From Lishizhenia tianjinensis (GTDB taxonomy: Bacteria > Bacteroidota > Bacteroidia > Flavobacteriales_D > Crocinitomicaceae): a stretch of 64,000 nt of DNA. The DNA is taken from assembly GCF_900116425.1 (NCBI RefSeq), contig NZ_FPAS01000003.1:310001-374000 (forward strand). The letters are read 5' to 3'. This document shows, in pieces, positions 1 to 64,000 of the stretch. Both the position numbers and the translations under genes were made by a program. Every line of letters begins with the position of its first letter. Within the stretch, counting starts at the first letter, position 1. The notes below the pieces were generated by a model. It worked only from the letters and a program-made list of their open reading frames with translations. It made no database searches and was not told the origin of the DNA.

Positions 1-2
1 GA

Positions 3-437
3 GATGGTTTAGGTCCAGGTGACAAAGGTTATAAAATGATTAAAAAGGTGTTTAGCAATTCATTTTTCCAATGGTGTTTTGCACGTTTACACCCCAATTT
101 CGGTATAGGTGTGGCCAATTATTCATCGCGAAAATCGAGAGCCAAAACTGGTAATGATGATGATAAATACCTTGGAGAAGACAGAGAATGGCTCGTGCAT
201 CATTGTAAAGACATCCTGAAAGAAGAACATTTCGATTATTTCATTTTTGGACATAGACATTTGCCTTTGAACATTTCATTAAATGAGAAAAGTAAGTACT
301 TAAACCTAGGTGATTGGATAAAATATTATACCTATGGAGTATTTGACGGCAGCGAGCTTATACTCATGCAAAATACGGTGGAAAACATTAAAGGTAAACC
401 TTATACTTTTTCACATCAAAACAAAAAGGTTAGCTAA
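3..437 (+). CDS. UDP-2,3-diacylglucosamine hydrolase-like metallophosphatase, 5' end missing
   Basis: The reading frame is open from the first bases of the window, so this is the C-terminal part of a longer gene. The visible protein starts with DGLGPGDKGYK, where HGD-type metal ligands of LpxH-like calcineurin phosphoesterases occur. Further on it has FGHRHLP, a GHxH metal-binding motif, and NLGDWI near the end, both typical of this family. LpxH removes UMP from UDP-2,3-diacylglucosamine in lipid A synthesis on the inner face of the cytoplasmic membrane. The Bacteroidetes family includes paralogues whose substrate is untested, so I give no symbol. An internal ATG at 36 is not the true start, because the frame continues upstream. 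The gene ends inside a hairpin shared with the convergent neighbour. Confidence 0.8.
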   Translation, partial: DGLGPGDKGYKMIKKVFSNSFFQWCFARLHPNFGIGVANYSSRKSRAKTGNDDDKYLGEDREWLVHHCKDILKEEHFDYFIFGHRHLPLNISLNEKSKYLNLGDWIKYYTYGVFDGSELILMQNTVENIKGKPYTFSHQNKKVS

Positions 438-451
438 GCGCTAACCTTTTT
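423..451. terminator. bidirectional terminator overlapping two stop codons
   Basis: A perfect 12-bp inverted repeat (AAAAAGGTTAGC at 423-434, GCTAACCTTTTT at 440-451) has a 5-nt loop. T runs lie on both strands, so it can terminate both convergent genes. The stop codons of the plus-strand gene (435-437) and the minus-strand gene (441-443) both lie inside it. Confidence 0.85.
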
Positions 452-920
452 TCATTGTACTTATAAGATCTAACTCCTTCTTGATACTTGCTTTATTTTC
501 CTTGTATCGGATTTTCTCGTATTTAATTGCTTCCTTTTCCTTTGAAAACAACCCACATGGCGCTTTTGTCAAGTCCTTATGTCTTCCACACATATTCGCC
601 CTTAATTGACCATTCTTTACAGATCCGAAGATGTACCATACATCTCCCTTTGAAATACTTAATCCGCAGGCTGCCGAACTAATAGGTGTTGTTACAATAA
701 CCTCCTTTGTTTCCGCTCCCTTTATCTCCTTTTTCACTTTGAAGGTTATTGCGATTACATTTTGCTCTAGCAAGGTATCCACTCGAATCGCTTTACCGAT
801 AAAAATATCAGCGGCTTCCTCGTACTCCTTCTGTGTAAGTGTATCAATGGGTAAGCAACTACATGCTATTACTTGAATACTCGCTAACAAACCTATAAAT
901 GCACCAATAAATTTCTTCAT
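441..920 (-). CDS. NTR/TIMP-like secreted or lipid-anchored protein
   Basis: This 159-residue protein starts with a signal peptide that ends in VIAC at residues 17-20, so it could be a lipoprotein. Alternatively the mature N-terminus is the Cys-Ser-Cys of a netrin-like (NTR/TIMP) OB-fold domain. The pattern fits NTR domains: an early CSC, FIGKAIRV near residue 40, KEIKG followed by a V-rich strand, CGLSISKGDVWYIF at about 85-98, and a later NMCG. Cysteines are at 20, 22, 85, 111 and 122. The C-terminal 35 residues are lysine- and glutamate-rich. Its start codon follows the murF stop by one base, so it is co-transcribed with murF. The function is unknown; bacterial NTR-like domains are poorly characterised. 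Confidence 0.7.
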   Translation of the reverse strand: MKKFIGAFIGLLASIQVIACSCLPIDTLTQKEYEEAADIFIGKAIRVDTLLEQNVIAITFKVKKEIKGAETKEVIVTTPISSAACGLSISKGDVWYIFGSVKNGQLRANMCGRHKDLTKAPCGLFSKEKEAIKYEKIRYKENKASIKKELDLISTMKKG

Positions 921-921
921 C

Positions 922-2211
922 TTATAATATTTCTTTTAATGTTTCTAATCCTATTCCTCGAGAACCTTTTAATAATATATGTTTTTGTTTAAGTTCTTTA
1001 TTTTCTAAATATTTTACAGCTTCTTCCTTACTTATGAAAGAATCTATACTTGTTTCTAAGGCATTATAAATAGGTCCAACAAAATAAGCCTCTATACCTA
1101 AGGCTTTAACTTGATCAACGATTTTCTGATGTTCCACATTGCTCTCCTCACCCAGTTCTAGCATATCCCCTAGAATAATCACCTTACCTTTACCATTACT
1201 TTGCATTTTGGCAAAACTCTGTAAGGCAGAACTTACACTGCTTGGATTCGCATTATACGCATCTAAAATCAATGTATTATCGCGCTCTGTTTGTACAACT
1301 TGTGACCTGTTATTACTCGGTATATAATTCATTAAAGCTGCCTGTATGGCTTCATCATTTACACCAAAATAATTTCCTATCGCCGCCGCACAAAGTAAAT
1401 TCAGATAGTTGTATTCTCCGATTATTTTAGTTTTAATTTGTGGAGAAGTATACCCGTCATAACTATAGTTCATCTCAACAAAGGGAGTTAAACCTAATAA
1501 CTCACCCTTTACATCACCCCCATTATAATAAACAACAGGTAAATCACTTGGCAATTTGTCCCTTAAGATATCATTGTTAAAATCACAAAATAAAACACTG
1601 TCTTCCTTTCTATTCTTTGCGATATACCTATACATCTCTGTCTTGGTATTTATCACACCTTGTAAAGATCCGAAGCCTTCCAAATGGGCCCTTCCTATGT
1701 TACTAATAATTCCATAGTTAGGTTCTGCAATTTCACACAACTCTTGAATATCTCCGGGTTTATTGGCTCCCATTTCAACCACAGCAAATTCGTGTTGCTC
1801 TTTAATCTTAAGTAGGGTTAAAGGGACACCTATATGGTTATTAAGATTTCCTTCCGTAGCAATAGCATTGTACTTCTGAGAAAGGGTAGTATACACCAAT
1901 TCTTTGGTTGTAGTTTTACCATTTGACCCCGTAATTCCTAAAACAGGTATCCCCATTTTACGTCTATGATTGGTTGCTAATGCTTGTAAAAATTTCAGAC
2001 CATTCTCAACATAAAATATTTCTTTACCATTGGCAAATTCTGCTTCGTCAACTATCGCATATTTTGCACCATTCTCTATGGCTTGAGCTGCATAATTATT
2101 ACCATTGAAATTTTCGCCTTTTAGTGCTATATACATAACACCTTTTTCCAACTTACGTGTATCTATACTCACACCCGTACAAGTATAGAATAGTTCAAAT
2201 AAATTTTCCAT
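922..2211 (-). CDS. murF: UDP-N-acetylmuramoyl-tripeptide--D-alanyl-D-alanine ligase MurF
   Basis: MurF adds D-Ala-D-Ala to UDP-MurNAc-tripeptide, the last cytoplasmic step of the peptidoglycan precursor. The 429-residue protein has the Mur ligase order: an N-terminal domain with VSIDTRK at 14-20, the ATP-binding loop GITGSNGKTTT at 92-102, a central domain with NLNNHIGVP, and a C-terminal domain with LDAYNANPSS and LGDMLELG. Length is normal for the family. The ATG lies only a few bases beyond the T run of a strong terminator-like hairpin behind gldJ, and I see no promoter of its own. It is probably expressed by read-through from gldJ, an order common in Flavobacteriales. Confidence 0.96.
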   Translation of the reverse strand: MENLFELFYTCTGVSIDTRKLEKGVMYIALKGENFNGNNYAAQAIENGAKYAIVDEAEFANGKEIFYVENGLKFLQALATNHRRKMGIPVLGITGSNGKTTTKELVYTTLSQKYNAIATEGNLNNHIGVPLTLLKIKEQHEFAVVEMGANKPGDIQELCEIAEPNYGIISNIGRAHLEGFGSLQGVINTKTEMYRYIAKNRKEDSVLFCDFNNDILRDKLPSDLPVVYYNGGDVKGELLGLTPFVEMNYSYDGYTSPQIKTKIIGEYNYLNLLCAAAIGNYFGVNDEAIQAALMNYIPSNNRSQVVQTERDNTLILDAYNANPSSVSSALQSFAKMQSNGKGKVIILGDMLELGEESNVEHQKIVDQVKALGIEAYFVGPIYNALETSIDSFISKEEAVKYLENKELKQKHILLKGSRGIGLETLKEIL

Positions 2212-2214
2212 ATA

Positions 2215-2247
2215 TAAAAAAGCCCCGACAAACGAATGTCAGGGCCT
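2215..2247 (-). terminator. rho-independent terminator between gldJ and murF
   Basis: Read on the minus strand, an 11-bp stem (2247-2237 with 2230-2220, two G-U pairs) with a 6-nt loop is followed by a U-rich run toward 2216. The tract ends about five bases before the murF ATG at 2211, so it may act as an attenuator or partial terminator. Confidence 0.75.
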
Positions 2248-2264
2248 AATAATTTTATTTTGAA

Positions 2265-4289
2265 TTACTTCTGATCTTGGTATCCAATTCCTACTGGAGA
2301 ACCTACTCTATCCATCGCACATCTAAATCCGATGTAATCTGTAGCTTGCCCTTCATCTAAGAATCTTCTGTTACCACCAACTAACCAGTAAGCTCTATCT
2401 CTCCAAGAACCTCCTTTGTAAACTCTTGACTTGTCAGAGATTAATGTTGTTGGCCAAGATGCCGTGTTTGCACCACCCGCTTTAACTTTTTGTCCCGTTA
2501 AGTTGTACTCTTCGTAAGTATTCTGGTACATGATTAAATCTGGGTTTCTCTTCGCCTGGTTAATATCATTCTTACGCTCTTCATTGTCATAGAAAATAGA
2601 GCTTTCAATATCACCATCTAAGTAATCAATGTAATCATCTCTTCTGTAGTTCAATCTACCGATGTTCTCTTCTTCCGTAACATTTCTGTATCTCAATCTT
2701 CCAGGTACATCTTCAATAAACTCTCTAAAACCGTCTCTTAAGATAGAAATGATTTCGAAAGCGTAAACTTCTCCGTCTGGTCCTTCTCTTAATTCATCAG
2801 CAAAGATTTCATCGAAAATTCTTTCTTGAACGATCATAGAAGCTTCAATGTCGTACTTTCTATTTTTTCTATCAACAGCGATATCTAATACCTCGTTAAT
2901 TTGACGAATGATAGATAACTCAATTGAATCCTTCACAAATCCTTGAGATACGTAGAATGGATCTGGAGCATAACCACTTTTCACTGGGAACTCAGACTCG
3001 TTTGTTTTGTTGATCCCAACTGGAATCACAGTATCTTCTGGATTGTGTAAATCTGCAGAAACTCTTTGGAAACGTACTCTTTCGAATTCGTTTAAGTATT
3101 CCTTCATACCGTGAACATCATACATTACCTGTTGGTTCTTAGCATCAACTACACCTTCGTTGTTCAACAATTTCGTTTTGAATACATTTCCTCTAAAAGG
3201 TCTGAATTCATCAAAATCTTCAGATGATAAAGGTCTGTAAACGTCTAATACCCATTCTGCAACGTTACCTGCCATGTTGTATAAACCGTAGTCATTTGGC
3301 CAGTAAGCCGTAACTGGAGCTGTAACATCTGCAGCATCATTTAAGTTACCAGCTACCCCCATGTAATCTCCTCTACCTCTTACGAAGTTAGCTCTAATAG
3401 CTCCTGTAAATTCTTCATTGTCTTGACGAACCCAGTGACCATTCCATGGATATTGCTTTCTCTCTGTAATTAACTCAGCATTTTCGTTTTGTAAGTTTCC
3501 AATTAAACCGTAGTAAGCAAATTCCCACTCCGCTTCAGTTGGTAGTCTGTAACGCGGCAATAAAATTCCATCTTCCATTCTCACTTTACGTTTTCCTGGC
3601 TTATTTCCTTTTCTACCCGTTAAGTTATTTGGGTTGTAGTCATCTAATTGATCTTCTTCAATTACACCTTCGTCATACTGATCTGCCAAGTAAGACTCTG
3701 TGTTAAATGTTTCTCCATCTGCTTGGTCTGGAACAAATTCCAATAAACCTTCGCGGATCAAAATCCACTCGTTTACACGGTCTGTTCTCCACTTACAGTA
3801 TTCGTTGGCTTGTAACCAAGAAACACCTACTACAGGGTAATCTCTGTAGGCTGGGTGACGTAAGTAATACTCAACGTACTTCTCGTTAAATGCTAATGGA
3901 GATCTCCATACCAACGTATCTGGCAAAGCATTTTTATAAATCATTGGGTACGTTTCGTAAGCACGTTTTGTCCAATACAAATATTCTAACCAGTGGAAGT
4001 TTGTCACCTCCGTTTGGTCCATGTAAAAAGAAGAAACTGTAACTCTTCTCGGACGGTTATTCCAATCCTTCATTACATCATCCTCTACTCTACCCATAGT
4101 AAAAGTACCACCTTCAACTAGTACTAAACCTGGACCTTGTTCTTGTTCTTCAAAAGGCGCTTTCTCAAATCCACCCATCTCTGGGTTATTGTATTCCCAT
4201 CCAGTAGCTGAAGAGGAATCATTCACCTTACATGAAACTACCAAAGCAACTAAGGCCGCTGCTCCGAACATATATTTTAGAATTCTCAT
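2265..4289 (-). CDS. gldJ: gliding motility / T9SS lipoprotein GldJ
   Basis: GldJ is an outer-membrane-associated lipoprotein required for gliding and for type IX secretion, where it stabilises the GldK-containing ring. The signal peptide ends in the lipobox VVSC (Cys20). The body is an FGE-sulfatase (SUMF1) fold: EGGTFTMGR at 59-67, DQTEVTNFHW at 91-100, RLPTEAEWEF at 248-257, GNVAEWVLDVYRP at 341-353, KGGSWRDRAYWL at 625-636 and DYIGFRC at 651-657. About 270 residues are inserted between the last two conserved parts, making the protein long (674 residues). The family is structural rather than enzymatic. The gene lies beside porU and porV, as in other Flavobacteriales, and has its own consensus promoter. 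GldK is the related alternative, but the context favours GldJ. Confidence 0.92.
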   Translation of the reverse strand: MRILKYMFGAAALVALVVSCKVNDSSSATGWEYNNPEMGGFEKAPFEEQEQGPGLVLVEGGTFTMGRVEDDVMKDWNNRPRRVTVSSFYMDQTEVTNFHWLEYLYWTKRAYETYPMIYKNALPDTLVWRSPLAFNEKYVEYYLRHPAYRDYPVVGVSWLQANEYCKWRTDRVNEWILIREGLLEFVPDQADGETFNTESYLADQYDEGVIEEDQLDDYNPNNLTGRKGNKPGKRKVRMEDGILLPRYRLPTEAEWEFAYYGLIGNLQNENAELITERKQYPWNGHWVRQDNEEFTGAIRANFVRGRGDYMGVAGNLNDAADVTAPVTAYWPNDYGLYNMAGNVAEWVLDVYRPLSSEDFDEFRPFRGNVFKTKLLNNEGVVDAKNQQVMYDVHGMKEYLNEFERVRFQRVSADLHNPEDTVIPVGINKTNESEFPVKSGYAPDPFYVSQGFVKDSIELSIIRQINEVLDIAVDRKNRKYDIEASMIVQERIFDEIFADELREGPDGEVYAFEIISILRDGFREFIEDVPGRLRYRNVTEEENIGRLNYRRDDYIDYLDGDIESSIFYDNEERKNDINQAKRNPDLIMYQNTYEEYNLTGQKVKAGGANTASWPTTLISDKSRVYKGGSWRDRAYWLVGGNRRFLDEGQATDYIGFRCAMDRVGSPVGIGYQDQK

Positions 4290-4314
4290 ATCTATAGTTT
4301 CTAATTTAATTCTT

Positions 4315-4344
4315 GCAAATTTACTTTCAATAACGATTATTCAA
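4315..4344 (-). promoter_or_regulatory. promoter of gldJ (Bacteroidetes sigma consensus)
   Basis: On the minus strand a TTG (4344-4342) is followed after 18 nt by TAAATTTGC (4323-4315), an exact match to TAnnTTTGY. The predicted transcript starts about 20 nt before the gldJ ATG. Confidence 0.7.
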
Positions 4345-4367
4345 ATAAACGTTACACTATTTTTTTA

Positions 4368-5342
4368 TTAAAATGAAGGACAACTAATTGTTCTAAATCT
4401 TTGTGGCTTTTTAGTACAGTTGATATTCAACCCTAAAGACACCTCGTGTGCACCTCCTGATGTACCGTTGTTCAATTGAGAAACGGTAACATCGTAGCTG
4501 TATCCAATTTTAAAATTATCAGATTCTAACCCTACACTTAAAATAAAGGCATCTCTATTTCTTAACCAAGCTCCAGCTGTAAATACTCCGTACTTCACGT
4601 AAGTACCAATGTTTAGTTCAACAAAACCTTGCTGGTATTGGAAAATAACGTTGGGCATTATAGTGGTTACGTTTCTGTACTGCGATTTAGAACCTAAAGG
4701 AATTTTTGCTCCAACGTGGGCGTTGTAACGAATCGGCATTTTACTTTCTCCCACGATAACAGATTCATTTGGTCTGTTTAAATGGTGAGCTGAAGCTCCA
4801 AAGAAAAATGTCTCCGTATAACCTACAAATCCAGCAGACGCATCAAAAAATCCTACTGAACCTCCACGAGGAACATCATTTGTACCGTAGATAAAACCTC
4901 TACGCTGATCTATCATGTCTCCAAAAGTTAACCTACTCCAATCTAAAAATTTCTGATTCCAAGTAGCTTTTGCACCAAAAAGCATAGTAAATTTTCTATT
5001 CACTTTTAGGTGGTAAGAATAAATCAAACTCAAGGTAGAGTGTTGTATAGTTCCTTGACCTTGTTGATCATGTGTTGCTAAAACACCAAAACCACCATTA
5101 ATATTATCGAAATACTGATCGTAAGATGCTGAATAAGTAACGTAATTCCCTGATAAACTTGGCCATTGATTACGGTAGTTTGCAGCTACTCTCGGACAAC
5201 CATTTGTTCCTGCAAAAGCAGGATTCAAATAAATAGGGTTCGCATAGAACTGTGAGAACTGTGGATCCTGAGCATTTGCATTCACCGTCACTAACGTGAA
5301 CAGTAGGAAAAACAAGCCTTTTTTAATTATTTTAATAGTCAT
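4368..5342 (-). CDS. PorP/SprF family type IX secretion membrane protein
   Basis: Members of this family are outer-membrane beta-barrel proteins. SprF is needed for secretion of the gliding adhesin SprB, and PorP is a T9SS component linked to the PorE/GldK complex. The start chosen (ATG at 5342) places a signal peptide (basic start, hydrophobic core, ANAQ cleavage site) at the N-terminus; the frame stays open to an ATG at 5384, which would add 14 non-signal residues. The mature protein begins DPQFSQFYANPIYLNPAFAG, the family hallmark, and continues with alternating strands such as GGFGVLATHDQQGQG and FKIGYSYDVTVS. It lies upstream of gldJ on the same strand with 78 bp between, and gldJ has its own promoter. 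Many paralogues exist per genome, so I do not choose between porP and sprF. Confidence 0.88.
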   Translation of the reverse strand: MTIKIIKKGLFFLLFTLVTVNANAQDPQFSQFYANPIYLNPAFAGTNGCPRVAANYRNQWPSLSGNYVTYSASYDQYFDNINGGFGVLATHDQQGQGTIQHSTLSLIYSYHLKVNRKFTMLFGAKATWNQKFLDWSRLTFGDMIDQRRGFIYGTNDVPRGGSVGFFDASAGFVGYTETFFFGASAHHLNRPNESVIVGESKMPIRYNAHVGAKIPLGSKSQYRNVTTIMPNVIFQYQQGFVELNIGTYVKYGVFTAGAWLRNRDAFILSVGLESDNFKIGYSYDVTVSQLNNGTSGGAHEVSLGLNINCTKKPQRFRTISCPSF

Positions 5343-5525
5343 TTGCACGTTTTGATGCGTTAACATAGCGTTTAAAACCTCCAATGTTACAAAAAAAATT
5401 CAGAATTGAGGTAATTTGAATTATCAAATTATAATATCCCTAACAATTTATCGTTTTACTGTTGTTAAATTAGCATATTCGCTTTTCTTGCACTACAATT
5501 ACTTAATAAATCGCTTTAAGGACAC

Positions 5526-8500
5526 ATGATGATACGACAGTTTTTGCTTTGGGTTACAGTTCTTTTCTTCGGAACTAATCTTTGGAGTCAAAGAGAAATT
5601 ACAATTACAGTTGACTGGAACACAGACGACCCGTCTTTACTTGCACAAAATATCACATATAAAGACCAAGATGTCTTCTACGAATGGAAGATGAAAAAAT
5701 CATCAAAAAGCTGGGCGCTGCAATTCATTAGCTATACAAGTGTGCCTGCCAGTACCTCCGAAATAAAAGAGCTCAATGAAAGAAACATAAATATTCCGGA
5801 TGCCTTTGTTTTTAAAAGAAACACTACTGATAACAGAGAACAGCTTTTTGAAAGTGTAAAACTATCTCCTTATATAAAGGTAAACAGCAACATTCGTAAA
5901 ATCACATCTGTTACGGCTACTGAAAACCCTAATTATTTCGCCCCTGCAAAAAACAGAGACTTTAAAGCTCACTCGGCTCTTCAGCCTGGATCTGGAGATT
6001 GGTACAAAATAAAAGTTACCCAAGATGGTGTTCATGTTATCACCTATGATTTTTTGCAATCTATTGGAGTTAATGTAAACAACCTGAATCCTGATCATAT
6101 CAATATTTTCGGTAACGGCTTTGGAGAACTTCCTTATGAAAATTATTTGTACAGACCAGACGACATTATAAAAAATGCCATTGAGGTAATTGGAGGAAAC
6201 GATGGTTCTTTTGACCCAGGAGATAAAATTCTATTTTATGGAAAAGGACCAAATCGATGGCAAAGGTTAGGATCTATTGGTTTCGAACGTATTCAAAATC
6301 ACTATTCTGATTATAGCGCCTACTTTATAAACATTAATGCTTCAGAAACACCTCTTCGTATTTCAAACGCGCAAACAACAACAGCTGCCGCGACACATAC
6401 GGTTACAAGTTTTAATGATTTTGCGCGTCATGAAAAAGAAGAAGTAAATCTTATTCACTCGGGTAGAAGATGGTACGGCGAAAAATTCGATGTTGAATTA
6501 TCTCAAAATTTTAGTTTCAACCTACCCAACGTAGACCCTAATGCTCCTGCAGCTTTGCGATATGCCATAGCTTATAATAGTGGTGACAATACCAGTACTT
6601 TTGACGTTAACTACAATGGAAATACAATTTCGAGTAATACAATAAATTCATGGACAGGTGGTGAAACTGCCTTCGGTAGAAAAGTGGTAAGTGTTACCAA
6701 CGGAGATTTCATTCCGACTTCTGGAAACATCACCCTGAATTGTATCCTGAACAGAAATCTACCTTCTATGTACGCCTATCTCGATTTCCTAGAAGTCAAT
6801 GTAAAAAGACAACTTAAACTAGTTGAAAATCAGATGGACTTTAGAGATATACAAAGTGTCGGGAACGGAAACATTGCTAATTTCCAAATCAGCAACTATA
6901 GTTCTGCTTACAAAATTTGGGAAGTAACAGATAATACCCAACCCTCTCTAGTAAATGGCAATGTAAATGGGAATACCTACTCCTTCTCTGTCAATGCAGA
7001 CAGTTTAAGAGAGTTCATTGCGTTTAACGGCAATTACCTCACTCCTTCATTTATTGAAAAAGTAAACAACCAAGATTTACATGGTTTAGGATATGCAGAC
7101 TATTTAATCATAACTCACCCCTTGTTTAAGGCTCAAGCTTTACGTTTAGCAAAATTACATGAGTCTGAAGGTCTATCTTATCACTTGGTAGACATCAATG
7201 ATATATACAACGAATTTTCTGGTGGAGCACCCGATATTACTGCGATCAGAATGTTTGCAAAAATGTTTTACGACAGAGCAAATGGTGACCCAAACCTTAT
7301 GCCCAAATACATGTGTTTATTTGGTGATGGTACTTACGACCCTAAAAACAGAGTTGAAGACAATAATAACATGATTCCTACCTATCAAGCTTTAAATTCC
7401 GAACACCACATCACTTCTCAAGTATCTGATGATTACTTTGGATTATTGGGCGATAATGAAGGTATGAGCAGCTCGGATGATTTAGATATAGCTATAGGAA
7501 GATTGATTGTAACTACTGAACTACAAGCCAAACAAATGGTAGATAAGATTGAACATTACATGAAAAATGGCTCCAATTTGTTTGCAACAAGCTCTAGTAA
7601 TACTGACGCCAACGGATACTCATCTACACAAGGTTCATGGAGATTGAACTATGCTTTAATTGCAGATGACATGGACAAAACAAGTGACAACTTTCTAACC
7701 GGAGATATAGAACCTTTCTTCAATTATGTTGAAACGAATCACCCTATGATGAATGCGAACAAAATTTACTTGGATGCATTTACCCAAAAAACATCAGCGG
7801 CAGGTGAAAGATATCCCGAAGTGAATGAAATGATCAATAGAAATTTCGCAAGTGGTAATTTGGTAATGACCTATATCGGTCACGGTGGTGAGGCTGGACT
7901 TGCCCAAGAGAGAATTCTGACTAATAACCAAATCAATGCGTTGACAAATATTGATAGACTCCCCTTATTTGTGAGTGCAACTTGTGAGTTCACACGATTT
8001 GACAACAACAAAGTCATTTCTGCTGGGGAATACCTTTACCTTAACCCAAAAGGAGGAGCAATAGCCTTAATGACAACTACAAGATCTGTCTATATTGATG
8101 TAAACTCTATTATCAACATTGCTTTTTACCAGAATGTGTTTAAGCCAGATAACAATGGAAACCCTCAAACCCTTGGTGAAATTATTCGATTAACGAAAAA
8201 CCAAGCGGCAACTACAGGCAACAAAAGATGTTTCACTTTAATTGGTGACCCAGCTTTAAGACTTGCACTGCCTAGACATAAAGTTGTGATTGACTCTATC
8301 AATGGCTACAACATCAATACCTATGCAGATACATTAAGAGCCTTATCTACAGCACGTGTTAGCGGTCATTTAGAAGATATCAATGGAAATCCTTTCTCTT
8401 ACAATGGAGTTATTGAGAATACTATTTTCGATAAGAAAAAAGATTATTTAACCCTAGGAAATGATTTAGCATCTCCTACCTTATACCAACAACAAGTCAA

Positions 8501-9347
8501 CAAACTATACAAAGGAAAAAGCACTGTTACTGATGGTAAATTCTCCTACGAATTCATCGTTCCTAAAGACATCAATTACAACTTCGGTTTTGGAAAGGCG
8601 AGTGATTACTTCTACAATTCAACCCAGTCGGCCGGTGGAGAAAATCAATTATTCTATGTAGGAGGTATAGACACCAATGGAATTGACGATAATATAGGTC
8701 CTGAAATTGAAGTTTTCTTGAACGACGAATCTTTTGTAAATGGAGGTTTAAGTGATGAGACACCTATTCTTAAAGCTACCCTATTTGACGAAAGTGGAAT
8801 CAACACTGTAGGAAACGGTATAGGTCACAACATCACAGTTATCATTGATGAAAAATCAGAGGAACTCATCGTCTTAAACGATTTTTACGAAGCCGATTTA
8901 GACACCTATAAGAGTGGTACATTGAGTTATCAATTAAACAGGTTAGAACCCGGTAGACATACCCTTACCTTCAAAGCGTGGGATGTAAACAATAATTCTA
9001 GCGAAAAAACCATAGAATTTATCGTTCAAGAAAAAGAGGAAATAGCATTAAAGCACGTCTTGAATTATCCCAACCCTTTTACTACCAGCACAGAATTCTT
9101 TTTTGAACACAACCAAGTAAGCACCTCTTTGGAAACACAAATTGAAATTTACACTGTAAGTGGAATCTTAGTTAAGACCATTAATAAAGAGGTTCTAACA
9201 GACGGTTTTAGATCGGAGGGTATTAAATGGGATGGATTAGATGAATTCGGAGATCAACTTGCGAAAGGACTTTATATCTATAAAATAAAGGTTAGAACAG
9301 CAGACGGCAAGGAGACAAGTGTGATAGAAAAATTATATCTTTTATAA
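5526..9347 (+). CDS. porU: type IX secretion system sortase/signal peptidase PorU
   Basis: PorU is a cell-surface C25 (gingipain-fold) cysteine peptidase that removes the C-terminal sorting domain from T9SS cargo and attaches the cargo to A-LPS. The 1273-residue protein has a signal peptide, a long N-terminal region, and the C25 domain. The catalytic His is in YIGHGGEAG (His786) and the catalytic Cys in VSATCEFTRFDN (Cys820). From about residue 1180 it has its own type A sorting domain, starting NYPNPF and containing IEIYTVSGILV and GLYIYKIKV. Length fits the family (about 1150-1280). It is divergent from the porP/sprF-family gene and is followed by porV, whose product PorV forms a complex with PorU. 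The start is the first of two adjacent ATGs. Confidence 0.95.
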   Translation: MMIRQFLLWVTVLFFGTNLWSQREITITVDWNTDDPSLLAQNITYKDQDVFYEWKMKKSSKSWALQFISYTSVPASTSEIKELNERNINIPDAFVFKRNTTDNREQLFESVKLSPYIKVNSNIRKITSVTATENPNYFAPAKNRDFKAHSALQPGSGDWYKIKVTQDGVHVITYDFLQSIGVNVNNLNPDHINIFGNGFGELPYENYLYRPDDIIKNAIEVIGGNDGSFDPGDKILFYGKGPNRWQRLGSIGFERIQNHYSDYSAYFININASETPLRISNAQTTTAAATHTVTSFNDFARHEKEEVNLIHSGRRWYGEKFDVELSQNFSFNLPNVDPNAPAALRYAIAYNSGDNTSTFDVNYNGNTISSNTINSWTGGETAFGRKVVSVTNGDFIPTSGNITLNCILNRNLPSMYAYLDFLEVNVKRQLKLVENQMDFRDIQSVGNGNIANFQISNYSSAYKIWEVTDNTQPSLVNGNVNGNTYSFSVNADSLREFIAFNGNYLTPSFIEKVNNQDLHGLGYADYLIITHPLFKAQALRLAKLHESEGLSYHLVDINDIYNEFSGGAPDITAIRMFAKMFYDRANGDPNLMPKYMCLFGDGTYDPKNRVEDNNNMIPTYQALNSEHHITSQVSDDYFGLLGDNEGMSSSDDLDIAIGRLIVTTELQAKQMVDKIEHYMKNGSNLFATSSSNTDANGYSSTQGSWRLNYALIADDMDKTSDNFLTGDIEPFFNYVETNHPMMNANKIYLDAFTQKTSAAGERYPEVNEMINRNFASGNLVMTYIGHGGEAGLAQERILTNNQINALTNIDRLPLFVSATCEFTRFDNNKVISAGEYLYLNPKGGAIALMTTTRSVYIDVNSIINIAFYQNVFKPDNNGNPQTLGEIIRLTKNQAATTGNKRCFTLIGDPALRLALPRHKVVIDSINGYNINTYADTLRALSTARVSGHLEDINGNPFSYNGVIENTIFDKKKDYLTLGNDLASPTLYQQQVNKLYKGKSTVTDGKFSYEFIVPKDINYNFGFGKASDYFYNSTQSAGGENQLFYVGGIDTNGIDDNIGPEIEVFLNDESFVNGGLSDETPILKATLFDESGINTVGNGIGHNITVIIDEKSEELIVLNDFYEADLDTYKSGTLSYQLNRLEPGRHTLTFKAWDVNNNSSEKTIEFIVQEKEEIALKHVLNYPNPFTTSTEFFFEHNQVSTSLETQIEIYTVSGILVKTINKEVLTDGFRSEGIKWDGLDEFGDQLAKGLYIYKIKVRTADGKETSVIEKLYLL

Positions 9348-9377
9348 GCCCCACACAATAAAGGTTGGGTAAATCCG

Positions 9378-9386
9378 TATATTTGT
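9378..9386 (+). promoter_or_regulatory. -7 box upstream of porV
   Basis: TATATTTGT matches TAnnTTTGY exactly, 14 nt before the first porV ATG. No TTG lies at the usual distance, so only the -7 element is supported. Confidence 0.4.
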
Positions 9387-9400
9387 CCAAGCTCATTTGA

Positions 9401-10699
9401 ATGCAAAAAATAATGACAAAAAAATATTTAGCTTTTATAGCCACATCGCTTTTCATTTCAGGAAGTGTTTTCTCTCAAGGAGATAACGGAGGTCAAAATG
9501 TAAAAACTGAAGACGACCTTCAATTAAATACGATAACTTCAGCTGTACCTTTTTTACAAATCGTTACAGACTCAAGATCTGGAGCTATGGGAGACGCTGG
9601 TACAGCACTCTCTCCTACTTACGCTTCAACTTTTTGGAACACCTCTATGCTTTCATTCTCAGAAGACGACGGAGCTATAGGACTTTCCTACTCCCCTTGG
9701 TTAAGAAGTATTACCAATGATGTAAGTATCTCAACTTTGTCGGGTTACAAACAACTCAACGGTAGAAGTACAGTAGGTGGATCTTTACGTTATTTCAACT
9801 TAGGAGAAATAACCTTCACCGATGAAAACGCTATGGAAACGCGTACACACGTTCCTCAAGAATTCGAAATTTTAGGTGCGTACGCTTTTAAATTAAACGA
9901 AGAGTTCTCTTTAGGTTTAAATGGTAAGTTTATTTACTCAAATTTAACGGCCGGACAATCTGCTCCAGGTTCAATAACTACACCGGGTATTGCAGGTGCA
10001 GCAGACCTTTCGTTTTCTTACTTTAATCAAAACGTAAAATACGGTAGCACCAACGGAGCCTTGGCTTTTGGTTTAACAGTAAATAACTTAGGAAACAAAA
10101 TACAGTACACAACAGAAAACGACAGAGATTTCTTGCCAACTAATTTAAAATTAGGTGCTGCTTTAACCTTTGACATTGACAAATTCAACACCATTACTTG
10201 GAATACAGACATCTCTAAATTGTTAATTCCAACACCTCCAACTTACGTAAATCTAGAAGGTGGCTCGCAAGTTCTAGCTTCAGGAATGGATCCTAACGTT
10301 GGGGTTATTGCTGGTATTCTTCAATCTTTCTATGATGCACCAGGGGTATTGGCAACCGACGAAAACGGAGACTTCATTGTAAACGATGCAGGTGAATACG
10401 AAACTGTAAAAGGAACGCGTTTGAAAGAAGAACTTGCAGAGATCATGATAGGAACAGGTGGTGAATGGTGGTACAATGATGTATTCGCTGCACGTGCCGG
10501 ATTCTTCTATGAAAACTTAAACAAAGGTTCTCGTCAGCACTTTACATTTGGAGTTGGTTTGAAATACAACACCTTGAAGTTTGACTTCTCTTACCTGGTA
10601 TCCTTACGTCAACAAAGTCCACTTTCAAATACTCTACGTTTCTCTTTAGCCTGGGCTTTCGGAAACAGTTACGGAGCAAAAGGAGAAATTACAGACTAA
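9401..10699 (+). CDS. porV: type IX secretion outer membrane protein PorV (LptO)
   Basis: PorV is a beta-barrel shuttle that receives cargo from the SprA translocon and delivers it to PorU. The 432-residue protein has a signal peptide ending near VFSQG. The conserved start of the mature barrel follows: ITSAVPFLQIVTDSRSGAMG, GTALSPTYASTFWNTSML and SYSPWLRSI. Internal GGSLRYFNLGEI and a C-terminal strand region complete the FadL-like barrel. Translation may start at 9401 or at the second ATG at 9413. The latter would give a signal peptide with a typical Thr-Lys-Lys start and a leader nearer 22 nt, so 9413 is a serious alternative. It follows porU by 53 bp and ispF starts 4 bp after it. Confidence 0.94.
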   Translation: MQKIMTKKYLAFIATSLFISGSVFSQGDNGGQNVKTEDDLQLNTITSAVPFLQIVTDSRSGAMGDAGTALSPTYASTFWNTSMLSFSEDDGAIGLSYSPWLRSITNDVSISTLSGYKQLNGRSTVGGSLRYFNLGEITFTDENAMETRTHVPQEFEILGAYAFKLNEEFSLGLNGKFIYSNLTAGQSAPGSITTPGIAGAADLSFSYFNQNVKYGSTNGALAFGLTVNNLGNKIQYTTENDRDFLPTNLKLGAALTFDIDKFNTITWNTDISKLLIPTPPTYVNLEGGSQVLASGMDPNVGVIAGILQSFYDAPGVLATDENGDFIVNDAGEYETVKGTRLKEELAEIMIGTGGEWWYNDVFAARAGFFYENLNKGSRQHFTFGVGLKYNTLKFDFSYLVSLRQQSPLSNTLRFSLAWAFGNSYGAKGEITD

Positions 10700-10703
10700 A
10701 AGT

Positions 10704-11183
10704 ATGAAGATTAAAATAGGTTTTGGTGTAGATGTACACCAGCTTAGAGAAGGATACGATTTATTTATTGGAGGAGTTCAACTAGACGCAGACTTTGGAG
10801 CTGTTGGTCACTCCGATGCAGATGCCCTACTCCACGCCATTTGCGATGCTATGTTGGGTGCGCTTAATCTTAGAGACATTGGTTTTCACTTCTCAGATAC
10901 AGATCCCAAGTACAAAGGCATAGACTCGAAAATCCTTTTGAAAGACACCTATGCACTTATTAAGGAAAAAGGATTCCAAATCGGAAACCTGGATTGTACA
11001 GTCATCCTTGAAAACCCAAAGGTAAATCCGCATATAGAAAAAATGCAAAAAGTAATTGCCGAGATCTTAGAAACTGAAGTTGAAAATATCTCCATCAAAG
11101 CAACTACCCACGAAAAGGTAGATTCTTTCGGACGCAGTGAAGCTATCAAATGCTATGCTGTTTGTTTATTAGAAAAACATTAA
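10704..11183 (+). CDS. ispF: 2-C-methyl-D-erythritol 2,4-cyclodiphosphate synthase
   Basis: IspF closes CDP-ME 2-phosphate into MEcPP in the non-mevalonate isoprenoid pathway, in the cytoplasm. The 159-residue protein is full length and carries the zinc ligands in GFGVDVHQL (Asp9, His11) and HSDADALLHAICDAMLGA (His43). Later motifs are HFSDTDPKYKG and the C-terminal KATTHEKVDSFGRSEAI. It starts 4 bp after the porV stop and is probably carried on the porU-porV transcript. Its metabolic role has no direct link to secretion, although isoprenoids are precursors of the undecaprenyl carrier and of menaquinone. Confidence 0.97.
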   Translation: MKIKIGFGVDVHQLREGYDLFIGGVQLDADFGAVGHSDADALLHAICDAMLGALNLRDIGFHFSDTDPKYKGIDSKILLKDTYALIKEKGFQIGNLDCTVILENPKVNPHIEKMQKVIAEILETEVENISIKATTHEKVDSFGRSEAIKCYAVCLLEKH

Positions 11184-11194
11184 TAAGGCCGATT

Positions 11195-11343
11195 CCCCCC
11201 AAGCTTACTTGGGGGGCAAGCTATCCGCTATAGTTCACGCATCCTCGCCCTTTTCATCACATCGTAAACAAAGCTTCACAAGGTCGCTTTCTTTCCTTCA
11301 GCATTCAATAGGGATCAGCTGTGCAAAGCTACCGCTCCTATCT
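11195..11343 (-). repeat. intergenic repeat element, copy 1 (with hairpin)
   Basis: Read on the minus strand, three islands occur in order: GATAGGAGCGGTAGCTTTGC (11343-11324), GAAAGCGACCT...GAAGCTT (11291-11271) and AGCGGATAGC (11229-11220). All three recur in the same order in the copy near 58.6-58.7 kb, with island spacings of 52 and 62 nt here against 50 and 61 nt there. A perfect 9-bp hairpin (CCCCCCAAG at 11195-11203, CTTGGGGGG at 11208-11216) follows in the minus-strand direction. The stretch holds no ORF of note. It may be a structured RNA or a mobile repeat of the Bacteroidetes. Confidence 0.65.
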
Positions 11344-11381
11344 TTAACGGATAAGTTCAGATAAAAATTAAGAGCACAAAA

Positions 11382-11410
11382 AAAAGTGTAAATCATAGAC
11401 TCACACTTTT
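11382..11410 (-). terminator. terminator of the CarboxypepD_reg-like gene
   Basis: An inverted repeat, AAAAGTGT (11382-11389) and ACACTTTT (11403-11410), is followed on the minus strand by a run of eight T, 22 bp after the stop of the minus-strand gene. Confidence 0.75.
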
Positions 11411-11431
11411 ATAAATATCAAGCTTACTTCT

Positions 11432-12094
11432 TTATTCTCTTTTCAACTCACCTGCTTTCCAAGCTTTAACAAAATTACTCCAAGCCACAGGGTTCAACAA
11501 GTTATTTGGTTGCGCCATTCCCATATCTCTGTAAAGTCTGGTTTGCTGCGCTTGTTGCTCTATATTATAACTCAAACTGGCATCCGTTGGTAATTTAGCG
11601 GCTACAAAAGCCAAAGCTTCTCCAGACAATTGTCGCTGTGCTTTCTTCAGGGCATCATCATAGGGATCCATCTCCACAAAGGCTCTTGCAAAATCTTCAC
11701 GAGAAGGCCAAGGGTAAATATCAACGGGAGCAAATTCTATAGTATCCGGATTCATAATATGTATCATATTATAATTGTCCATCGTTAAGGTATCTGGTAC
11801 TATATACGCTGAGGTTTTAAATCCATAAACCGAAAACAAAAGTGTATCTCCTGGTCGGGTTACTGTGCTAAAAAAACCGTAATAATCAGAAATCACACCT
11901 CTATCCGTAGTTTTATTATAGATAGCTGCGTAGGCAATATTCTCCAAACTATCCCAAGAAACAACTATACCCGATAGCTGAACCAAATGTTCTGTTGTAT
12001 CTTTCGGAGTGGTTGTTTTAGTGGTATCACTACTTGCTTGGCCCCATACAGAAGCAGTGGCTACCAAGCAAAATATTAGTATAAAATGTCGCAT
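11432..12094 (-). CDS. exported protein with carboxypeptidase-regulatory-like beta-sandwich
   Basis: This 220-residue protein has a clear signal peptide (MRHFILIFCLVATASVWGQA) and a short Thr/Lys/Asp linker. It then has a domain resembling the CarboxypepD_reg-like fold common in Bacteroidetes surface proteins: LSGIVVSWDSLENIAYAAIY, then GVISDYYGFFSTVTRPGDTL, then FSVYGFKTSAY. This is the pattern of a transthyretin-like sandwich that stiffens or anchors outer-membrane proteins. The C-terminal half is helical and Gln/Ala-rich, with PWPSREDFARAF as a recognisable segment of this family. It stands alone on the minus strand between ispF and a membrane-protein gene, with its own terminator. Location is periplasm or outer membrane; the specific role is unknown. 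Confidence 0.65.
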   Translation of the reverse strand: MRHFILIFCLVATASVWGQASSDTTKTTTPKDTTEHLVQLSGIVVSWDSLENIAYAAIYNKTTDRGVISDYYGFFSTVTRPGDTLLFSVYGFKTSAYIVPDTLTMDNYNMIHIMNPDTIEFAPVDIYPWPSREDFARAFVEMDPYDDALKKAQRQLSGEALAFVAAKLPTDASLSYNIEQQAQQTRLYRDMGMAQPNNLLNPVAWSNFVKAWKAGELKRE

Positions 12095-12160
12095 ATTATA
12101 AAGGTAAGGAATAATTCAATCTCCTAAAATCCTCTAGCCTTTTTTAACAGAAAACAACAC

Positions 12161-12682
12161 TTAAAAACTTGCCTGTAACTCGTCCTTCAAATATTTGATT
12201 GTAATATCTGTCGGTAACTCTCCTATTTCTGCAACCAATTCTAAAACCTTTGCACTCAAATCCATTCCGGTAGCAGTTTCTGGTAAATTTTGTCCGGCAA
12301 TATTGATAATTTTTATGCACTCTTCTTTACTATCCTTCACCATCTCCCAGGCTTTGGTAGTAATAAAAATCTGCTGCGCAACGTTGTGATCAAACTCTTC
12401 GCGTATAGATTCTAAAAATTTACTTTGCAAGGCTTTGGCTGGTAAGCCTGGATTATGTAATCGCATTACCAAGTTACTTGGAGAAATTCGTTCGAGCAAA
12501 AGTACAGCCCTTTGGTAAGCTTCAATTTTCGAGGGCAAAAAATGCTCCTGTCTCTCTTTTTTCAACTCGAGGTTCAACAACCTCATTTCTCGTTCACCCG
12601 ACTTTTGTAAAAAAAGGTAAACAACCACAACCATTCCTGCTGCCGCCAATAAGGCAATTAAAAAAGGGATAAAAGCTTCCAT
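12161..12682 (-). CDS. single-pass membrane protein of unknown function
   Basis: The start at 12682 gives a 173-residue protein with one N-terminal membrane segment (residues 5-26). A helical cytoplasmic part follows (KSGEREMRLLNLELKKERQE, then LPSKIEAYQRAVLLLERI). The frame is open to an ATG at 12745, but the extra 21 residues (aromatic- and lysine-rich) look like translated leader. Proteins of this layout (one membrane anchor, then a helical domain with YQRAVLLLERI and PTDITIKYLKDE) are found in Flavobacteriales without assigned function. It is followed on the same strand, 66 bp later, by the CarboxypepD_reg-like gene; I see no terminator between them. Confidence 0.6.
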   Translation of the reverse strand: MEAFIPFLIALLAAAGMVVVVYLFLQKSGEREMRLLNLELKKERQEHFLPSKIEAYQRAVLLLERISPSNLVMRLHNPGLPAKALQSKFLESIREEFDHNVAQQIFITTKAWEMVKDSKEECIKIINIAGQNLPETATGMDLSAKVLELVAEIGELPTDITIKYLKDELQASF

Positions 12683-12851
12683 ATATAGTTTTAGATAATA
12701 ACTGTAATTTCTGCTAAAGTAACAGAAGATTTTATTTTTTTCCACTTCCTGTTAAATTAGTAGTTATTTCACCCTTTTTTACGCTTAATTTTCAACGAAA
12801 AAAGAATGTTTTCTACCTTTTTGATTTTAAGGTCTAAAACTTCCCTTTTTC

Positions 12852-12886
12852 TTGTACCCTTTGCAATACTTATTTTTTAGATTTGC
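12852..12886 (+). promoter_or_regulatory. promoter of the aspartate aminotransferase operon
   Basis: TTG (12852-12854), then 23 nt, then TAGATTTGC (12878-12886), an exact TAnnTTTGY. It rules out the upstream in-frame ATG at 12852 as start and supports the ATG at 12906. Confidence 0.65.
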
Positions 12887-12905
12887 ATTTTTAAAATACA
12901 TCGAA

Positions 12906-14099
12906 ATGATAAATTTATCGGATAGACTATTGGCAATGGAAGAATCTGCAACCATTGCAATGTCACGTAAAAGTAGAGAACTAAAGGCTGAAGGTAAAGA
13001 TGTAATCTCTTTAAGTTTAGGAGAACCTGACTTCAACACGCCTGATTTCATTAAAGCTGCAGCCATTGAAGGGATGGAGCAAAACTACACCAAATATACT
13101 CCGGTACCAGGTTACGATGATTTATTAGAGGCTATCTGTAATAAGTTGAAGCGAGACAATGGTTTATCATACGATAAAAATCAAATCGTTGTATCTACAG
13201 GTGCAAAACAATCTATTGCCAATGTTATTATGGCATTGATTAACCCTGGAGACGAAGTAATTATTCCTGCACCATACTGGGTTTCTTATGTAGAAATCGT
13301 TAAAGTGGCTGGAGGTATTCCTGTAATCGTAAGTGCAGATATCGATGCTGATTTTAAAATTACAGGCAAACAATTAGAAGAGCACATCACGCCTAAAACA
13401 AAATTGATGATGTTCTCTACTCCTTGTAACCCTACAGGGTCTGTTTACAGTAAAGAAGAATTAAAGGATATTGCAGATACTTTAGCCAAATACCCAAACA
13501 TTGCTGCAATTAGTGATGAGATTTACGAACACATCAACTTTGTGGGACAACACGAGAGTTTGGCACAATTCGACAATGTTAAAGACCAAGTAATTACGAT
13601 TAATGGTGTTTCTAAAGCTTGGGCCATGACAGGTTGGAGAATTGGTTACATCGCTGCACCAGTTCATATTGCGGCGGCATGTACGAAGGTTCAAGGTCAA
13701 TTTACAAGTGGTACCAACAGTATTGCACAACGTGCTACCATTGCAGCTTTAAATGCAGATGTTGCAGTATTAGATGATATGAAAACGGCTTTTAAAGCGC
13801 GACGTAAATTAGTATTAGAAGCCTTAACAGCTATGCCTGGCGTAAAGGTAAATGAGCCAGAAGGAGCCTTTTATTTCTTCCCAGACATTTCATCTTTCTT
13901 CGGAAAGAGCTACGGTAAATACACTATAAATACAGCCAGCGATTTAAGTTTATACTTGCTAGAAGAGGCACTTGTTGCCCTTGTAACCGGAGAAGCTTTT
14001 GGAGATCCTAATTGTATTAGAATTTCATACGCAACTTCTGAAGAAGTATTAACAGAAGCGATGAATAGAATTGCAAACGCATTAGAAAAATTGGCATAA
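12906..14099 (+). CDS. pyridoxal-phosphate-dependent aspartate aminotransferase (class I)
   Basis: This enzyme exchanges amino groups between aspartate and 2-oxoglutarate. The 397-residue protein has the class I/II fold: SLSLGEPDFNTPDF near the N-terminus, YTPVPGYDDL, and TGAKQSIANVIMALINPGDEV binding the cofactor. FSTPCNPTGSVYS, ISDEIYEHI and the PLP lysine in VSKAWAMTGWRIGY (Lys237) follow, then IRISYATSEEVL at the end. The start at 12906 is chosen because the preceding in-frame ATG lies inside the promoter. It heads a run of six same-strand genes; the next ATG follows the stop directly. Substrate range could include other amino acids. Confidence 0.93.
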   Translation: MINLSDRLLAMEESATIAMSRKSRELKAEGKDVISLSLGEPDFNTPDFIKAAAIEGMEQNYTKYTPVPGYDDLLEAICNKLKRDNGLSYDKNQIVVSTGAKQSIANVIMALINPGDEVIIPAPYWVSYVEIVKVAGGIPVIVSADIDADFKITGKQLEEHITPKTKLMMFSTPCNPTGSVYSKEELKDIADTLAKYPNIAAISDEIYEHINFVGQHESLAQFDNVKDQVITINGVSKAWAMTGWRIGYIAAPVHIAAACTKVQGQFTSGTNSIAQRATIAALNADVAVLDDMKTAFKARRKLVLEALTAMPGVKVNEPEGAFYFFPDISSFFGKSYGKYTINTASDLSLYLLEEALVALVTGEAFGDPNCIRISYATSEEVLTEAMNRIANALEKLA

Positions 14100-15083
14100 A
14101 TGGAGGTAGATAGTTTACTACAATCTTTTACAGAAAAAAGAATACTGGTTATAGGTGATATGATGATAGACGCTTACTTAAAGGGAAGCGTTACACGTGT
14201 GAGTCCGGAAGCACCAGTACCCATAGTAAATTTCCAAGCCAAAGAAGATAGATTGGGCGGAGCAGCTAATGTTGCGCTCAATTTGCGAGCTCTTGGAGCT
14301 CAAGCTATTTTGTGTGCCGTAATAGGTACAGATGAGAATAGTGTTCGCATGACTCAAATCATGGAAGAACACGAACTTTCTACTGAAGGAATTATTCATT
14401 CAGAAAGTAGAATGACTACCGTAAAAACAAGAGTTATTGGAAATAACCAACAACTTTTACGCATAGACAGTGAGGACAGTTCTGACATTAATGTCAGCGA
14501 AGAAAATGCTTTAATCGCCCGTATAGAAAACCTCTTAAACACCCAATCTGTAGATGCTATCATTTTAGAGGACTACAATAAAGGTGTTTTAACAGAACAA
14601 GTAATACGTAAAACCGTAGAACTTGCCAACCAAAAAAACATTCCTACTACGGTAGACCCTAAGAAAAAGAACTTTTTTGCTTACGAAAACGTTACTTTGT
14701 TCAAACCCAACCTCAAAGAATTAAAAGAAGGCTTGGACGTTCAATTTAACTTTAGCGAACGAGATAAATTCGAAAGTGCTGTTAACGCACTAAGAGAAAA
14801 ATTGAATTGCGATAAAACTTTCATTACCTTATCGGAGAATGGAGTATTTATTCAGGAGAACGGAGATAAAACTTACGTTGCAGCACACAAAAGAAACATT
14901 ACCGATGTAAGCGGTGCAGGAGACACAGTAATTAGCGTAGCTACCTTGTGTTTGGCAGCGGGTTGTAACAACAAACAAATCGCCGAAATTGCAAACCTAG
15001 CTGGTGGTTTGGTTTGCGAACACATTGGTGTGGTCTCTATAGATAAGGAAAGATTGCATCAAGAGCTTACAAAATTGTACTGA
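14100..15083 (+). CDS. D-glycero-beta-D-manno-heptose-7-phosphate kinase-like (RfaE/HldA-type PfkB kinase)
   Basis: This 327-residue PfkB-family sugar kinase matches the kinase half of HldE/RfaE, which phosphorylates heptose-7-phosphate at C1 for ADP-heptose synthesis. Visible motifs are ILVIGDMMIDAYLKGSVTRV, SPEAPVPIV, LGGAANVALNLRALGA, and the anion-hole and catalytic segment DVSGAGDTVISVATLCLAAG near residue 280. The adenylyltransferase domain is absent, so this is a stand-alone kinase, as usual in Bacteroidetes. Its ATG follows the aminotransferase stop with no gap, which suggests translational coupling. Heptose is a possible inner-core or surface-glycan sugar; another RfaE-like sugar substrate cannot be excluded. 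Confidence 0.83.
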   Translation: MEVDSLLQSFTEKRILVIGDMMIDAYLKGSVTRVSPEAPVPIVNFQAKEDRLGGAANVALNLRALGAQAILCAVIGTDENSVRMTQIMEEHELSTEGIIHSESRMTTVKTRVIGNNQQLLRIDSEDSSDINVSEENALIARIENLLNTQSVDAIILEDYNKGVLTEQVIRKTVELANQKNIPTTVDPKKKNFFAYENVTLFKPNLKELKEGLDVQFNFSERDKFESAVNALREKLNCDKTFITLSENGVFIQENGDKTYVAAHKRNITDVSGAGDTVISVATLCLAAGCNNKQIAEIANLAGGLVCEHIGVVSIDKERLHQELTKLY

Positions 15084-15084
15084 G

Positions 15085-16911
15085 ATGTTTAGAAAACTAA
15101 GAGAGAAAATAAACTTATACCTCTACGATTCACGTGCTATCGTATTATCGATTTTCTCTTCTATACACGTAATTGTTTCCATTGCCATGATAGGCGTGTT
15201 AATCTATTACTATGGTTTTCCCCATTCAGAAGAAAGTAAAGCCCACCTCATTAACTTTATAGAATACAGTTTTGCCTTTTATATACTTAGGTATTTGGTT
15301 AAAATTGTATACGACTACAACCCCTTGGTTTTTATACGGAAAACCTGGTTCGAAGCTTCCTTGGTGATTCTACTTTTGGTTGAAGGTATTTCCCTGAATG
15401 TTTTTGGTCAACTTCTAATACCTACCATATTTGAAAGCGTAGGTTTTGAAGGATTTGCGGATGTATCTAACATTTTCATCCAACTCTTCTTCATGCTCTA
15501 TGTGGTCAATGAAATTTTCAAAAACAGAAATTTTAGACCTTGGCTTAAGGTACACCCCGGACTACTCTTTACCATATCCATACTGATGATTATGTTCATG
15601 GGAGCTGGTTTGCTAATGCTTCCAGAAATGAGTGTTATTCCAGGTGGAATGTCCTTTACAGACGCCCTATTCATGTCAACCTCTTCGACTTCTGTAACGG
15701 GTTTGTCTACAGTAGACATTTCAACATTACTTACGTTTAAAGGACAAATTGTTGTTCTCTTCATTATAAAAATAGGAGGGTTAAACACCATAGCCTTTGC
15801 AGCACTTTACATCTTGATTGCCAAATTTGGTGTAGGTTTAAAACAACACGAGGTTATCGAAGATTTCGTAAACAAAGATTCCTTGCTGAATACGAATTCT
15901 ATGTTTGGTAAAATCGTTTTATGGAGTACAGGTATAGAAATTATCGGTACATTCTTGATTTTCATTTTACTTGAACCTGTAGGGATGTTTGCAGACACGG
16001 GAGATAGACTTTTCCACAGTGTATTCCATGCTGTATCTGGATTTAACAACGCAGGTTTAACCATTATTCCTGGTGGGTTAATGAATCCGCTAACCGCAGA
16101 CAACTTCTTATTACACGGTGTCATCATGTTGCTTTTCTTCCTCGGTGGTTTTGGTATGATCTATCTCTTTGATTTATTCGAAATCAAACGTCTAAGAGAA
16201 CGTATGAAAATGCCGTGGAAAACCATCAATTTTGGAACAAAGATAAGTTTGTACTTTACCCTTGGATTAATTGTAGCGGGTGCTCTCGTTTTCTTAATAT
16301 TTGAATACAACAACACCTTAGAAAACACCAATTTCTTCGGTTCTTTTGTAACCGCAATTTTCGAGTCACTCACTACACGTAATGCCGGTTTTAATACAGT
16401 GGCAACTGAAGCCCTTTCCTTACCGGTTACCATATTCTTTTTATTCTTAATGTTTGTGGGTGCCAGTTCAGGATCAGCCGGTGGGGGTATACGTACTTCA
16501 ACCTTTGCAGTTATCTGTGCTTCTGTTGTATCTACCATCAAAGGAAAACCCAATACAGAACTTTTTAAACGTAGTATAAATAACGATGTGGTATTAAAAG
16601 CCTACTCAATTTTCGTTTTCTTCGTTTTAGGAAATATAGTTGGTACATTTGCACTTGCAATTACAGAACAAGAAGCATTAGCAGCTGGAAAGTTCACCTT
16701 TTTAGACATTGTTTTCGAACATGTTTCTGCAGCCAGTACCGTTGGATTATCTCGCGGAATAACGGCAGATTTAACGGTAGGTGGAAAATATGTGCTAATT
16801 GTTGCCATGTTTATTGGAAGGGTTGGAACATTAACCCTTGCTTATTTGTTTGGGAAAGAGGTATTGAGTAAGAAATATAAATATCCATCTGGTCATACGA
16901 TGGTAGGTTAA
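15085..16911 (+). CDS. TrkH/KtrB-family potassium uptake protein
   Basis: This 608-residue integral membrane protein imports K+ (or Na+-coupled K+). It has an unusual N-terminal extension of about 150 residues with four predicted membrane segments before the first pore motif. The four TrkH-type pore loops are visible: TSSTSVTGLST near 205, SGFNNAGLT near 316, TTRNAGFNTVA near 433 and AASTVGLSRG near 555. Each has the selectivity-filter glycine. The cytoplasmic gating partner (TrkA/KtrA with RCK domains) is not next to it and must be encoded elsewhere. The gene is 1 bp downstream of the heptose kinase and 3 bp upstream of menG, so it belongs to one transcript with unrelated neighbours. Confidence 0.9.
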   Translation: MFRKLREKINLYLYDSRAIVLSIFSSIHVIVSIAMIGVLIYYYGFPHSEESKAHLINFIEYSFAFYILRYLVKIVYDYNPLVFIRKTWFEASLVILLLVEGISLNVFGQLLIPTIFESVGFEGFADVSNIFIQLFFMLYVVNEIFKNRNFRPWLKVHPGLLFTISILMIMFMGAGLLMLPEMSVIPGGMSFTDALFMSTSSTSVTGLSTVDISTLLTFKGQIVVLFIIKIGGLNTIAFAALYILIAKFGVGLKQHEVIEDFVNKDSLLNTNSMFGKIVLWSTGIEIIGTFLIFILLEPVGMFADTGDRLFHSVFHAVSGFNNAGLTIIPGGLMNPLTADNFLLHGVIMLLFFLGGFGMIYLFDLFEIKRLRERMKMPWKTINFGTKISLYFTLGLIVAGALVFLIFEYNNTLENTNFFGSFVTAIFESLTTRNAGFNTVATEALSLPVTIFFLFLMFVGASSGSAGGGIRTSTFAVICASVVSTIKGKPNTELFKRSINNDVVLKAYSIFVFFVLGNIVGTFALAITEQEALAAGKFTFLDIVFEHVSAASTVGLSRGITADLTVGGKYVLIVAMFIGRVGTLTLAYLFGKEVLSKKYKYPSGHTMVG

Positions 16912-16914
16912 GTT

Positions 16915-17649
16915 ATGAGCGAAAAGAAAGTGGTTAAGCCTTACAACGAGGAAAACAAATCAAAGAAGGAAGAAGTAGCAGAAATGTTCAACAACATCTC
17001 AGCGAAATACGATTTTTTAAATCACTTCTTATCTCTTGGTATTGATAAGCTTTGGAGAAAAAAAGCAATTAAAAAGTTAGGTGCTATACAACCTAAACGC
17101 ATTTTAGATTTAGCTACAGGTACGGGTGATTTTGCCATTGCTGCTTTAAAATTAAATCCAGAAAAAATAGTTGGGGTTGATTTATCTCCAGGTATGCTTG
17201 AGGTAGGTAAACAAAAGATGAAAAAGAAAGGTGTAGACCACATCATTTCTATGGAACAAGGAGATTCTGAAAACCTTCCTTTTGACGATAATTACTTTGA
17301 CGGATTAACCGTTGGTTTTGGGGTTAGAAACTACGAAAACTTAGAGAAAGGATTATCTGAAATGTTGCGTGTTATTCGCAAAGATGGTATGGCAGTTATT
17401 TTAGAGTTTAGCAAACCTAAAAAATTCCCTGTTAAGCAATCTTTCAATTTCTATTCAAAAAACATCATTCCTTTGTTAGGAAAATCTATCTCAAAAGATA
17501 GCAGTGCTTATACCTACTTACCGGAGTCTGTAGAAGCATTTCCTGAAGGTCAAGATTTTATAAACATCCTAGAAAAAGTAGGATACAAAGATGTTACTTC
17601 TACTTTGGTAAGTGGAGGAATCGCTACAATTTATGTAGGTAGAAAATAA
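16915..17649 (+). CDS. menG: demethylmenaquinone methyltransferase (MenG/UbiE)
   Basis: The enzyme methylates demethylmenaquinone with S-adenosylmethionine in the last step of menaquinone synthesis. The 244-residue protein has the class I methyltransferase motif [16 protein letters not shown] near residue 66. The UbiE/MenG signatures [49 protein letters not shown] and [12 protein letters not shown] follow. Bacteroidetes use menaquinone, so MenG is the better name than UbiE. The lysine-rich first 20 residues are typical of the flavobacterial form. It is 29 bp upstream of porT, an order conserved in many Flavobacteriia. Confidence 0.95.
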
Positions 17650-17678
17650 TTTTTCTGACCTGCTTTCGTTTGTAAATT

Positions 17679-18407
17679 ATGATGAATATAAAAAACACAG
17701 TATTTATTCTACTATGCTTTGTGAGCATGGGTGCTTTTGCACAGCGTAAAGAAAAACCAAAGAACTATAGAAAGTTTGATGAAAAATCGCTTCACTTTGG
17801 TTTTATGCTCGGTGTAAATACTGCTGATTTTTCTTTAACACCCAAAACAAATCTCCTGCAAAATTACGATTTGCTTTATGTACAAAACCGTAAACAACCA
17901 GGTTTTCAATTGGGAATCATTACAAGTTTAAAATTAGGTCATCCTACCCTGAGACTGAGGTTTATTCCCTCACTTTCATTTCAGGAACGTTTGCTGACTT
18001 ACCAATTCAGAGATCCAGCAGACAGTACACTCTTTTTACCGGAAGAATCAGAGCGTGTGGAATCTACAAACCTTGATTTCCCCCTGCTTTTGAAATACAG
18101 AACACTGCGCTACAATAATTTCGCTGCCTATATAGTTGGTGGTGCGCAGTATACCTTAGACTTACAAACCAAGGCAAACTCTTCACAGAGTATTAAAGAT
18201 CCATTTATAAAAATCAATCAACACGATTTTCAAGGACAAATTGGTGCCGGAGTTGATTTCTTTCTACCTTATTTCAAATTTGGTCTAGAACTAAAAATGA
18301 GTCATAGCTTTGGTAATGTTCTCATCCAAGACAACACCTATATCTCAAGCCCAATTGACAGATTACAGAACCGCGTTTGGTGGTTAAGTATTACCTTTGA
18401 AGGATAA
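17679..18407 (+). CDS. porT: type IX secretion system protein PorT (SprT)
   Basis: PorT/SprT is an outer-membrane beta-barrel needed for T9SS function, probably in assembly. The 242-residue protein has a signal peptide cleaved near GAFAQ, then RKEKPKNYRKFDEKSLHFGF, the characteristic start of mature PorT. Further features are LGVNTADFSL, a strand region around LRLRFIPSLSFQERLL, ESTNLDFPLLLKYRTLR, and a final aromatic strand RVWWLSITFEG. Location directly after menG is a recognised context of porT. The next gene starts within its stop codon (TAATG), so they are translationally coupled. Other T9SS genes of the window are about 7 kb upstream. Confidence 0.9.
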   Translation: MMNIKNTVFILLCFVSMGAFAQRKEKPKNYRKFDEKSLHFGFMLGVNTADFSLTPKTNLLQNYDLLYVQNRKQPGFQLGIITSLKLGHPTLRLRFIPSLSFQERLLTYQFRDPADSTLFLPEESERVESTNLDFPLLLKYRTLRYNNFAAYIVGGAQYTLDLQTKANSSQSIKDPFIKINQHDFQGQIGAGVDFFLPYFKFGLELKMSHSFGNVLIQDNTYISSPIDRLQNRVWWLSITFEG

Positions 18408-19960
18408 TGAATACACTTGTTCAAATTACAGTACTTCCGCGCCAGCAGGAAGACGATGCGCTTATATTAAGATTAGCCCAAGAAAAGGCAAAAATTAAAG
18501 CCAAAGATTTTGAAGGATGGCGCGTGCGCAAACGTTCCATTGACGCGCGAAGAAAACCTGTAAAAATTAACTTACAAGTTGAGTTTTGGACAAAGGGTAA
18601 TGCACCTACTTTGGTGAATCATTTCACTCCTGCAAAAGAGAAAATAAACAAAGAGATACATATCATTGGCGCTGGTCCTGCCGGACTCTATGCTGCTTTA
18701 AGAGCTATAGAGGCAGGTGCTAAACCCATTCTTTTCGAACGCGGAAAAGATGTGAGAGCTCGTAGAAGAGATTTGGCAAAAATCAATAAAGAACAAGTCG
18801 TTAACCCCGAATCTAATTACTGTTTTGGAGAAGGTGGTGCCGGAACTTATTCTGATGGAAAACTCTACACCCGTTCTAAGAAAAGGGGAAATGTATTGAA
18901 AGGTATGGAATGGTTGGTCCACTTTGGTGCCGATGAAAACATCCTTATTGATGCTCATCCACACATTGGAACCAATAAGCTTCCTCAAATTATTACGGCC
19001 ATTCGCGAATGTATACTTGAAAATGGTGGTGAAGTACACTTTGAGTCTAAATTGACAGACATAGAAGTTGAAAACAATGCCCTGAAATCCATAACAATTA
19101 ATGGAACTGATATACATCCTTGTGAAAATCTTGTGCTAGCAACCGGACATTCTGCTCGTGATATTTTTGAGCTCCTTCACAAGAGAAATATAAAAATTGA
19201 AGCCAAGCCTTTTGCCCTAGGTGTTCGCGTAGAACATCAACAGGAATTGATAGACGAAATCCAATACCACGGCGAGAAAACAGACGACAACCTCCCCCCT
19301 GCTTCTTACAGTTTAGTTGAACAAGTTGATGGAATGGGAGTATATTCTTTCTGTATGTGTCCGGGTGGAATTATTGCACCATGTGCTACAGATAAAGAAG
19401 AAGTTGTAACCAACGGATGGAGTCCGAGTAAGCGAAACAACCCTTATTCAAACTCTGGAATAGTAGTAAGTGTTGAGCCCCAAGATCTCCCGAATTATTC
19501 TCCTGAAAATCCTTTTGTTGCCTTAGATTTCCAGAAAAAAGTAGAAAGAGATTGTTGGATAGCTGCAGGTAAAACACAACGCGTCCCTGCACAACGCATG
19601 ATAGATTTTGTGGAAGGAAAAGTTTCTGAAGACTTTCCAAAAACCTCTTACCAACCCGGAATAGTTAGTGTCGATTTAAACAAAGTTCTCCCCGCTATTA
19701 TTGCCAATCGTTTACGTGAGGCCTTTAAAGAGTTTGGGAAAAAGATGAATGGATATTACACCAATGAAGCTGTATTACACGCTCCTGAGTCTAGAACCTC
19801 ATCTCCAATTTCTATACCTAGAGACCCTCAAACTTTAGAGCATGTTGAGGTGGCTGGACTTTACCCTTGCGGTGAAGGTGCTGGATATGCAGGTGGAATT
19901 ATGTCGGCTGCTATAGACGGAATAAATTGCGTAGATAAAATTATAGAGAAGTTCGTCTAG
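18407..19960 (+). CDS. FAD-dependent oxidoreductase of the COG2509 type
   Basis: The 517-residue protein begins with an extra N-terminal domain of about 85 residues (LVQITVLPRQQEDDALILRL), a feature of this family. A dinucleotide-binding motif IIGAGPAGLYAALRA follows near residue 88, then NYCFGEGGAGTYSDGKLYTR, which contacts the flavin. Later motifs are LATGHSARDIFELL, FALGVRVEH and the C-terminal LYPCGEGAGYAGGIMSAAIDG. Homologues are widespread but the substrate is unknown; the annotation NAD(P)/FAD-dependent oxidoreductase is as far as the sequence allows. The start overlaps the porT stop by one base. The last 20 bp overlap the 3' end of the convergent methylase gene. Confidence 0.88.
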   Translation: MNTLVQITVLPRQQEDDALILRLAQEKAKIKAKDFEGWRVRKRSIDARRKPVKINLQVEFWTKGNAPTLVNHFTPAKEKINKEIHIIGAGPAGLYAALRAIEAGAKPILFERGKDVRARRRDLAKINKEQVVNPESNYCFGEGGAGTYSDGKLYTRSKKRGNVLKGMEWLVHFGADENILIDAHPHIGTNKLPQIITAIRECILENGGEVHFESKLTDIEVENNALKSITINGTDIHPCENLVLATGHSARDIFELLHKRNIKIEAKPFALGVRVEHQQELIDEIQYHGEKTDDNLPPASYSLVEQVDGMGVYSFCMCPGGIIAPCATDKEEVVTNGWSPSKRNNPYSNSGIVVSVEPQDLPNYSPENPFVALDFQKKVERDCWIAAGKTQRVPAQRMIDFVEGKVSEDFPKTSYQPGIVSVDLNKVLPAIIANRLREAFKEFGKKMNGYYTNEAVLHAPESRTSSPISIPRDPQTLEHVEVAGLYPCGEGAGYAGGIMSAAIDGINCVDKIIEKFV

Positions 19961-20684
19961 CAAATTCAGACAAGAGAACAGCACTTGCTATCGAGACATT
20001 TAAAGACTCACCTTCGCCCATTTTCGGAATGGTAACTGGATGAGTAATGCATGTTATTATTTCAGGAGTAATTCCTTTACCTTCATTCCCCATAATGAGA
20101 ATTCCTTCTGCATTTAAATCTGCCGTATACACATTTTCACCCTCTAAAAGCGCTCCATATATTGGCAAAGAACTCGTTTCTAAATAGGCTTTTAAATCGA
20201 CATAATTGATAGCCACTCTAAATATAGACCCCATGGCCGCTTGTACTACTTTCGGATTATACACATCCACCGTTTCCTTAGAACAAATTATTTCTTTCAC
20301 CCCAAACCACTCAGCAGAACGTATAATTGTTCCTAAATTACCAGGGTCTTGAATGTTATCTAAAACCAAGGTCAACCCCTTTGTTTTAGGCGAAATCTCT
20401 AAAAACTGAGCAACGGCAAGCACCCCTTGAGGACTCTTTAAATTGGAAATTCCTTTTAAATCCTTTTCACTCACTTCTAAAAGCGCAACGTGAGCAGGAA
20501 CCAGTGCTCTATCAAAGTTAGCTTGAGGAGTAAGATATACCTTTTCAACTTTTTGAGGAGCGTGAATTAACAATTCTTCAACAGGTTTTACACCTTCTAC
20601 AACGAATTGTTCTTCACTTTGTCTGTACTTTTTAATTGCCAACGCATTGACTGCCTTTTTCTCGGCTTTAGAAATTGAATGCAT
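19941..20684 (-). CDS. TrmH/SpoU-family RNA 2'-O-methyltransferase
   Basis: This SPOUT-fold enzyme methylates a ribose 2'-O in rRNA or tRNA. The 247-residue protein has the SpoU substrate-binding N-domain with KYRQSEEQFVVEGVKPVEEL. The three SPOUT motifs follow: LDNIQDPGNLGTIIRSAEWF near 110, LIMGNEGKGI near 195 and IPKMGEGESLNVSIASAVLL near 220. The last holds the knot and the SAM-binding residues. Target position in RNA cannot be told from sequence. It is divergent from tamL, a pairing common in Flavobacteriia. A -7-like box ends 4 nt before the ATG, so the mRNA may be leaderless. The 3' end overlaps the convergent oxidoreductase gene by 20 bp. Confidence 0.92.
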   Translation of the reverse strand: MHSISKAEKKAVNALAIKKYRQSEEQFVVEGVKPVEELLIHAPQKVEKVYLTPQANFDRALVPAHVALLEVSEKDLKGISNLKSPQGVLAVAQFLEISPKTKGLTLVLDNIQDPGNLGTIIRSAEWFGVKEIICSKETVDVYNPKVVQAAMGSIFRVAINYVDLKAYLETSSLPIYGALLEGENVYTADLNAEGILIMGNEGKGITPEIITCITHPVTIPKMGEGESLNVSIASAVLLSEFARRTSL

Positions 20685-20687
20685 ACA

Positions 20688-20696
20688 GCAAAAATA
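20688..20696 (-). promoter_or_regulatory. possible -7 box of the methylase gene
   Basis: On the minus strand TATTTTTGC matches TAnnTTTGY exactly and ends only a few nucleotides before the ATG at 20684. No TTG at the usual distance was found. Confidence 0.3.
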
Positions 20697-20807
20697 GTAG
20701 AACTTACAAGAAGAAAAATGGCTTAGAAATAAAATTTAACCCTTCGTCAAGATTAGGCTTAGAGTTATTTCTAATTATATTATTTTCGTTAAACATTAAG
20801 TGTATCG

Positions 20808-23465
20808 ATGACTGGACGTATTTTACTTTCTATTTTCTTCTTTTTGAGTTTGGCCTACGGTCTAAATTCGTGCAGACAAAGTAAACACGTTCCTGAAGGA
20901 TCTTACCTTCTTAAAAAAAACAAAGTCATTGTTAGCGACAGTATAGACAGCTACGATATAGAAGAAGTAATCAAACAAAAGCCCAACCATAAATCGTTGG
21001 TATTCTTCAAGCTTAAACTACATGTATTTAACGCAATAGACTCCACTAAAGTAGCCAACAAGCGAGAAAAGAAAAACGAGAAACTTCACCAAAAAAACAA
21101 AGAACTTAAGGCGAAAAATATACGCATTAACAAAGCCCGAATGCGCAAAGCCCTAGAAGCTGGAGATTCTTTATATACACCTAAAAAACTCGTACTAAAA
21201 GACACTTTAGAACCCCGAAAGTTCTTTAGAGAATGGCTAAAGTACGAAGTAGGTGAGCCTCCTGTAGTATTTGACTCCAACCTAATGCACAGATCTGTAG
21301 ACCAGATAAAAAAGTACATGCATGCTCGAGGTTATTATGACGCCAAAGTAAGTGATTCAACCAAATTAAAATGGGGTCGAAAAATCAATGTGATATATGA
21401 AATCCATGCCGGAAAACCTTACATCGTTGATAGTGTTTATATAGTTGGCGACAACCCATCTGTGCTTTCAACTTTTGAAAGGTTTAAAAAAGACCCTGCC
21501 TATCAACTTGAACCTCCGTTTGTTTTTGACACCGATCTTTTGGATGATCAAAGAGAATTAATAGCCAAACACCAACGAGACGATGCCAAGTATGGTTTTG
21601 TAAAATCCTACGTTACTTTCGAAGCGGATACAACGATAAATGACCACAAGGTACGTTTGGGAATAGTCTTCAACGAGCGCTATGTAAAAGACCCTGAGAA
21701 TGAAGAAAATAAAATCCTTAAAAAATTCGGAACCACCTATGTATCCAAGGTTGTGTTCCACATCATAGACACCAGCTATTTAGAAAAAAACTACTCGTAC
21801 TACACGGATCTATATGGAGTTTCACCAAAAAATGATGGGTATTTACAAACCTTTGACACTTTGCGATTCGACCAATATCACCCCATAGAAAAGAAGAGCG
21901 ATAGCATATTTAGAATAGCAGAATTTTACTACAACGGTAAGTTGATTGTTGATCCTATGCTAATTGAATATTGTAATTTCTTAGAAAATGCTAATTACTA
22001 CAAAGAATATTACCTAACCCGCAGTTACTCGCGTTTGGTAGAGTTGGGAATTTTCCAGAGCATCAAACCGCAACTCATAGAATTACCGGGCAAAAATCAA
22101 GTTGAGGTACACTACTACCTTGTGCCAGCTAAAAAACAATCGTTTGGTTATGAAACCAAAGCCACAAACTCCAATGGCTTCCTCGGTTTGGCAGCATCAG
22201 TTAATTATAAAAACAAAAATCTTTTTGGTGGAGGAGAGAAATTTACTTTGAGCTTTGGGGGTGGATTTGAATCTCAACCAACTGTCTTTTCTGACGCCTT
22301 GGACGGAAGTGATCAAAACAACGGAAGATCATTAAACACCTTTGAATTTGGTCCAACCGCCAAATTAGAAATCCCAGGAATAAGACCCTTTTTGCACTAT
22401 AAAAAACTATCCAAAAGACACTATCCTCAAACCATTATTTCAACCGCCTACAGTATACAGCAGAGGGAAGATTTCAACCGACAACTTTTGCAGTTGAACT
22501 ACGGTTTTAAATTCAATGTATTGCAAAAGCAAGTGGTACAATTAGGGTTCCCTCTCCTCTCTTCTATTCAGTATGTTAACTTGGATAAGACAAGTGAATT
22601 TCAGCAACGTTTAGACGACCTCAATGATTTATTCTTGTTGAATACCTACAGCGATCAATTCATTTGGAAAGACTTTAGAGCTACTTATGAACTCACCAAT
22701 AAAACAGTAACTAAAGGCAATTTCATCTACTACTACGATGCTGAATTTGATATTGCGGGGATGGTTTTAAGAGCTTTAACTCAAAATAAACCCGTGAATG
22801 CAGATGGCTATAAGGAATTTGTAGGCGTGCGATATTCTGAATTCATTCGCTTGGATAACGAATTAAAAATTTACCAAACCTTTAAAAACAAAAGAAGCTT
22901 AAACTTCAAGGTGAATTTTGGAGCCGGACTTCCCTTGAAAAACAATGGTACCTCTCTCCCGTTTGACTACAGTTTCTTTGGTGGAGGAGCCAATGACAAC
23001 AGAGGTTGGAGAGCAAGATCTCTAGGTCCGGGAACCTACAAATACTACATAGACTCTACGCGAACTGCAACCCAAGCTGGTGATATACGCATAGGGGGAA
23101 GTGCTGAATATAGATTTCCCTTGGGTAGTTCTTTGAGGGGAGCGTTATTTGTAGACGCAGGTAACATTTGGACCATCAATGAAGACACCAACCGAGTTGG
23201 TAGTCAATTCACGGCAGACTGGTATAATCAGATGGGGATAGCTGGAGGTTTTGGTCTACGTTTAGATTTAGATTTCTTTGTAATACGCTTCGATATGGGT
23301 ATCCCTCTTCGAAATCCTGCCCTACCCAAAGAAGCCCGATGGATATGGCAATCCAGAGAACCTTTCTTTGATGAATTGAAGGATTATTACGGCGAGGATT
23401 TCATCTCAAAGTACCCGTGGCCTTTTCTCCCCCATTTCCACCTAGGAATAGGTTATCCATTCTAG
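20808..23465 (+). CDS. tamL: TamL, BamA/TamA-family outer membrane lipoprotein
   Basis: TamL is the lipid-anchored Bacteroidetes member of the Omp85 family, thought to insert or supply outer-membrane components together with TamB. The 885-residue protein has a signal peptide ending in LNSC (Cys22 as lipid site) and the typical HVPEGSYLLKKNKV. POTRA-like repeats follow (for example QIKKYMHARGYYDAKVSDST and GKPYIVDSVYIVG). A C-terminal 16-strand barrel has FGGGANDNRGWRARSLGPGT, the Omp85 L6-loop motif, and ends in HFHLGIGYPF. A lysine-rich segment near 85-130 (KREKKNEKLHQKNKELKAKN) is inserted before the first full POTRA unit. tamB is not in the window. Confidence 0.87.
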   Translation: MTGRILLSIFFFLSLAYGLNSCRQSKHVPEGSYLLKKNKVIVSDSIDSYDIEEVIKQKPNHKSLVFFKLKLHVFNAIDSTKVANKREKKNEKLHQKNKELKAKNIRINKARMRKALEAGDSLYTPKKLVLKDTLEPRKFFREWLKYEVGEPPVVFDSNLMHRSVDQIKKYMHARGYYDAKVSDSTKLKWGRKINVIYEIHAGKPYIVDSVYIVGDNPSVLSTFERFKKDPAYQLEPPFVFDTDLLDDQRELIAKHQRDDAKYGFVKSYVTFEADTTINDHKVRLGIVFNERYVKDPENEENKILKKFGTTYVSKVVFHIIDTSYLEKNYSYYTDLYGVSPKNDGYLQTFDTLRFDQYHPIEKKSDSIFRIAEFYYNGKLIVDPMLIEYCNFLENANYYKEYYLTRSYSRLVELGIFQSIKPQLIELPGKNQVEVHYYLVPAKKQSFGYETKATNSNGFLGLAASVNYKNKNLFGGGEKFTLSFGGGFESQPTVFSDALDGSDQNNGRSLNTFEFGPTAKLEIPGIRPFLHYKKLSKRHYPQTIISTAYSIQQREDFNRQLLQLNYGFKFNVLQKQVVQLGFPLLSSIQYVNLDKTSEFQQRLDDLNDLFLLNTYSDQFIWKDFRATYELTNKTVTKGNFIYYYDAEFDIAGMVLRALTQNKPVNADGYKEFVGVRYSEFIRLDNELKIYQTFKNKRSLNFKVNFGAGLPLKNNGTSLPFDYSFFGGGANDNRGWRARSLGPGTYKYYIDSTRTATQAGDIRIGGSAEYRFPLGSSLRGALFVDAGNIWTINEDTNRVGSQFTADWYNQMGIAGGFGLRLDLDFFVIRFDMGIPLRNPALPKEARWIWQSREPFFDELKDYYGEDFISKYPWPFLPHFHLGIGYPF

Positions 23466-23626
23466 TTAAAAACTTAAAAAAGCCCACTGCTTTCTGAGGA
23501 GATTAATTATCTTTAACCCCTTGGGCAAACAAGTATAATTTTAGTTCAAAACTTGCGTTAAACTTTGGTATTCATCAAGAGCTTTTCGAGCCTAAGAAGT
23601 TGAACACTTCGTTAAACAAACATGCA

Positions 23627-24754
23627 ATGAAGAAAATACAAATGGTTGATCTCGTTACACAGTACGAGAACATTAAAGAAGAAGTACAAACTTCAATCAA
23701 CAGCATACTAGAGAAAGCACAATTTATCAACGGTCCAGACGTACACGCTTTCAAAGAAGAATTAGAACAATATTTAGGCGTAAAGCACGTCATTCCATGT
23801 GCAAATGGAACAGATGCCTTACAAATCGCTATGATGGCTTTAGATCTTAAGCCAGGCGATGAAGTTATAACACCTTCATATACCTACATTGCAACTACAG
23901 AGGTAATGGGATTGTTGCGTTTAAAACCAATTTTTGTTGATTGTGATCCTCATACCTTCAACATAGACCCAGAAGCTATACGAAAAGCAATTACCCCAAA
24001 TACTAAAGCCATAGTACCTGTTCACCTTTACGGTCAGGCATGTAACATGGAAGAAATTAGAGCCATTGCAAAAGAGCACAACTTATTTGTAATTGAAGAC
24101 AATGCCCAAGCCATAGGAAGTGATTATACTTTCGCTGATGGAAGCAAGGTTAAAACTGGTACCATTGGAGACATAGGTTGTACCTCTTTCTTCCCTTCAA
24201 AGAACTTAGGTTGTTACGGAGATGGAGGAGCCTTGTGCACCAATAACGACGAATTGGCAGAAAAAATTAAAATGATCGCCAATCACGGTCAAAGCAAACG
24301 TTACTACCACGACAGAGTAGGATGTAACAGTAGGCTAGATACCATCCAAGCCGCAGTGTTGCGCATCAAGTTGAGAAAATTAGACGAATATATTGCAGCA
24401 AGAAGAAAAGCAGCAGCTTACTACGATAACTTCTTCGCTGAATTTGATCAAGTAAAAACGCCATTTAGAGACGAAAAAACAAACCACGTATTTCACCAAT
24501 ACACGTTACAATTAGAGGGTGTAGATAGAGATGGATTGGTAGAACACCTAGCAGCGAAAGATATTCCAGCTATGATTTACTACCCTGTCCCAGCTCACCG
24601 TCAAAAAATGTTTGCAGAACTAGAAACTGAATGTGGAGATTTAACCACGACAGACTGGTTAACTTCTCGCGTAATATCTCTCCCTATGCATACTGAATTA
24701 GAGGAAGAACAATTGGCGTACATCTGTAACAGTGTTAAAGAATTTATTAAGTAA
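23627..24754 (+). CDS. DegT/DnrJ/EryC1-family sugar aminotransferase (WbpE-like)
   Basis: This PLP enzyme transfers an amino group from glutamate to a keto-sugar nucleotide. The 375-residue protein has IQMVDLVTQYENIKEEV, a family start, then IPCANGTDALQIAMMALDL, TPSYTYIATTEV and VHLYGQACNMEEI. IEDNAQAIGSDYT and the PLP lysine in TSFFPSKNLGCYGDGG follow. With WbpD- and WbpB-like genes four loci downstream, the likely substrate is UDP-3-keto-GlcNAcA, giving the 3-amino sugar. The start at 23627 (MKKIQMVDL) is preferred over 23600, which would add nine unrelated residues. The stop overlaps the next start (TAATG). Confidence 0.88.
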   Translation: MKKIQMVDLVTQYENIKEEVQTSINSILEKAQFINGPDVHAFKEELEQYLGVKHVIPCANGTDALQIAMMALDLKPGDEVITPSYTYIATTEVMGLLRLKPIFVDCDPHTFNIDPEAIRKAITPNTKAIVPVHLYGQACNMEEIRAIAKEHNLFVIEDNAQAIGSDYTFADGSKVKTGTIGDIGCTSFFPSKNLGCYGDGGALCTNNDELAEKIKMIANHGQSKRYYHDRVGCNSRLDTIQAAVLRIKLRKLDEYIAARRKAAAYYDNFFAEFDQVKTPFRDEKTNHVFHQYTLQLEGVDRDGLVEHLAAKDIPAMIYYPVPAHRQKMFAELETECGDLTTTDWLTSRVISLPMHTELEEEQLAYICNSVKEFIK

Positions 24755-26088
24755 TGAAAAAAATTGCAGTAGTAGGTACGGGTTATGTTGGACTGGTAAC
24801 GGGAACATGTTTTGCCGAAACAGGGAACAATGTAACTTGTGTTGACATAGATGAAAGAAAAGTAGAACAAATGAGGCAAGGTGTAGTTCCTATTTATGAA
24901 CCACACTTAGATGTTATTTTCGAACGTAACATCAAAGCCAATAGAATAAAATTTACCACCAACCTAGAAGAAGCCGTTGAAGAAGCTGAAATCATTTTCT
25001 TGGCCTTACCCACTCCTCCAGGAGAAGATGGTAGTGCTGATTTGAGTTATGTATTAGGCGTTGCTGAAACTTTGGGAAAAATCATTAAGGAATACAAGGT
25101 TATCGTAGACAAGTCTACAGTACCAGTAGGAACAGCCGAATTGGTTACTGAAGCCGTTGCAAAACATGCCAATGTACCTTTTGCAGTTGTTTCTAATCCA
25201 GAGTTCTTGCGCGAAGGATTTGCCGTAGATGATTTCTTAAACCCAGATAGAGTGGTGATTGGAACAGAGGATGAGAAGGCCAAGCAAATCATGACAGAAT
25301 TGTACAAGCCCTTCATCAGAGATGGTCACCCATTAATCATCATGGATGAAAAATCTGCAGAACTTACCAAGTATGCAGCCAACTCATTCCTTGCTACAAA
25401 AATTACCTTCATGAATGAAATTTCTAATTTCTGTGAGAAGGTAGGTGCAGATGTGGATATGGTTAGAAAAGGAATAGGTTCTGATTCTCGTATTGGACAT
25501 AAATTTTTATATCCAGGAATAGGTTTTGGTGGAAGTTGTTTTCCTAAAGATGTATCCGCTTTATTAAAATCAGGTAAGGCGGTAGATTACCACTTCGAAA
25601 TCATCGATGCTGTTTTACGTGTAAACGAAGGTCAGAAAACTTCTACTGTAGATAAACTAGTGAGTTATTACGGAGATCTATCCGGTTATACCTTTGCCTT
25701 ATGGGGATTGGCATTTAAACCAGATACCGACGATATTCGCGAAGCTCCGGCTTTGTATATCATAGAAAAATTACTTCAACAAAGAGCTAAAATAAAGGCA
25801 TACGATCCTGAAGCTATGGAAAACGTAAAAGCCTTGTTGGGAGATAAAATAGAATTTGTAGACAATCAATACGACGCCTTAGAAGGGGCTGAAGCCTTAT
25901 TGATAGCTACAGAATGGGGTGCTTTTAGAAATCCTGATTTTGATAAAATGAAGGAATTACTAGCTACTCCTACCATTTTTGATGGAAGAAATATTTTTGA
26001 ATTGGACAGAATGGAAACGGAAGGATTCTACTACAGCTCTATGGGTAGAAAAACTATAGTTCCAAGACCAGTTACTAAAGAAGCTTAA
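24754..26088 (+). CDS. ugd: UDP-glucose 6-dehydrogenase
   Basis: Ugd oxidises UDP-glucose twice to UDP-glucuronate with NAD+. The 444-residue protein has [19 protein letters not shown] at the N-terminus (NAD binding), [51 protein letters not shown], and the catalytic Cys262 in [14 protein letters not shown]. The C-terminal UDP-binding domain includes [19 protein letters not shown]. The sequence is of the UDP-glucose class, not the WbpA UDP-GlcNAc class, although substrate swaps happen in this family. It lies between the WbpE-like aminotransferase and a UDP-glucuronate decarboxylase, which would use its product. Confidence 0.95.
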
Positions 26089-26089
26089 G

Positions 26090-27079
26090 ATGGCGAGAAA
26101 AAGAATTTTAATTACAGGTGCTGCCGGATTTTTAGGCTCTCATTTGTGCGATCGTTTTATTGCAGATGATTACCACGTAATCGGAATGGATAATCTGATT
26201 ACAGGGTCGCTGGAAAACATTGAACATCTTTTCAAATTAGAGAATTTTGAATTCTACCACCACGATGTATCCAAATTTATACACGTGGCAGGAGAATTAG
26301 ATTACATCCTGCACTTTGCTTCACCGGCCTCTCCTATCGATTACTTAAAAATTCCAATTCAAACCTTAAAAGTTGGATCTTTGGGTATTCACAATTGTTT
26401 AGGCTTGGCAAGAGTAAAAAAGGCACGTGTACTTATTGCTTCTACTTCTGAAGTTTATGGTGATCCAGAAGTACATCCTCAAACGGAAGAATACTGGGGA
26501 AATGTTAACCCTATTGGTCCGAGAGGAGTGTATGATGAAGCCAAACGTTTCCAAGAAGCCATCACTATGGCTTACCATACTTTTCACGGTATAGAAACGC
26601 GTATTGTTCGTATTTTTAATACCTACGGACCAAGAATGCGTTTGAATGATGGTCGTGTTTTACCTGCATTTATTGGACAAGCTTTGCGTGGTGAGGATTT
26701 AACTGTTTTTGGTGATGGTTCTCAAACTCGATCTTTTTGTTACGTAGATGATTTAGTGGAAGGAATTGTTCGTTTACTACATTCTGACTACGCACAGCCG
26801 GTAAACATTGGTAATCCTGACGAAATTACGATAGGCGAATTTGCTGAAGAAATAATTCAATTGACAGGTACAACCCAAAAGGTTATCTACAAGGAATTAC
26901 CCGTAAATGACCCCAAACAACGTCAGCCAGAAATAAGTAAAGCGAAAGAGCTTTTAAACTGGTCACCAAAAATTGATCGTTCTGAGGGATTGAAAAGAAC
27001 TTACGAGTATTTCAAGAATCTTCCCGAAGAAAAGTTATACAAGAAAGAGCATAACAATTTTGAAAAATACATCAATTAA
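26090..27079 (+). CDS. UDP-glucuronate decarboxylase (UDP-xylose synthase)
   Basis: This extended SDR enzyme converts UDP-glucuronate to UDP-xylose with a tightly bound NAD+. The 329-residue protein has [16 protein letters not shown] (Rossmann GxxGxxG), [27 protein letters not shown] and [14 protein letters not shown]. The catalytic YxxxK in [22 protein letters not shown] and [19 protein letters not shown] follow. These segments are closely those of UXS enzymes, and the position after ugd supports the two-step route to UDP-xylose. It begins 2 bp after the ugd stop and the next ORF begins 2 bp after its own stop. Confidence 0.92.
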
Positions 27080-27080
27080 T

Positions 27081-27656
27081 ATGGATTATTTCGCACACGA
27101 AACGGCAGTAATCGATGAAGGCGCTGTGATAGGAAAAGGCACAAAGATTTGGCACTTTTCACACATCATGAACAATGCTACCTTAGGTGAAGGCTGTAAT
27201 ATAGGACAAAACGTTGTGGTATCGCCAGACGTTACTTTGGGCAAAAACTGTAAGGTGCAAAACAACGTTTCCATCTACTCTGGCGTTATTTGCGAAGAAG
27301 ATGTTTTTTTAGGTCCCTCTATGGTTTTCACCAATGTTACTAATCCAAGAAGTGCCGTTAACAGAAGAGGTCAATACGAAAGAACAAGGGTAAAACGCGG
27401 GGCTTCAATTGGAGCAAATGCGACCATAGTTTGCGGTCATGACATAGGCGAATTTGCATTTATTGGAGCTGGAGCTGTGGTTACCAAGCACATTCCTGCT
27501 TACGCTTTAGTTGTGGGAAATCCGGCCAAACAAATTGGATGGATGAGCGAGTACGGACACCGTTTAGAATTTGATAATGACGGAATTGCTATTTGTCCAG
27601 AAAGTCAAGAAAAATATAAAATAGATAATCAAACTGTTACTAAAATAAATGAGTAA
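27081..27656 (+). CDS. WbpD-like UDP-sugar N-acetyltransferase (left-handed beta-helix)
   Basis: WbpD-type enzymes acetylate the 3-amino group of UDP-GlcNAc3NA to give UDP-GlcNAc3NAcA. The 191-residue protein is built of hexapeptide repeats (AVIDEGAVIGKGTKIWHFSH, ATLGEGCNIGQNVVVSPDVT, LGKNCKVQNNVSIYSGV). The conserved FTNVTNPRSAVNR loop and a terminal coil with YALVVGNPAKQIGWMSEYG follow. The start at 27081 (MDYFAHETAV) is preferred to 27060, which lies inside the preceding gene. It overlaps the start of the WbpB-like gene by 8 bp. Confidence 0.9.
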   Translation: MDYFAHETAVIDEGAVIGKGTKIWHFSHIMNNATLGEGCNIGQNVVVSPDVTLGKNCKVQNNVSIYSGVICEEDVFLGPSMVFTNVTNPRSAVNRRGQYERTRVKRGASIGANATIVCGHDIGEFAFIGAGAVVTKHIPAYALVVGNPAKQIGWMSEYGHRLEFDNDGIAICPESQEKYKIDNQTVTKINE

Positions 27657-28686
27657 GGAAATAATAAAATTCGCAGTTGTTGGTGCAGGGCACATCGGAA
27701 AACGCCATGCAGAAATGATTAGACGAAACGAGGAGGCTGAGTTAGTTGCATTGGTAGACGTTAGAGATCAAAAAGCCTGTGATGCAGAGCATTTTGACGT
27801 TCCTTTCTTCTCGTCTATAGACGAATTATTAGCAGCAGATTTAGAGATAGATGTTGTAAACATTTGTACACCAAACGGTTTACACGCAGAACAATCTATC
27901 AAAGCCCTAGAGCACAAATACCACGTGGTTTGTGAAAAACCTATGGGCTTGAGTAAAGACAATTGTGAGAAGATCATCTTCAAATCCTTACAGATGTCTA
28001 AACAAGTATTCTGTGTGATGCAAAACAGATATTCTCCACCCTCAGAATGGATCAAGCATGTTGTTTCTGAAGGAATTTTAGGAGATATACACATGGTACA
28101 ATTGAACTGTTACTGGAACAGAGATGAGCGCTACTACAAAGCAGGTGGTTGGAAAGGAACCAAAGACCTAGACGGAGGTACACTTTTCACGCAGTTCTCT
28201 CATTTCATTGATATCATGTATTGGCTGTTTGGAGATATAGAAAATATTCAAGGAAAATTTGCTGATTTCACCCACCAAGATTCTACAGATTTTGAAGATT
28301 CAGGATTTGTAAGTTTTGATTTCATCAATGGTGGTATGGGATCTTTAAACTATTCAACCGCTGTTGCCAACCAGAACTTAGAAAGTTCTATGACTATTAT
28401 AGGTTCTAAGGGATCTGTTAAAATAGGTGGGCAATATATGAACGAAGTTGAAGTTTGTAATATAGCAGGGTATGAAATGCCTGAATTGGCACCAACAAAC
28501 CCAGGGAATGATTACGGTGCGTACAAAGGTTCTGCAGCGAATCACCACTACATTATTAACAACGTTGTGGATACATTAAAAGGTAGAACTACTGCAACTA
28601 CAAATGCATTAGAAGGATTAAAAGTTGTAGAAATCATAGAACGCATTTACGAAAAGCGTAACGAACAAATGTCTTTCGATAAATAA
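27649..28686 (+). CDS. Gfo/Idh/MocA oxidoreductase (WbpB-like)
   Basis: WbpB-type enzymes oxidise C3 of UDP-GlcNAcA with NAD+, making the keto-sugar used by WbpE. The 345-residue protein has the Rossmann motif VVGAGHIGKRHAEMIRRN, then VNICTPNGLHAEQSIKAL and the catalytic EKPMGLSKDNCEK (the EKP signature of the family). GGTLFTQFSHFIDIMYWLFG, with the conserved H-x3-D, marks the C-terminal domain. It overlaps the acetyltransferase gene by 8 bp and is followed directly by rfbB. Other Gfo/Idh functions are possible, but the neighbours favour the WbpB role. Confidence 0.86.
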   Translation: MSKEIIKFAVVGAGHIGKRHAEMIRRNEEAELVALVDVRDQKACDAEHFDVPFFSSIDELLAADLEIDVVNICTPNGLHAEQSIKALEHKYHVVCEKPMGLSKDNCEKIIFKSLQMSKQVFCVMQNRYSPPSEWIKHVVSEGILGDIHMVQLNCYWNRDERYYKAGGWKGTKDLDGGTLFTQFSHFIDIMYWLFGDIENIQGKFADFTHQDSTDFEDSGFVSFDFINGGMGSLNYSTAVANQNLESSMTIIGSKGSVKIGGQYMNEVEVCNIAGYEMPELAPTNPGNDYGAYKGSAANHHYIINNVVDTLKGRTTATTNALEGLKVVEIIERIYEKRNEQMSFDK

Positions 28687-29742
28687 ATGGAATACAAGAA
28701 AAAAATATTAGTAACAGGTGGAGCTGGTTTTATCGGCTCTCACCTTGTGCGAAGATTAGTAAAGCACTATCCAGAATACCACATCATCAATTTTGATAGT
28801 TTAACCTATGCGGGAAACTTGAACAATTTGGTAGATGTTGAACACGAAGAGAATTATACCTTCGTAAAAGGTGATATTTGCAATGTAGCAGATATAGAAA
28901 GCGTTTTTGCTAAATACTTCATTACTGATATTATCCATTTGGCCGCTGAATCTCATGTAGATAGAAGTATTTCCGGACCTATGGCTTTTGTGATGACAAA
29001 TGTTGTTGGAACGGTAAACCTACTCAATGTAGCCAAAGACAAATGGGCTGGTGCCACAGATCGCTTGTTCTACCATGTTTCAACAGATGAAGTTTACGGA
29101 TCGCTAGGAGAAGAAGGTTTATTTAGCGAAACCACGGCCTATGATCCTAGAAGCCCTTACTCTTCTTCCAAAGCATCATCGGATCATTTTGTAATGGCTT
29201 ACCATCACACCTATGGTTTGCCGGTTAAAATATCGAATTGTTCTAACAATTACGGTAGTCACCAATTCCCAGAGAAATTAATTCCTTTAATGATCAATAA
29301 CATTGTTCAAGAAAAGGATTTACCTATATATGGGAAGGGAGATAACATAAGAGACTGGTTATGGGTGGAAGATCACGTTGCCGCCATAGACACCATTTTT
29401 CATAAAGGAAGATTGGGAGAAACCTACAATATTGGTGGATTGAACGAATGGACGAACATAGATTTGGTGCATGCTTTAATTGCCATTGTTGATCAAAAGC
29501 TTGGAAGAGCAGAAGGAACTTCTAAACAACTTATAAAATTTGTTACCGATAGAGCGGGACACGATAAACGCTATGCTATAGACGCCTCTAAGCTAGAAAA
29601 CGAACTGGGCTGGACACCAAGTATTCAGTTCGAAGAAGGTTTGGAAAAAACAGTAGAATGGTATTTAAATAATCGTGCTTGGACAGAAAATATCATCTCT
29701 GGTGATTACCAAGAATACTACGCCAATCAATACGAATCCTAG
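28687..29742 (+). CDS. rfbB: dTDP-glucose 4,6-dehydratase
   Basis: RfbB converts dTDP-glucose to dTDP-4-keto-6-deoxyglucose, the branch point for rhamnose and many deoxy or amino sugars. The 351-residue extended SDR protein has VTGGAGFIGSHLVRRLV, FDSLTYAGNLNNL, HLAAESHVDRSISGP and VSTDEVYGSLGEEG, in which Thr-Asp-Glu is the dehydratase triad. The catalytic YSSSKASSDHFV, and SNCSNNYGSHQFPEKLIPLM, follow. The partner genes rfbA, rfbC and rfbD are not in the window, so the end product is unknown. It starts right after the WbpB-like stop and precedes the phosphatase gene by 19 bp. Confidence 0.94.
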   Translation: MEYKKKILVTGGAGFIGSHLVRRLVKHYPEYHIINFDSLTYAGNLNNLVDVEHEENYTFVKGDICNVADIESVFAKYFITDIIHLAAESHVDRSISGPMAFVMTNVVGTVNLLNVAKDKWAGATDRLFYHVSTDEVYGSLGEEGLFSETTAYDPRSPYSSSKASSDHFVMAYHHTYGLPVKISNCSNNYGSHQFPEKLIPLMINNIVQEKDLPIYGKGDNIRDWLWVEDHVAAIDTIFHKGRLGETYNIGGLNEWTNIDLVHALIAIVDQKLGRAEGTSKQLIKFVTDRAGHDKRYAIDASKLENELGWTPSIQFEEGLEKTVEWYLNNRAWTENIISGDYQEYYANQYES

Positions 29743-29761
29743 CTACTTTAAAAATTGAATT

Positions 29762-30496
29762 ATGTTTTCATTATTTAAAAAGAAAGAAGCAAAAGTACCG
29801 GTAGATTTATCTCGTTTAGGGATAGATGTACACAGTCATTTAATTCCCGGAATAGACGATGGAGCTCAGAATGTTGACGCATCTATTGGAATGTTGACAA
29901 AATTCAAAGCTTTAGGATACAATAGAATTATTACTACGCCTCACGTTTATTCTGATTTATATCCGAATACAACCAAAAGCATTACCGATGCTTACAATGT
30001 TTTACTAGATGAACTAGAAAAAACAAAGTTGGATATACAGGTAGAGGTTGCCGCAGAATATTTCTTCGACGAAACATTTTTGGAGAAGATAGAGAATGAC
30101 GATGTGTTGTCATGGGCAGGAAACCACGTTTTATTTGAATTTAGTTTTACCAATGAGCCTATGGGTATTGATGGTTTGATCTTTCAATTACAAACAAAAG
30201 GATACATTCCTGTTTTAGCCCATTTCGAGCGCTACTTGTATTATCATGGATCCGTTGAGAAAGCAAGAGAATTAAGAGATAAAGGGGTACTGATACAAGT
30301 TAACCTAAACTCTTTAACGGGGCATTATGGTCCGCACATTAAAAAGCAAGCTGAATTATTGATTGATAACAAACTTGTAGACTTAGCCGGTACAGACTGT
30401 CACCGAATTGAACATTTACAACTTCTAGAAAGTCATTTAAAAAGAAGTTATTTCCACAAATTACTCGATTTAGATTTGTTGAACTACAGGATATAA
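29762..30496 (+). CDS. CpsB/CapC-type PHP-family tyrosine-protein phosphatase
   Basis: Proteins of this class dephosphorylate tyrosine kinases (Wzc/CapB-like) that control capsule or exopolysaccharide export. The 244-residue protein has the PHP metal ligands DVHSHLIPGIDDG (Asp22, His24, His26), ITTPHVYSD, VEVAAEYFFDE, VLAHFERYLYY and LAGTDCHR. These are the CpsB order. The cognate kinase and the export protein Wza are not in the window. Position at the end of the nucleotide-sugar operon supports a role in surface-polysaccharide control. It ends at a strong hairpin shared with convergent fabD. Confidence 0.87.
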   Translation: MFSLFKKKEAKVPVDLSRLGIDVHSHLIPGIDDGAQNVDASIGMLTKFKALGYNRIITTPHVYSDLYPNTTKSITDAYNVLLDELEKTKLDIQVEVAAEYFFDETFLEKIENDDVLSWAGNHVLFEFSFTNEPMGIDGLIFQLQTKGYIPVLAHFERYLYYHGSVEKARELRDKGVLIQVNLNSLTGHYGPHIKKQAELLIDNKLVDLAGTDCHRIEHLQLLESHLKRSYFHKLLDLDLLNYRI

Positions 30497-30526
30497 AAAA
30501 AGGCGATGGAATTCCATCGCCTTTTT
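30497..30526. terminator. bidirectional terminator between the phosphatase gene and fabD
   Basis: A perfect 30-bp palindrome (core GGCGATGG / CCATCGCC with an AATT loop, A and T runs at the ends) lies in the short gap between two convergent genes and can end both transcripts. Confidence 0.92.
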
Positions 30527-30543
30527 AGTTTTAATAACTATCC

Positions 30544-31425
30544 TTAGATTGCAGCACTAGAAGTAGGGAATTTTCTATCTACTTTCTTGAACAATCCTTG
30601 TAATACTTTACCAGGACCAACTTCAACGATTTCCTCGCATCCATCGGCTATCATTTGTTGCATCGTTTGCGTCCAACGAACTGGAGCAGTTAACTGCGCT
30701 ATTAAGTTTTCTTTAATCTCATCTGGATTAGAAACTGCATTAGCCGTAACGTTTTGGTATACCGGACAAATAGGCGTTGAGAATTCAGTTGCCGCAATTG
30801 CTTTTGCTAATTCTTCTCTTGCAGGCTCCATTAATGGTGAATGGAATGCACCACCTACTGGTAATTTCAAAGCTCTTTTTGCGCCCTTTTCTGTAGCTAA
30901 TTCACAAGCTTTATCAATTGCTTCTACCGCTCCAGAAATAACCAATTGTCCCGGGCAGTTATAGTTTGCTGCAACAACAACACCGTCAACCTCTTCACAA
31001 ATTGCTTCTACAACATCATCTTCTAATCCTAAAATAGCTGCCATAGTAGATGGTTCTTTTTCACATGCTTCTTGCATGGCAAGTGCACGTTTGTAAACCA
31101 ATTTCAATCCGTCTTCGAAGGCTAAAGTTTTGTTAGCAACCAAGGCAGATAATTCACCTAAAGAGTGTCCTGCTACCATATCCGGTTGGAAAGCATCTCC
31201 TAATACCGCCGCTAAAATTGTAGAGTGTAAGAAAATAGCTGGTTGAGTTACTTTCGTTTGTTTTAACTCCTCGTCTGTTCCTTCGAACATAATTTTAGTG
31301 ATATCAAATCCTAAAATCTCGTTGGCTTTATTAAAAAGTTCTTTTGCTTTTTCTGAGTTATCGTAAAGGTCTTTACCCATTCCTGAGAATTGAGCTCCTT
31401 GACCAGGAAATACATATCCTTTCAT
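30544..31425 (-). CDS. fabD: malonyl-CoA:ACP transacylase
   Basis: FabD moves malonyl groups from CoA to acyl carrier protein at the start of fatty-acid elongation. The 293-residue protein has YVFPGQGAQFSGMGKDLY, the nucleophile Ser88 in VAGHSLGELSALV, and QEACEKEPSTMAAILGL. The oxyanion partner His195 lies in GGAFHSPLMEPA, and VEVGPGKVLQGLF is near the C-terminus. Length is normal. It is a single gene with an exact consensus promoter and a shared terminator. Confidence 0.97.
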   Translation of the reverse strand: MKGYVFPGQGAQFSGMGKDLYDNSEKAKELFNKANEILGFDITKIMFEGTDEELKQTKVTQPAIFLHSTILAAVLGDAFQPDMVAGHSLGELSALVANKTLAFEDGLKLVYKRALAMQEACEKEPSTMAAILGLEDDVVEAICEEVDGVVVAANYNCPGQLVISGAVEAIDKACELATEKGAKRALKLPVGGAFHSPLMEPAREELAKAIAATEFSTPICPVYQNVTANAVSNPDEIKENLIAQLTAPVRWTQTMQQMIADGCEEIVEVGPGKVLQGLFKKVDRKFPTSSAAI

Positions 31426-31449
31426 AATTTCTATGTAATCGGTTTAGGC

Positions 31450-31483
31450 GCAAAAATAAATAAATGCGCGAAGTATGAAACAA
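31450..31483 (-). promoter_or_regulatory. promoter of fabD
   Basis: On the minus strand TTG (31483-31481), then 22 nt, then TATTTTTGC (31458-31450), an exact TAnnTTTGY. The TTG touches the T run of the terminator of the upstream gene. Confidence 0.7.
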
Positions 31484-31511
31484 AAAAATACCCCAGATTG
31501 CTCTGGGGTAT
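31482..31511 (-). terminator. terminator of the T9SS cargo gene
   Basis: On the minus strand ATACCCCAGA (31511-31502) and TCTGGGGTAT (31497-31488) form a perfect 10-bp stem with a 4-nt loop, followed by T to 31482, just behind the stop at 31533. Confidence 0.93.
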
Positions 31512-31532
31512 CTTTAAAAAATAGCTGTGAAA

Positions 31533-33413
31533 TTATTTTTTAACTACCAATTTCTTTGTAATTACTGATTCACCAGCAACGAAGTTACAGAAGTAAACTC
31601 CGTTTGTTAATTCACTTGTAGAAAGAACAGTTGTGTGCTCACCTGCTCCTAAGTTTCCTACTGCATTTGTATAAACTACTTTTCCTGAGATATCTGTTAC
31701 ATTTACCGTTACGTCAGTTTGAGTAGCCAATGTAAAGTCGATGTTTACATTATCTGTTGCTGGGTTAGGGTAAACACTTAAGTTAAAGTTAGCTTCAACC
31801 TCATCAACACCTACTGCAGATTCTAAAAGTCTCACTTTGATAGCTTCTGGATCTGTTAAGTTGTAGATATCACCTGCAACTGAAGTAGGGTCTATACCTA
31901 ACACTGTTCCTTGCTCAACACTTTGTGCCATTCCGAAACGTACTGGCTCAGTACCACCACTGTTGTTTACAGTTGCAATGAATGCAGTTCCCGCAGGAAT
32001 TGTTGCTACACCATTACCATCCATTTTGATAGAAATCCAGCTGTTCATATCTGCATCAGATAAAACGTAAATTTCTGTAGTAGCAGCTAATGTAGCTGTT
32101 CCATCTCCGTTCAATGTGTAAATAGCCCCGTATACCTCTTGCCCAATGTAAGGCGTGTTATCCGTTGCTCCAACAATGTACATTTTCATCATACCGATGT
32201 TTACATCATCAAAAGCTTCCATGAAGTTACCAATCGTTAAAGCTTGACCACTTAATGTTCCAGCTAAACCTCCGATTGCTCCAGACAATGACTCGTCATC
32301 ACGTGCAAAAATATTTCCACCGTAGTATGATTCTTTAATGATAGTATCATTTGATAAAACAGCATCTGTTGCAGAACCTAAATCTGGTGTACCAATGAAT
32401 TGGTAAGTACCAACACCTGCACTTACAATATCAAACAAAGTTGAAACCTCGAATGTATCTGTTTCTTGTGCTGCTAATGCTTGTGTTGTACCTACTTGAG
32501 AATAAGTTTGACCAACAACATCCATTTTCAAAGCAGCTGCAGTTTGATCCATCGCTCCTAAGTTCGTGAAAGAAGCTTGTCCTGAGAATCCAGGGAAAGA
32601 AGATTGAGTTGTTGGAATGTATGTGTAATCCAAAGGAATATTCTGGTTTGGATCATTTCCTGCAACTGGTCTAAAGAAGTTTGTAGATAAATCGTGAGCA
32701 TATGTCTCAAAAATTAAAATATCATCTACTCCCCAGAACCAATCCCACTGTCCTTCGTATTTCAAACGAATTCTAGTTGTAGCTGTCCATCCACCTGCTG
32801 GAGTTGGAAGAGAAAGTACATTTCTTAATACTCCTAAATCGTTAGAGTTTACGTTTACTCCAAAATCATTTACCAAGTAATCTGTCCAAGTTGTTCCACC
32901 ATCTGTAGAAATACCAACGTAGTTAGCATCTAAGAAGTGACGGAAAATTTGGTACCAGCTAATAGAAAGAGCTGTATTTGAGTATGCTGATAAATCAATA
33001 TCAGATTGTAATTCGAAGTAAGCATCTTGTGTTGCAGAACCTCCAGCCGCATCAGAGTTGATGAAAGCGAAAGTACCACCATTAACATCTCCTGTTGGAG
33101 AGTTCATTTCAGTAGGGAAACCATAAGTAGGTTCCTGACTCACGATAGAAGCTGGTACTGCACTTACAATTTGCCAATCACCATCTGTATGAGAAGGTCC
33201 GTCTACGTGATCCCAATCTGAAGCTGTTGAGAAATCGTTTGTCCAAACTGTATCTCCTTCAGCTCTATTTTGAAATTGCTCAATTCCGTGATATGCTGGT
33301 CTAGATTTAAACACATCCGTTTTTTGAGCTTCATTAGAATAAGTTGGAGCAACTTGTGCATTGATTCCAAGAGAACCAACCAAAGCACCCGCTAATAAGT
33401 AAATTTTCTTCAT
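31533..33413 (-). CDS. secreted protein with type IX (type A) sorting domain
   Basis: This 626-residue protein is a likely substrate of the T9SS. It has a signal peptide (KKIYLLAGALVGSLGINAQ). Residues of about 55-235 resemble a choice-of-anchor-J / MAM-like jelly roll (WTNDFSTASDWDHVDG, GGTFAFINSDAAGGSATQDA, WDWFWGVDDILIFETYAHDL). A beta-rich middle region follows. The C-terminal type A sorting domain starts near 542 (NFNLSVYPNPATDNVNIDF) and ends in GESVITKKLVVKK, with LTNGVYFCNF inside. This domain is recognised by the Por secretion machinery and cleaved by PorU. The function of the passenger is unknown; adhesion or polymer binding would fit such folds. It is a single gene with a strong terminator. 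Confidence 0.85.
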   Translation of the reverse strand: MKKIYLLAGALVGSLGINAQVAPTYSNEAQKTDVFKSRPAYHGIEQFQNRAEGDTVWTNDFSTASDWDHVDGPSHTDGDWQIVSAVPASIVSQEPTYGFPTEMNSPTGDVNGGTFAFINSDAAGGSATQDAYFELQSDIDLSAYSNTALSISWYQIFRHFLDANYVGISTDGGTTWTDYLVNDFGVNVNSNDLGVLRNVLSLPTPAGGWTATTRIRLKYEGQWDWFWGVDDILIFETYAHDLSTNFFRPVAGNDPNQNIPLDYTYIPTTQSSFPGFSGQASFTNLGAMDQTAAALKMDVVGQTYSQVGTTQALAAQETDTFEVSTLFDIVSAGVGTYQFIGTPDLGSATDAVLSNDTIIKESYYGGNIFARDDESLSGAIGGLAGTLSGQALTIGNFMEAFDDVNIGMMKMYIVGATDNTPYIGQEVYGAIYTLNGDGTATLAATTEIYVLSDADMNSWISIKMDGNGVATIPAGTAFIATVNNSGGTEPVRFGMAQSVEQGTVLGIDPTSVAGDIYNLTDPEAIKVRLLESAVGVDEVEANFNLSVYPNPATDNVNIDFTLATQTDVTVNVTDISGKVVYTNAVGNLGAGEHTTVLSTSELTNGVYFCNFVAGESVITKKLVVKK

Positions 33414-33527
33414 AGTTCATTAAATTTCGTTCGTAAAAATAATTATTTAAAAATAATTTCACACCCATAAAACGTTTGATCAACTAAGAAGGTTGGATGA
33501 AATAAAGTTAAACTTGTGACATTCTGT

Positions 33528-33535
33528 TACTTTTG
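33528..33535 (+). promoter_or_regulatory. -7 box upstream of the sigma-factor gene
   Basis: TACTTTTG matches TAnnTTTG. It overlaps an in-frame TTG triplet (33533) and so argues that translation starts at the ATG at 33581. No TTG lies at the expected distance upstream. Confidence 0.4.
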
Positions 33536-33580
33536 ACAAAAAGTGAATTCAACCAAAGAAATCTTCACTGTATAGAAAGA

Positions 33581-34138
33581 ATGATAAAGAAACGGAAACT
33601 AAATCAATTCACTGAAGCTCAACTTATAGAGACAGCTAAGCAGAGTGAGAAAGCATTTGGAGAATTGTACAGAAGAAATTTTGACAAAGTATTCAGGTTT
33701 GCTTTCAAGCGTTTAGGTGGGAATGATGCCTTAGCTTCAGATATCACGCAACAAACCTTTATTAAAGCCTTTGCTGCCATTGGGAAGTACGAGGATAAGG
33801 GCTATGCCTTTAGTACCTGGTTAATTCGCATTGCCCAAAATGAAATCAATCAATTCTTTAGAAAAAACAACAAGATTTACACAGTTGAAGTGGAAGAAAA
33901 ACACGTAATGAATTTCATGGATTTCATGGAAATTGATGAACGTGAGAACCAGGACAAACAAGAAAAGTTAATACAGATACTCAACAACTTAAAGCAAGAA
34001 TATCTAGACTTGATAGAGTTGCGGTTTTTCCAACAAAAATCTTTTCGCGAAATTGCAGCTATCTATGCCATAAGCGAAGCCAACGCTAAAATGCGTTTAT
34101 ACAGAATCATTGAAAAAATTAAGAAAGAGGTATACTAG
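33581..34138 (+). CDS. ECF-type RNA polymerase sigma factor
   Basis: This 185-residue sigma-70 family protein has region 2 (KAFGELYRRNFDKVFRFAFK, ITQQTFIKAFAAIGKY, FSTWLIRIAQNEINQFFRKN) and region 4 (EYLDLIELRFFQQKSFREIA, then YAISEANAKMRLYRIIEKI). It lacks regions 1.1 and 3, so it belongs to the extracytoplasmic-function class. The start at 33581 (MIKKRKLNQF) is chosen because an upstream in-frame TTG lies in the promoter box. It is followed 5 bp later by a tiny single-pass membrane protein, which could be its regulator, although no zinc-finger anti-sigma motif is seen there. The target regulon is unknown. Confidence 0.88.
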   Translation: MIKKRKLNQFTEAQLIETAKQSEKAFGELYRRNFDKVFRFAFKRLGGNDALASDITQQTFIKAFAAIGKYEDKGYAFSTWLIRIAQNEINQFFRKNNKIYTVEVEEKHVMNFMDFMEIDERENQDKQEKLIQILNNLKQEYLDLIELRFFQQKSFREIAAIYAISEANAKMRLYRIIEKIKKEVY

Positions 34139-34143
34139 AAATA

Positions 34144-34395
34144 ATGAGAAAATTTAAAATCAATAGAAACTCTGAAATTGAACCTTCTGAAGAACAATTG
34201 AAAAGGTACAAAGACTTTGCTACGGTTTCTCATGGCTACAAAAAACTTACCAAGCGCCCGAAAAAGCCGTTGTATAGAGACCCTAAATTATTCTTAATCC
34301 TTTTCCTATTGGGATTAATCGCTTTTTTAGTCTTCTTAGAAAACGAAGAGGAAGCTACTACCAATGAAACACAAGTGGAGGAATCTTATGAGTGA
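34144..34395 (+). CDS. small single-pass membrane protein behind the sigma factor
   Basis: The 83-residue protein has a basic N-terminal half (MRKFKINRNSEIEPSEEQLK, KKLTKRPKKPLYRDPK), one membrane segment (residues 47-65) and an acidic tail rich in Glu and Thr. The topology would put the basic part in the cytoplasm, as in anti-sigma factors, but it has no recognisable anti-sigma domain. Spacing of 5 bp to the sigma-factor stop indicates co-expression. Its 3' end overlaps the convergent membrane-protein gene by 38 bp. I do not recognise the family. Confidence 0.6.
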   Translation: MRKFKINRNSEIEPSEEQLKRYKDFATVSHGYKKLTKRPKKPLYRDPKLFLILFLLGLIAFLVFLENEEEATTNETQVEESYE

Positions 34396-34951
34396 AAATC
34401 ACATGACTCTCCTCCTCTTCCAACACCTCGTAGAGTTCTTTTTTGTTCATGGTAAAACTTCTTGATCGCTTCCCTACCCTAATTTCCATTTGGTCGAAAT
34501 AAAACAAACACATTTGTTGATCACCAACACCTATGTTTTGCATCCCCTTTGCCGCCACCTTTATTCCGGAGCTAAAACTCATATTCAAGGCATCGGTTAA
34601 TTTATCATAGCTAACCGAAGTAAGTATCACCTCTTGATCTACCACTTTTTCCCCAGCCAGGTAAAGCATTCCTTTTTCTTTAGAAAAATTCTCCTGAAAG
34701 TTATGGGGATCAATGTAAATAAGATCGTTTTCTATCTCTGGCAAATCCGTTTCCACTACCTTCACCTTTTCTGTTGCCTTGCGCATAGATCTTTTGTAAA
34801 TTCCCATAGCGAGTAAAAGGGATAGTAGAACCAAGAAAAACACAAAAATTAAGGCTGGCGTACTTTGAAAAAAAGCATAAATGGCGACTCCTATGACCAA
34901 TACCCCTAAGATGGGTAAGCTCGCCAAAATAATAGATTTGATCTTTTGCAT
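34358..34951 (-). CDS. two-pass membrane protein of unknown function
   Basis: The start at 34951 gives 197 residues with two membrane segments (5-28 and 32-51) followed by a soluble domain of about 140 residues (LIYIDPHNFQENFSKEKGML, AAKGMQNIGVGDQQMCLFYF). An open frame reaches 35044, but its first 31 residues are unlikely. I do not recognise the soluble domain. The gene is convergent with the small membrane protein behind the sigma factor and divergent from mutS2. Its last 12 codons lie within the sigma-partner gene on the other strand. Confidence 0.55.
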   Translation of the reverse strand: MQKIKSIILASLPILGVLVIGVAIYAFFQSTPALIFVFFLVLLSLLLAMGIYKRSMRKATEKVKVVETDLPEIENDLIYIDPHNFQENFSKEKGMLYLAGEKVVDQEVILTSVSYDKLTDALNMSFSSGIKVAAKGMQNIGVGDQQMCLFYFDQMEIRVGKRSRSFTMNKKELYEVLEEEESHVIFTHKIPPLVFHW

Positions 34952-35062
34952 AGTGGATGTATTGCGGCTAATAATACATAAAAAAAGAATATCCGGGCTT
35001 GATAAACTTTCATCGAATAAATATTTTGCGACCAATACCCGCATTAATTCTAAAGAAATGAG

Positions 35063-35090
35063 TTGCGAATAGGATTAAATTTATTTTTGT
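35063..35090 (+). promoter_or_regulatory. promoter of mutS2
   Basis: TTG (35063-35065), then 16 nt, then TATTTTTGT (35082-35090), which matches TAnnTTTGY; the spacer is one short of the usual range. The box ends 6 nt before the ATG at 35097, so the leader would be nearly absent. Confidence 0.5.
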
Positions 35091-35096
35091 AATTAG

Positions 35097-37223
35097 ATGT
35101 TACATTACGATAAACAAACATACAAGGATTTAGAGTTTGATTTCCTCATTGAAAAGATGAGTGAATTTTGCGTGGGAGATACTGCCCTGCAACGCATACT
35201 CAATTTAGCACCCGTTAAAAGTAATACCAAACTGTTGGCAGATTTAAATAATGCCAACGAATACAAACAAATTAGAACGGAAGGCGAACAATTTCCGCGC
35301 ATAGATTTTGAAGAATTAAAGACAGAAATTCGCATGCTTCCCATTGCCAATTCTGCCTTACAAAAGGAAAGTTTCGGTCGATTATTGCGCGCTACCCTAC
35401 TGTGCAACACCCTTGTTTACTTTTTTAACAAAAGAGAAGAAGACTATCCTCATTTAAGTTCGTTGCTAGCGGATGTATATTTCACCAAAGAGATAGCAGA
35501 CCCGATTAATGAAGTATTCGACAAATCTGGAGAGATCAAAGACGATGCTTCAGAAGAATTATTTCAGATCCGTCAACAAATAAAAAGTACGCGTATACAG
35601 ATCAATAAAAACTTTGATAGAGAATTGCGTAAATTAATGAAGGACGGATTGGTAAGCGATACACGCGAAGCTTTCTTAGATGAACGTAGAGTATTATCTG
35701 TCATTTCATCTCATAAAAGAAAAGTTAGTGGTAATGTGGTGGGGTCTTCAAAAACAGGTGGACTCACCTATATAGAACCTCAAGTAAACGTTCCCTTAAA
35801 CAACGAGTTAGAACTTTTATTGGATGATGAACGCAAGGAAATTTTTAAAATACTAAAAGCACTTACCAAAGAACTATCTGTACATCTACCCTTGATAAAA
35901 GCGTATCAAGAATTGCTTACGGAGTTTGATTTTATTCAAGCTAAAGTAAGGCTAGCACTGATGTTTGATGGTGTTCTTCCTGCCATACAAGAAAATACGG
36001 AACTGGAGTTGATAGAAGCCTATCACCCCGTTCTACTTATGAAAAACAAGGCAGCCAACAAACCAACGATTCCCCAGTATTTGAGCATGGATAAATTCTC
36101 GCGCATGCTTGTAATTTCAGGTCCGAATGCAGGAGGAAAAAGTATCACTTTAAAAACTGTTGGTTTATTGCAATTGATGTTGCAATGTGGTTTATTGGTA
36201 CCGGTGCATGAAAACAGTAAAATGTGTTTTTTCAATGCCTTGTTAACAGATATAGGTGATAATCAATCCATAGAAAACGAATTGAGTACCTATAGTTACA
36301 GGTTGAAAAGAATGAAACATTTCTTGGAGGTGGCCAATAAGAAGACCATGCTTCTTTTGGATGAATTCGGAACAGGATCAGATCCAGATTTAGGAGGAGC
36401 ACTGGCAGAAGTGTTTTTTGAATCCCTCTACAATAAAAAGTGTTTTGGTGTAATTACCACCCATTATGCAAATATCAAACTTAAAGCTGATAAGCTTAGA
36501 AATGCGGTGAATGGTTGTATGCTTTTCGACACGGAAACGCTGGAGCCCTTGTACAAATTAAGCTTAGGTCAACCCGGAAGTTCCTTCACCTTTGAGGTGG
36601 CTCAAATCAACGGGATAGATATGGCTTTAATTGAAGAAGCTAAAACGCGTTTAGATGAAAAGAAGGTGAAGATGGACCAACTTCTGAGTGAATTACAGCG
36701 CGAAAAAACATATTTAGCACGTTTAAATAAAGAGCATATAGAGGCACAAGAAATTGCGTTAAAAGCCAAAAATAAATACGAAACTTCAAAGAAGAAATTT
36801 GAAGAAAAGCTGCTTGCCCAACAGGAATTGTACGAGAAAAACAACAACCTCATTCAAAAAGGTAAAAAGCTACAAAACTTCATCAATCAATATAAAAGCA
36901 ACGCCAAAGCAAAAAATGCCAACGCAGGTTTATTGCAAGAAGTTAAAAAGTATATTGCAACTGAGAAGTTTAAAATAGACGAACAAAAACGAGAAGTTGA
37001 ACTCAAGAAAAACGCAAACAAACCGCAAAAGAAACAACGCAATACTCCAAAAAAGAAAGACAATCAGTTTTTGGATAAGATAAAAGTTGGAAGTACGGTA
37101 AAACTGAATGAAACCAAACAAAATGGAACCGTTGAAGAACTCAATGGAAAAGAAGTTACGGTTAGTTTTGGATTTATGCGTTTGAAAGTAATGAAAGATA
37201 AACTTACTTGGATAAAAGACTAA
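35097..37223 (+). CDS. MutS2-family protein lacking the Smr domain
   Basis: MutS2 is a DNA- or ribosome-associated ATPase related to the mismatch protein MutS but without its mismatch-recognition domains. The 708-residue protein has the clamp and lever region (SHKRKVSGNVVGSSKTGGL, the MutS2 signature), Walker A GPNAGGKS at 342-349 and DNQSIENELSTYSYRL. Walker B LLLDEFGTGSDPDLGGALAE and a long coiled coil (about 510-670) follow. It ends in a small beta domain (FLDKIKVGSTVKLNETKQNG) and stops there, where most bacterial MutS2 proteins continue into an Smr nuclease domain of about 80 residues. The ATPase could suppress recombination or rescue collided ribosomes; nuclease activity is not expected. 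Confidence 0.9.
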   Translation: MLHYDKQTYKDLEFDFLIEKMSEFCVGDTALQRILNLAPVKSNTKLLADLNNANEYKQIRTEGEQFPRIDFEELKTEIRMLPIANSALQKESFGRLLRATLLCNTLVYFFNKREEDYPHLSSLLADVYFTKEIADPINEVFDKSGEIKDDASEELFQIRQQIKSTRIQINKNFDRELRKLMKDGLVSDTREAFLDERRVLSVISSHKRKVSGNVVGSSKTGGLTYIEPQVNVPLNNELELLLDDERKEIFKILKALTKELSVHLPLIKAYQELLTEFDFIQAKVRLALMFDGVLPAIQENTELELIEAYHPVLLMKNKAANKPTIPQYLSMDKFSRMLVISGPNAGGKSITLKTVGLLQLMLQCGLLVPVHENSKMCFFNALLTDIGDNQSIENELSTYSYRLKRMKHFLEVANKKTMLLLDEFGTGSDPDLGGALAEVFFESLYNKKCFGVITTHYANIKLKADKLRNAVNGCMLFDTETLEPLYKLSLGQPGSSFTFEVAQINGIDMALIEEAKTRLDEKKVKMDQLLSELQREKTYLARLNKEHIEAQEIALKAKNKYETSKKKFEEKLLAQQELYEKNNNLIQKGKKLQNFINQYKSNAKAKNANAGLLQEVKKYIATEKFKIDEQKREVELKKNANKPQKKQRNTPKKKDNQFLDKIKVGSTVKLNETKQNGTVEELNGKEVTVSFGFMRLKVMKDKLTWIKD

Positions 37224-37290
37224 AGCTATTCTTTAGTTCTGGCAACAATTTTGCGTTAGCGTAAACTCAACATTTATCAATACAAATCGT

Positions 37291-37860
37291 ATGAAAATTT
37301 TAAAAAACGTACTTTACCTTTCCCTTTTAGCTCTTCCTCTTTTAACGGCGTGTAACAAGAAAGGGTGTACAAATCCGGCAGCGAGTAATTATGCTGAAGA
37401 AGCCATAAAGGAAGACGGAACCTGCATGTATTTTAAGAGATTTAAAATCACACGTATAGAAGTTCAGGAATATGATACCTTGTATCTGGGAGATTACTAC
37501 GACGATTTAGATCAGACCAATGCAGACATGTACTTTGAGTTGAGAGATTTGAATAACAATCTTCTTTTTGCATCTGACGAAACGTATTTCGATGCTGCAG
37601 CTAATCCAGCGAATGACTATGAATTCGATTTTACAAAAGATACCATTTTCAATAATCTGAATGAAAGTTTAAAGTTCAGTTTCTGGGATTACGACCAGCT
37701 TTCAGATGATTTTGGTACTACCAATGATGATTTAATTCATGAAGAAATTATAGATTTTCAAACCTATACAGCTACTGATGCCCTGGATAAATTTCCAGGT
37801 CGTATAGAAATAAATACAACAAATATAGACTTTGATGTTTATATTCAATGGTTAGAATAA
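37291..37860 (+). CDS. lipoprotein with Cys-bracketed N-terminal repeat and C2-like domain
   Basis: The 189-residue protein has a signal peptide ending in LTAC (Cys21). A short module follows, GCTNPAASNYAEEAIKEDGT ending in Cys45, related to the C-T-x-P-x-A-x-NY...DDGTC repeats often seen in Bacteroidetes secreted proteins. The rest (about 50-185) is beta-rich with MYFELRDLNNNLLFASDE and FSFWDYDQLSDDFGTTNDDL. This resembles the acidic loops of C2 domains, which bind calcium and lipid or protein. It is predicted in the inner leaflet of the outer membrane or at the cell surface. It precedes the RimB-like protease gene by 5 bp and is probably co-transcribed; a link in function is not evident. 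Confidence 0.62.
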   Translation: MKILKNVLYLSLLALPLLTACNKKGCTNPAASNYAEEAIKEDGTCMYFKRFKITRIEVQEYDTLYLGDYYDDLDQTNADMYFELRDLNNNLLFASDETYFDAAANPANDYEFDFTKDTIFNNLNESLKFSFWDYDQLSDDFGTTNDDLIHEEIIDFQTYTATDALDKFPGRIEINTTNIDFDVYIQWLE

Positions 37861-37865
37861 GGCCT

Positions 37866-38294
37866 ATGAAAAGAGAGAAGTTTATTATAGGAAAAACTGA
37901 TAAAGCTGATTTTCCAGACTTCAACTTATCTGGAGTTAAGGTAAAAATAGATACGGGGGCTTACACCTCTACTATACATTGTAATGAAATTTGGGAGGAA
38001 GAAAATGAATTGAAAGTTGTTCTACTTTCGCCCCAACATTTACAATACACAGGAGAAATTATTACATTTAAGGATTATAGCTTAAAGAAGGTTAGGAGTA
38101 GTTCCGGACAGAGTCAAATTAGATACAAAGTAAAAGGTACAATTACTTTATTTGGAAAAACATTTAACACAGAGTTTACCTTATCTCACAGAGATAAAAT
38201 GAAATACCCTGTACTTTTAGGAAGAAAATTATTAAACAACAATTTTTTAGTAGACACGTCAAAAAAGAATTTATCACACAGTCAAACACATTAA
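37866..38294 (+). CDS. RimB-like ATP-dependent zinc protease / retropepsin-fold protein
   Basis: This 142-residue protein belongs to the Pfam Zn_protease family (PF05618), which includes RimB and has a retropepsin-like fold. The active-site motif KIDTGAYTSTIH (Asp29, Thr30, Gly31) and the later YPVLLGRKLLNNNFLVDTS are visible. In pseudomonads RimB works with the glutamate ligase RimK, trimming poly-glutamate tails on ribosomal protein S6. Here it lies directly ahead of rimK, which supports that pairing. The start at 37866 (MKREKFIIGK) is preferred to the open frame beginning at 37848, which lies inside the preceding gene. Confidence 0.83.
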   Translation: MKREKFIIGKTDKADFPDFNLSGVKVKIDTGAYTSTIHCNEIWEEENELKVVLLSPQHLQYTGEIITFKDYSLKKVRSSSGQSQIRYKVKGTITLFGKTFNTEFTLSHRDKMKYPVLLGRKLLNNNFLVDTSKKNLSHSQTH

Positions 38295-39173
38295 ATGAAG
38301 ATAGCAGTACTAAGTAGAGATGCCAACCTCTATTCAACACGTAGACTAGTAGAAGCTGGAATTACACGTGGTCACCAAGTGGATGTAATAGATCATTTAA
38401 AATGTAGTTTAGAAATGGAAAAGGAAAATCCTGCTCTATACTACAAAAACAGATATTTAGAAGGATACGATGCCGTAATACCTCGTATAGGTGCGTCAGT
38501 TACTTTTTTTGGAACAGCCGTAGTCCGTCAATTTGAAATGATGGGAATCTTTACCACAGTTAGTTCTAACGGTTTAAGTAATTCAAGAGATAAACTAAGA
38601 AGTTTACAGTTGCTTACCAAAAAAGGTGTGGGAATGCCAAAAACGGTATTTACCAATTACTCCAATAACGTAGAACATTTAATTGATGCCGTAGGTGGTG
38701 CACCTATAGTTATAAAATTACTAGAGGGAACTCAAGGATTAGGTGTTGTATTGGCCGAAAGCAAAAAAGCTGCAGAATCTGTTTTGGAAGCCTTTAACGG
38801 ATTAAAGGCCAGAGTTATCGTTCAAGAATTCATCAAAGAATCTAGGGGTGCTGATATCAGAGCTTTTGTGGTAGACGGAAAAGTGGTTGGAGCCATGAAA
38901 CGTCAAGGTAAGGAAGGTGAGTTTAGATCTAATCTTCACCGTGGTGGAAGTGCAAAAATAATTGAACTATCAGAAAGAGAAGAAGAAACAGCTATACGAG
39001 CAGCAAAGGCCTTAAACTTAGGTATTGCTGGTGTAGATATGTTGCAAAGTGCTCGCGGACCGTTAGTTCTAGAGGTTAATTCATCTCCAGGGTTGGAAGG
39101 TATCGAGCGCGCTACACACAAAGACATTGCAGGTGAAATCATTGAATACTTACAGCGAAAAATAAATGAATAA
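38295..39173 (+). CDS. rimK: RimK-family alpha-L-glutamate ligase
   Basis: RimK-type enzymes add glutamate residues through ATP to the C-terminus of ribosomal protein S6 or to other acceptors. The 292-residue ATP-grasp protein has [76 protein letters not shown] and the metal site [14 protein letters not shown]. The gene begins right after the RimB-like stop and overlaps the aspartoacylase-like gene by 8 bp. The trio is therefore a co-expressed module. Whether the acceptor in this organism is S6 or a small molecule such as a cofactor cannot be told. Confidence 0.92.
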
Positions 39174-40107
39174 ACCCATCCAAATATTAGATACTATCGT
39201 TCAGCCGGGTAAAAAGGCCATCATTAATTTAGAGGTGGCCAAATTACACACGGCGAGTCCGGTAAACATTCCCATTATTGTAGAACACTCCAAGAAAAAG
39301 GGCCCCACTCTTTTACTTCTCGGGGGTGTTCACGGGGATGAAATCAATGGAATAGAAATCGTTAGAAAAATAGTTCGTTCTGGTTTAAATAAACCACAGC
39401 GAGGAACCATAATTTGTATTCCTGTTCTAAATATTTTTGGATTTTTAAACTTCATGCGCGAATTACCTGATGGTAGAGATTTGAACCGAAGTTTCCCTGG
39501 AACTGCCAGTGGCTCTTTGGCCAGTCAGTTCGCCTTTGCCTTTATGAAACACATTGCTCCCTTAGCTGATATCATCATAGATATACATACAGGAGCTGCC
39601 CAAAGAAATAACTACCCTCAAATTCGTTGCGACTTCTCCAATCCTCAAGCATTGGAGTTAGCAGAAGTTTTTGATGCTCCCTTCATTAAAGATTCTAAGT
39701 TAATTCCTAAATCCTTGCGCGAGGCGGTGAGTAAAAAGGGAAAAAACATCATACTATTTGAGGGAGGAAAAGCTAATCGTATAGATCCTTTTATTTTAGA
39801 GGAAGGGATACGCGGTATTAAACGTGTTATGCATCATTTAGACATGATAGATGAATGCGACGATTTACAACGTGGGTCTACACTTCTTAAAAATTCTAAA
39901 TGGTTGCGTTCACCACTTTCTGGGATGTTTGACTTACGCGTTCTGAACGGTTCTTATGTAGAAAAAGGAACGATAATAGGCGTAATTTCAGACCCATTCG
40001 GTAAATACGAACGTAGTTTTAAGTCACCCATGAATGGCTATATTTTTGCAGTAAATGAGTCTCCAATTGTAAACAAAGGCGATGCCATTTTCCACATTGG
40101 TTACTAA
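39166..40107 (+). CDS. succinylglutamate desuccinylase/aspartoacylase-family zinc hydrolase
   Basis: This M14-like zinc hydrolase of 313 residues cleaves N-acyl amino acids or related amides. Zinc ligands are visible in [14 protein letters not shown] (His56, Glu59) and [10 protein letters not shown] (His141). [20 protein letters not shown] and the C-terminal beta domain, rich in glycine and proline ([20 protein letters not shown]), follow. Homologues next to rimK and the RimB-like gene are frequent in bacteria, so it probably acts on the RimK product or another glutamyl conjugate; that is inference. It is convergent with the next gene with a gap of 2 bp and no visible terminator hairpin. Confidence 0.85.
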
Positions 40108-40109
40108 AA

Positions 40110-41123
40110 CTATCTCGAAAGTTTCGTTTCGCGCTGAGAGGGTTTTCTATGGAGTATATAGAAGTGATATATACCTTTTAAATAACCTCCACCATATTGA
40201 AAGTGCATAATCAAGAAACTTCTTATTATTCCCAATGATTCTTTAAAACCATCTCCTTTTTTGGCTCCAAAGTATAGTGCTAAAAAAGCATAAAGCACCC
40301 AAATACTCAAGATGCCATACTTTAAAAACGGATGCAGTAAGGCTAGAGGTATACTCACAAGAGCAAAGAGTACAAACAAGGGCGGAAACAACTGTCGAAG
40401 CGTAGTTACAGCTTTGTGCTTCTTATTCACAAATACCTTCCAATACCCATATTGAAAGAACTGTTTTTTCAACCCGGCATACGTAGATCTAACATAATAC
40501 TTCAACCAAATTGAAGCTTCAAACCAGATCTTACCTCCAGCTTGCGTAACCCTAAAGTTAAATTCATCATCTTGGTTACGTACCAGTTCTTCATCAAACA
40601 TTCCAATTTTGTCAAATACCCACCTTGGGTACATAGGACTAGTAACCGTATCTGTATACCCAGATTTATCAAGTATTCTAAAATTCCCTACCCCCATTCC
40701 AAAAGGCGTATCCATGGCTTTAGAGATAATAGCCCCTTCTTGATTGGTGTATTCATTTATCAGCTTAGAGCCTACGCACCAGATGTCTGGATTTTCCTCC
40801 AAAATTTGAATTTCCTTCTCTAGATAGTCTTCACATATAATATGTCGAGCTCCAACAATTTGGTAATATTCACCAGTTGATTCTGTAATTCCTAAATTAA
40901 AAGCAACCGGAGTTACTTTGCGGTCATTTATGATTAAACGCAAGTTTGTGTATTTAGGCAGCAGTGATTGGACTAATTCTGTAGTCCCGTCATCACTCAT
41001 ACCATCGACAACCAACACCTCTACCTCTTCATTTTTACAAAGCGTATTCGCATAAATAGCCGAAATACATTCTTCAATGTATGCTACTTCATTTCTACAA
41101 GGAATTACTATGGATACTTTCAC
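40110..41123 (-). CDS. family 2 glycosyltransferase with C-terminal membrane segments (ExoA-like)
   Basis: The 337-residue enzyme has a GT-A domain: SIVIPCRNEVAYIEECISAI, VLVVDGMSDDGTTELVQSLL, NLGITESTGEYYQIVGARHI, and RNQDDEFNFRVTQAGGKIW with the catalytic-base region. Two or more membrane helices follow (about 225-290), as in ExoA-type enzymes of exopolysaccharide assembly. It probably adds a sugar to a lipid-linked glycan at the cytoplasmic face of the membrane. It is the last gene of the minus-strand glycan cluster, 68 bp after the GT4 gene. Donor and acceptor are unknown. Confidence 0.85.
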   Translation of the reverse strand: MKVSIVIPCRNEVAYIEECISAIYANTLCKNEEVEVLVVDGMSDDGTTELVQSLLPKYTNLRLIINDRKVTPVAFNLGITESTGEYYQIVGARHIICEDYLEKEIQILEENPDIWCVGSKLINEYTNQEGAIISKAMDTPFGMGVGNFRILDKSGYTDTVTSPMYPRWVFDKIGMFDEELVRNQDDEFNFRVTQAGGKIWFEASIWLKYYVRSTYAGLKKQFFQYGYWKVFVNKKHKAVTTLRQLFPPLFVLFALVSIPLALLHPFLKYGILSIWVLYAFLALYFGAKKGDGFKESLGIIRSFLIMHFQYGGGYLKGIYHFYILHRKPSQRETKLSR

Positions 41124-41191
41124 TACGCAATTTTGTTTGTTTTGGGAGATGCCAAAAGAATGGTGGCAAAACTAAAAAATATAACTCCTAC

Positions 41192-42286
41192 TTACTTTTT
41201 CTGTATAAGATTTTTGTAGATTAAAATTTGGTCCTCCAGGTTTCTCTCAAAATCATACCTTTCCTCAACCAAGTTCCTTCCCGCTAGTCCCATGGACGTT
41301 CGAAGTCGATAATCTGTTAACAATACCATCCTATCAACTATCTGATCTACATTTTCTAATGCTACTCTAAACCCTGTAACATCTTGCTCTACGACTTCCT
41401 TAAACCCACTTGCCTCACTACTTATTACTGGAATTCCTGAAGCAGATGCTTCTAAAACAGCAACGCCAAAACTTTCCCTTCGTGATAATGACACATATAC
41501 ATCTAAGTTATGAACCTTCTTAGGCACGTCGGTTTGATTAATACGTCCTAAAAAGGTTACACGATCATTTAATCCCAAATGACTAACTTTTTCCTCCAAA
41601 TTCTTCCTCTCAGAACCATCACCTATGATAAGTAGGGTATCATCCCTACTTGTTTTCTTGATAAAACTGTTGAAACTATCAATCAGAACATCGACTCCAT
41701 AAATTTTCTCCAAAGTTTTAATGGTACCAAAAGTGATTTTATCTTTATCTATATGCTGCTTTACAAAAAATTCATCTAGCTCAATACCAAAAGGAATTAC
41801 CTTTGTTTTTATTCCAGGTACAACATACTTTACATCGTTAACCATGGCTTCACTAGTTGAACAAATTATTTTAGATCTCTTAAATACGTATGCTAGAATT
41901 CTTTTGTGCAATTTAGATGTATAAGGAAATTCCTGAACATCGCTTCCCCAAACTGAAACCACCAAATTAGTAGGTCGAAACAATGCTGCTAACATGCCGT
42001 AAGATGTTGCGTAATGTGCGTGAATAACATCCGCTTTTGAGGCTTTAATTACTTTTCTCACCACATTGACCGCTTTTAGATAAGACAATTTATCCAGTAA
42101 CCCACTTTTACTTTGTACTTCGGGATTTACTCCAAAAAAAGTGCATTTGCAGTCCAACTCGGAATACCAATCAACTCTTGGAAAGGACATACTAAAGACC
42201 TCAACCTCAACACCCTTTGAAATCAGACCTCTTACCCATTTACGCGTATGAGATGAATTGATATCTGCTAAAAAAAGTACCTTCAT
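41192..42286 (-). CDS. family 4 glycosyltransferase
   Basis: The 364-residue GT-B enzyme has the GT4 layout: VLFLADINSSHTRKWVRGLI at the start, ADVIHAHYATSYGMLAALF, VVSVWGSDVQEFP and the nucleotide-binding region LLIIGDGSERKNLEEKV. The C-terminal E-x7-E motif is in SLSRRESFGVAVLEASASGI, followed by PVISSEASGFKEVVEQDVTG. The start at 42286 (MKVLFLADI) is preferred to the ATG at 42298, which would add four residues. The gene is between a GT2 and an O-antigen-ligase-like gene in a surface-glycan cluster. The sugar transferred is not predictable. Confidence 0.9.
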   Translation of the reverse strand: MKVLFLADINSSHTRKWVRGLISKGVEVEVFSMSFPRVDWYSELDCKCTFFGVNPEVQSKSGLLDKLSYLKAVNVVRKVIKASKADVIHAHYATSYGMLAALFRPTNLVVSVWGSDVQEFPYTSKLHKRILAYVFKRSKIICSTSEAMVNDVKYVVPGIKTKVIPFGIELDEFFVKQHIDKDKITFGTIKTLEKIYGVDVLIDSFNSFIKKTSRDDTLLIIGDGSERKNLEEKVSHLGLNDRVTFLGRINQTDVPKKVHNLDVYVSLSRRESFGVAVLEASASGIPVISSEASGFKEVVEQDVTGFRVALENVDQIVDRMVLLTDYRLRTSMGLAGRNLVEERYDFERNLEDQILIYKNLIQKK

Positions 42287-42330
42287 AAAACTACCCAACT
42301 TGGGTCATTAATTAATCTTTATCACTTTTA

Positions 42331-43584
42331 CTAATTTAGGGTGCCTATGGGTTCTTTTGATTTAATAGATATAAAAAAGGTGAATATAAAACATGTAATT
42401 ATTACTCCCACCTGTCTTTCCAAAAAGGATTCAAATAAGCAAGTAATGAAAATAATAATTGCAAAGTAAAAAAGATTGGCATCTTCAAACCTCTTATGGT
42501 AAAGTATTGGATAAAACAAAAGAAATAGTAAATACACCACACCAAAAATACCAAAGGCAATACCGGTTTGAAAGAATTGCGAATGAGGGTTTAATTTCTC
42601 TTTAACAAAGTAATCATAACCATATTCAGTATACTTCTTGTTCAAAACATCTTTAACATCTCCAGTACCTACACCCATTGGATGTTCTTTCATAACATCA
42701 AACGAAAAATTGTACAATGCCATTCTTACCATAGACGACTTTCTATCCTCGTGGTGTTTAAATATAAATTCATCTGGATTCTTTAAAAAATCTTTAAGAA
42801 CATATCTGGTATAGTCGACTTCTTTTCCTATTCTATCTATTTGCAAAGTACCAAAAACACTAGTCAATAATAATAAAACGGCTAAAAACCTTAATCTTAC
42901 ATTCTGTATTTTTCTTAAAAACTTCACTAAGAAGAGACAAGACAAAATAAAAACACAAATCACACTACTTAAGGAACCTAACAAGATAATGGCACTAAAA
43001 ACCACTATAGAATAGCAAGTTTTCATCCATAATTTACCACTAAACACTTTGCTATCTGTAAGCACCAAGAGAAGCGCCATAATATAAATTAAAGACAAAT
43101 AGGTACTGTGCATTTGAAAACCAAAATTGACAGAGGTAAAACATAGCTCCCCATGTCTTAACAAGCAATTTACAGCCATTATATATGAGAGAAAGATCGC
43201 CAGAAAGGAACCTATTACTAGTCCCATTTTCCCCATGTAAACAACCTTAGAAGTTATGGATCTATGCGTAAAAATGAAAAGCAATGGAAACAATAGAAAA
43301 GAAAACTTAGTTTCCAAGTCTTTTGCCCCGTAGCTTACGTTTTCAGTGAAGAACATTCCAACAACATGAAGGAAATAAAATCCAATGATAAGAAAGGGAA
43401 GTATGGAAATCTCAGATAGTTTAGGTTTCTTTACATGAGGTATTGCACTGATAAATAAAAAAATAATTGAAGGTACTATCAACTTTGTTGCATTAATTAA
43501 CACCACCGGGAGAATAAAAATCGATAGACCAAAAAGTTCTTCAAACTTAAACTTAGAACCTAGAAATGCTTTATTCACAACCAT
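42331..43584 (-). CDS. O-antigen ligase/polymerase-like membrane protein (first of two)
   Basis: The 417-residue protein has about 11-12 hydrophobic segments and a long periplasmic loop containing MGVGTGDVKDVLNKKYTEYG and NPHSQFFQTGIAFGIFGVVY. The latter is the Wzy_C/WaaL-type signature PHSxxxxxxxxxGxxG. Such proteins either polymerise repeat units or ligate polymer to lipid A core. Its neighbour 43617-45002 is of the same class, so the two may share these tasks. No start alternatives stand out. Confidence 0.82.
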   Translation of the reverse strand: MVVNKAFLGSKFKFEELFGLSIFILPVVLINATKLIVPSIIFLFISAIPHVKKPKLSEISILPFLIIGFYFLHVVGMFFTENVSYGAKDLETKFSFLLFPLLFIFTHRSITSKVVYMGKMGLVIGSFLAIFLSYIMAVNCLLRHGELCFTSVNFGFQMHSTYLSLIYIMALLLVLTDSKVFSGKLWMKTCYSIVVFSAIILLGSLSSVICVFILSCLFLVKFLRKIQNVRLRFLAVLLLLTSVFGTLQIDRIGKEVDYTRYVLKDFLKNPDEFIFKHHEDRKSSMVRMALYNFSFDVMKEHPMGVGTGDVKDVLNKKYTEYGYDYFVKEKLNPHSQFFQTGIAFGIFGVVYLLFLLFYPILYHKRFEDANLFYFAIIIFITCLFESFLERQVGVIITCFIFTFFISIKSKEPIGTLN

Positions 43585-43616
43585 AGTAAAGAAGTAGAAA
43601 TTTATATCTCATTGTA

Positions 43617-45002
43617 TTAATCTTTTATTGCTTTATCCTCCTTGGAAAAGAACGATAAATAGTATACAAAGATCACCCCCAACATCAAAGCAGAGCAGGT
43701 CATGTTCATAAATTTAGATGGCAGGTTACCCGCAATTACAAATAGTAAAAAAGCTGTAATTAAGGTTATTCTGTTCAACCAGCTTCCTTTTTTAAATATC
43801 CAAAGAAAACCAAGTACAAGACTCAGAATAAAAATGATTCCTATGAGTCCGTATTCTGAAAGTATATCTATCAAATAGTGATGAGAAGCCCATACTTCGG
43901 CCACAAAATACCTCCCTTGATCTTGTTGGGTCTTATACTGATATTGCCCAGGGCCAATTCCTTTTATTGGTTCTTGAACAAAATAATCTAATCCATTTCG
44001 AATTAAATTATACCTAACTATATCACTTCCCAATTTTAATTCATCCTTTAATTCTTTCAATTTCTCCGTATCGGATATATCAACATATTGCACACTTAAA
44101 TCCTGCTCTACGGTCATTTCTTTTACTTTACTAGTATTGACCATTTTTGCATCAATACTGAACTTATTGTTTTGAATAAATTCTACTGTCGAAAAAGTAA
44201 AAATTCCCACACCTAACGTAACTCCAATCCATTTAATAAAAGATTGACGTTCTTGGCGAATATTAATTAAATTCGAAAGCAATAAAAAAGCACCAAATAT
44301 CATGCTTGCTAATAGTCCATATCGAGCTTGAGCTACGTTTGAATACACAAACAACACTAAGAAGATGAGTAACTGTAATAACAGTTTTTTCGAAAGGAAT
44401 TTATCAAACAAGATAAGACCCGAAACCAAAACTAAAAGGTATGCTATATAATTGTTTGGATTATGCCAAATGAAGATCGGTATATCACGAAACTTTGGAA
44501 AAAATTCTGTAATGACAAATACATTATTTTCCAACACAAAATGAAATCCCCACAATTTTTCAACAGCTCCAATGCCTAATACAATAACCAAGGTACCCCA
44601 TAATAAATATTTCAAAATAGCTGTAAATTTTTCTCTACCAAGGCTCTGAAAACTATACAAGAATAAATTAACAAAGAAGAATGAAACCAGTAATATCCTT
44701 AATTCCATATTGGCAAAAACTTTACCTGATTCAGGTATGGAACCATACATTACCCCTCCCCAAATTAATAGTAAAAGTATGGGTAAACTAAAGTAAAAGA
44801 CCTTTAATCTATTCGTGCTTCTTACGAAGTAAAATACTGTACTTAGGGGGATTATTAACAAATCAAGTGTAACGATTCTTCCGCTTAATTTTAATTGAAA
44901 CAGTAGGGGTGAAAAAACAAGTATTAAAAATGAAAGTATCAGAGGAAAACTCTCTAATTTGAGTAATATACTCTTATTCCACAAGCTGTTTTTACGCTCC
45001 AT
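43617..45002 (-). CDS. O-antigen ligase/polymerase-like membrane protein (second of two)
   Basis: The 461-residue polytopic membrane protein has the Wzy_C-type motif near the C-terminus: GIGPGQYQYKTQQDQGRYFV, then WASHHYLIDILSEYGLIGII, with the conserved H-x(n)-E-x-G-x-x-G pattern. A periplasmic loop of about 80 residues with Lys/Asp/Glu-rich sequence precedes it. Its 5' end overlaps the 3' end of the upstream glycosyltransferase gene by 11 bp, indicating coupling. Polymerase (Wzy) or ligase (WaaL) cannot be decided by sequence reading alone. Confidence 0.82.
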   Translation of the reverse strand: MERKNSLWNKSILLKLESFPLILSFLILVFSPLLFQLKLSGRIVTLDLLIIPLSTVFYFVRSTNRLKVFYFSLPILLLLIWGGVMYGSIPESGKVFANMELRILLVSFFFVNLFLYSFQSLGREKFTAILKYLLWGTLVIVLGIGAVEKLWGFHFVLENNVFVITEFFPKFRDIPIFIWHNPNNYIAYLLVLVSGLILFDKFLSKKLLLQLLIFLVLFVYSNVAQARYGLLASMIFGAFLLLSNLINIRQERQSFIKWIGVTLGVGIFTFSTVEFIQNNKFSIDAKMVNTSKVKEMTVEQDLSVQYVDISDTEKLKELKDELKLGSDIVRYNLIRNGLDYFVQEPIKGIGPGQYQYKTQQDQGRYFVAEVWASHHYLIDILSEYGLIGIIFILSLVLGFLWIFKKGSWLNRITLITAFLLFVIAGNLPSKFMNMTCSALMLGVIFVYYLSFFSKEDKAIKD

Positions 45003-46083
45003 ACTCTATCATATTTAATAATTTTAAAAAGGATGCTTTTCTCGAAAAATCCTTGGCCTTTGCACCTAAAAAATTAAGCTCCAAGTTCTGGAGAAACACC
45101 AATCCTTCACTTATTTCCTCTTCATTTTCATTGGCCCAAAACACATTTTCGTATCCTGCTAAAAGTTCTTGCATAACACCGATTTTTTTTGGTCCTTTTG
45201 TTATGATCAAGATAGCCATATTCATAGCCAAATAATCGAATACTTTAGTTGTGGATTCGAAGGGTGTGTCAGACAAAAAGATAACACCAATTTTACCTTG
45301 CAATAAGAAATCTGCCATTTCTTGCTGCGCTATAAACCCTTGGTATTTATAATTTGAAATAAGATCTGAATTGTCTAGGTTATCCTGACTCCCAACGTGT
45401 AAAAGCCGCATATCCAAACGTGACACTACATTAAAAAAAGCATGAGAATGCCAATAGAACTTGCCTGGATAGACGATGGTCTTGTTTGAATCAAATTCAG
45501 GGAGACTAGTTAGATCCGGAAAAAACCGTTCATCATATCCATTCGGAAGAACAATCTTTTCTGAGCCAGACCAATTACTGATGTAATCTAAACACATATC
45601 ATTTACACTAGTTATGATATCAGCCCCAAAATTCATGCGTACTTCAAACAATTTTTTGATTGCAATCTTCAATTTACCGTCCTTAAATCTCGGATTATAG
45701 CTAAATGGATCTCTATAGTCCAAAATCACCTTTTTAGCCCAGCCTTTAGTTTTAAATTTTCTCCCTAAACCAAAATGTAAAAAAGGCCCACCTGATATAA
45801 TTAAAACATCGTAAATAGGTTTTGGTGTAATAGCATTAAAATGAGCTAAAATGTCCTTTTTCCACCCCAAACCTTCATCTTGAATAAGTGTTTGAAAAAT
45901 ACTCGATCGCTGAGGTTTTACAGTAGTATACTTGTAAGATAGACTTTCGGAACTCTGACATTTAGTAATCACCTCCACCTCCACATCTGGAAGCTTTGAT
46001 AACTCTTGTGCCCAATAACTTGTTCGAATCGCTCCAACATTTTTTTCAGGATAAAAGGAATATGCAATAATCAATACTTTCAT
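44992..46083 (-). CDS. glycosyltransferase, GT-B fold, GT4-like
   Basis: The 363-residue protein starts with VLIIAYSFYPEKNVGAIRTS, a GT4-type N-terminal segment. It continues with VLIISGGPFLHFGLGRKFK, VILDYRDPFSYNPRF, ADIITSVNDMCLDYI and LPNGYDERFFPDL. The C-terminal half has IGVIFLSDTPFESTTKVFDY, where the E-x-T-x-K-x-F-D-Y segment takes the place of the usual nucleotide-sugar ribose-binding glutamate motif. It starts directly after the stop of the neighbouring glycosyltransferase gene and overlaps the next gene by 11 bp. Specific sugars are not predictable. Confidence 0.83.
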   Translation of the reverse strand: MKVLIIAYSFYPEKNVGAIRTSYWAQELSKLPDVEVEVITKCQSSESLSYKYTTVKPQRSSIFQTLIQDEGLGWKKDILAHFNAITPKPIYDVLIISGGPFLHFGLGRKFKTKGWAKKVILDYRDPFSYNPRFKDGKLKIAIKKLFEVRMNFGADIITSVNDMCLDYISNWSGSEKIVLPNGYDERFFPDLTSLPEFDSNKTIVYPGKFYWHSHAFFNVVSRLDMRLLHVGSQDNLDNSDLISNYKYQGFIAQQEMADFLLQGKIGVIFLSDTPFESTTKVFDYLAMNMAILIITKGPKKIGVMQELLAGYENVFWANENEEEISEGLVFLQNLELNFLGAKAKDFSRKASFLKLLNMIEYGA

Positions 46084-46989
46084 CTATTCGGCGAATTTAC
46101 TAATCAATTTACCAAGAACATCTTCTGTATTCAATTCCTTTTTAACGAATTCTCGTCCATCCTCATTAGGAGATAGTTCATTTTTACCCGCTAAATCAAC
46201 TAACCTTTCGAGATGCCTAATCCCCTCTTCAGTTGTAGATGCATGTAAGCAATGATTCAATTTATTAGAGTACAACACATGTTTACGGTGAAACAAGGAT
46301 TCCAATACAAAATTTGAAAAGCCATCGTGCTCAATAATACGTGTGGTAACATGACATTTTTCATACTCCTTTAACATATCATCACACCAACCGAGGCATT
46401 TTACATTGGTAGGGATATCAAAGCCCTCACCATTAGTACCAGCAACCCTAAAATCAACTTCAGGAAACCTGGTGGCTAATGCAATAATATGATTTAACCC
46501 GTAATACACCTCTCTTCCTTTGGCTACATAACTGAATACTTTTAGCCCATTTTCAGTAGAAGGAAAATCTATTTTTTGATTGCCCTTAAAATTGGTAAAT
46601 CTTAATAATTCTGCATGAACACCGATTTCTTTTAATTCTTCTTGTATCCAAGGAGCCTCGCAAAAATGCTCTGCGTTCTGCAAATATTTTTGATTTCGAT
46701 TTGGGTTATTTTTGGCACGTAAAACATCTGACCCAGCCCAAAATAACATGACTCTTTTTTTCCAGAAAAATGCCCAATCAAAAGTTCTACTTTTTGTGGT
46801 TGTTACATTAATAGAATAAACCACGTCACAAAAAGGAATTAGCAAAAAGGCTAGCAATCTATCCTTGTTCGTATAGTAGGTATCTAATGCTTTAACAGAC
46901 ACTCTCTTATCTCCAAAGGCTTTTATTTGCTTTTCTAAACGCTTTGTAAATAGGCATAACCCCACCAATATCACTCTCTTTCTCGCCAT
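46084..46989 (-). CDS. glycosyltransferase-like protein, GT-B fold
   Basis: The 301-residue protein has RVILVGLCLFTKRLEKQIKA at the start, MLFWAGSDVLRAKNNPNRNQ, a second Rossmann half (FRVAGTNGEGFDIPTNVKCL), and EHDGFSNFVLESLFHRKHVL. The last corresponds to the E-rich donor-binding region of GT-B enzymes. It is short for GT4 enzymes and the N-terminal domain looks reduced. It lies in the middle of the glycan cluster, 3 bp downstream of the flippase gene. Glycosyltransfer is the likely role, but I cannot name a CAZy family with certainty. Confidence 0.7.
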   Translation of the reverse strand: MARKRVILVGLCLFTKRLEKQIKAFGDKRVSVKALDTYYTNKDRLLAFLLIPFCDVVYSINVTTTKSRTFDWAFFWKKRVMLFWAGSDVLRAKNNPNRNQKYLQNAEHFCEAPWIQEELKEIGVHAELLRFTNFKGNQKIDFPSTENGLKVFSYVAKGREVYYGLNHIIALATRFPEVDFRVAGTNGEGFDIPTNVKCLGWCDDMLKEYEKCHVTTRIIEHDGFSNFVLESLFHRKHVLYSNKLNHCLHASTTEEGIRHLERLVDLAGKNELSPNEDGREFVKKELNTEDVLGKLISKFAE

Positions 46990-46992
46990 AAT

Positions 46993-48279
46993 CTAATGCT
47001 TCAAATTTATTACATCGGCCTTCTTAACCAAAACAAGTTTAACATATAAACTAAACAATAGAAACAAGGCCAATCCCCAACCGGCTACTTTGAAGTAATT
47101 CAATTTATTATCATCAAAGATTTCCAAGTAAGGTAATAAGCCAAAAACTAAAAGTTGCAGAATAGTACCCAACAAACCAAGCCAAAAAAAGATTTTCTGT
47201 TTTTTAATAACCAAAGGTATAGTGGAAACTGGAGAAATAATAAAATTAACCATTAGCCAAGGTGCTAAGACTTCCGATATTTCACCACTAAAGCTCCATC
47301 TCTCACTCAATACAAATGAAAATATTTCTTCTCCAAAGAAGAATACAGTTGCAAACGGAAGGATAGAAAGCCCCGTAAGAACCAAGGTTGTTTTTTTCAA
47401 TAAAGGGTATATGGCTTGCTTATTAGCAAAACTTTCAGAACATCTTTGAAAAAATACTTGACCAATAGAACCTCCTACAAGTGCTAAAGGAATTTTCAAC
47501 ATTCTAAAAGACATATCGTAGTTACCATAAGTAAATATATCAAAGTACTCCTTCATTAAAATTGCCAGAAGTAAATCTCTTCCTGTATCTAAGATAACAT
47601 GTGGCAGGTTGACTTTTGGATAATCTTTATATTCTTTTAATAATACAAACTGTTTCTTTTTACTGTTTTGAAACTCATCCCTTCCTTTGATTTTAAAGAA
47701 ATCCAAAATAAAGACGATAGCCGAGGAAAAGATACCTAAAATAGTAGCTATAATTAATCCTGGAACTCCGAATCCGAGTAGTCCTGCGAAAATTCGAAAA
47801 CCATTCATACCTAGGCTTTCCGTAATTTTCGATGCCGTAATTCTTTTAAAGGCCTTATTTGTTAATGCCCAATTGGTCCCTAAGGTTCTAAAAATGATTC
47901 CAAAACTAGCTGCGGCAAGAGCAATAATAAAAAATTGAAATTCTAAATCTCTTTCTCCCAACAAACTGTAGAGTAAACCACATGTTAATACCGCCAACAT
48001 AGAATACAAACTGATTCTTAATGCTGCTCGGAAGAGTTGAAAACCATGTGATTTATTTTTAGGCAATGGAATGGCCATTTCATACCTCGCAGTTGCTATA
48101 GAGGAGATAAAGGTAGCCCACCTTAAAAAATAACCCAACTCCCCCATTTCATCTGGAGTAAACAAACGCGCTATCACTGGCTGTAAGCCTAGACTTATGA
48201 CCTGAGCTAACACCGTCCCTGATGTGAGTAGTACAACTGATTTAACCAGTTCTGATTTTAAATTGATACGCTTTAGCAT
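46993..48279 (-). CDS. Wzx-like polysaccharide flippase
   Basis: The 428-residue protein is a MOP/MATE-superfamily transporter with about 12 membrane segments. It begins LKSELVKSVVLLTSGTVLAQ and ISLGLQPVIARLFTPDEMGE, the typical start of flippases that move undecaprenyl-linked oligosaccharides across the inner membrane. The start at 48279 is chosen because the open frame upstream has only a TTG at 48300, which falls inside a -7 promoter box. It is the first gene of the glycan cluster, so the whole cluster of seven genes may start here. Confidence 0.88.
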   Translation of the reverse strand: MLKRINLKSELVKSVVLLTSGTVLAQVISLGLQPVIARLFTPDEMGELGYFLRWATFISSIATARYEMAIPLPKNKSHGFQLFRAALRISLYSMLAVLTCGLLYSLLGERDLEFQFFIIALAAASFGIIFRTLGTNWALTNKAFKRITASKITESLGMNGFRIFAGLLGFGVPGLIIATILGIFSSAIVFILDFFKIKGRDEFQNSKKKQFVLLKEYKDYPKVNLPHVILDTGRDLLLAILMKEYFDIFTYGNYDMSFRMLKIPLALVGGSIGQVFFQRCSESFANKQAIYPLLKKTTLVLTGLSILPFATVFFFGEEIFSFVLSERWSFSGEISEVLAPWLMVNFIISPVSTIPLVIKKQKIFFWLGLLGTILQLLVFGLLPYLEIFDDNKLNYFKVAGWGLALFLLFSLYVKLVLVKKADVINLKH

Positions 48280-48296
48280 GCTTGTTCTTAACGGCT

Positions 48297-48305
48297 GCAA
48301 AGATA
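48297..48305 (-). promoter_or_regulatory. -7 box upstream of the glycan cluster
   Basis: On the minus strand TATCTTTGC (48305-48297) matches TAnnTTTGY exactly, 17 nt before the flippase ATG. No matching TTG was found at the expected spacing. Confidence 0.45.
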
Positions 48306-48368
48306 GGTTTATTATAGAAAATGAACCTACTCTGCTCTTCCTTTTCAGTATACGAAAGTAAGTAAAAG

Positions 48369-48402
48369 AAAAAAGCCCTCTTACACGGGGTAAAAGGGCT
48401 TT
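48369..48402 (-). terminator. terminator of rny
   Basis: AAAGCCCT (48372-48379) and AGGGCTTT (48395-48402) form a stem around a 15-nt loop. The minus-strand 3' side runs into T residues just after the rny stop at 48422. Confidence 0.75.
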
Positions 48403-48421
48403 ATTTATAGTTTATCTTCTT

Positions 48422-49954
48422 CTATTTTGCGTAGTTCACAGATCTTTTCTCTCTGATCACCGTCACTTTAACCTGACCAGGGTAGGTCATTTCTGTTTGA
48501 ATTTTTTGAGAAATAGTAAATGATAATTCATCAGCTTTTAAATCTGATACTTTTTCACTTTCTACCATTACTCTCAATTCTCTACCGGCCTGGATGGCGT
48601 ATGCATTGGTTACACCGTCGTAAGATAAAGCCAAGCTTTCAAGGTCCTTAATACGTTTGATGTAACTTTCAACGATTTCACGACGTGCACCTGGTCTTGC
48701 ACCAGAAACGGCATCACACACCTGAACGATAGGAGCGATTAATGATTTCATCTCCACTTCGTCGTGGTGGGCACCGATGGCATTACACACATCTGGCTTT
48801 TCTCCATACTTCTCTGCCCACTTCATACCTAACACCGCGTGTGGTAATTCTGGCTCCTCGTCTGGAACTTTTCCTATATCGTGTAACAATCCTGCTCTCT
48901 TGGCTAACTTCACATTTAAACCTAACTCTGCAGCCATAACCGCACAAAGGTTTGCTACCTCTCTAGAGTGTTGCAACAAGTTTTGTCCGTAAGACGAACG
49001 ATACTTCATTCTACCTACTGCTCTTGTTAATTCTGGGTGTAAACCGTGAATTCCTAAATCAATACACGTTCTTCTTCCAGTTTCAGCAATTTCTTCTTCT
49101 AAAGATTTCTTGGTTTTCGCAACTACCTCTTCAATTCTTGCAGGGTGAATACGTCCATCAGAAACCAATTGGTGTAAAGATAAACGAGCGATCTCTCTTC
49201 TTACAGGATCGAAACAAGAAAGGATAATTGCCTCTGGTGTATCATCAACAATGATCTCAACTCCAGTAGCTGCTTCTAAAGCTCTAATGTTACGTCCTTC
49301 TCTACCAATGATACGTCCTTTTACTTCGTCAGAATCAATATTAAATACAGAAACAGAATTCTCAATTGCCTGTTCAGTAGCTACACGTTGGATTGATTGA
49401 ATAACGATTTTTTTCGCTTCGCGATTCGCATTCAACTTTGCCTCATCGGTAATGTCTTTGATGTAAGCCATCGCATCCGTACGCGCTTCATCTTTGATTG
49501 CCTCCATCATTTGCTTCTTCGCTTCTTCTGGCTGCATCCCTGAGATACGAGACAATTCCAACACTCTTTTTTGTTGTAACTTCTCTAACTCTTCGTTCTT
49601 TAATTCAACTGTGTTGATTTTATCATCCAAGGATTTTTGCTGTACAGCTAGAGCCTTTTCTTTACGGTTTACTTCCTCCGTTTTCTTCGATAAATTTTTC
49701 TCCTTGTTCTTGGTTCTATCTTCGGCAGATTGCAATTTGCGCTCTCTGTCTTTGATCATTTTTTCGTGATTCTCTTTCAAGTTCAAGAACTTCTCCTTGG
49801 CTTGTAAAATCTTATCCTTCTTAAGGGCTTCACCTTCTGTCTCAGCCTCCTTGAGGATCTGTTCCTTCCTCTTTTTAAGGAGTACATTTTGTACCACAAA
49901 AGCAACTACTGCTCCGGCTACAACTCCTATTACTATTCCTATTATTATGTCCAT
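48422..49954 (-). CDS. rny: ribonuclease Y
   Basis: RNase Y is a membrane-bound endonuclease that starts mRNA decay. The 510-residue protein has an N-terminal membrane helix ([20 protein letters not shown]), then a long coiled coil (about 25-150). A KH domain with the GxxG loop is in [17 protein letters not shown], and an HD domain has [18 protein letters not shown] and [22 protein letters not shown] and SARPG-type segments follow. The closing region ([20 protein letters not shown]) is typical. It is downstream of zapA, an order seen across Bacteroidetes, but a strong terminator-like hairpin lies right before its start. Confidence 0.97.
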
Positions 49955-49964
49955 AATTTATATT

Positions 49965-50010
49965 AAAAAAAAATCCCACCGCGTACAGCCATGTGCTGAC
50001 ACTTGTGGGA
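49965..50010 (-). terminator. terminator-like hairpin between zapA and rny
   Basis: On the minus strand TCCCAC (50010-50005) pairs with GTGGGA (49979-49974), with an inner CAGC/GCTG stem (49998-49995 with 49989-49986). Nine T follow (49973-49965). The T run ends 11 bp before the rny ATG, so it may attenuate rny. Confidence 0.8.
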
Positions 50011-50035
50011 AACTATTATATATGAATACTGCAAT

Positions 50036-50314
50036 TTACGCTAGTACATCGGCCAAATTGTTCAACAGGGTCATCAGCTCCTTCTTATCTATATCAGATG
50101 CTGGTTTTGCCCCATTTTCTACTTTGGTCGCTAACTGTAGAGCGGTCATTGCAAGTAAATCTTGCATATCTTTTACGGCATAGTTGTCTTGTAACATCTT
50201 GATGCTACTGTTTATTTTCTCTGCTGCGGCTTTGATCTTTTCCTCTTCACCTTCATTAATGGTGAGCGGATAATTTCTTCCAGCTACAACAACTTTTATA
50301 GACAACTTGCTCAT
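50036..50314 (-). CDS. zapA: cell division protein ZapA
   Basis: ZapA binds FtsZ filaments and promotes their bundling at the division site. The 92-residue protein has the family start KLSIKVVVAGRNYPLTINEG and a following helix EEKIKAAAEKINSSIKML. A second helix, MQDLLAMTALQLATKVENG, gives the coiled-coil dimer. The start at 50314 (MSKLSIKV) is favoured because it gives the usual ZapA N-terminus and lies just after the stop of the upstream gene; the longer frame to 50344 would overlap it. Co-transcribed with the small coiled-coil gene. Confidence 0.93.
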   Translation of the reverse strand: MSKLSIKVVVAGRNYPLTINEGEEEKIKAAAEKINSSIKMLQDNYAVKDMQDLLAMTALQLATKVENGAKPASDIDKKELMTLLNNLADVLA

Positions 50315-50319
50315 TCTAT

Positions 50320-50613
50320 CTATTGCTTCAAACGATTTATACAATCGTCAATTTCCCTTACTAAAAAGTCTATTTCTTCATCATTTACCTGCGCGGAGTT
50401 GGCTTTCGCTTCACTCTCTTTTAAAGCTGCGTTTAAATGATCTACTTGAGATGTTAGGTCTAATACTTCCGCTTGCTTATTTTCTAAGTTACGTGTAAGC
50501 ATTGCTACCTTATCTTGCAAAGACGCATTATCATTTCGCATTGTAGCCAATTCTGACTTCAACGCCTCTCCTCTTTTCTGGATTTCTTGTATGATAAGCT
50601 TAATGTCTTGCAT
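50320..50613 (-). CDS. small coiled-coil protein upstream of zapA
   Basis: The 97-residue protein is almost wholly helical with heptad-like spacing (IKLIIQEIQKRGEALKSELA, NDNASLQDKVAMLTRNLENK, VLDLTSQVDHLNAALKESEA). It ends in an acidic segment (EEIDFLVREIDDCINRLKQ). It could be a ZapB-like partner of ZapA, since ZapB is a short coiled coil that bridges ZapA and DNA organisers, but I see no sequence signature to prove that. It is first in the operon with zapA and has an exact promoter in front of it. Confidence 0.75.
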   Translation of the reverse strand: MQDIKLIIQEIQKRGEALKSELATMRNDNASLQDKVAMLTRNLENKQAEVLDLTSQVDHLNAALKESEAKANSAQVNDEEIDFLVREIDDCINRLKQ

Positions 50614-50628
50614 AAAATATGACTTACT

Positions 50629-50659
50629 ACAAATGTAGCATTCGATTGATTATATTCAA
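50629..50659 (-). promoter_or_regulatory. promoter of the coiled-coil/zapA/rny operon
   Basis: On the minus strand TTG (50659-50657), then 19 nt, then TACATTTGT (50637-50629), an exact match to TTG-N17-23-TAnnTTTGY, 15 nt before the ATG at 50613. Confidence 0.75.
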
Positions 50660-50793
50660 AGTTTTACTTGTGAATTGTCATTAAAAAAATTTAGACCTAT
50701 AAACACCGTCTCAAAAGCCCATAGCTCGCCTTCTTTATCATTTTGATATGACATAAAAACAACACTAGCAGTTAGCACTTCATTTCTAAGCAA
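50656..50793 (-). other. possible small ORF or gene remnant
   Basis: A minus-strand frame of 45 codons with a TTG start (50793) and an internal ATG (50754) encodes a protein-like sequence. The ATG version gives MSYQNDKEGELWAFETVFIG followed by a short tail. The stop overlaps the -33 element of the zapA-operon promoter. It could be a sORF, an upstream regulatory ORF or the eroded C-terminus of a lost gene. I see no promoter for it. Confidence 0.25.
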
Positions 50794-50848
50794 TTAATCA
50801 CAAAACACGCTATAACTTTACGCGTCTACCCTTAAAATTGAAGACAAA

Positions 50849-50884
50849 AAAAACGCTGCTTACAAAAAGTAAACAGCGTTTAAT
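50849..50884 (-). terminator. terminator of pdhC
   Basis: On the minus strand the stem AAACGCTGTTTAC / GTAAGCAGCGTTT (one mismatch) has a TTTTT loop and is followed by T. It lies 24 bp behind the pdhC stop. Confidence 0.9.
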
Positions 50885-50907
50885 ATGTTTTAAATAATGT
50901 TTGATAC

Positions 50908-52188
50908 TTACACCAACATCATAACTGGGTTCTCCATGTATTGCTTGAAAGTATTCAAGAACGCCGCTCCTGAAGCTCCATCAACCACTCTGTGATCACA
51001 TGATAAAGTAACCTTCATAACGTTTCCTGGCACTACAGCTCCATTCTTAACAACTGGTACTTGTTTGATACCTCCAACAGCTAAAATACAGCTATCTGGT
51101 GGGTTAACAATAGCTGTAAACTCTTCTACACCAAACATTCCTAAGTTAGAAATTGTAAATGTATTTCCTTCCCAATCTTTAGGTTGTAATTTTTTATCTT
51201 TTGCTGCTTGTGCTAATTGCTTCACTTCCGCACCAATTTCGCTCATTCCTTTAGAATCTGCAAAACGGATAACTGGAACTAACAACCCTTCATCAACTGC
51301 AACTGCTACACCAATGTGAATGTGCTCATTTCTACGGATGAAATCTCCCATCCAAGCAGAATTGATTGCTGGGTGCTTTCTCAATGACATAGAAACCGCT
51401 TTGATTACCATATCGTTGAAAGAAACTTTCACACCTTCCTGTGCATTGATCGCTTTACGAGCTGCCATCGCGTTGTCCATATCTATATCCATCGTGATGT
51501 AGAAATGAGGCGCTGTAAACTTGCTCTCTGCCAATCTTCTTGCAATTGTTTTACGCATTTGAGAAACGTTCTCATCTGTGTAAGACTCTTGACCTGCAAC
51601 TGCAGTTCTCACTGGAGCTGCACTTCCTGCTGCCGGTACGTAAGGTACATAGTGCTCAACATCGCGCTTAACGATTCTACCGTTCTCACCTGTCCCTTTT
51701 ACCAAAGCGATATCAATACCTTTATCTTCTGCTAATTTCTTTGCCAATGGAGAAGCAAATATTCTGTCTCCGTTTGGACTTGCAACTGGAGCTGCTGCTG
51801 GCTGAGGAGCTGGAGTTGCCGCCGGTGCAGGTTTCTCTGCTGCTGGAGCAGGAGCTGCAACTGGAGTCTCTTCTTTCTTCTCTTCTGTTTCTGGAGCCGC
51901 TGCTGGAGCTGCTGCACCTGCATTTGCTAAAATCTCCTCAACATTCTCACCCTTCTCACCTATGATCGCCAAAACGTCATTTACAGGTGCTGTAGCTCCT
52001 TTTTCCACACCGATGTGTAACAATACACCGTCGTAGAAAGATTCGAATTCCATGGTAGCCTTGTCTGTTTCGATTTCCGCTAACAAGTCTCCAGAACTAA
52101 CTTCTTCTCCTACTTTTATATGCCATTCTGCTACTACACCTTCTGTCATAGTATCAGACAACTTCGGCATTAAAATTACTTCAGCCAT
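50908..52188 (-). CDS. pdhC: pyruvate dehydrogenase complex dihydrolipoamide acetyltransferase (E2)
   Basis: E2 moves the acetyl group from the lipoyl arm to CoA in the complex that feeds acetyl-CoA to the TCA cycle. The 426-residue protein has one lipoyl domain (lipoylated Lys43 in IETDKATMEFE) and an Ala/Pro/Glu-rich linker (about 88-140). A peripheral-subunit-binding domain follows (FASPLAKKLAEDKGIDIALV, GENGRIVKRDVE). The catalytic domain has FNDMVIKAVSMSLRKHP and the active site SCDHRVVDGA (His399, Asp403). It begins 16 bp after pdhA. The partner E1-beta and E3 genes are not in the window. Confidence 0.95.
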   Translation of the reverse strand: MAEVILMPKLSDTMTEGVVAEWHIKVGEEVSSGDLLAEIETDKATMEFESFYDGVLLHIGVEKGATAPVNDVLAIIGEKGENVEEILANAGAAAPAAAPETEEKKEETPVAAPAPAAEKPAPAATPAPQPAAAPVASPNGDRIFASPLAKKLAEDKGIDIALVKGTGENGRIVKRDVEHYVPYVPAAGSAAPVRTAVAGQESYTDENVSQMRKTIARRLAESKFTAPHFYITMDIDMDNAMAARKAINAQEGVKVSFNDMVIKAVSMSLRKHPAINSAWMGDFIRRNEHIHIGVAVAVDEGLLVPVIRFADSKGMSEIGAEVKQLAQAAKDKKLQPKDWEGNTFTISNLGMFGVEEFTAIVNPPDSCILAVGGIKQVPVVKNGAVVPGNVMKVTLSCDHRVVDGASGAAFLNTFKQYMENPVMMLV

Positions 52189-52204
52189 TTTATTCTAATG
52201 TTTT

Positions 52205-53263
52205 TTAGTATTCTATAATATAAGGGTAATCTTCTTGCATGTATACGTCTTCGTATAACTCTTTCCCTTCTGGGTATGGTGAATTTTCAGCAAATTCAAT
52301 TGATTCCTGAACTTCTTTCTTCACCCAGTCTTGAATTTCTTTGATTTCTTCTTCTGTTAAGAACTTATTGTCTTTAATTACTTGTAGACAGTGCTCAACA
52401 GGATCTTGTGCTTGGTACTCAGCAACCTCTTCTTTTGTTCTGTATTTCTGAGGGTCTGACATAGAGTGACCTTTGTATCTGTATGTACGGATATCTAATA
52501 AAGTTGGTCCTTCTCCATTTCTAGCTCTTGTTGCAGCTTCTTCTATTGCCTCGTGTACTGCTTCTGGCGACATACCATTAACAGACTGAGAAGGCATTTC
52601 GTAAGAATCTCCAATTTTAGAAAGATCAGTTACGTTAGTTGTTCTTTCAACTGAAGTACCCATGGCGTAGTTATTATTTTCTATGATGAAAATTACTGGT
52701 AATTTCCAGTTCATTGCCATGTTGAATGTTTCGTGTAAAGCACCTTGACGTACAGCACCGTCTCCCATAGAAACAAACACTACATTATCCGTCTCGTTGT
52801 ACTTTTCAGCAAAAGCTACACCCGCTCCCATAGGAATTTGTGCACCAACGATTCCGTGACCTCCCATAAAGTTTTTCTCTTTATCAAAGAAGTGCATAGA
52901 ACCACCTTTACCTTTAGAACAACCTGTTGTTCTTCCGTAAAGTTCTGCCATTAAAACACGAGGATCAGTACCTAATCCGATAGGGTGAGCGTGATCTCTA
53001 TACGCTGTCATGTGCTTATCTGTTGGGCGAGAACCAGAAACAGTTCCTGCAACTACAGCCTCTTGACCGATATAAAGGTGACAGAATCCACCAAATTTTT
53101 GTTGTATATATAACTGACCTGCCTTCTCTTCGAATTTACGCATAAGAAGCATGTCCTTGTACCATTTTATGTATTGTTCTTTAGAAAACTTTAACTGACT
53201 TTTCGCAGCGCTTTTACGCGTAGTTTTCTTTGGAGCTGAAGCTGATTTTGTAGCCATAATCAT
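52205..53263 (-). CDS. pdhA: pyruvate dehydrogenase E1 component, alpha subunit
   Basis: E1-alpha binds thiamine diphosphate with E1-beta to decarboxylate pyruvate. The 352-residue protein has FGGFCHLYIGQEAVVAGTVS, MTAYRDHAHPIGLGTDPRVL, GRTTGCSKGKGGSMHFF and MGDGAVRQGALHETFNMAMN. In the last, GDG with a downstream N-N is the ThDP/Mg site. The phosphoacceptor-like region YRYKGHSMSDPQKYR follows. It carries an extra basic N-terminal tail of about 20 residues (TKSASAPKKTTRKSAAKSQ), absent from most E1-alpha. Start at 53263 or at the second ATG, 53257; the second is the more usual type. pdhC follows. Confidence 0.94.
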   Translation of the reverse strand: MIMATKSASAPKKTTRKSAAKSQLKFSKEQYIKWYKDMLLMRKFEEKAGQLYIQQKFGGFCHLYIGQEAVVAGTVSGSRPTDKHMTAYRDHAHPIGLGTDPRVLMAELYGRTTGCSKGKGGSMHFFDKEKNFMGGHGIVGAQIPMGAGVAFAEKYNETDNVVFVSMGDGAVRQGALHETFNMAMNWKLPVIFIIENNNYAMGTSVERTTNVTDLSKIGDSYEMPSQSVNGMSPEAVHEAIEEAATRARNGEGPTLLDIRTYRYKGHSMSDPQKYRTKEEVAEYQAQDPVEHCLQVIKDNKFLTEEEIKEIQDWVKKEVQESIEFAENSPYPEGKELYEDVYMQEDYPYIIEY

Positions 53264-53282
53264 TCACCATTTATCTAATTGG

Positions 53283-53291
53283 GCAAATATA
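53283..53291 (-). promoter_or_regulatory. -7 box of the pdhA operon
   Basis: On the minus strand TATATTTGC (53291-53283) is an exact TAnnTTTGY, 19 nt before the first pdhA ATG. No TTG at the proper distance. Confidence 0.45.
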
Positions 53292-53411
53292 GAATTTTGT
53301 TTTTAATAAAAAGGAAAAAAATCCCCCACTTCCCTTGTACGGTTCTTCGAGAATCCTTGATTCCTAAAACCACTATCACTTGGTATTTTTATCTCTGAAA
53401 AATGCACACAC

Positions 53412-53438
53412 AAAAAAAGAGGATATTAATCCTCTTTT
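53412..53438 (-). terminator. terminator of the FMN reductase gene
   Basis: On the minus strand AAAAGAGGAT (53438-53429) and ATCCTCTTTT (53424-53415) form a perfect 10-bp stem with a TAAT loop followed by T. The stop codon (53428-53426) lies in the hairpin. Confidence 0.88.
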
Positions 53439-53968
53439 ACTTGGCGATAAACCTCCTTGGCTGTCGCTTCAAATTCTTCTCTCAAATCTGAATCAATGAT
53501 ACCTCTTCCTAGCTCAAAGTTTTCTTTAAATTTTGGAAGACTCAAAGCAGCTAAAACCCTGGCTCCATTTCTCGGAAAACGATTGGCTCCTATCTCTAAT
53601 ACGCTCTTAGCCCCTCTTCCACCGGGGGAGGTGGCCATTAAAAACATAGGTTTATTTTGAAAAACTGTTTCGTTAGGAATTCTTGAACACCAATCTAACA
53701 AGTTTTTAAAAGCAGCAGTATACGCTCCGTTGTGTTCCGCTAATGAAAGTAAAATTAAATCACACCTTTTTAGGGTGTTGATAAAATCATAAGCTGCATT
53801 TGGAATCCCATGCGCTTTTTCTTCATCTATTCCATATATAGGAAGTTTGAATTCATTGATATCTAAATAACGAATATCACATCCTTTAAAATAGGTAGAC
53901 ACATGAGTTACTAAAGCTTTGTTGATGGAATTTTTGCTATTACTTCCAGCAAAGGCTAATATTTTCAT
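53426..53968 (-). CDS. NADPH-dependent FMN reductase-family flavoprotein
   Basis: The 180-residue flavodoxin-fold protein has the FMN phosphate loop ILAFAGSNSKNSINKALVTH. The partner loops LDINEFKLPIYGIDEE, LLSLAEHNGAYTAAFKNLLD and MATSPGGRGAKSVLEIGANR are the usual NADPH-dependent FMN reductase pattern. Such proteins reduce quinones, azo dyes, chromate or flavin itself, and the native substrate cannot be inferred. It stands as a single gene, 32 bp downstream of the GNAT gene. Confidence 0.88.
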   Translation of the reverse strand: MKILAFAGSNSKNSINKALVTHVSTYFKGCDIRYLDINEFKLPIYGIDEEKAHGIPNAAYDFINTLKRCDLILLSLAEHNGAYTAAFKNLLDWCSRIPNETVFQNKPMFLMATSPGGRGAKSVLEIGANRFPRNGARVLAALSLPKFKENFELGRGIIDSDLREEFEATAKEVYRQVKED

Positions 53969-54000
53969 ACTTAGGTTTTGGAATCAAGAAAGATAGAAAA

Positions 54001-54279
54001 TTATTCAATAATATCTTTCCAATCTTCACTTCTTTGCCTAACGGCGTTCACATATCCACAAACTGCTTTTGCTTTGTACCCCTCTTTTGTCAGCAAATCA
54101 AAGGTTTTAAGTACTAATTCTTTTCCTATACCTTTTCCTCTGTAAACTTCAGGAACCTCAGAATACACTAAATGAAGTACACCATCTTTTTCTTGGTAAT
54201 CTATAAAGGCTTCTCCTCCATCGTTTACTTTTAAAACAAACTTTTTCGCTGCCTTATCATGAATTATCTGGTTCTCCAT
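54001..54279 (-). CDS. small GNAT-family N-acetyltransferase
   Basis: This 92-residue protein matches the short GNAT class (YjdJ-like; Pfam GNAT_acetyltr_2/Acetyltransf_CG-type). It has DGGEAFIDYQEKDGVLHLVY, EVYRGKGIGKELVLKTFDLL for acetyl-CoA binding (R-G-K-G-I-G), and AVCGYVNAV. Acceptors of this class are unknown. It starts within the stop codon of msrA (1-bp overlap), so it is co-translated with the repair enzymes. Confidence 0.85.
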   Translation of the reverse strand: MENQIIHDKAAKKFVLKVNDGGEAFIDYQEKDGVLHLVYSEVPEVYRGKGIGKELVLKTFDLLTKEGYKAKAVCGYVNAVRQRSEDWKDIIE

Positions 54280-54818
54280 TATTCTTCCTTTAATTTATCA
54301 GCATACATTTTTCTGAACTTTGCCAATTTGGGTGAGATAACGGCCTGACAATAACTTTGCTCACCATTATTATTAAAGTAATCTTGGTGATACTCTTCAG
54401 CATCGTAAAATATTGTTAGTTCCTCCAAAGTAGTTGTTACTGCATCATCATACACCTGCTGCATTTCCTTTAAGACTTCTTGCGCCGTTTCTTTTTGTTG
54501 GGCATCATGATAAAAGATACAAGATCTATATTGTGTACCTACATCTCCACCTTGTCTATTTAAGGTAGTAGGATCATGACTCGTCATAAAAATTTGCAAC
54601 AACTCCTTATAAGAAATCACATCTGCATCAAACTTTACCTGAACCACTTCTGCGTGACCGGTTAAACCAGAACACACCTCTCTATAAGTTGGTTTTCCCG
54701 GTGCATTACCTCCTGTATATCCAGAAATAACTGTTTCAACACCTTTTAATCTTCTCATTAGTGTTTCAACACACCAAAAACATCCACCACCAAAAGTGGC
54801 CAATTGCATATTATTCAT
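54279..54818 (-). CDS. msrA: peptide methionine-S-sulfoxide reductase MsrA
   Basis: MsrA reduces the S form of oxidised methionine in proteins. The 179-residue protein has the catalytic GGGCFWCVE (Cys13), SGYTGGNAPGKPTYREVCSG, GHAEVVQVKFDADVISY and TQYRSCIFYHDAQQ. FYDAEEYHQDYF and Cys in GEQSYCQAVISPKL follow. Its start overlaps the msrB stop by 8 bp and its stop overlaps the GNAT start. No signal peptide is seen, so it is cytoplasmic. An alternative start is the Met at residue 4. Confidence 0.96.
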   Translation of the reverse strand: MNNMQLATFGGGCFWCVETLMRRLKGVETVISGYTGGNAPGKPTYREVCSGLTGHAEVVQVKFDADVISYKELLQIFMTSHDPTTLNRQGGDVGTQYRSCIFYHDAQQKETAQEVLKEMQQVYDDAVTTTLEELTIFYDAEEYHQDYFNNNGEQSYCQAVISPKLAKFRKMYADKLKEE

Positions 54819-55269
54819 GCTCTCCTTCTTTTAATAAACGTATACTTGCTGAATTCACACAATATCTTAATCCGCTGGGGGCTGGTCCATCTGGAAAAAC
54901 GTGTCCCAAATGAGAATCACAAGCATTGCATAATATCTCCACCCTCACCATGCCGTAAGAAACATCCTTTTTGTAAGCTACGGCATTCTCTTTATAAGGC
55001 TGTGTAAAACTCGGCCATCCTGTGCCTGATTCAAACTTTATTGTTGAATCAAACAAAATGGTGTCACAACACACACAAGTATACTTCCCCGGATCATGGG
55101 CTTTACATAAAGCACCCGTATGCGGCGCTTCTGTTCCATGCTGTCGGGTAATCCTATAGGTTTCAGCATCCAATAACTCCCTCCACTCCTGATCACTTTT
55201 TTCTACGCGTTTTTCAGGCGATGGAGCTCCATGGTTAGCGTACTTTATTACATCGTTCCAATTGAGCAT
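54811..55269 (-). CDS. msrB: peptide methionine-R-sulfoxide reductase MsrB
   Basis: MsrB reduces the R form of methionine sulfoxide. The 152-residue protein has two CxxC zinc pairs (YTCVCCDTILFDS and ILCNACDSHLGHVFPDGP), the FESGTGWPSFTQPY motif, and the catalytic Cys in RYCVNSASIRL. The start at 55269 is chosen because a good Shine-Dalgarno-like AGAGGAG lies 5-8 nt before it, rare in this window; the frame stays open to 55317, which would add 16 basic residues. First gene of the msrB-msrA-GNAT operon. Confidence 0.95.
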   Translation of the reverse strand: MLNWNDVIKYANHGAPSPEKRVEKSDQEWRELLDAETYRITRQHGTEAPHTGALCKAHDPGKYTCVCCDTILFDSTIKFESGTGWPSFTQPYKENAVAYKKDVSYGMVRVEILCNACDSHLGHVFPDGPAPSGLRYCVNSASIRLLKEGEHE

Positions 55270-55274
55270 ATTTT

Positions 55275-55282
55275 CTCCTCTC
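55275..55282 (-). promoter_or_regulatory. Shine-Dalgarno-like site of msrB
   Basis: On the minus strand GAGAGGAG (55282-55275) precedes the ATG at 55269 by five bases. Few other genes here have such a site. Confidence 0.5.
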
Positions 55283-55406
55283 TTATTTTTCTTTCTCCTT
55301 TTAATGATAAACCTCATTCTCTCGTCCTTTGGTTTATTCCGAAGTAAAATTAAACATCCAAGACCAATAATTGTTGTCTATTCCTTACCGAATTGATTTT
55401 TTCTAA

Positions 55407-55442
55407 ATAAAAAAAGGAGGGACTTACGCACCTCCTCCTTTT
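55407..55442 (-). terminator. terminator of the DUF4301 gene
   Basis: On the minus strand AAAAGGAGG (55442-55434) pairs with CCTCCTTTT (55420-55412) around a 13-nt loop, followed by T, 22 bp behind the stop at 55464. Confidence 0.85.
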
Positions 55443-55463
55443 CCTGCCTTTTTTAAAGCGTAA

Positions 55464-56867
55464 TTATCTATCTAAATGCGACGCATCCAATAAGTCTAAA
55501 ACAGTTTTCACAGGACTAAAACTCTCTGAAGGAACTTCTACAAATAGCGTATTCCAATTGGCCATTCCACCATTCCAAAGTCCTGGATTTTCTCTAAATT
55601 TTATATTCACTCCTTTGTAAGCTTTGTCTACCACAAAGTATTTATCCTTGTCTACATATTCATCTAAATCCAACTTATTCCCTGCTAAGTCTTGCGGGTT
55701 TAGCACCATCATCACCGGGTTAAAATATTGAGATTGCACCATTTTATTGTACTGATCTCCCTTCGGACTAATCTGCGCTTTTTCTACAATTTGCTTAGAT
55801 ACACCGCTTTCATCTTCTACCCAAAATGGCCCCCCACCTGGTTGACCTTCATTTCTAACCATACCACAAACACGCATAGGCCTATTCATGAAAGCTAACA
55901 ATTCCTCTTCCTCAAAGGTTTCGAAATCTTCTTCTAAAGGAGCAAACTGATATTCCTGATTCAATTTAGCCAAGGCAATTTTCGGTGTATTCGATTTTAA
56001 AGCCTCTTGCATGTCCTTTTTAAACTCTAAAAGGAGTCCGGCCATGTACTTTAAACTATCTACACTTGTCTCCGATAAATTTTCGTGTTGTACGTTATCT
56101 ATGTTTTTAATAAAGATCAAATCCTCTTGCAAGGAGTTTAAGTTTTGTAACAAAGCACCATGTCCCGAGGGTCGAGTTAAAATTTCTCCTTCCTCCGTTT
56201 TTACAACAGTACCATTACTATTAAACGCCACTGCATTTGTTGCTGGAGACTGTTCTGAGAAGGTTACATTTAAATTGAGTCCAGTTAAATGCTGCACACT
56301 CAATAGACTGGTCGTAATTTGTTCTTCGAAGTTTTTATTGATGGTAAAATGAAAGTGTAATTCATCTTCTTTGAGTCGAATAGCCTGTAAAACCTGCTCT
56401 TGAAAAGCGTTTAAAATAAACCTCCCGTTGCGGTGAAAAGGAATTAAGCCCTTGGGTAAACTTCCTAAATTGAGGCCTTCTTTTTCCAAGATGAAGTGAA
56501 TAATTTCTTCTACTTCGTAATCGTACTTCGCAATGCGTTTTTTCAATTCAAAGGGAAGTAATTCAAAAAAAGCGAACTTCTTTAAATTGGAAAAGAATCG
56601 TTCTACCTTACCCCTATCCTCTTCTGAGGGAGAACTTAAAAAATCATATAAAAACTGAAACATGCGCGAACCCGATCCTGAAGCCGGAATAAAAACAGCT
56701 GTTTTCAAATCCGTATCTGCATAAACGGTCTTGAAGTAATTGCGCTCGATTTTGTTGTGTTTGATAACACCATCATTGAGTTTACAAACGCTGTGTAACT
56801 TTACTTCTGGGTGTTTACTAAAAACTTCTTCGCGTTGTTTTTCTATACTTTTTTCTAAATCAATCAT
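55464..56867 (-). CDS. DUF4301-family protein
   Basis: The 467-residue protein belongs to a family common in Bacteroidetes and not characterised. It has a loop reminiscent of sugar-nucleotidyltransferases (AVFIPASGSGSRMFQFLYDF at 57-76, similar to the G-x-G-T/S-R-M signature). LPKGLIPFHRNGRFILNAF and LTRPSGHGALLQNLNSLQED, a second site-like region, follow, then FVVDKAYKGVNIKFRENPGL. A nucleotidyltransferase-like role is a reasonable guess but unproven. It is transcribed away from the methyltransferase gene with 47 bp between them. It has its own terminator. Confidence 0.8.
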   Translation of the reverse strand: MIDLEKSIEKQREEVFSKHPEVKLHSVCKLNDGVIKHNKIERNYFKTVYADTDLKTAVFIPASGSGSRMFQFLYDFLSSPSEEDRGKVERFFSNLKKFAFFELLPFELKKRIAKYDYEVEEIIHFILEKEGLNLGSLPKGLIPFHRNGRFILNAFQEQVLQAIRLKEDELHFHFTINKNFEEQITTSLLSVQHLTGLNLNVTFSEQSPATNAVAFNSNGTVVKTEEGEILTRPSGHGALLQNLNSLQEDLIFIKNIDNVQHENLSETSVDSLKYMAGLLLEFKKDMQEALKSNTPKIALAKLNQEYQFAPLEEDFETFEEEELLAFMNRPMRVCGMVRNEGQPGGGPFWVEDESGVSKQIVEKAQISPKGDQYNKMVQSQYFNPVMMVLNPQDLAGNKLDLDEYVDKDKYFVVDKAYKGVNIKFRENPGLWNGGMANWNTLFVEVPSESFSPVKTVLDLLDASHLDR

Positions 56868-56914
56868 TGGATTAGATAGCTATAAATTCTGTAATTTCGT
56901 GTTTTTCCGAAACT

Positions 56915-57688
56915 GTGAATATAGCAATTGAATTTATAAAATATAGCTTTCGCGCCAAAAGAAGACATGGTGTGCATTCGCCCTATGTTTATAGATTGCA
57001 AGATGAAAGCTTTAAAAATGATTTCAGCGCTACCTTCTTAAAAAGCTTTAAAAGCTTTGAAAAAGCGTTGACAAAAAATTCTGAGCTTATTGCAGTAAAT
57101 CCCTTTGGGGCTGGATCTAAAAAGGGGAAAAAGAAGCAACTCCCATTGAACAAGCTTGCAAATAGAGCCAGGACTTCTTCCAAATATGGAAAACTTATTT
57201 TTCAATTGGGCGAACATATAGGCGCTCAACATGTATTGGAATTAGGCACCCATCTAGGAATTGGAACGGCTTATTTAAGTCAAATCTCTACCCTTAAATC
57301 CTTAACAAGTGTAGAAGGTTGTGCCAATTTACACCGCAAGGCTCACGATCATCTTACCCAATTAGGTATACAAGATAAGTGTACTTTAGTGCGAAATACC
57401 TTCGAAGCTTTTATTGAGCAAGACAATACTGTTTACGACCTCATTTTTATAGACGGTGATCATCGTTCGGAGGCTTTGTTTGAGATTTTAGAAGGTTTGC
57501 AAAAGAACATACACAACGAAACCTTGTTGGTAATAGATGATATACGTTGGAGTAAAGACATGTTTAAAGCTTGGCAAGAATTAATTGCAAAAAATGACTA
57601 TCATTTGAGCATGGATTTCTTTAGAATGGGCGTGCTAGCGGTAAGGAAAAACCAAGAAAAAGAACATTTTATATTGAAAAAGAAATAG
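56915..57688 (+). CDS. class I SAM-dependent methyltransferase
   Basis: The 257-residue protein has an N-terminal helical part (AIEFIKYSFRAKRRHGVHSP, a family signature) and a Lys-rich stretch (GAGSKKGKKKQLPLNKLANR). The Rossmann methyltransferase core has VLELGTHLGIGTAYLSQIST (motif I) and YDLIFIDGDHRSEAL, where the D-H pair resembles O-methyltransferases. The substrate is unknown. The stop is directly followed by the start of the adenosyltransferase gene, so the two are coupled. Confidence 0.82.
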   Translation: MNIAIEFIKYSFRAKRRHGVHSPYVYRLQDESFKNDFSATFLKSFKSFEKALTKNSELIAVNPFGAGSKKGKKKQLPLNKLANRARTSSKYGKLIFQLGEHIGAQHVLELGTHLGIGTAYLSQISTLKSLTSVEGCANLHRKAHDHLTQLGIQDKCTLVRNTFEAFIEQDNTVYDLIFIDGDHRSEALFEILEGLQKNIHNETLLVIDDIRWSKDMFKAWQELIAKNDYHLSMDFFRMGVLAVRKNQEKEHFILKKK

Positions 57689-58234
57689 ATGAAAGTATAT
57701 ACAAAAACAGGAGATAAAGGAGAAACCTCTTTAATAGGCGGTGTTCGTGTAAAGAAATATGATTTACGCATAGAAGCTTATGGAACGGTAGACGAGTTAA
57801 ACTCTTTTGTAGGTATAATTCGCGATCAGGAAATTAAGGAAGAATACTACCACCAATTGATAGAAATACAGGACAGATTATTTACCATAGGTTCTATTTT
57901 AGCAGCGGCACCAACTTCTAGGATGAAGTTACCTGAACTTGAAGAGAAAGACATCACTTTCTTGGAAGAAGCCATGGATAAAATGGATGAAGAATTAGAG
58001 CCTATGCGTTCTTTTGTTTTACCGGGAGGACATACCACTGTTTCGCATACGCACATTGCGAGATGCGTTTGTAGACGTGCGGAGAGAAACACCATAGCAT
58101 TGGCTGAAGAAGCAGAAGTTTCTCCATTAGTGATACAATATTTAAACAGATTAAGCGATTATTTATTTGTACTCTCTCGCAAGTTAACCAAGGATTTAAA
58201 TGCAAAAGAAATTCCTTGGAAACCAAGAATGTAA
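57689..58234 (+). CDS. PduO-type cob(I)alamin adenosyltransferase
   Basis: The enzyme transfers the adenosyl group of ATP to cob(I)alamin, giving the B12 coenzyme used by mutases or ribonucleotide reductase. The 181-residue protein has VYTKTGDKGETSLIGG at the N-terminus (ATP site), EAYGTVDELNSFVGIIRDQ, HIARCVCRRAERNTIALAEE and YLNRLSDYLFVLSRKL. This is the usual PduO order. No cobalamin-using enzyme lies nearby in the window. Confidence 0.94.
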   Translation: MKVYTKTGDKGETSLIGGVRVKKYDLRIEAYGTVDELNSFVGIIRDQEIKEEYYHQLIEIQDRLFTIGSILAAAPTSRMKLPELEEKDITFLEEAMDKMDEELEPMRSFVLPGGHTTVSHTHIARCVCRRAERNTIALAEEAEVSPLVIQYLNRLSDYLFVLSRKLTKDLNAKEIPWKPRM

Positions 58235-58276
58235 TTCTTGCGTAGATAGAAAAAAGGCAAGTAAGTAGTCGAAAAT

Positions 58277-58307
58277 TTGGATTTATAGAAATAAAAATTA
58301 CTTTTGC
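58277..58307 (+). promoter_or_regulatory. promoter of the DUF2795 gene
   Basis: TTG (58277-58279), then 19 nt, then TACTTTTGC (58299-58307), an exact consensus, 30 nt before the ATG at 58338. Confidence 0.75.
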
Positions 58308-58337
58308 CGAAATTAAAGACTTTTAAAAACTTAAGAT

Positions 58338-58559
58338 ATGTATTGGACTCTAGAACTTGCTTCTTACTTAGAAGACGCACCGTGGCCAGCAGCAAAGGAT
58401 GAATTAATTGATTTCGCAATTAGAACTGGAGCTCCTTTAGAGGTAGTAGAAAACCTACAAGCTATTGAAGACGAAGGTGAGATTTACGAAAGCATCGAAG
58501 ATATTTGGCCTGATTATCCGACCAAAGAAGACTTCTTCTTTAACGAGGACGAATATTAA
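58338..58559 (+). CDS. DUF2795 family small protein
   Basis: The 73-residue acidic protein has YWTLELASYLEDAPWPAAKD and ELIDFAIRTGAPLEVVENLQ, the DUF2795 signature, and an aspartate/glutamate-rich end. In Bacteroidetes it is a common single-gene unit with a strong promoter. The function is unknown. It is the only gene between the adenosyltransferase and secA and is flanked by a consensus promoter and a strong terminator, which suggests high, independent expression. Confidence 0.85.
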   Translation: MYWTLELASYLEDAPWPAAKDELIDFAIRTGAPLEVVENLQAIEDEGEIYESIEDIWPDYPTKEDFFFNEDEY

Positions 58560-58568
58560 TAAAATATT

Positions 58569-58599
58569 TCCCGGTTCTTGATGAATCGGGATTTTTTTT
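58569..58599 (+). terminator. terminator of the DUF2795 gene
   Basis: TCCCGGTTC (58569-58577) pairs with GAATCGGGA (58583-58591), one G-U pair and a 5-nt loop, followed by eight T. Confidence 0.9.
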
Positions 58600-58614
58600 G
58601 CCTTTTGCGCTAGG

Positions 58615-58735
58615 GATAGCAGCGATAGCTCTGCAGAGGGAAAGTTTATATTTTGTGAAAGTTTGAAAGCGACCTAAGAAGCTTTAAAACGACCTGACAA
58701 AATAGACTTTACCGCCAAGGACTAAAGCGCATAGC
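58615..58735 (+). repeat. intergenic repeat element, copy 2
   Basis: Three islands match the element near 11.3 kb in the same order: GATAGCAGCGATAGCTCTGC (58615-58634), GAAAGCGACCT...GAAGCTTT (58665-58685) and AGCGCATAGC (58726-58735). Island-to-island distances are 50 and 61 nt, against 52 and 62 nt in copy 1. Confidence 0.65.
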
Positions 58736-58867
58736 CCGCTTGAGCGCCCTACCCTACTTTTCTCTCATTATCAATTTGTAAATAAATTGTTAGCAAGGAA
58801 TTAACGCCGGTAATCAATCCCGCTTTTTTGTCATACAACTACTCCTCTACCGAAATTAAATCTGACG

Positions 58868-58877
58868 CGACTAGTCG
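58868..58877. promoter_or_regulatory. palindrome in the secA leader
   Basis: CGACTAGTCG is a perfect 10-bp palindrome, a candidate protein-binding site. Confidence 0.25.
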
Positions 58878-58892
58878 ATTTTTGGTAACGAA

Positions 58893-58909
58893 GGTGACAG
58901 AGTGTCACC
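58893..58909. promoter_or_regulatory. dyad in the secA leader (operator-like)
   Basis: GGTGACA and TGTCACC are perfect inverted 7-mers around a GAG spacer, 120 bp before secA. It could bind a dimeric regulator or form a small RNA hairpin. No T run follows, so it is not a terminator. Confidence 0.35.
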
Positions 58910-59028
58910 CCAACACAACTGGAATGGTTTGTGACAAGACCAGGGAAACGAATTAAACAACAAAAGGTCGTTCTAAATTTTAACAAAACACTATTTTTGG
59001 GACGACAATAAAAAAATACGAAGCCATC

Positions 59029-62000
59029 ATGCTTGGAGGAATATTAAAAAAATTATTAGGTGATAAATCTGTGAAAGACAGAAAAGACTATCAACCTATT
59101 ATAGATAAAACAAACGAGATTTTCGTTACCCTATCATCTATCAGCGATGACGAATTAAGAGCTAGAACCATATCTTTTCAGGAGCAAATTGCGAAGGCAA
59201 CTGCTGAATTAGAAAACGAAGTAGCTGACTTAGACAAGAAAGCGAATGATCCTGCAACATCTGTGATTGAAAAAGAGAGCATCTTTGATAGAATAGACAA
59301 CTTATCAGGAGAGATAGACAAGAAGATAGAGGAAGTTTTAAAAGATATTCTTCCAGACGCTTTTGCTACGATTAAGGAAACAGCAAGAAGATGGTCTGCC
59401 AACAAACAGTTAGTAGTTACGGCTACAGATTTGGACAGAGAGCTTTCACTAAAAAGTGATGGTATTACCATAGATGGAGACAAAGCAATTTGGGCCAACA
59501 AATGGACAGCTGCTGGATCTGAAGTAGAATGGAACATGGTACACTACGACGTACAGTTGATGGGTGGAGCTGTGTTGCACAACGGAAACATTTCTGAGAT
59601 GCAAACCGGTGAAGGTAAAACCTTGGTAGCAACATTACCTGTTTACTTAAACGCCTTGGCTGGAAAAGGAGTTCACGTAGTAACGGTGAATGACTACTTA
59701 GCAAAACGTGACTCTGAGTGGATGGGGCCGCTTTACCAATTCCACGGTTTAACGGTAGATTGTATAGACAAACATCAACCCAACTCAGAAGCGCGTAAAA
59801 AAGCTTACCGTGCCAACATTACTTTTGGTACAAACAACGAGTTTGGTTTCGATTACTTAAGAGACAACATGGCAAGTGATTTAGGATCACTTGTACAAGG
59901 AAAGCACCACTACGCTATTATAGATGAGGTGGATAGTGTATTGATTGATGATGCACGTACGCCGTTGATTATTTCTGGTCCAACACCAAGAGGTGACCAA
60001 CAAGAATTTGTGGCTTTAAAACCATTGGTAGAAAAAGTAGTAAGTGCTCAAAAAGCATTGATTACAAAAGTTTTTGCTGAAGCAAAGAAAGAATTGGCTG
60101 TAATTAACGCACCACTTGAAGACAAGAAAGCACAAAAGACAGCTTTAGAAGAAGGTGGTAAGAAATTATTAAGAGCTTACAGAGGTTTACCCAAGAACAA
60201 AGCATTGATCAAATTCTTATCTGAGCCAGGTGTGAAAGCGCACTTGCAAAAGACAGAGAACTTCTACATGGCAGAGCAAAACAAGCAAATGCCAATTATC
60301 GATAACGAATTATACTTCGTAATTGATGAGAAAAACAATACAATAGATTTAACGGATAAAGGAATTGACTTAATTTCTGGAAATGATGATCCTAAATTCT
60401 ATATTTTACCAGACATCGGTTCGGAGATTGCAGAATTAGAAAAAGCAGGGTTAACACCTGAAGAGTTAAGTGCGAAGAAAGATGAATTGATTAGAGATTA
60501 CTCTATCAAATCTGAGCGTATCCACTCTATTAACCAATTGTTGAAAGCCTACACTTTATTTGAGAAAGAAGTAGAATACGTTATTCAAGAAGGTAAAGTA
60601 AAGATTGTTGATGAGTCAACAGGTCGTATTATGGAAGGTAGACGTTACTCTGACGGATTGCACCAAGCCATAGAAGCGAAAGAAAATGTAAAAGTTGAGG
60701 CGGCTACACAAACTTACGCTACGGTTTCTTTACAGAACTACTTTAGAATGTACCACAAGTTATCGGGTATGACGGGTACAGCGGAAACGGAAGCGAAAGA
60801 ATTCTGGGACATCTACGAATTGGATGTTGTAGTAATTCCAACCAACCGTCCGATAGCCAGAGAAGACAAAAACGATTTAGTATACAAAACACAGCGTGAG
60901 AAATTCAATGCTGTTATTGAAGAGGTTCAACGCTTAACAGAACAAAACAGACCTGTATTGGTAGGTACCACTACGGTAGAGATTTCTGAATTGTTGAGTA
61001 GAATGCTTCAGATGAAAGGAATTCAGCACAATGTATTGAATGCCAAGCATCACCAAAGAGAATCTGAAATTGTAGCGGAAGCAGGTAGACCTAAAGCAGT
61101 TACGATTGCAACCAACATGGCCGGAAGGGGTACAGATATTAAACTTCAAGCGGGTGTTAAAGAAGCTGGAGGTTTAGCAATTATCGGTACGGAACGTCAT
61201 GATTCTAGACGTGTTGACAGACAGTTAAGAGGTCGTGCTGGACGTCAAGGAGATCCAGGTTCATCTCAATTCTTTGTTTCTTTAGAAGATGATTTGATGC
61301 GTAAATTCGGTTCTGAGCGTATTGCACGTTTGATGGACAGAATGGGATTAGAAGAAGGTGAAGTGATTACACACAACATGATTTCTAAGTCGATTGAAAG
61401 AGCGCAGAAAAAAGTTGAAGAGAACAACTTTGGTAACCGTAAGCACTTGTTAGAATATGATGATGTAATGAACGCGCAACGTAAGGCGATTTACAAGAAA
61501 CGTAAAAACGCATTGTACGGAGACCGTTTAGATTTAGACATCGCCAACATGTTCTACGACATGGCTGAGACGATTTGTAACCAATACAACGCACCAGGTT
61601 CTTTCAAAGATTTCGAATTAGACTTGATCCGTACCTTGGGTATTCAATCACCAGTTGATGAGAAAGCATTCGATTCTATGAAGAAGGATGATTTGATCAA
61701 CGAGGTGTACGACAAAGCCCTTACAAAATACGAAGAGAAAAACGCGAAGTTGGCGCAGATGGTTATGCCAACGATAGAGAACTTATACCAAGATCCGGCG
61801 AATCACGACAGACACATCAAAGTTCCATTTACAGATGGAAGACGTGGTATGGAAGTGAGTTCTACGATTAAGGAAGCAAAAGAAACGAACTGTAAGTCTA
61901 TCATCAAAAACTACGAAAAAGCGATTGTTTTAGGATTGATAGACAATGAGTGGAAAGAGCATTTGAGAGAAATGGACGACTTGAAAGTAGCTGTACGTCA

Positions 62001-62394
62001 AGCACAGTACGAGCAAAAAGATCCATTAGTAATTTACAAAATTGAATCGTTCAACTTGTTTAAGGCAATGATGAATAGATTGAATGAGGAAACTACTGAA
62101 TTCTTAGTAAAAGCGATTATTCCAGTTCAACAACAGGTTCAGAGCTCTAACCAAGGAGTTCAGGCAGAGAATCATTACGACAAAGCCAAAGCAATTGAAA
62201 GAGAAGCGAGCAACCAAACGGCTACAGCTCCTCAACAATTCCAAGGTAGTCAAGGTTACGACGAAGCAATGGCGAACTCAGCGAGACAAAGTGCTCCAAA
62301 ACCACAACCTGCAGTAGCAGACAAGAAAATAGAGCGTAACGCTCCTTGTCCATGTGGAAGTGGTAAAAAATACAAGCAATGTCACGGTAAATAA
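59029..62394 (+). CDS. secA: preprotein translocase ATPase SecA
   Basis: SecA drives unfolded preproteins through SecYEG using ATP and so supplies all Sec-dependent lipoproteins, barrels and T9SS cargo in the window. The 1121-residue protein is of the long Bacteroidetes type. It has Walker A MQTGEGKTLVA (GEGKT at 194-198), YAIIDEVDSVLIDDARTPLI (Walker B region), GMTGTAETEAKEFW, TNMAGRGTDIKL and RQLRGRAGRQGDPGSSQFF. It ends in the zinc-binding SEC-C motif CPCGSGKKYKQCHGK (Cys1107, 1109, 1118). A Glu/Lys-rich insertion near 335-390 accounts for the extra length over the E. coli protein (901 residues). Confidence 0.97.
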   Translation: MLGGILKKLLGDKSVKDRKDYQPIIDKTNEIFVTLSSISDDELRARTISFQEQIAKATAELENEVADLDKKANDPATSVIEKESIFDRIDNLSGEIDKKIEEVLKDILPDAFATIKETARRWSANKQLVVTATDLDRELSLKSDGITIDGDKAIWANKWTAAGSEVEWNMVHYDVQLMGGAVLHNGNISEMQTGEGKTLVATLPVYLNALAGKGVHVVTVNDYLAKRDSEWMGPLYQFHGLTVDCIDKHQPNSEARKKAYRANITFGTNNEFGFDYLRDNMASDLGSLVQGKHHYAIIDEVDSVLIDDARTPLIISGPTPRGDQQEFVALKPLVEKVVSAQKALITKVFAEAKKELAVINAPLEDKKAQKTALEEGGKKLLRAYRGLPKNKALIKFLSEPGVKAHLQKTENFYMAEQNKQMPIIDNELYFVIDEKNNTIDLTDKGIDLISGNDDPKFYILPDIGSEIAELEKAGLTPEELSAKKDELIRDYSIKSERIHSINQLLKAYTLFEKEVEYVIQEGKVKIVDESTGRIMEGRRYSDGLHQAIEAKENVKVEAATQTYATVSLQNYFRMYHKLSGMTGTAETEAKEFWDIYELDVVVIPTNRPIAREDKNDLVYKTQREKFNAVIEEVQRLTEQNRPVLVGTTTVEISELLSRMLQMKGIQHNVLNAKHHQRESEIVAEAGRPKAVTIATNMAGRGTDIKLQAGVKEAGGLAIIGTERHDSRRVDRQLRGRAGRQGDPGSSQFFVSLEDDLMRKFGSERIARLMDRMGLEEGEVITHNMISKSIERAQKKVEENNFGNRKHLLEYDDVMNAQRKAIYKKRKNALYGDRLDLDIANMFYDMAETICNQYNAPGSFKDFELDLIRTLGIQSPVDEKAFDSMKKDDLINEVYDKALTKYEEKNAKLAQMVMPTIENLYQDPANHDRHIKVPFTDGRRGMEVSSTIKEAKETNCKSIIKNYEKAIVLGLIDNEWKEHLREMDDLKVAVRQAQYEQKDPLVIYKIESFNLFKAMMNRLNEETTEFLVKAIIPVQQQVQSSNQGVQAENHYDKAKAIEREASNQTATAPQQFQGSQGYDEAMANSARQSAPKPQPAVADKKIERNAPCPCGSGKKYKQCHGK

Positions 62395-62414
62395 ACACCG
62401 TACAACATAAATTG

Positions 62415-62447
62415 AAAAAAGGCTATCCATTGGGTAGCCTTTTTTTA
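62415..62447 (+). terminator. terminator of secA
   Basis: AAAAAAGGCTATCC (62415-62428) pairs with GGGTAGCCTTTTTT (62432-62445), one G-U pair and a 3-nt loop, ending in T. Confidence 0.93.
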
Positions 62448-62724
62448 TTTAAGGATTTAAAAATTTAAGGATTCATGTTTCGGTACTTCGACTGTCGCTC
62501 AAAACAGCACTCCACTCGAGAACTTGTGGACGTTTGTTAGGATTTGAGGAATTTCAGTTAGAATGGGGTTAGAATTATTCTAGATCCTCTAGGAGTTTTC
62601 TTTTAGTATAAATTTTCTTTAATTTGGAGTAACTCAACCACTCAAAAGAATTATTTACATAACCCTTGATATTTATGTTTTTTTTTTTAGGTTTACTTCG
62701 ATTGGAAAAGGCCTTAACCAACTC

Positions 62725-62760
62725 AAGGTATTTGTATTGATACCTTTTTTAAATCAATAC
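62725..62760 (+). promoter_or_regulatory. overlapping alternative hairpins upstream of the lipoprotein genes
   Basis: AAGGTAT (62725-62731) pairs with ATACCTT (62740-62746), followed by T: a small terminator-like hairpin. GTATTGAT (62734-62741) can instead pair with ATCAATAC (62753-62760). The two structures share bases and exclude each other. They lie about 85-120 nt before the ATG at 62845. Confidence 0.35.
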
Positions 62761-62844
62761 CTAAATTAATTTCAAAAAAAGAATAAATTAATCTGACACA
62801 CTTTTTGGGATATTACCAAAGGTTCCCATCTTACTTTTCAAAAT

Positions 62845-63906
62845 ATGATATTCAAACTCATCATTCTACTCCTTTTGATTCAAAGTTGTTCGAGTACAAC
62901 TCGTTCTGAACTTAAAAATCAATTAATCCATCTCCAAAAAACAAAAATCAAAACTATTAACTCCAAAGATTTAAACCTTTCTCTATCTTATGCCATACAA
63001 TACCCTAATTCGTCCAATATTTACTTGACAGGTGCTAGAACAGACAGCTTATTTGTATTCAAATTAAACCTTAATGATTTCGAGCTTGAAAAAGTTCTAG
63101 GCATACCTTCCAATTTTCATTTGGAAGCCTATGCTATTGATGAAAGTTCGTTAAACACCTATTTATTCACAGGGGATACATTGATGGTATTTAACCAGAA
63201 TTCGAGTTTACTTAGTAAGAATGCCTTTGGAACACTTCCTAAAGGGTACATTTCCAATTTAAACCCTGTTGGATTCAATCCTATTATTGAAAACAACAAC
63301 CTTTTTATTGAATACTTCCCCAACATCAAGAAAACATATAAAAGTCAATTGTTATACAGACAACCTCTTCAATTGAAAGTAGACTTGAACACTTTAAAAC
63401 ATGACTTTTTGAAAATGACTTATCCCAAAGAATATCAATCTAAATGTTACGGTTTCAAATTTATTCCAGATCGAATCGTGAATAGTAAAGGTGAACATAT
63501 CTTTACATTTCCGTATAACGACTCTGCATATATTTACGACAAACAAGGGAATCAAGTTGATACAAGGTATTTTGGTACAGAACAGAACAATAACTTTCCG
63601 TTTATACCATATGAAGAAATTCAGAACTTACAATCTGAGGTATTCAATCAATTTAACCAAGAAATATCTCACTATGCATTTACCCAAGCTCATACCTACT
63701 CCAATTTGCTCACAAGACATTTCATTACTAAGGAAAATTCTTCTAACCAAACACAGAATGAAATTGTGTTTTATAATTCAGATTGGGAATATTTAGGGAA
63801 CATCAAAACAAAAAAAATACTTTGTTTATTCGACTCTGAAAAACATGGATTAGTTCAGCTCAAAATTCACAACGAAAACATTGAAATATATGATTATAAA
63901 TTTTAA
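62845..63906 (+). CDS. DUF4221-like lipoprotein
   Basis: The 353-residue protein has a short signal peptide ending in LIQSC (Cys15). It then has beta-propeller-like repeats resembling DUF4221 proteins of the Bacteroidetes: SNIYLTGARTDSLFVFKLNL, DTLMVFNQNSSLLSKNAFGT, GEHIFTFPYNDSAYIYDKQG and NEIVFYNSDWEYLGNIKTKK. It is likely anchored to the outer membrane. The function is unknown. The start of a second, similar lipoprotein gene overlaps its 3' end by 17 bp. Confidence 0.7.
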   Translation: MIFKLIILLLLIQSCSSTTRSELKNQLIHLQKTKIKTINSKDLNLSLSYAIQYPNSSNIYLTGARTDSLFVFKLNLNDFELEKVLGIPSNFHLEAYAIDESSLNTYLFTGDTLMVFNQNSSLLSKNAFGTLPKGYISNLNPVGFNPIIENNNLFIEYFPNIKKTYKSQLLYRQPLQLKVDLNTLKHDFLKMTYPKEYQSKCYGFKFIPDRIVNSKGEHIFTFPYNDSAYIYDKQGNQVDTRYFGTEQNNNFPFIPYEEIQNLQSEVFNQFNQEISHYAFTQAHTYSNLLTRHFITKENSSNQTQNEIVFYNSDWEYLGNIKTKKILCLFDSEKHGLVQLKIHNENIEIYDYKF

Positions 63907-64000
63907 AAACTACGGATTATATACTCTACTATATTTTCTTTTCACAATTACGTCATGCAGTTCAATTGAAAAAGACAATGTCAATACTTACTCTAAGATT
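63890..64000 (+). CDS. second lipoprotein, cut by the window end
   Basis: A frame from the ATG at 63890 is open to the window end (37 codons) and encodes a signal peptide ending in ITSC: MIINFKNYGLYTLLYFLFTI then TSCSSIEKD. The overlap of 17 bp with the preceding gene points to translational coupling. The SCSS after the hydrophobic stretch matches that of the upstream protein, so a tandem DUF4221-like paralogue is plausible. Most of the protein lies outside the window. Confidence 0.6.
   Translation, partial: MIINFKNYGLYTLLYFLFTITSCSSIEKDNVNTYSKI

Follow-up and report, generated by a model that had tools for sequence, protein, structure and literature searches.

A dispersed long element related to Flavo-1 in Lishizhenia tianjinensis, with a shape kept while its letters change

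Modular bacterial repeats with high copy numbers and RNA-like folds, such as BOX and NEMIS, are found in other phyla. REP elements are described in PMC3733652 as palindromes of 20-40 bp that are located downstream of genes. The flavobacterial motif Flavo-1, an orphan since 2010, appears as a table row in Weinberg et al. 2010 (PMC2864571), and its Rfam model (RF01705) has 76 positions and a gathering cut-off of 42 bits. For F. psychrophilum, PMC9723704 reports that Flavo-1 matches in transcribed regions occur in sense as well as in antisense and that many lie outside such regions. The elements analysed here are a long form of this known motif, of which no description was found in the open-licence literature searched with a few sets of terms.

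Two intergenic gaps in the window (the whole stretch of 64,000 nucleotides of the Lishizhenia tianjinensis genome analysed here) carry three conserved islands in identical order, as the original prediction had read from the sequence. Copy 1, on the minus strand, lies between ispF (PF02542, 10704-11183) and a minus-strand gene at 11432-12094; copy 2, on the plus strand, has a DUF2795 gene and secA as its neighbours. The islands start at 11342, 11291 and 11229 in copy 1 (51 and 62 nt from start to start) and at 58615, 58665 and 58726 in copy 2 (50 and 61 nt); the earlier spacings of 62, 50 and 61 nt are thus exact, and the earlier 52 nt is off by one. Both elements are longer than first described once an outer helix, P1, is counted (Table 1). 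In copy 1, a trailing CC follows the CGG of P1, and the apical island GAAAGCGACCTTGTGAAGCTTT is one base longer than in most copies (alignment A1, see below). The predicted C6/G6 hairpin of copy 1 is present, and it is an optional junction arm and no family-wide feature. The ispF here has 78% identity with Fluviicola and 77% with Brumimicrobium, which would place the organism near both.

Table 1 Positions in the window of the two elements, their parts and the adjacent terminator-like sites.
Feature	Position	Strand	Basis
Copy 1, whole element, P1 and junction hairpin included	about 11187..11350	-	R2 match and sequence
Copy 1, modelled core (Flavo-1-like helix, long helices, apical loop)	11214..11347	-	R2, Flavo-1
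Copy 1, apical island GAAAGCGACCTTGTGAAGCTTT	11270..11291	-	sequence, alignment A1
Copy 1, optional hairpin CCCCCCAAG-TAAG-CTTGGGGGG in the 3' spacer between P2 and P1	11195..11216	-	sequence
Copy 1, P1: 5' strand CCG, partner CGG	11348..11350, 11189-11191	-	sequence
Copy 2, whole element, P1 included	about 58607..58747	+	R2 match and sequence
Copy 2, P1: GCGCT pairing with AGCGC	58607-58611, 58743-58747	+	sequence
Copy 2, modelled core	58610..58741	+	R2 match, Flavo-1 match
Copy 2, apical island GAAAGCGACCTAAGAAGCTTT	58665..58685	+	sequence, genome pattern search
Terminator-like site of gene 11432-12094, upstream of copy 1, outside the element	11382..11410	-	
Terminator-like site after the DUF2795 gene, upstream of copy 2, outside the element	58569..58591	+	

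The family is too diverged for BLAST, because a nucleotide search that used copy 2 as query (own genome, E ≤ 10) listed 18 places without copy 1 among them. The apical island, with up to 2 mismatches, occurred at 39 places in the genome compared with 7 for a reversed-pattern control, and recognisable arms were seen by eye in 28/30 of the pattern loci that were read. A sequence-only MAFFT alignment of 28 copies (A1) was used to build a covariance model, R1. The rows of A1 are loci L023-L052 (L027 being copy 2) plus L013, L014 and copy 1, minus five that were dropped as chance matches in apparent coding sequence (L044, L047) or as poorly alignable (L035, L042, L050). R1 found at least 114 matches at E ≤ 1 in the 3.56-Mb genome, 111 of them at E < 0.002, and this count may be low, as 150 of 1650 first-look candidates were scored. 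Across the whole window, R1 recovered both copies, with everything else at most 13.3 bits. A second model, R2, whose training set of 26 copies excluded both of those in the window, recovered copy 2 at 94.5 bits (E 2.4e-19; 58610-58741) and copy 1 at 70.8 bits (E 4.4e-14; 11347-11214), and its next-best match in the window scored 8.1 bits. The median pairwise identity among 107 aligned copies was 42%; 98 of them were 130-136 nt long and three were short (59, 69 and 96 nt). Both gaps are therefore members of a family of elements of ~134 nt with roughly a hundred copies in the genome, and the original prediction, which had named a lack of further copies and a lack of conserved spacing as grounds against itself, stands on both points.

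The own-genome locus scan with R1 covered 100/106 loci (L061, which is L111's place, L176, L177, L179, L180 and L184 were left out). Two adjacent inverted pairs of long elements were seen in the own genome, at L144 (1453-1588, plus; 1635-1768, minus) and L168 (1542-1674, minus; 1776-1909, plus). Near-identical copies stand at contig ends of the assembly (L081, L116, L117, L132), perhaps adjoining rRNA operons or a similar long repeat; L116 and L117 are identical and were excluded from the P1, strand-asymmetry, flanking-site and hairpin counts. AT-rich degenerate repeats, ATTTGAAATTGGAAATTTGAAATTG-like downstream and CTCAATACTCCTTACTCTTGCTCAATACTG-like upstream, surround both copies of L138 as well as L081, L116, L054 and L025, and are possibly a second dispersed family.

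With regard to Flavo-1, to which the original prediction had pointed, kinship is borne out and formal membership is not. Both window copies match RF01705 from end to end (model positions 1-76 of 76), copy 1 at 20.6 bits (11356-11210) and copy 2 at 19.6 bits (58595-58745), far below the cut-off of 42 bits; a gathering-level Rfam scan of the 64-kb window returned nothing, and the best RF01705 score in the own genome was 35.5 bits, also below the cut-off. Other members do pass. Among 20 loci at which R1 gave a short match, 15 had Flavo-1 at E ≤ 0.01, and three of the short R1 matches themselves exceed the cut-off (L205, L197, L198). The fourth match to exceed it, in L093, belongs to a neighbouring element; at this locus two Flavo-1 elements stand back to back on opposite strands (1406-1474, minus; 1489-1574, plus). 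For long forms, Flavo-1 was found at the element in 8 of 20 loci (E ≤ 1), with L088 passing at 47.5 bits, and in 11 of 14 long-form loci from the class (E ≤ 0.1), four of which reach the cut-off (L413, L411, L408 and L414; 55.1, 49.8, 42.2 and 42.0 bits, the last exactly at it). Long and short forms intergrade, so the window copies are diverged long members and not formal members of RF01705.

The fold is a rod that consists, from the outside in, of P1, of P2 (the Flavo-1 helix, whose purine-rich internal loops are conserved), of long helices that are free in sequence and fixed in length, and of a conserved apical loop (CGACC..GAAG). The strict loop pattern CGAC...GAA was present in 94/104 long own copies, with a spacing of 4 or 5 in 91. 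To score the fold on A1, we took the minimum-energy fold of L030 minus three pairs that formed in fewer than half of the copies. Two-sided changes occurred at 33/36 pairs, 74.6% of cells were paired (55.1% in shuffles), and the covariation score was 0.496 compared with 0.186 when shuffled and 0.342 for the best of six slid versions; all five measures were above 500/500 shuffles. The folded structure proposed by the original prediction has thus passed a compensatory-change test. An alignment of 106 distinct copies (A2) gave a covariation score of 0.710 (0.205 shuffled), although this alignment was fitted to the model and leans to it; further pair types in A2 numbered 145 compared with 141.3 in shuffles, 63/500 of which were as high.

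P1 has 4-5 pairs. Among 156 elements, perfect complements of 5 nt were present in 105 (shuffled mean 38, maximum 53) and those of 4 nt were also in excess (135 vs 90), with no excess at 6 nt (14 vs 11.4). The 3' spacer between P2 and P1 held perfect stems of at least 5 bp in 33/105 copies (shuffled mean 11.4, maximum 17), some of which may be P1 itself.

The two strands of the element are not equivalent. At helix positions with Watson-Crick neighbours, G.U outnumbered A.C by 86 to 18 and G.A outnumbered C.U by 83 to 8 (105 copies), where base composition would give chance ratios of about 1.1 and about 2.1, respectively. The model-fitted alignment used for these counts somewhat favours G.U, and the structure-free A1 gave 61 G.U and 35 A.C. 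Mutation of double-stranded DNA yields G.T and A.C equally, and the great excess of G.U over A.C therefore argues that selection acts on the purine-rich strand in single-stranded form. These counts fit RNA and single-stranded DNA equally; we infer that RNA is the more likely acting molecule. A promoter of its own was rejected as a feature of the element: TAnnTTTG upstream in sense (8/105) showed no excess over the antisense (12) or downstream counts (11 and 5). In 65/102 cases the element is on whichever strand is locally G-rich (P 0.007), and nothing is drawn from this on replication strands, because the G-rich letters of the element itself are included in the count.

The 107 copies were distributed over convergent gaps (45), co-directional gaps in sense (25) and antisense (22), and divergent gaps (12), with three unassigned. 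Convergent gaps held 45/102 elements compared with 7/81 background gaps (odds ratio 8.3, P 6e-8), divergent gaps were depleted (odds ratio 0.36, P 0.012), and no sense or antisense bias was seen in co-directional gaps (25 vs 22, P 0.77). This background is small: its 81 gaps, each of at least 60 nt, were taken from the window and from the flanks, and the two element-bearing gaps of the window are among them. Terminator-like sites upstream of the element were found more often in sense (14) than in antisense (4), and those downstream more often in antisense (22) than in sense (5; 105 copies each); these sites separate the element from the neighbouring gene and are oriented with that gene, at both window copies as well. 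With a simple ORF caller, 82/107 copies overlapped no ORF of at least 60 aa; the other 25 overlapped mechanical ORFs, of which 22 were shorter than 100 aa and three longer (250, 163 and 196 aa).

Copies have moved in the past. Five pairs with 74-85% identity (L154/L160, L125/L141, L133/L143, L111/L074 and L054/L055) lie in flanks that are largely unrelated, and together with the number of matches in the own genome they bear out the dispersed repeat of the original prediction. The 91% pair at L138 and the contig-end copies have flanking sequence in common and may be duplications. The neighbourhood of copy 1 is not conserved, with no R1 match at E ≤ 1 at 80 ispF loci from other species, and by a rough estimate the flanking genes common to own and other-genus loci are about as many as expected by chance.

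At some loci the element has stayed in place between species. In a genus of ten genomes, seven have a close mdh (>75% identity), whose 3' flank holds an element in 3 of them and, judged by eye, an apparent remnant in one; the 3' flank of a DsrE-like gene holds one in 2 of the 5 genomes having that gene. Comparison of the mdh locus across three species shows 11 pairs with changes on both sides, of which 8 remain paired, and P1 shifts from T-A to G-C. When the R1 structure is fixed, pairing is kept at 5/8, 4/5 and 4/5 such pairs in the three mdh comparisons, which are not independent, and at 5/7 at the DsrE-like locus; pairs are broken by 3, 3 and 6 single changes (mdh) and by 3 (DsrE-like). In a second genus, 2/3 two-sided changes keep pairing between L409 and L410, with 3 breaking single changes; L405 and L408 differ at 0/46 pairs and 6/58 unpaired sites, and L401 and L402 at 3 pairs and 3/56 unpaired sites. 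The fold has thus been mended in place between orthologues after the species split, as seen over five loci at which some changes also break pairs.

Among the nearest relatives, R1 matched at E ≤ 0.01 in 15/39 genomes, the own genome included. Across the family, matches at E ≤ 0.001 were found in at least 38/240 genomes from 13/24 genera (14 candidates scored per genome) and, across the phylum, in at least 25/296 genomes (11 candidates scored), mostly from one genus of another family of the same class; absence in these searches is weak evidence. In L404, a TPP riboswitch (1123-1219, plus) lies ~280 nt from a long element on the opposite strand. The Y1 transposase (PF01797) had no match in the own genome at E ≤ 0.001 and was present in 131/240 family genomes. 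The element was near 1 of 49 Y1 loci of relatives, where the sole associated copy (L381:1092-1227, minus; genome G005) is about 1.1 kb from the Y1 gene, and Y1 is therefore unlikely as the mobiliser.

Several explanations can be weighed against these observations. Folded single strands are substrates of transposases or recombinases in REP elements and at the ends of IS200/IS605, and the family could be a purely mobile DNA element of this kind, in which unfolded copies fail to spread. The similar pairs in largely unrelated flanks, the modular interior (short and long forms, optional hairpin), the absence of a gene-strand bias and of an element near ispF in the 80 related loci all fit such a reading, as does the enrichment in convergent gaps, which resembles the location of REPs given in PMC3733652. 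We nevertheless regard it as rather unlikely, given that the own genome lacks a Y1 match despite the largest copy set seen, that a single one of the relatives' Y1 loci has an element nearby and that compensatory changes at unmoved orthologous loci are unexpected if spread alone is selected. The covariation might also be questioned as a mutational artefact. The element is a long quasi-palindrome, long quasi-palindromes are a known substrate of template switching, and template switching in an imperfect inverted repeat can mimic compensation; such a process should, however, erase mismatched internal loops, which are here among the most conserved parts, and should be strand-even, in conflict with ratios of 86:18 and 83:8. 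This artefact is already disfavoured, and we give it very little credence. The excess of convergent gaps (odds ratio 8.3) could also speak for a bidirectional transcription terminator or a stabiliser of mRNA 3' ends for convergent genes. This we find improbable, since the genes have terminator-like sites of their own ahead of the element, only one strand forms the fold, and the left gene points away in 34/104 copies.

The reading that we prefer, and consider probable, is that of a long-form Flavo-1 element, dispersed and formerly or still mobile, whose single-stranded rod, most likely RNA, is read by the host and kept by selection. The purine-rich strand would fold on itself into a rod of about 134 nt with one putative recognition site at the base, the Flavo-1 helix with its symmetric purine-rich internal loops, and another at the tip, the GA-rich apical loop. 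The helices of free sequence and fixed length would hold these two sites apart, and a host factor would bind or measure the rod, most likely as RNA. Because the fold has been repaired in place after the species split, its loss would appear to cost the host something. The constraint on length but not on sequence between the conserved ends suggests that the rod serves as a ruler for a partner in contact with both, presumably a protein that reads them. Several observations speak against this reading: TAnnTTTG shows no upstream excess, co-directional copies have no strand bias, Flavo-1 matches in F. psychrophilum fall in both orientations and often outside transcribed regions, the in-place comparison covers five loci with some broken pairs, P1 has no excess at 6 nt, and further pair types in A2 stay within the shuffles. 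In its boldest form, which we hold only tentatively and think doubtful as a whole, the proposal is of a mobile element without Y1 that is selected for its fold in place and serves as a two-site ruler read by a Bacteroidetes factor, with the Flavo-1 of Rfam being only its short form. If the ruler reading is true, there would be a binding partner to find. With its long form, its outer helix and its compensation in place, an orphan motif becomes a testable object, with a shape under selection and a conserved loop to probe, found also in other families of the class.

When compared with described systems, the family resembles BOX and NEMIS, as these are commonly described, in its modular interior, high copy number and RNA-like fold. 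It is like REP elements and REPINs with their RAYT (Y1), as characterised in PMC3733652 and PMC6006769, in being dispersed and intergenic, in its preference for 3' ends, in a fold on one strand and in apparent mobility; it differs from them in having no Y1 match in the own genome (E ≤ 0.001) and no regular association with Y1 loci in relatives (1/49), and in length, at about 134 nt compared with the REP size given in PMC3733652. Its closest relation is with Flavo-1, with which it has in common the terminal helix and the conserved letters of the internal loops in identical order. The short apical region of the 76-position Flavo-1 model is not seen in the 98/107 copies of 130-136 nt. Compared with that model, the long form has ~75 nt more, made up of free-sequence helices and a conserved apical loop; it also has an outer helix (P1, 4-5 pairs), and some copies carry a hairpin at the junction.
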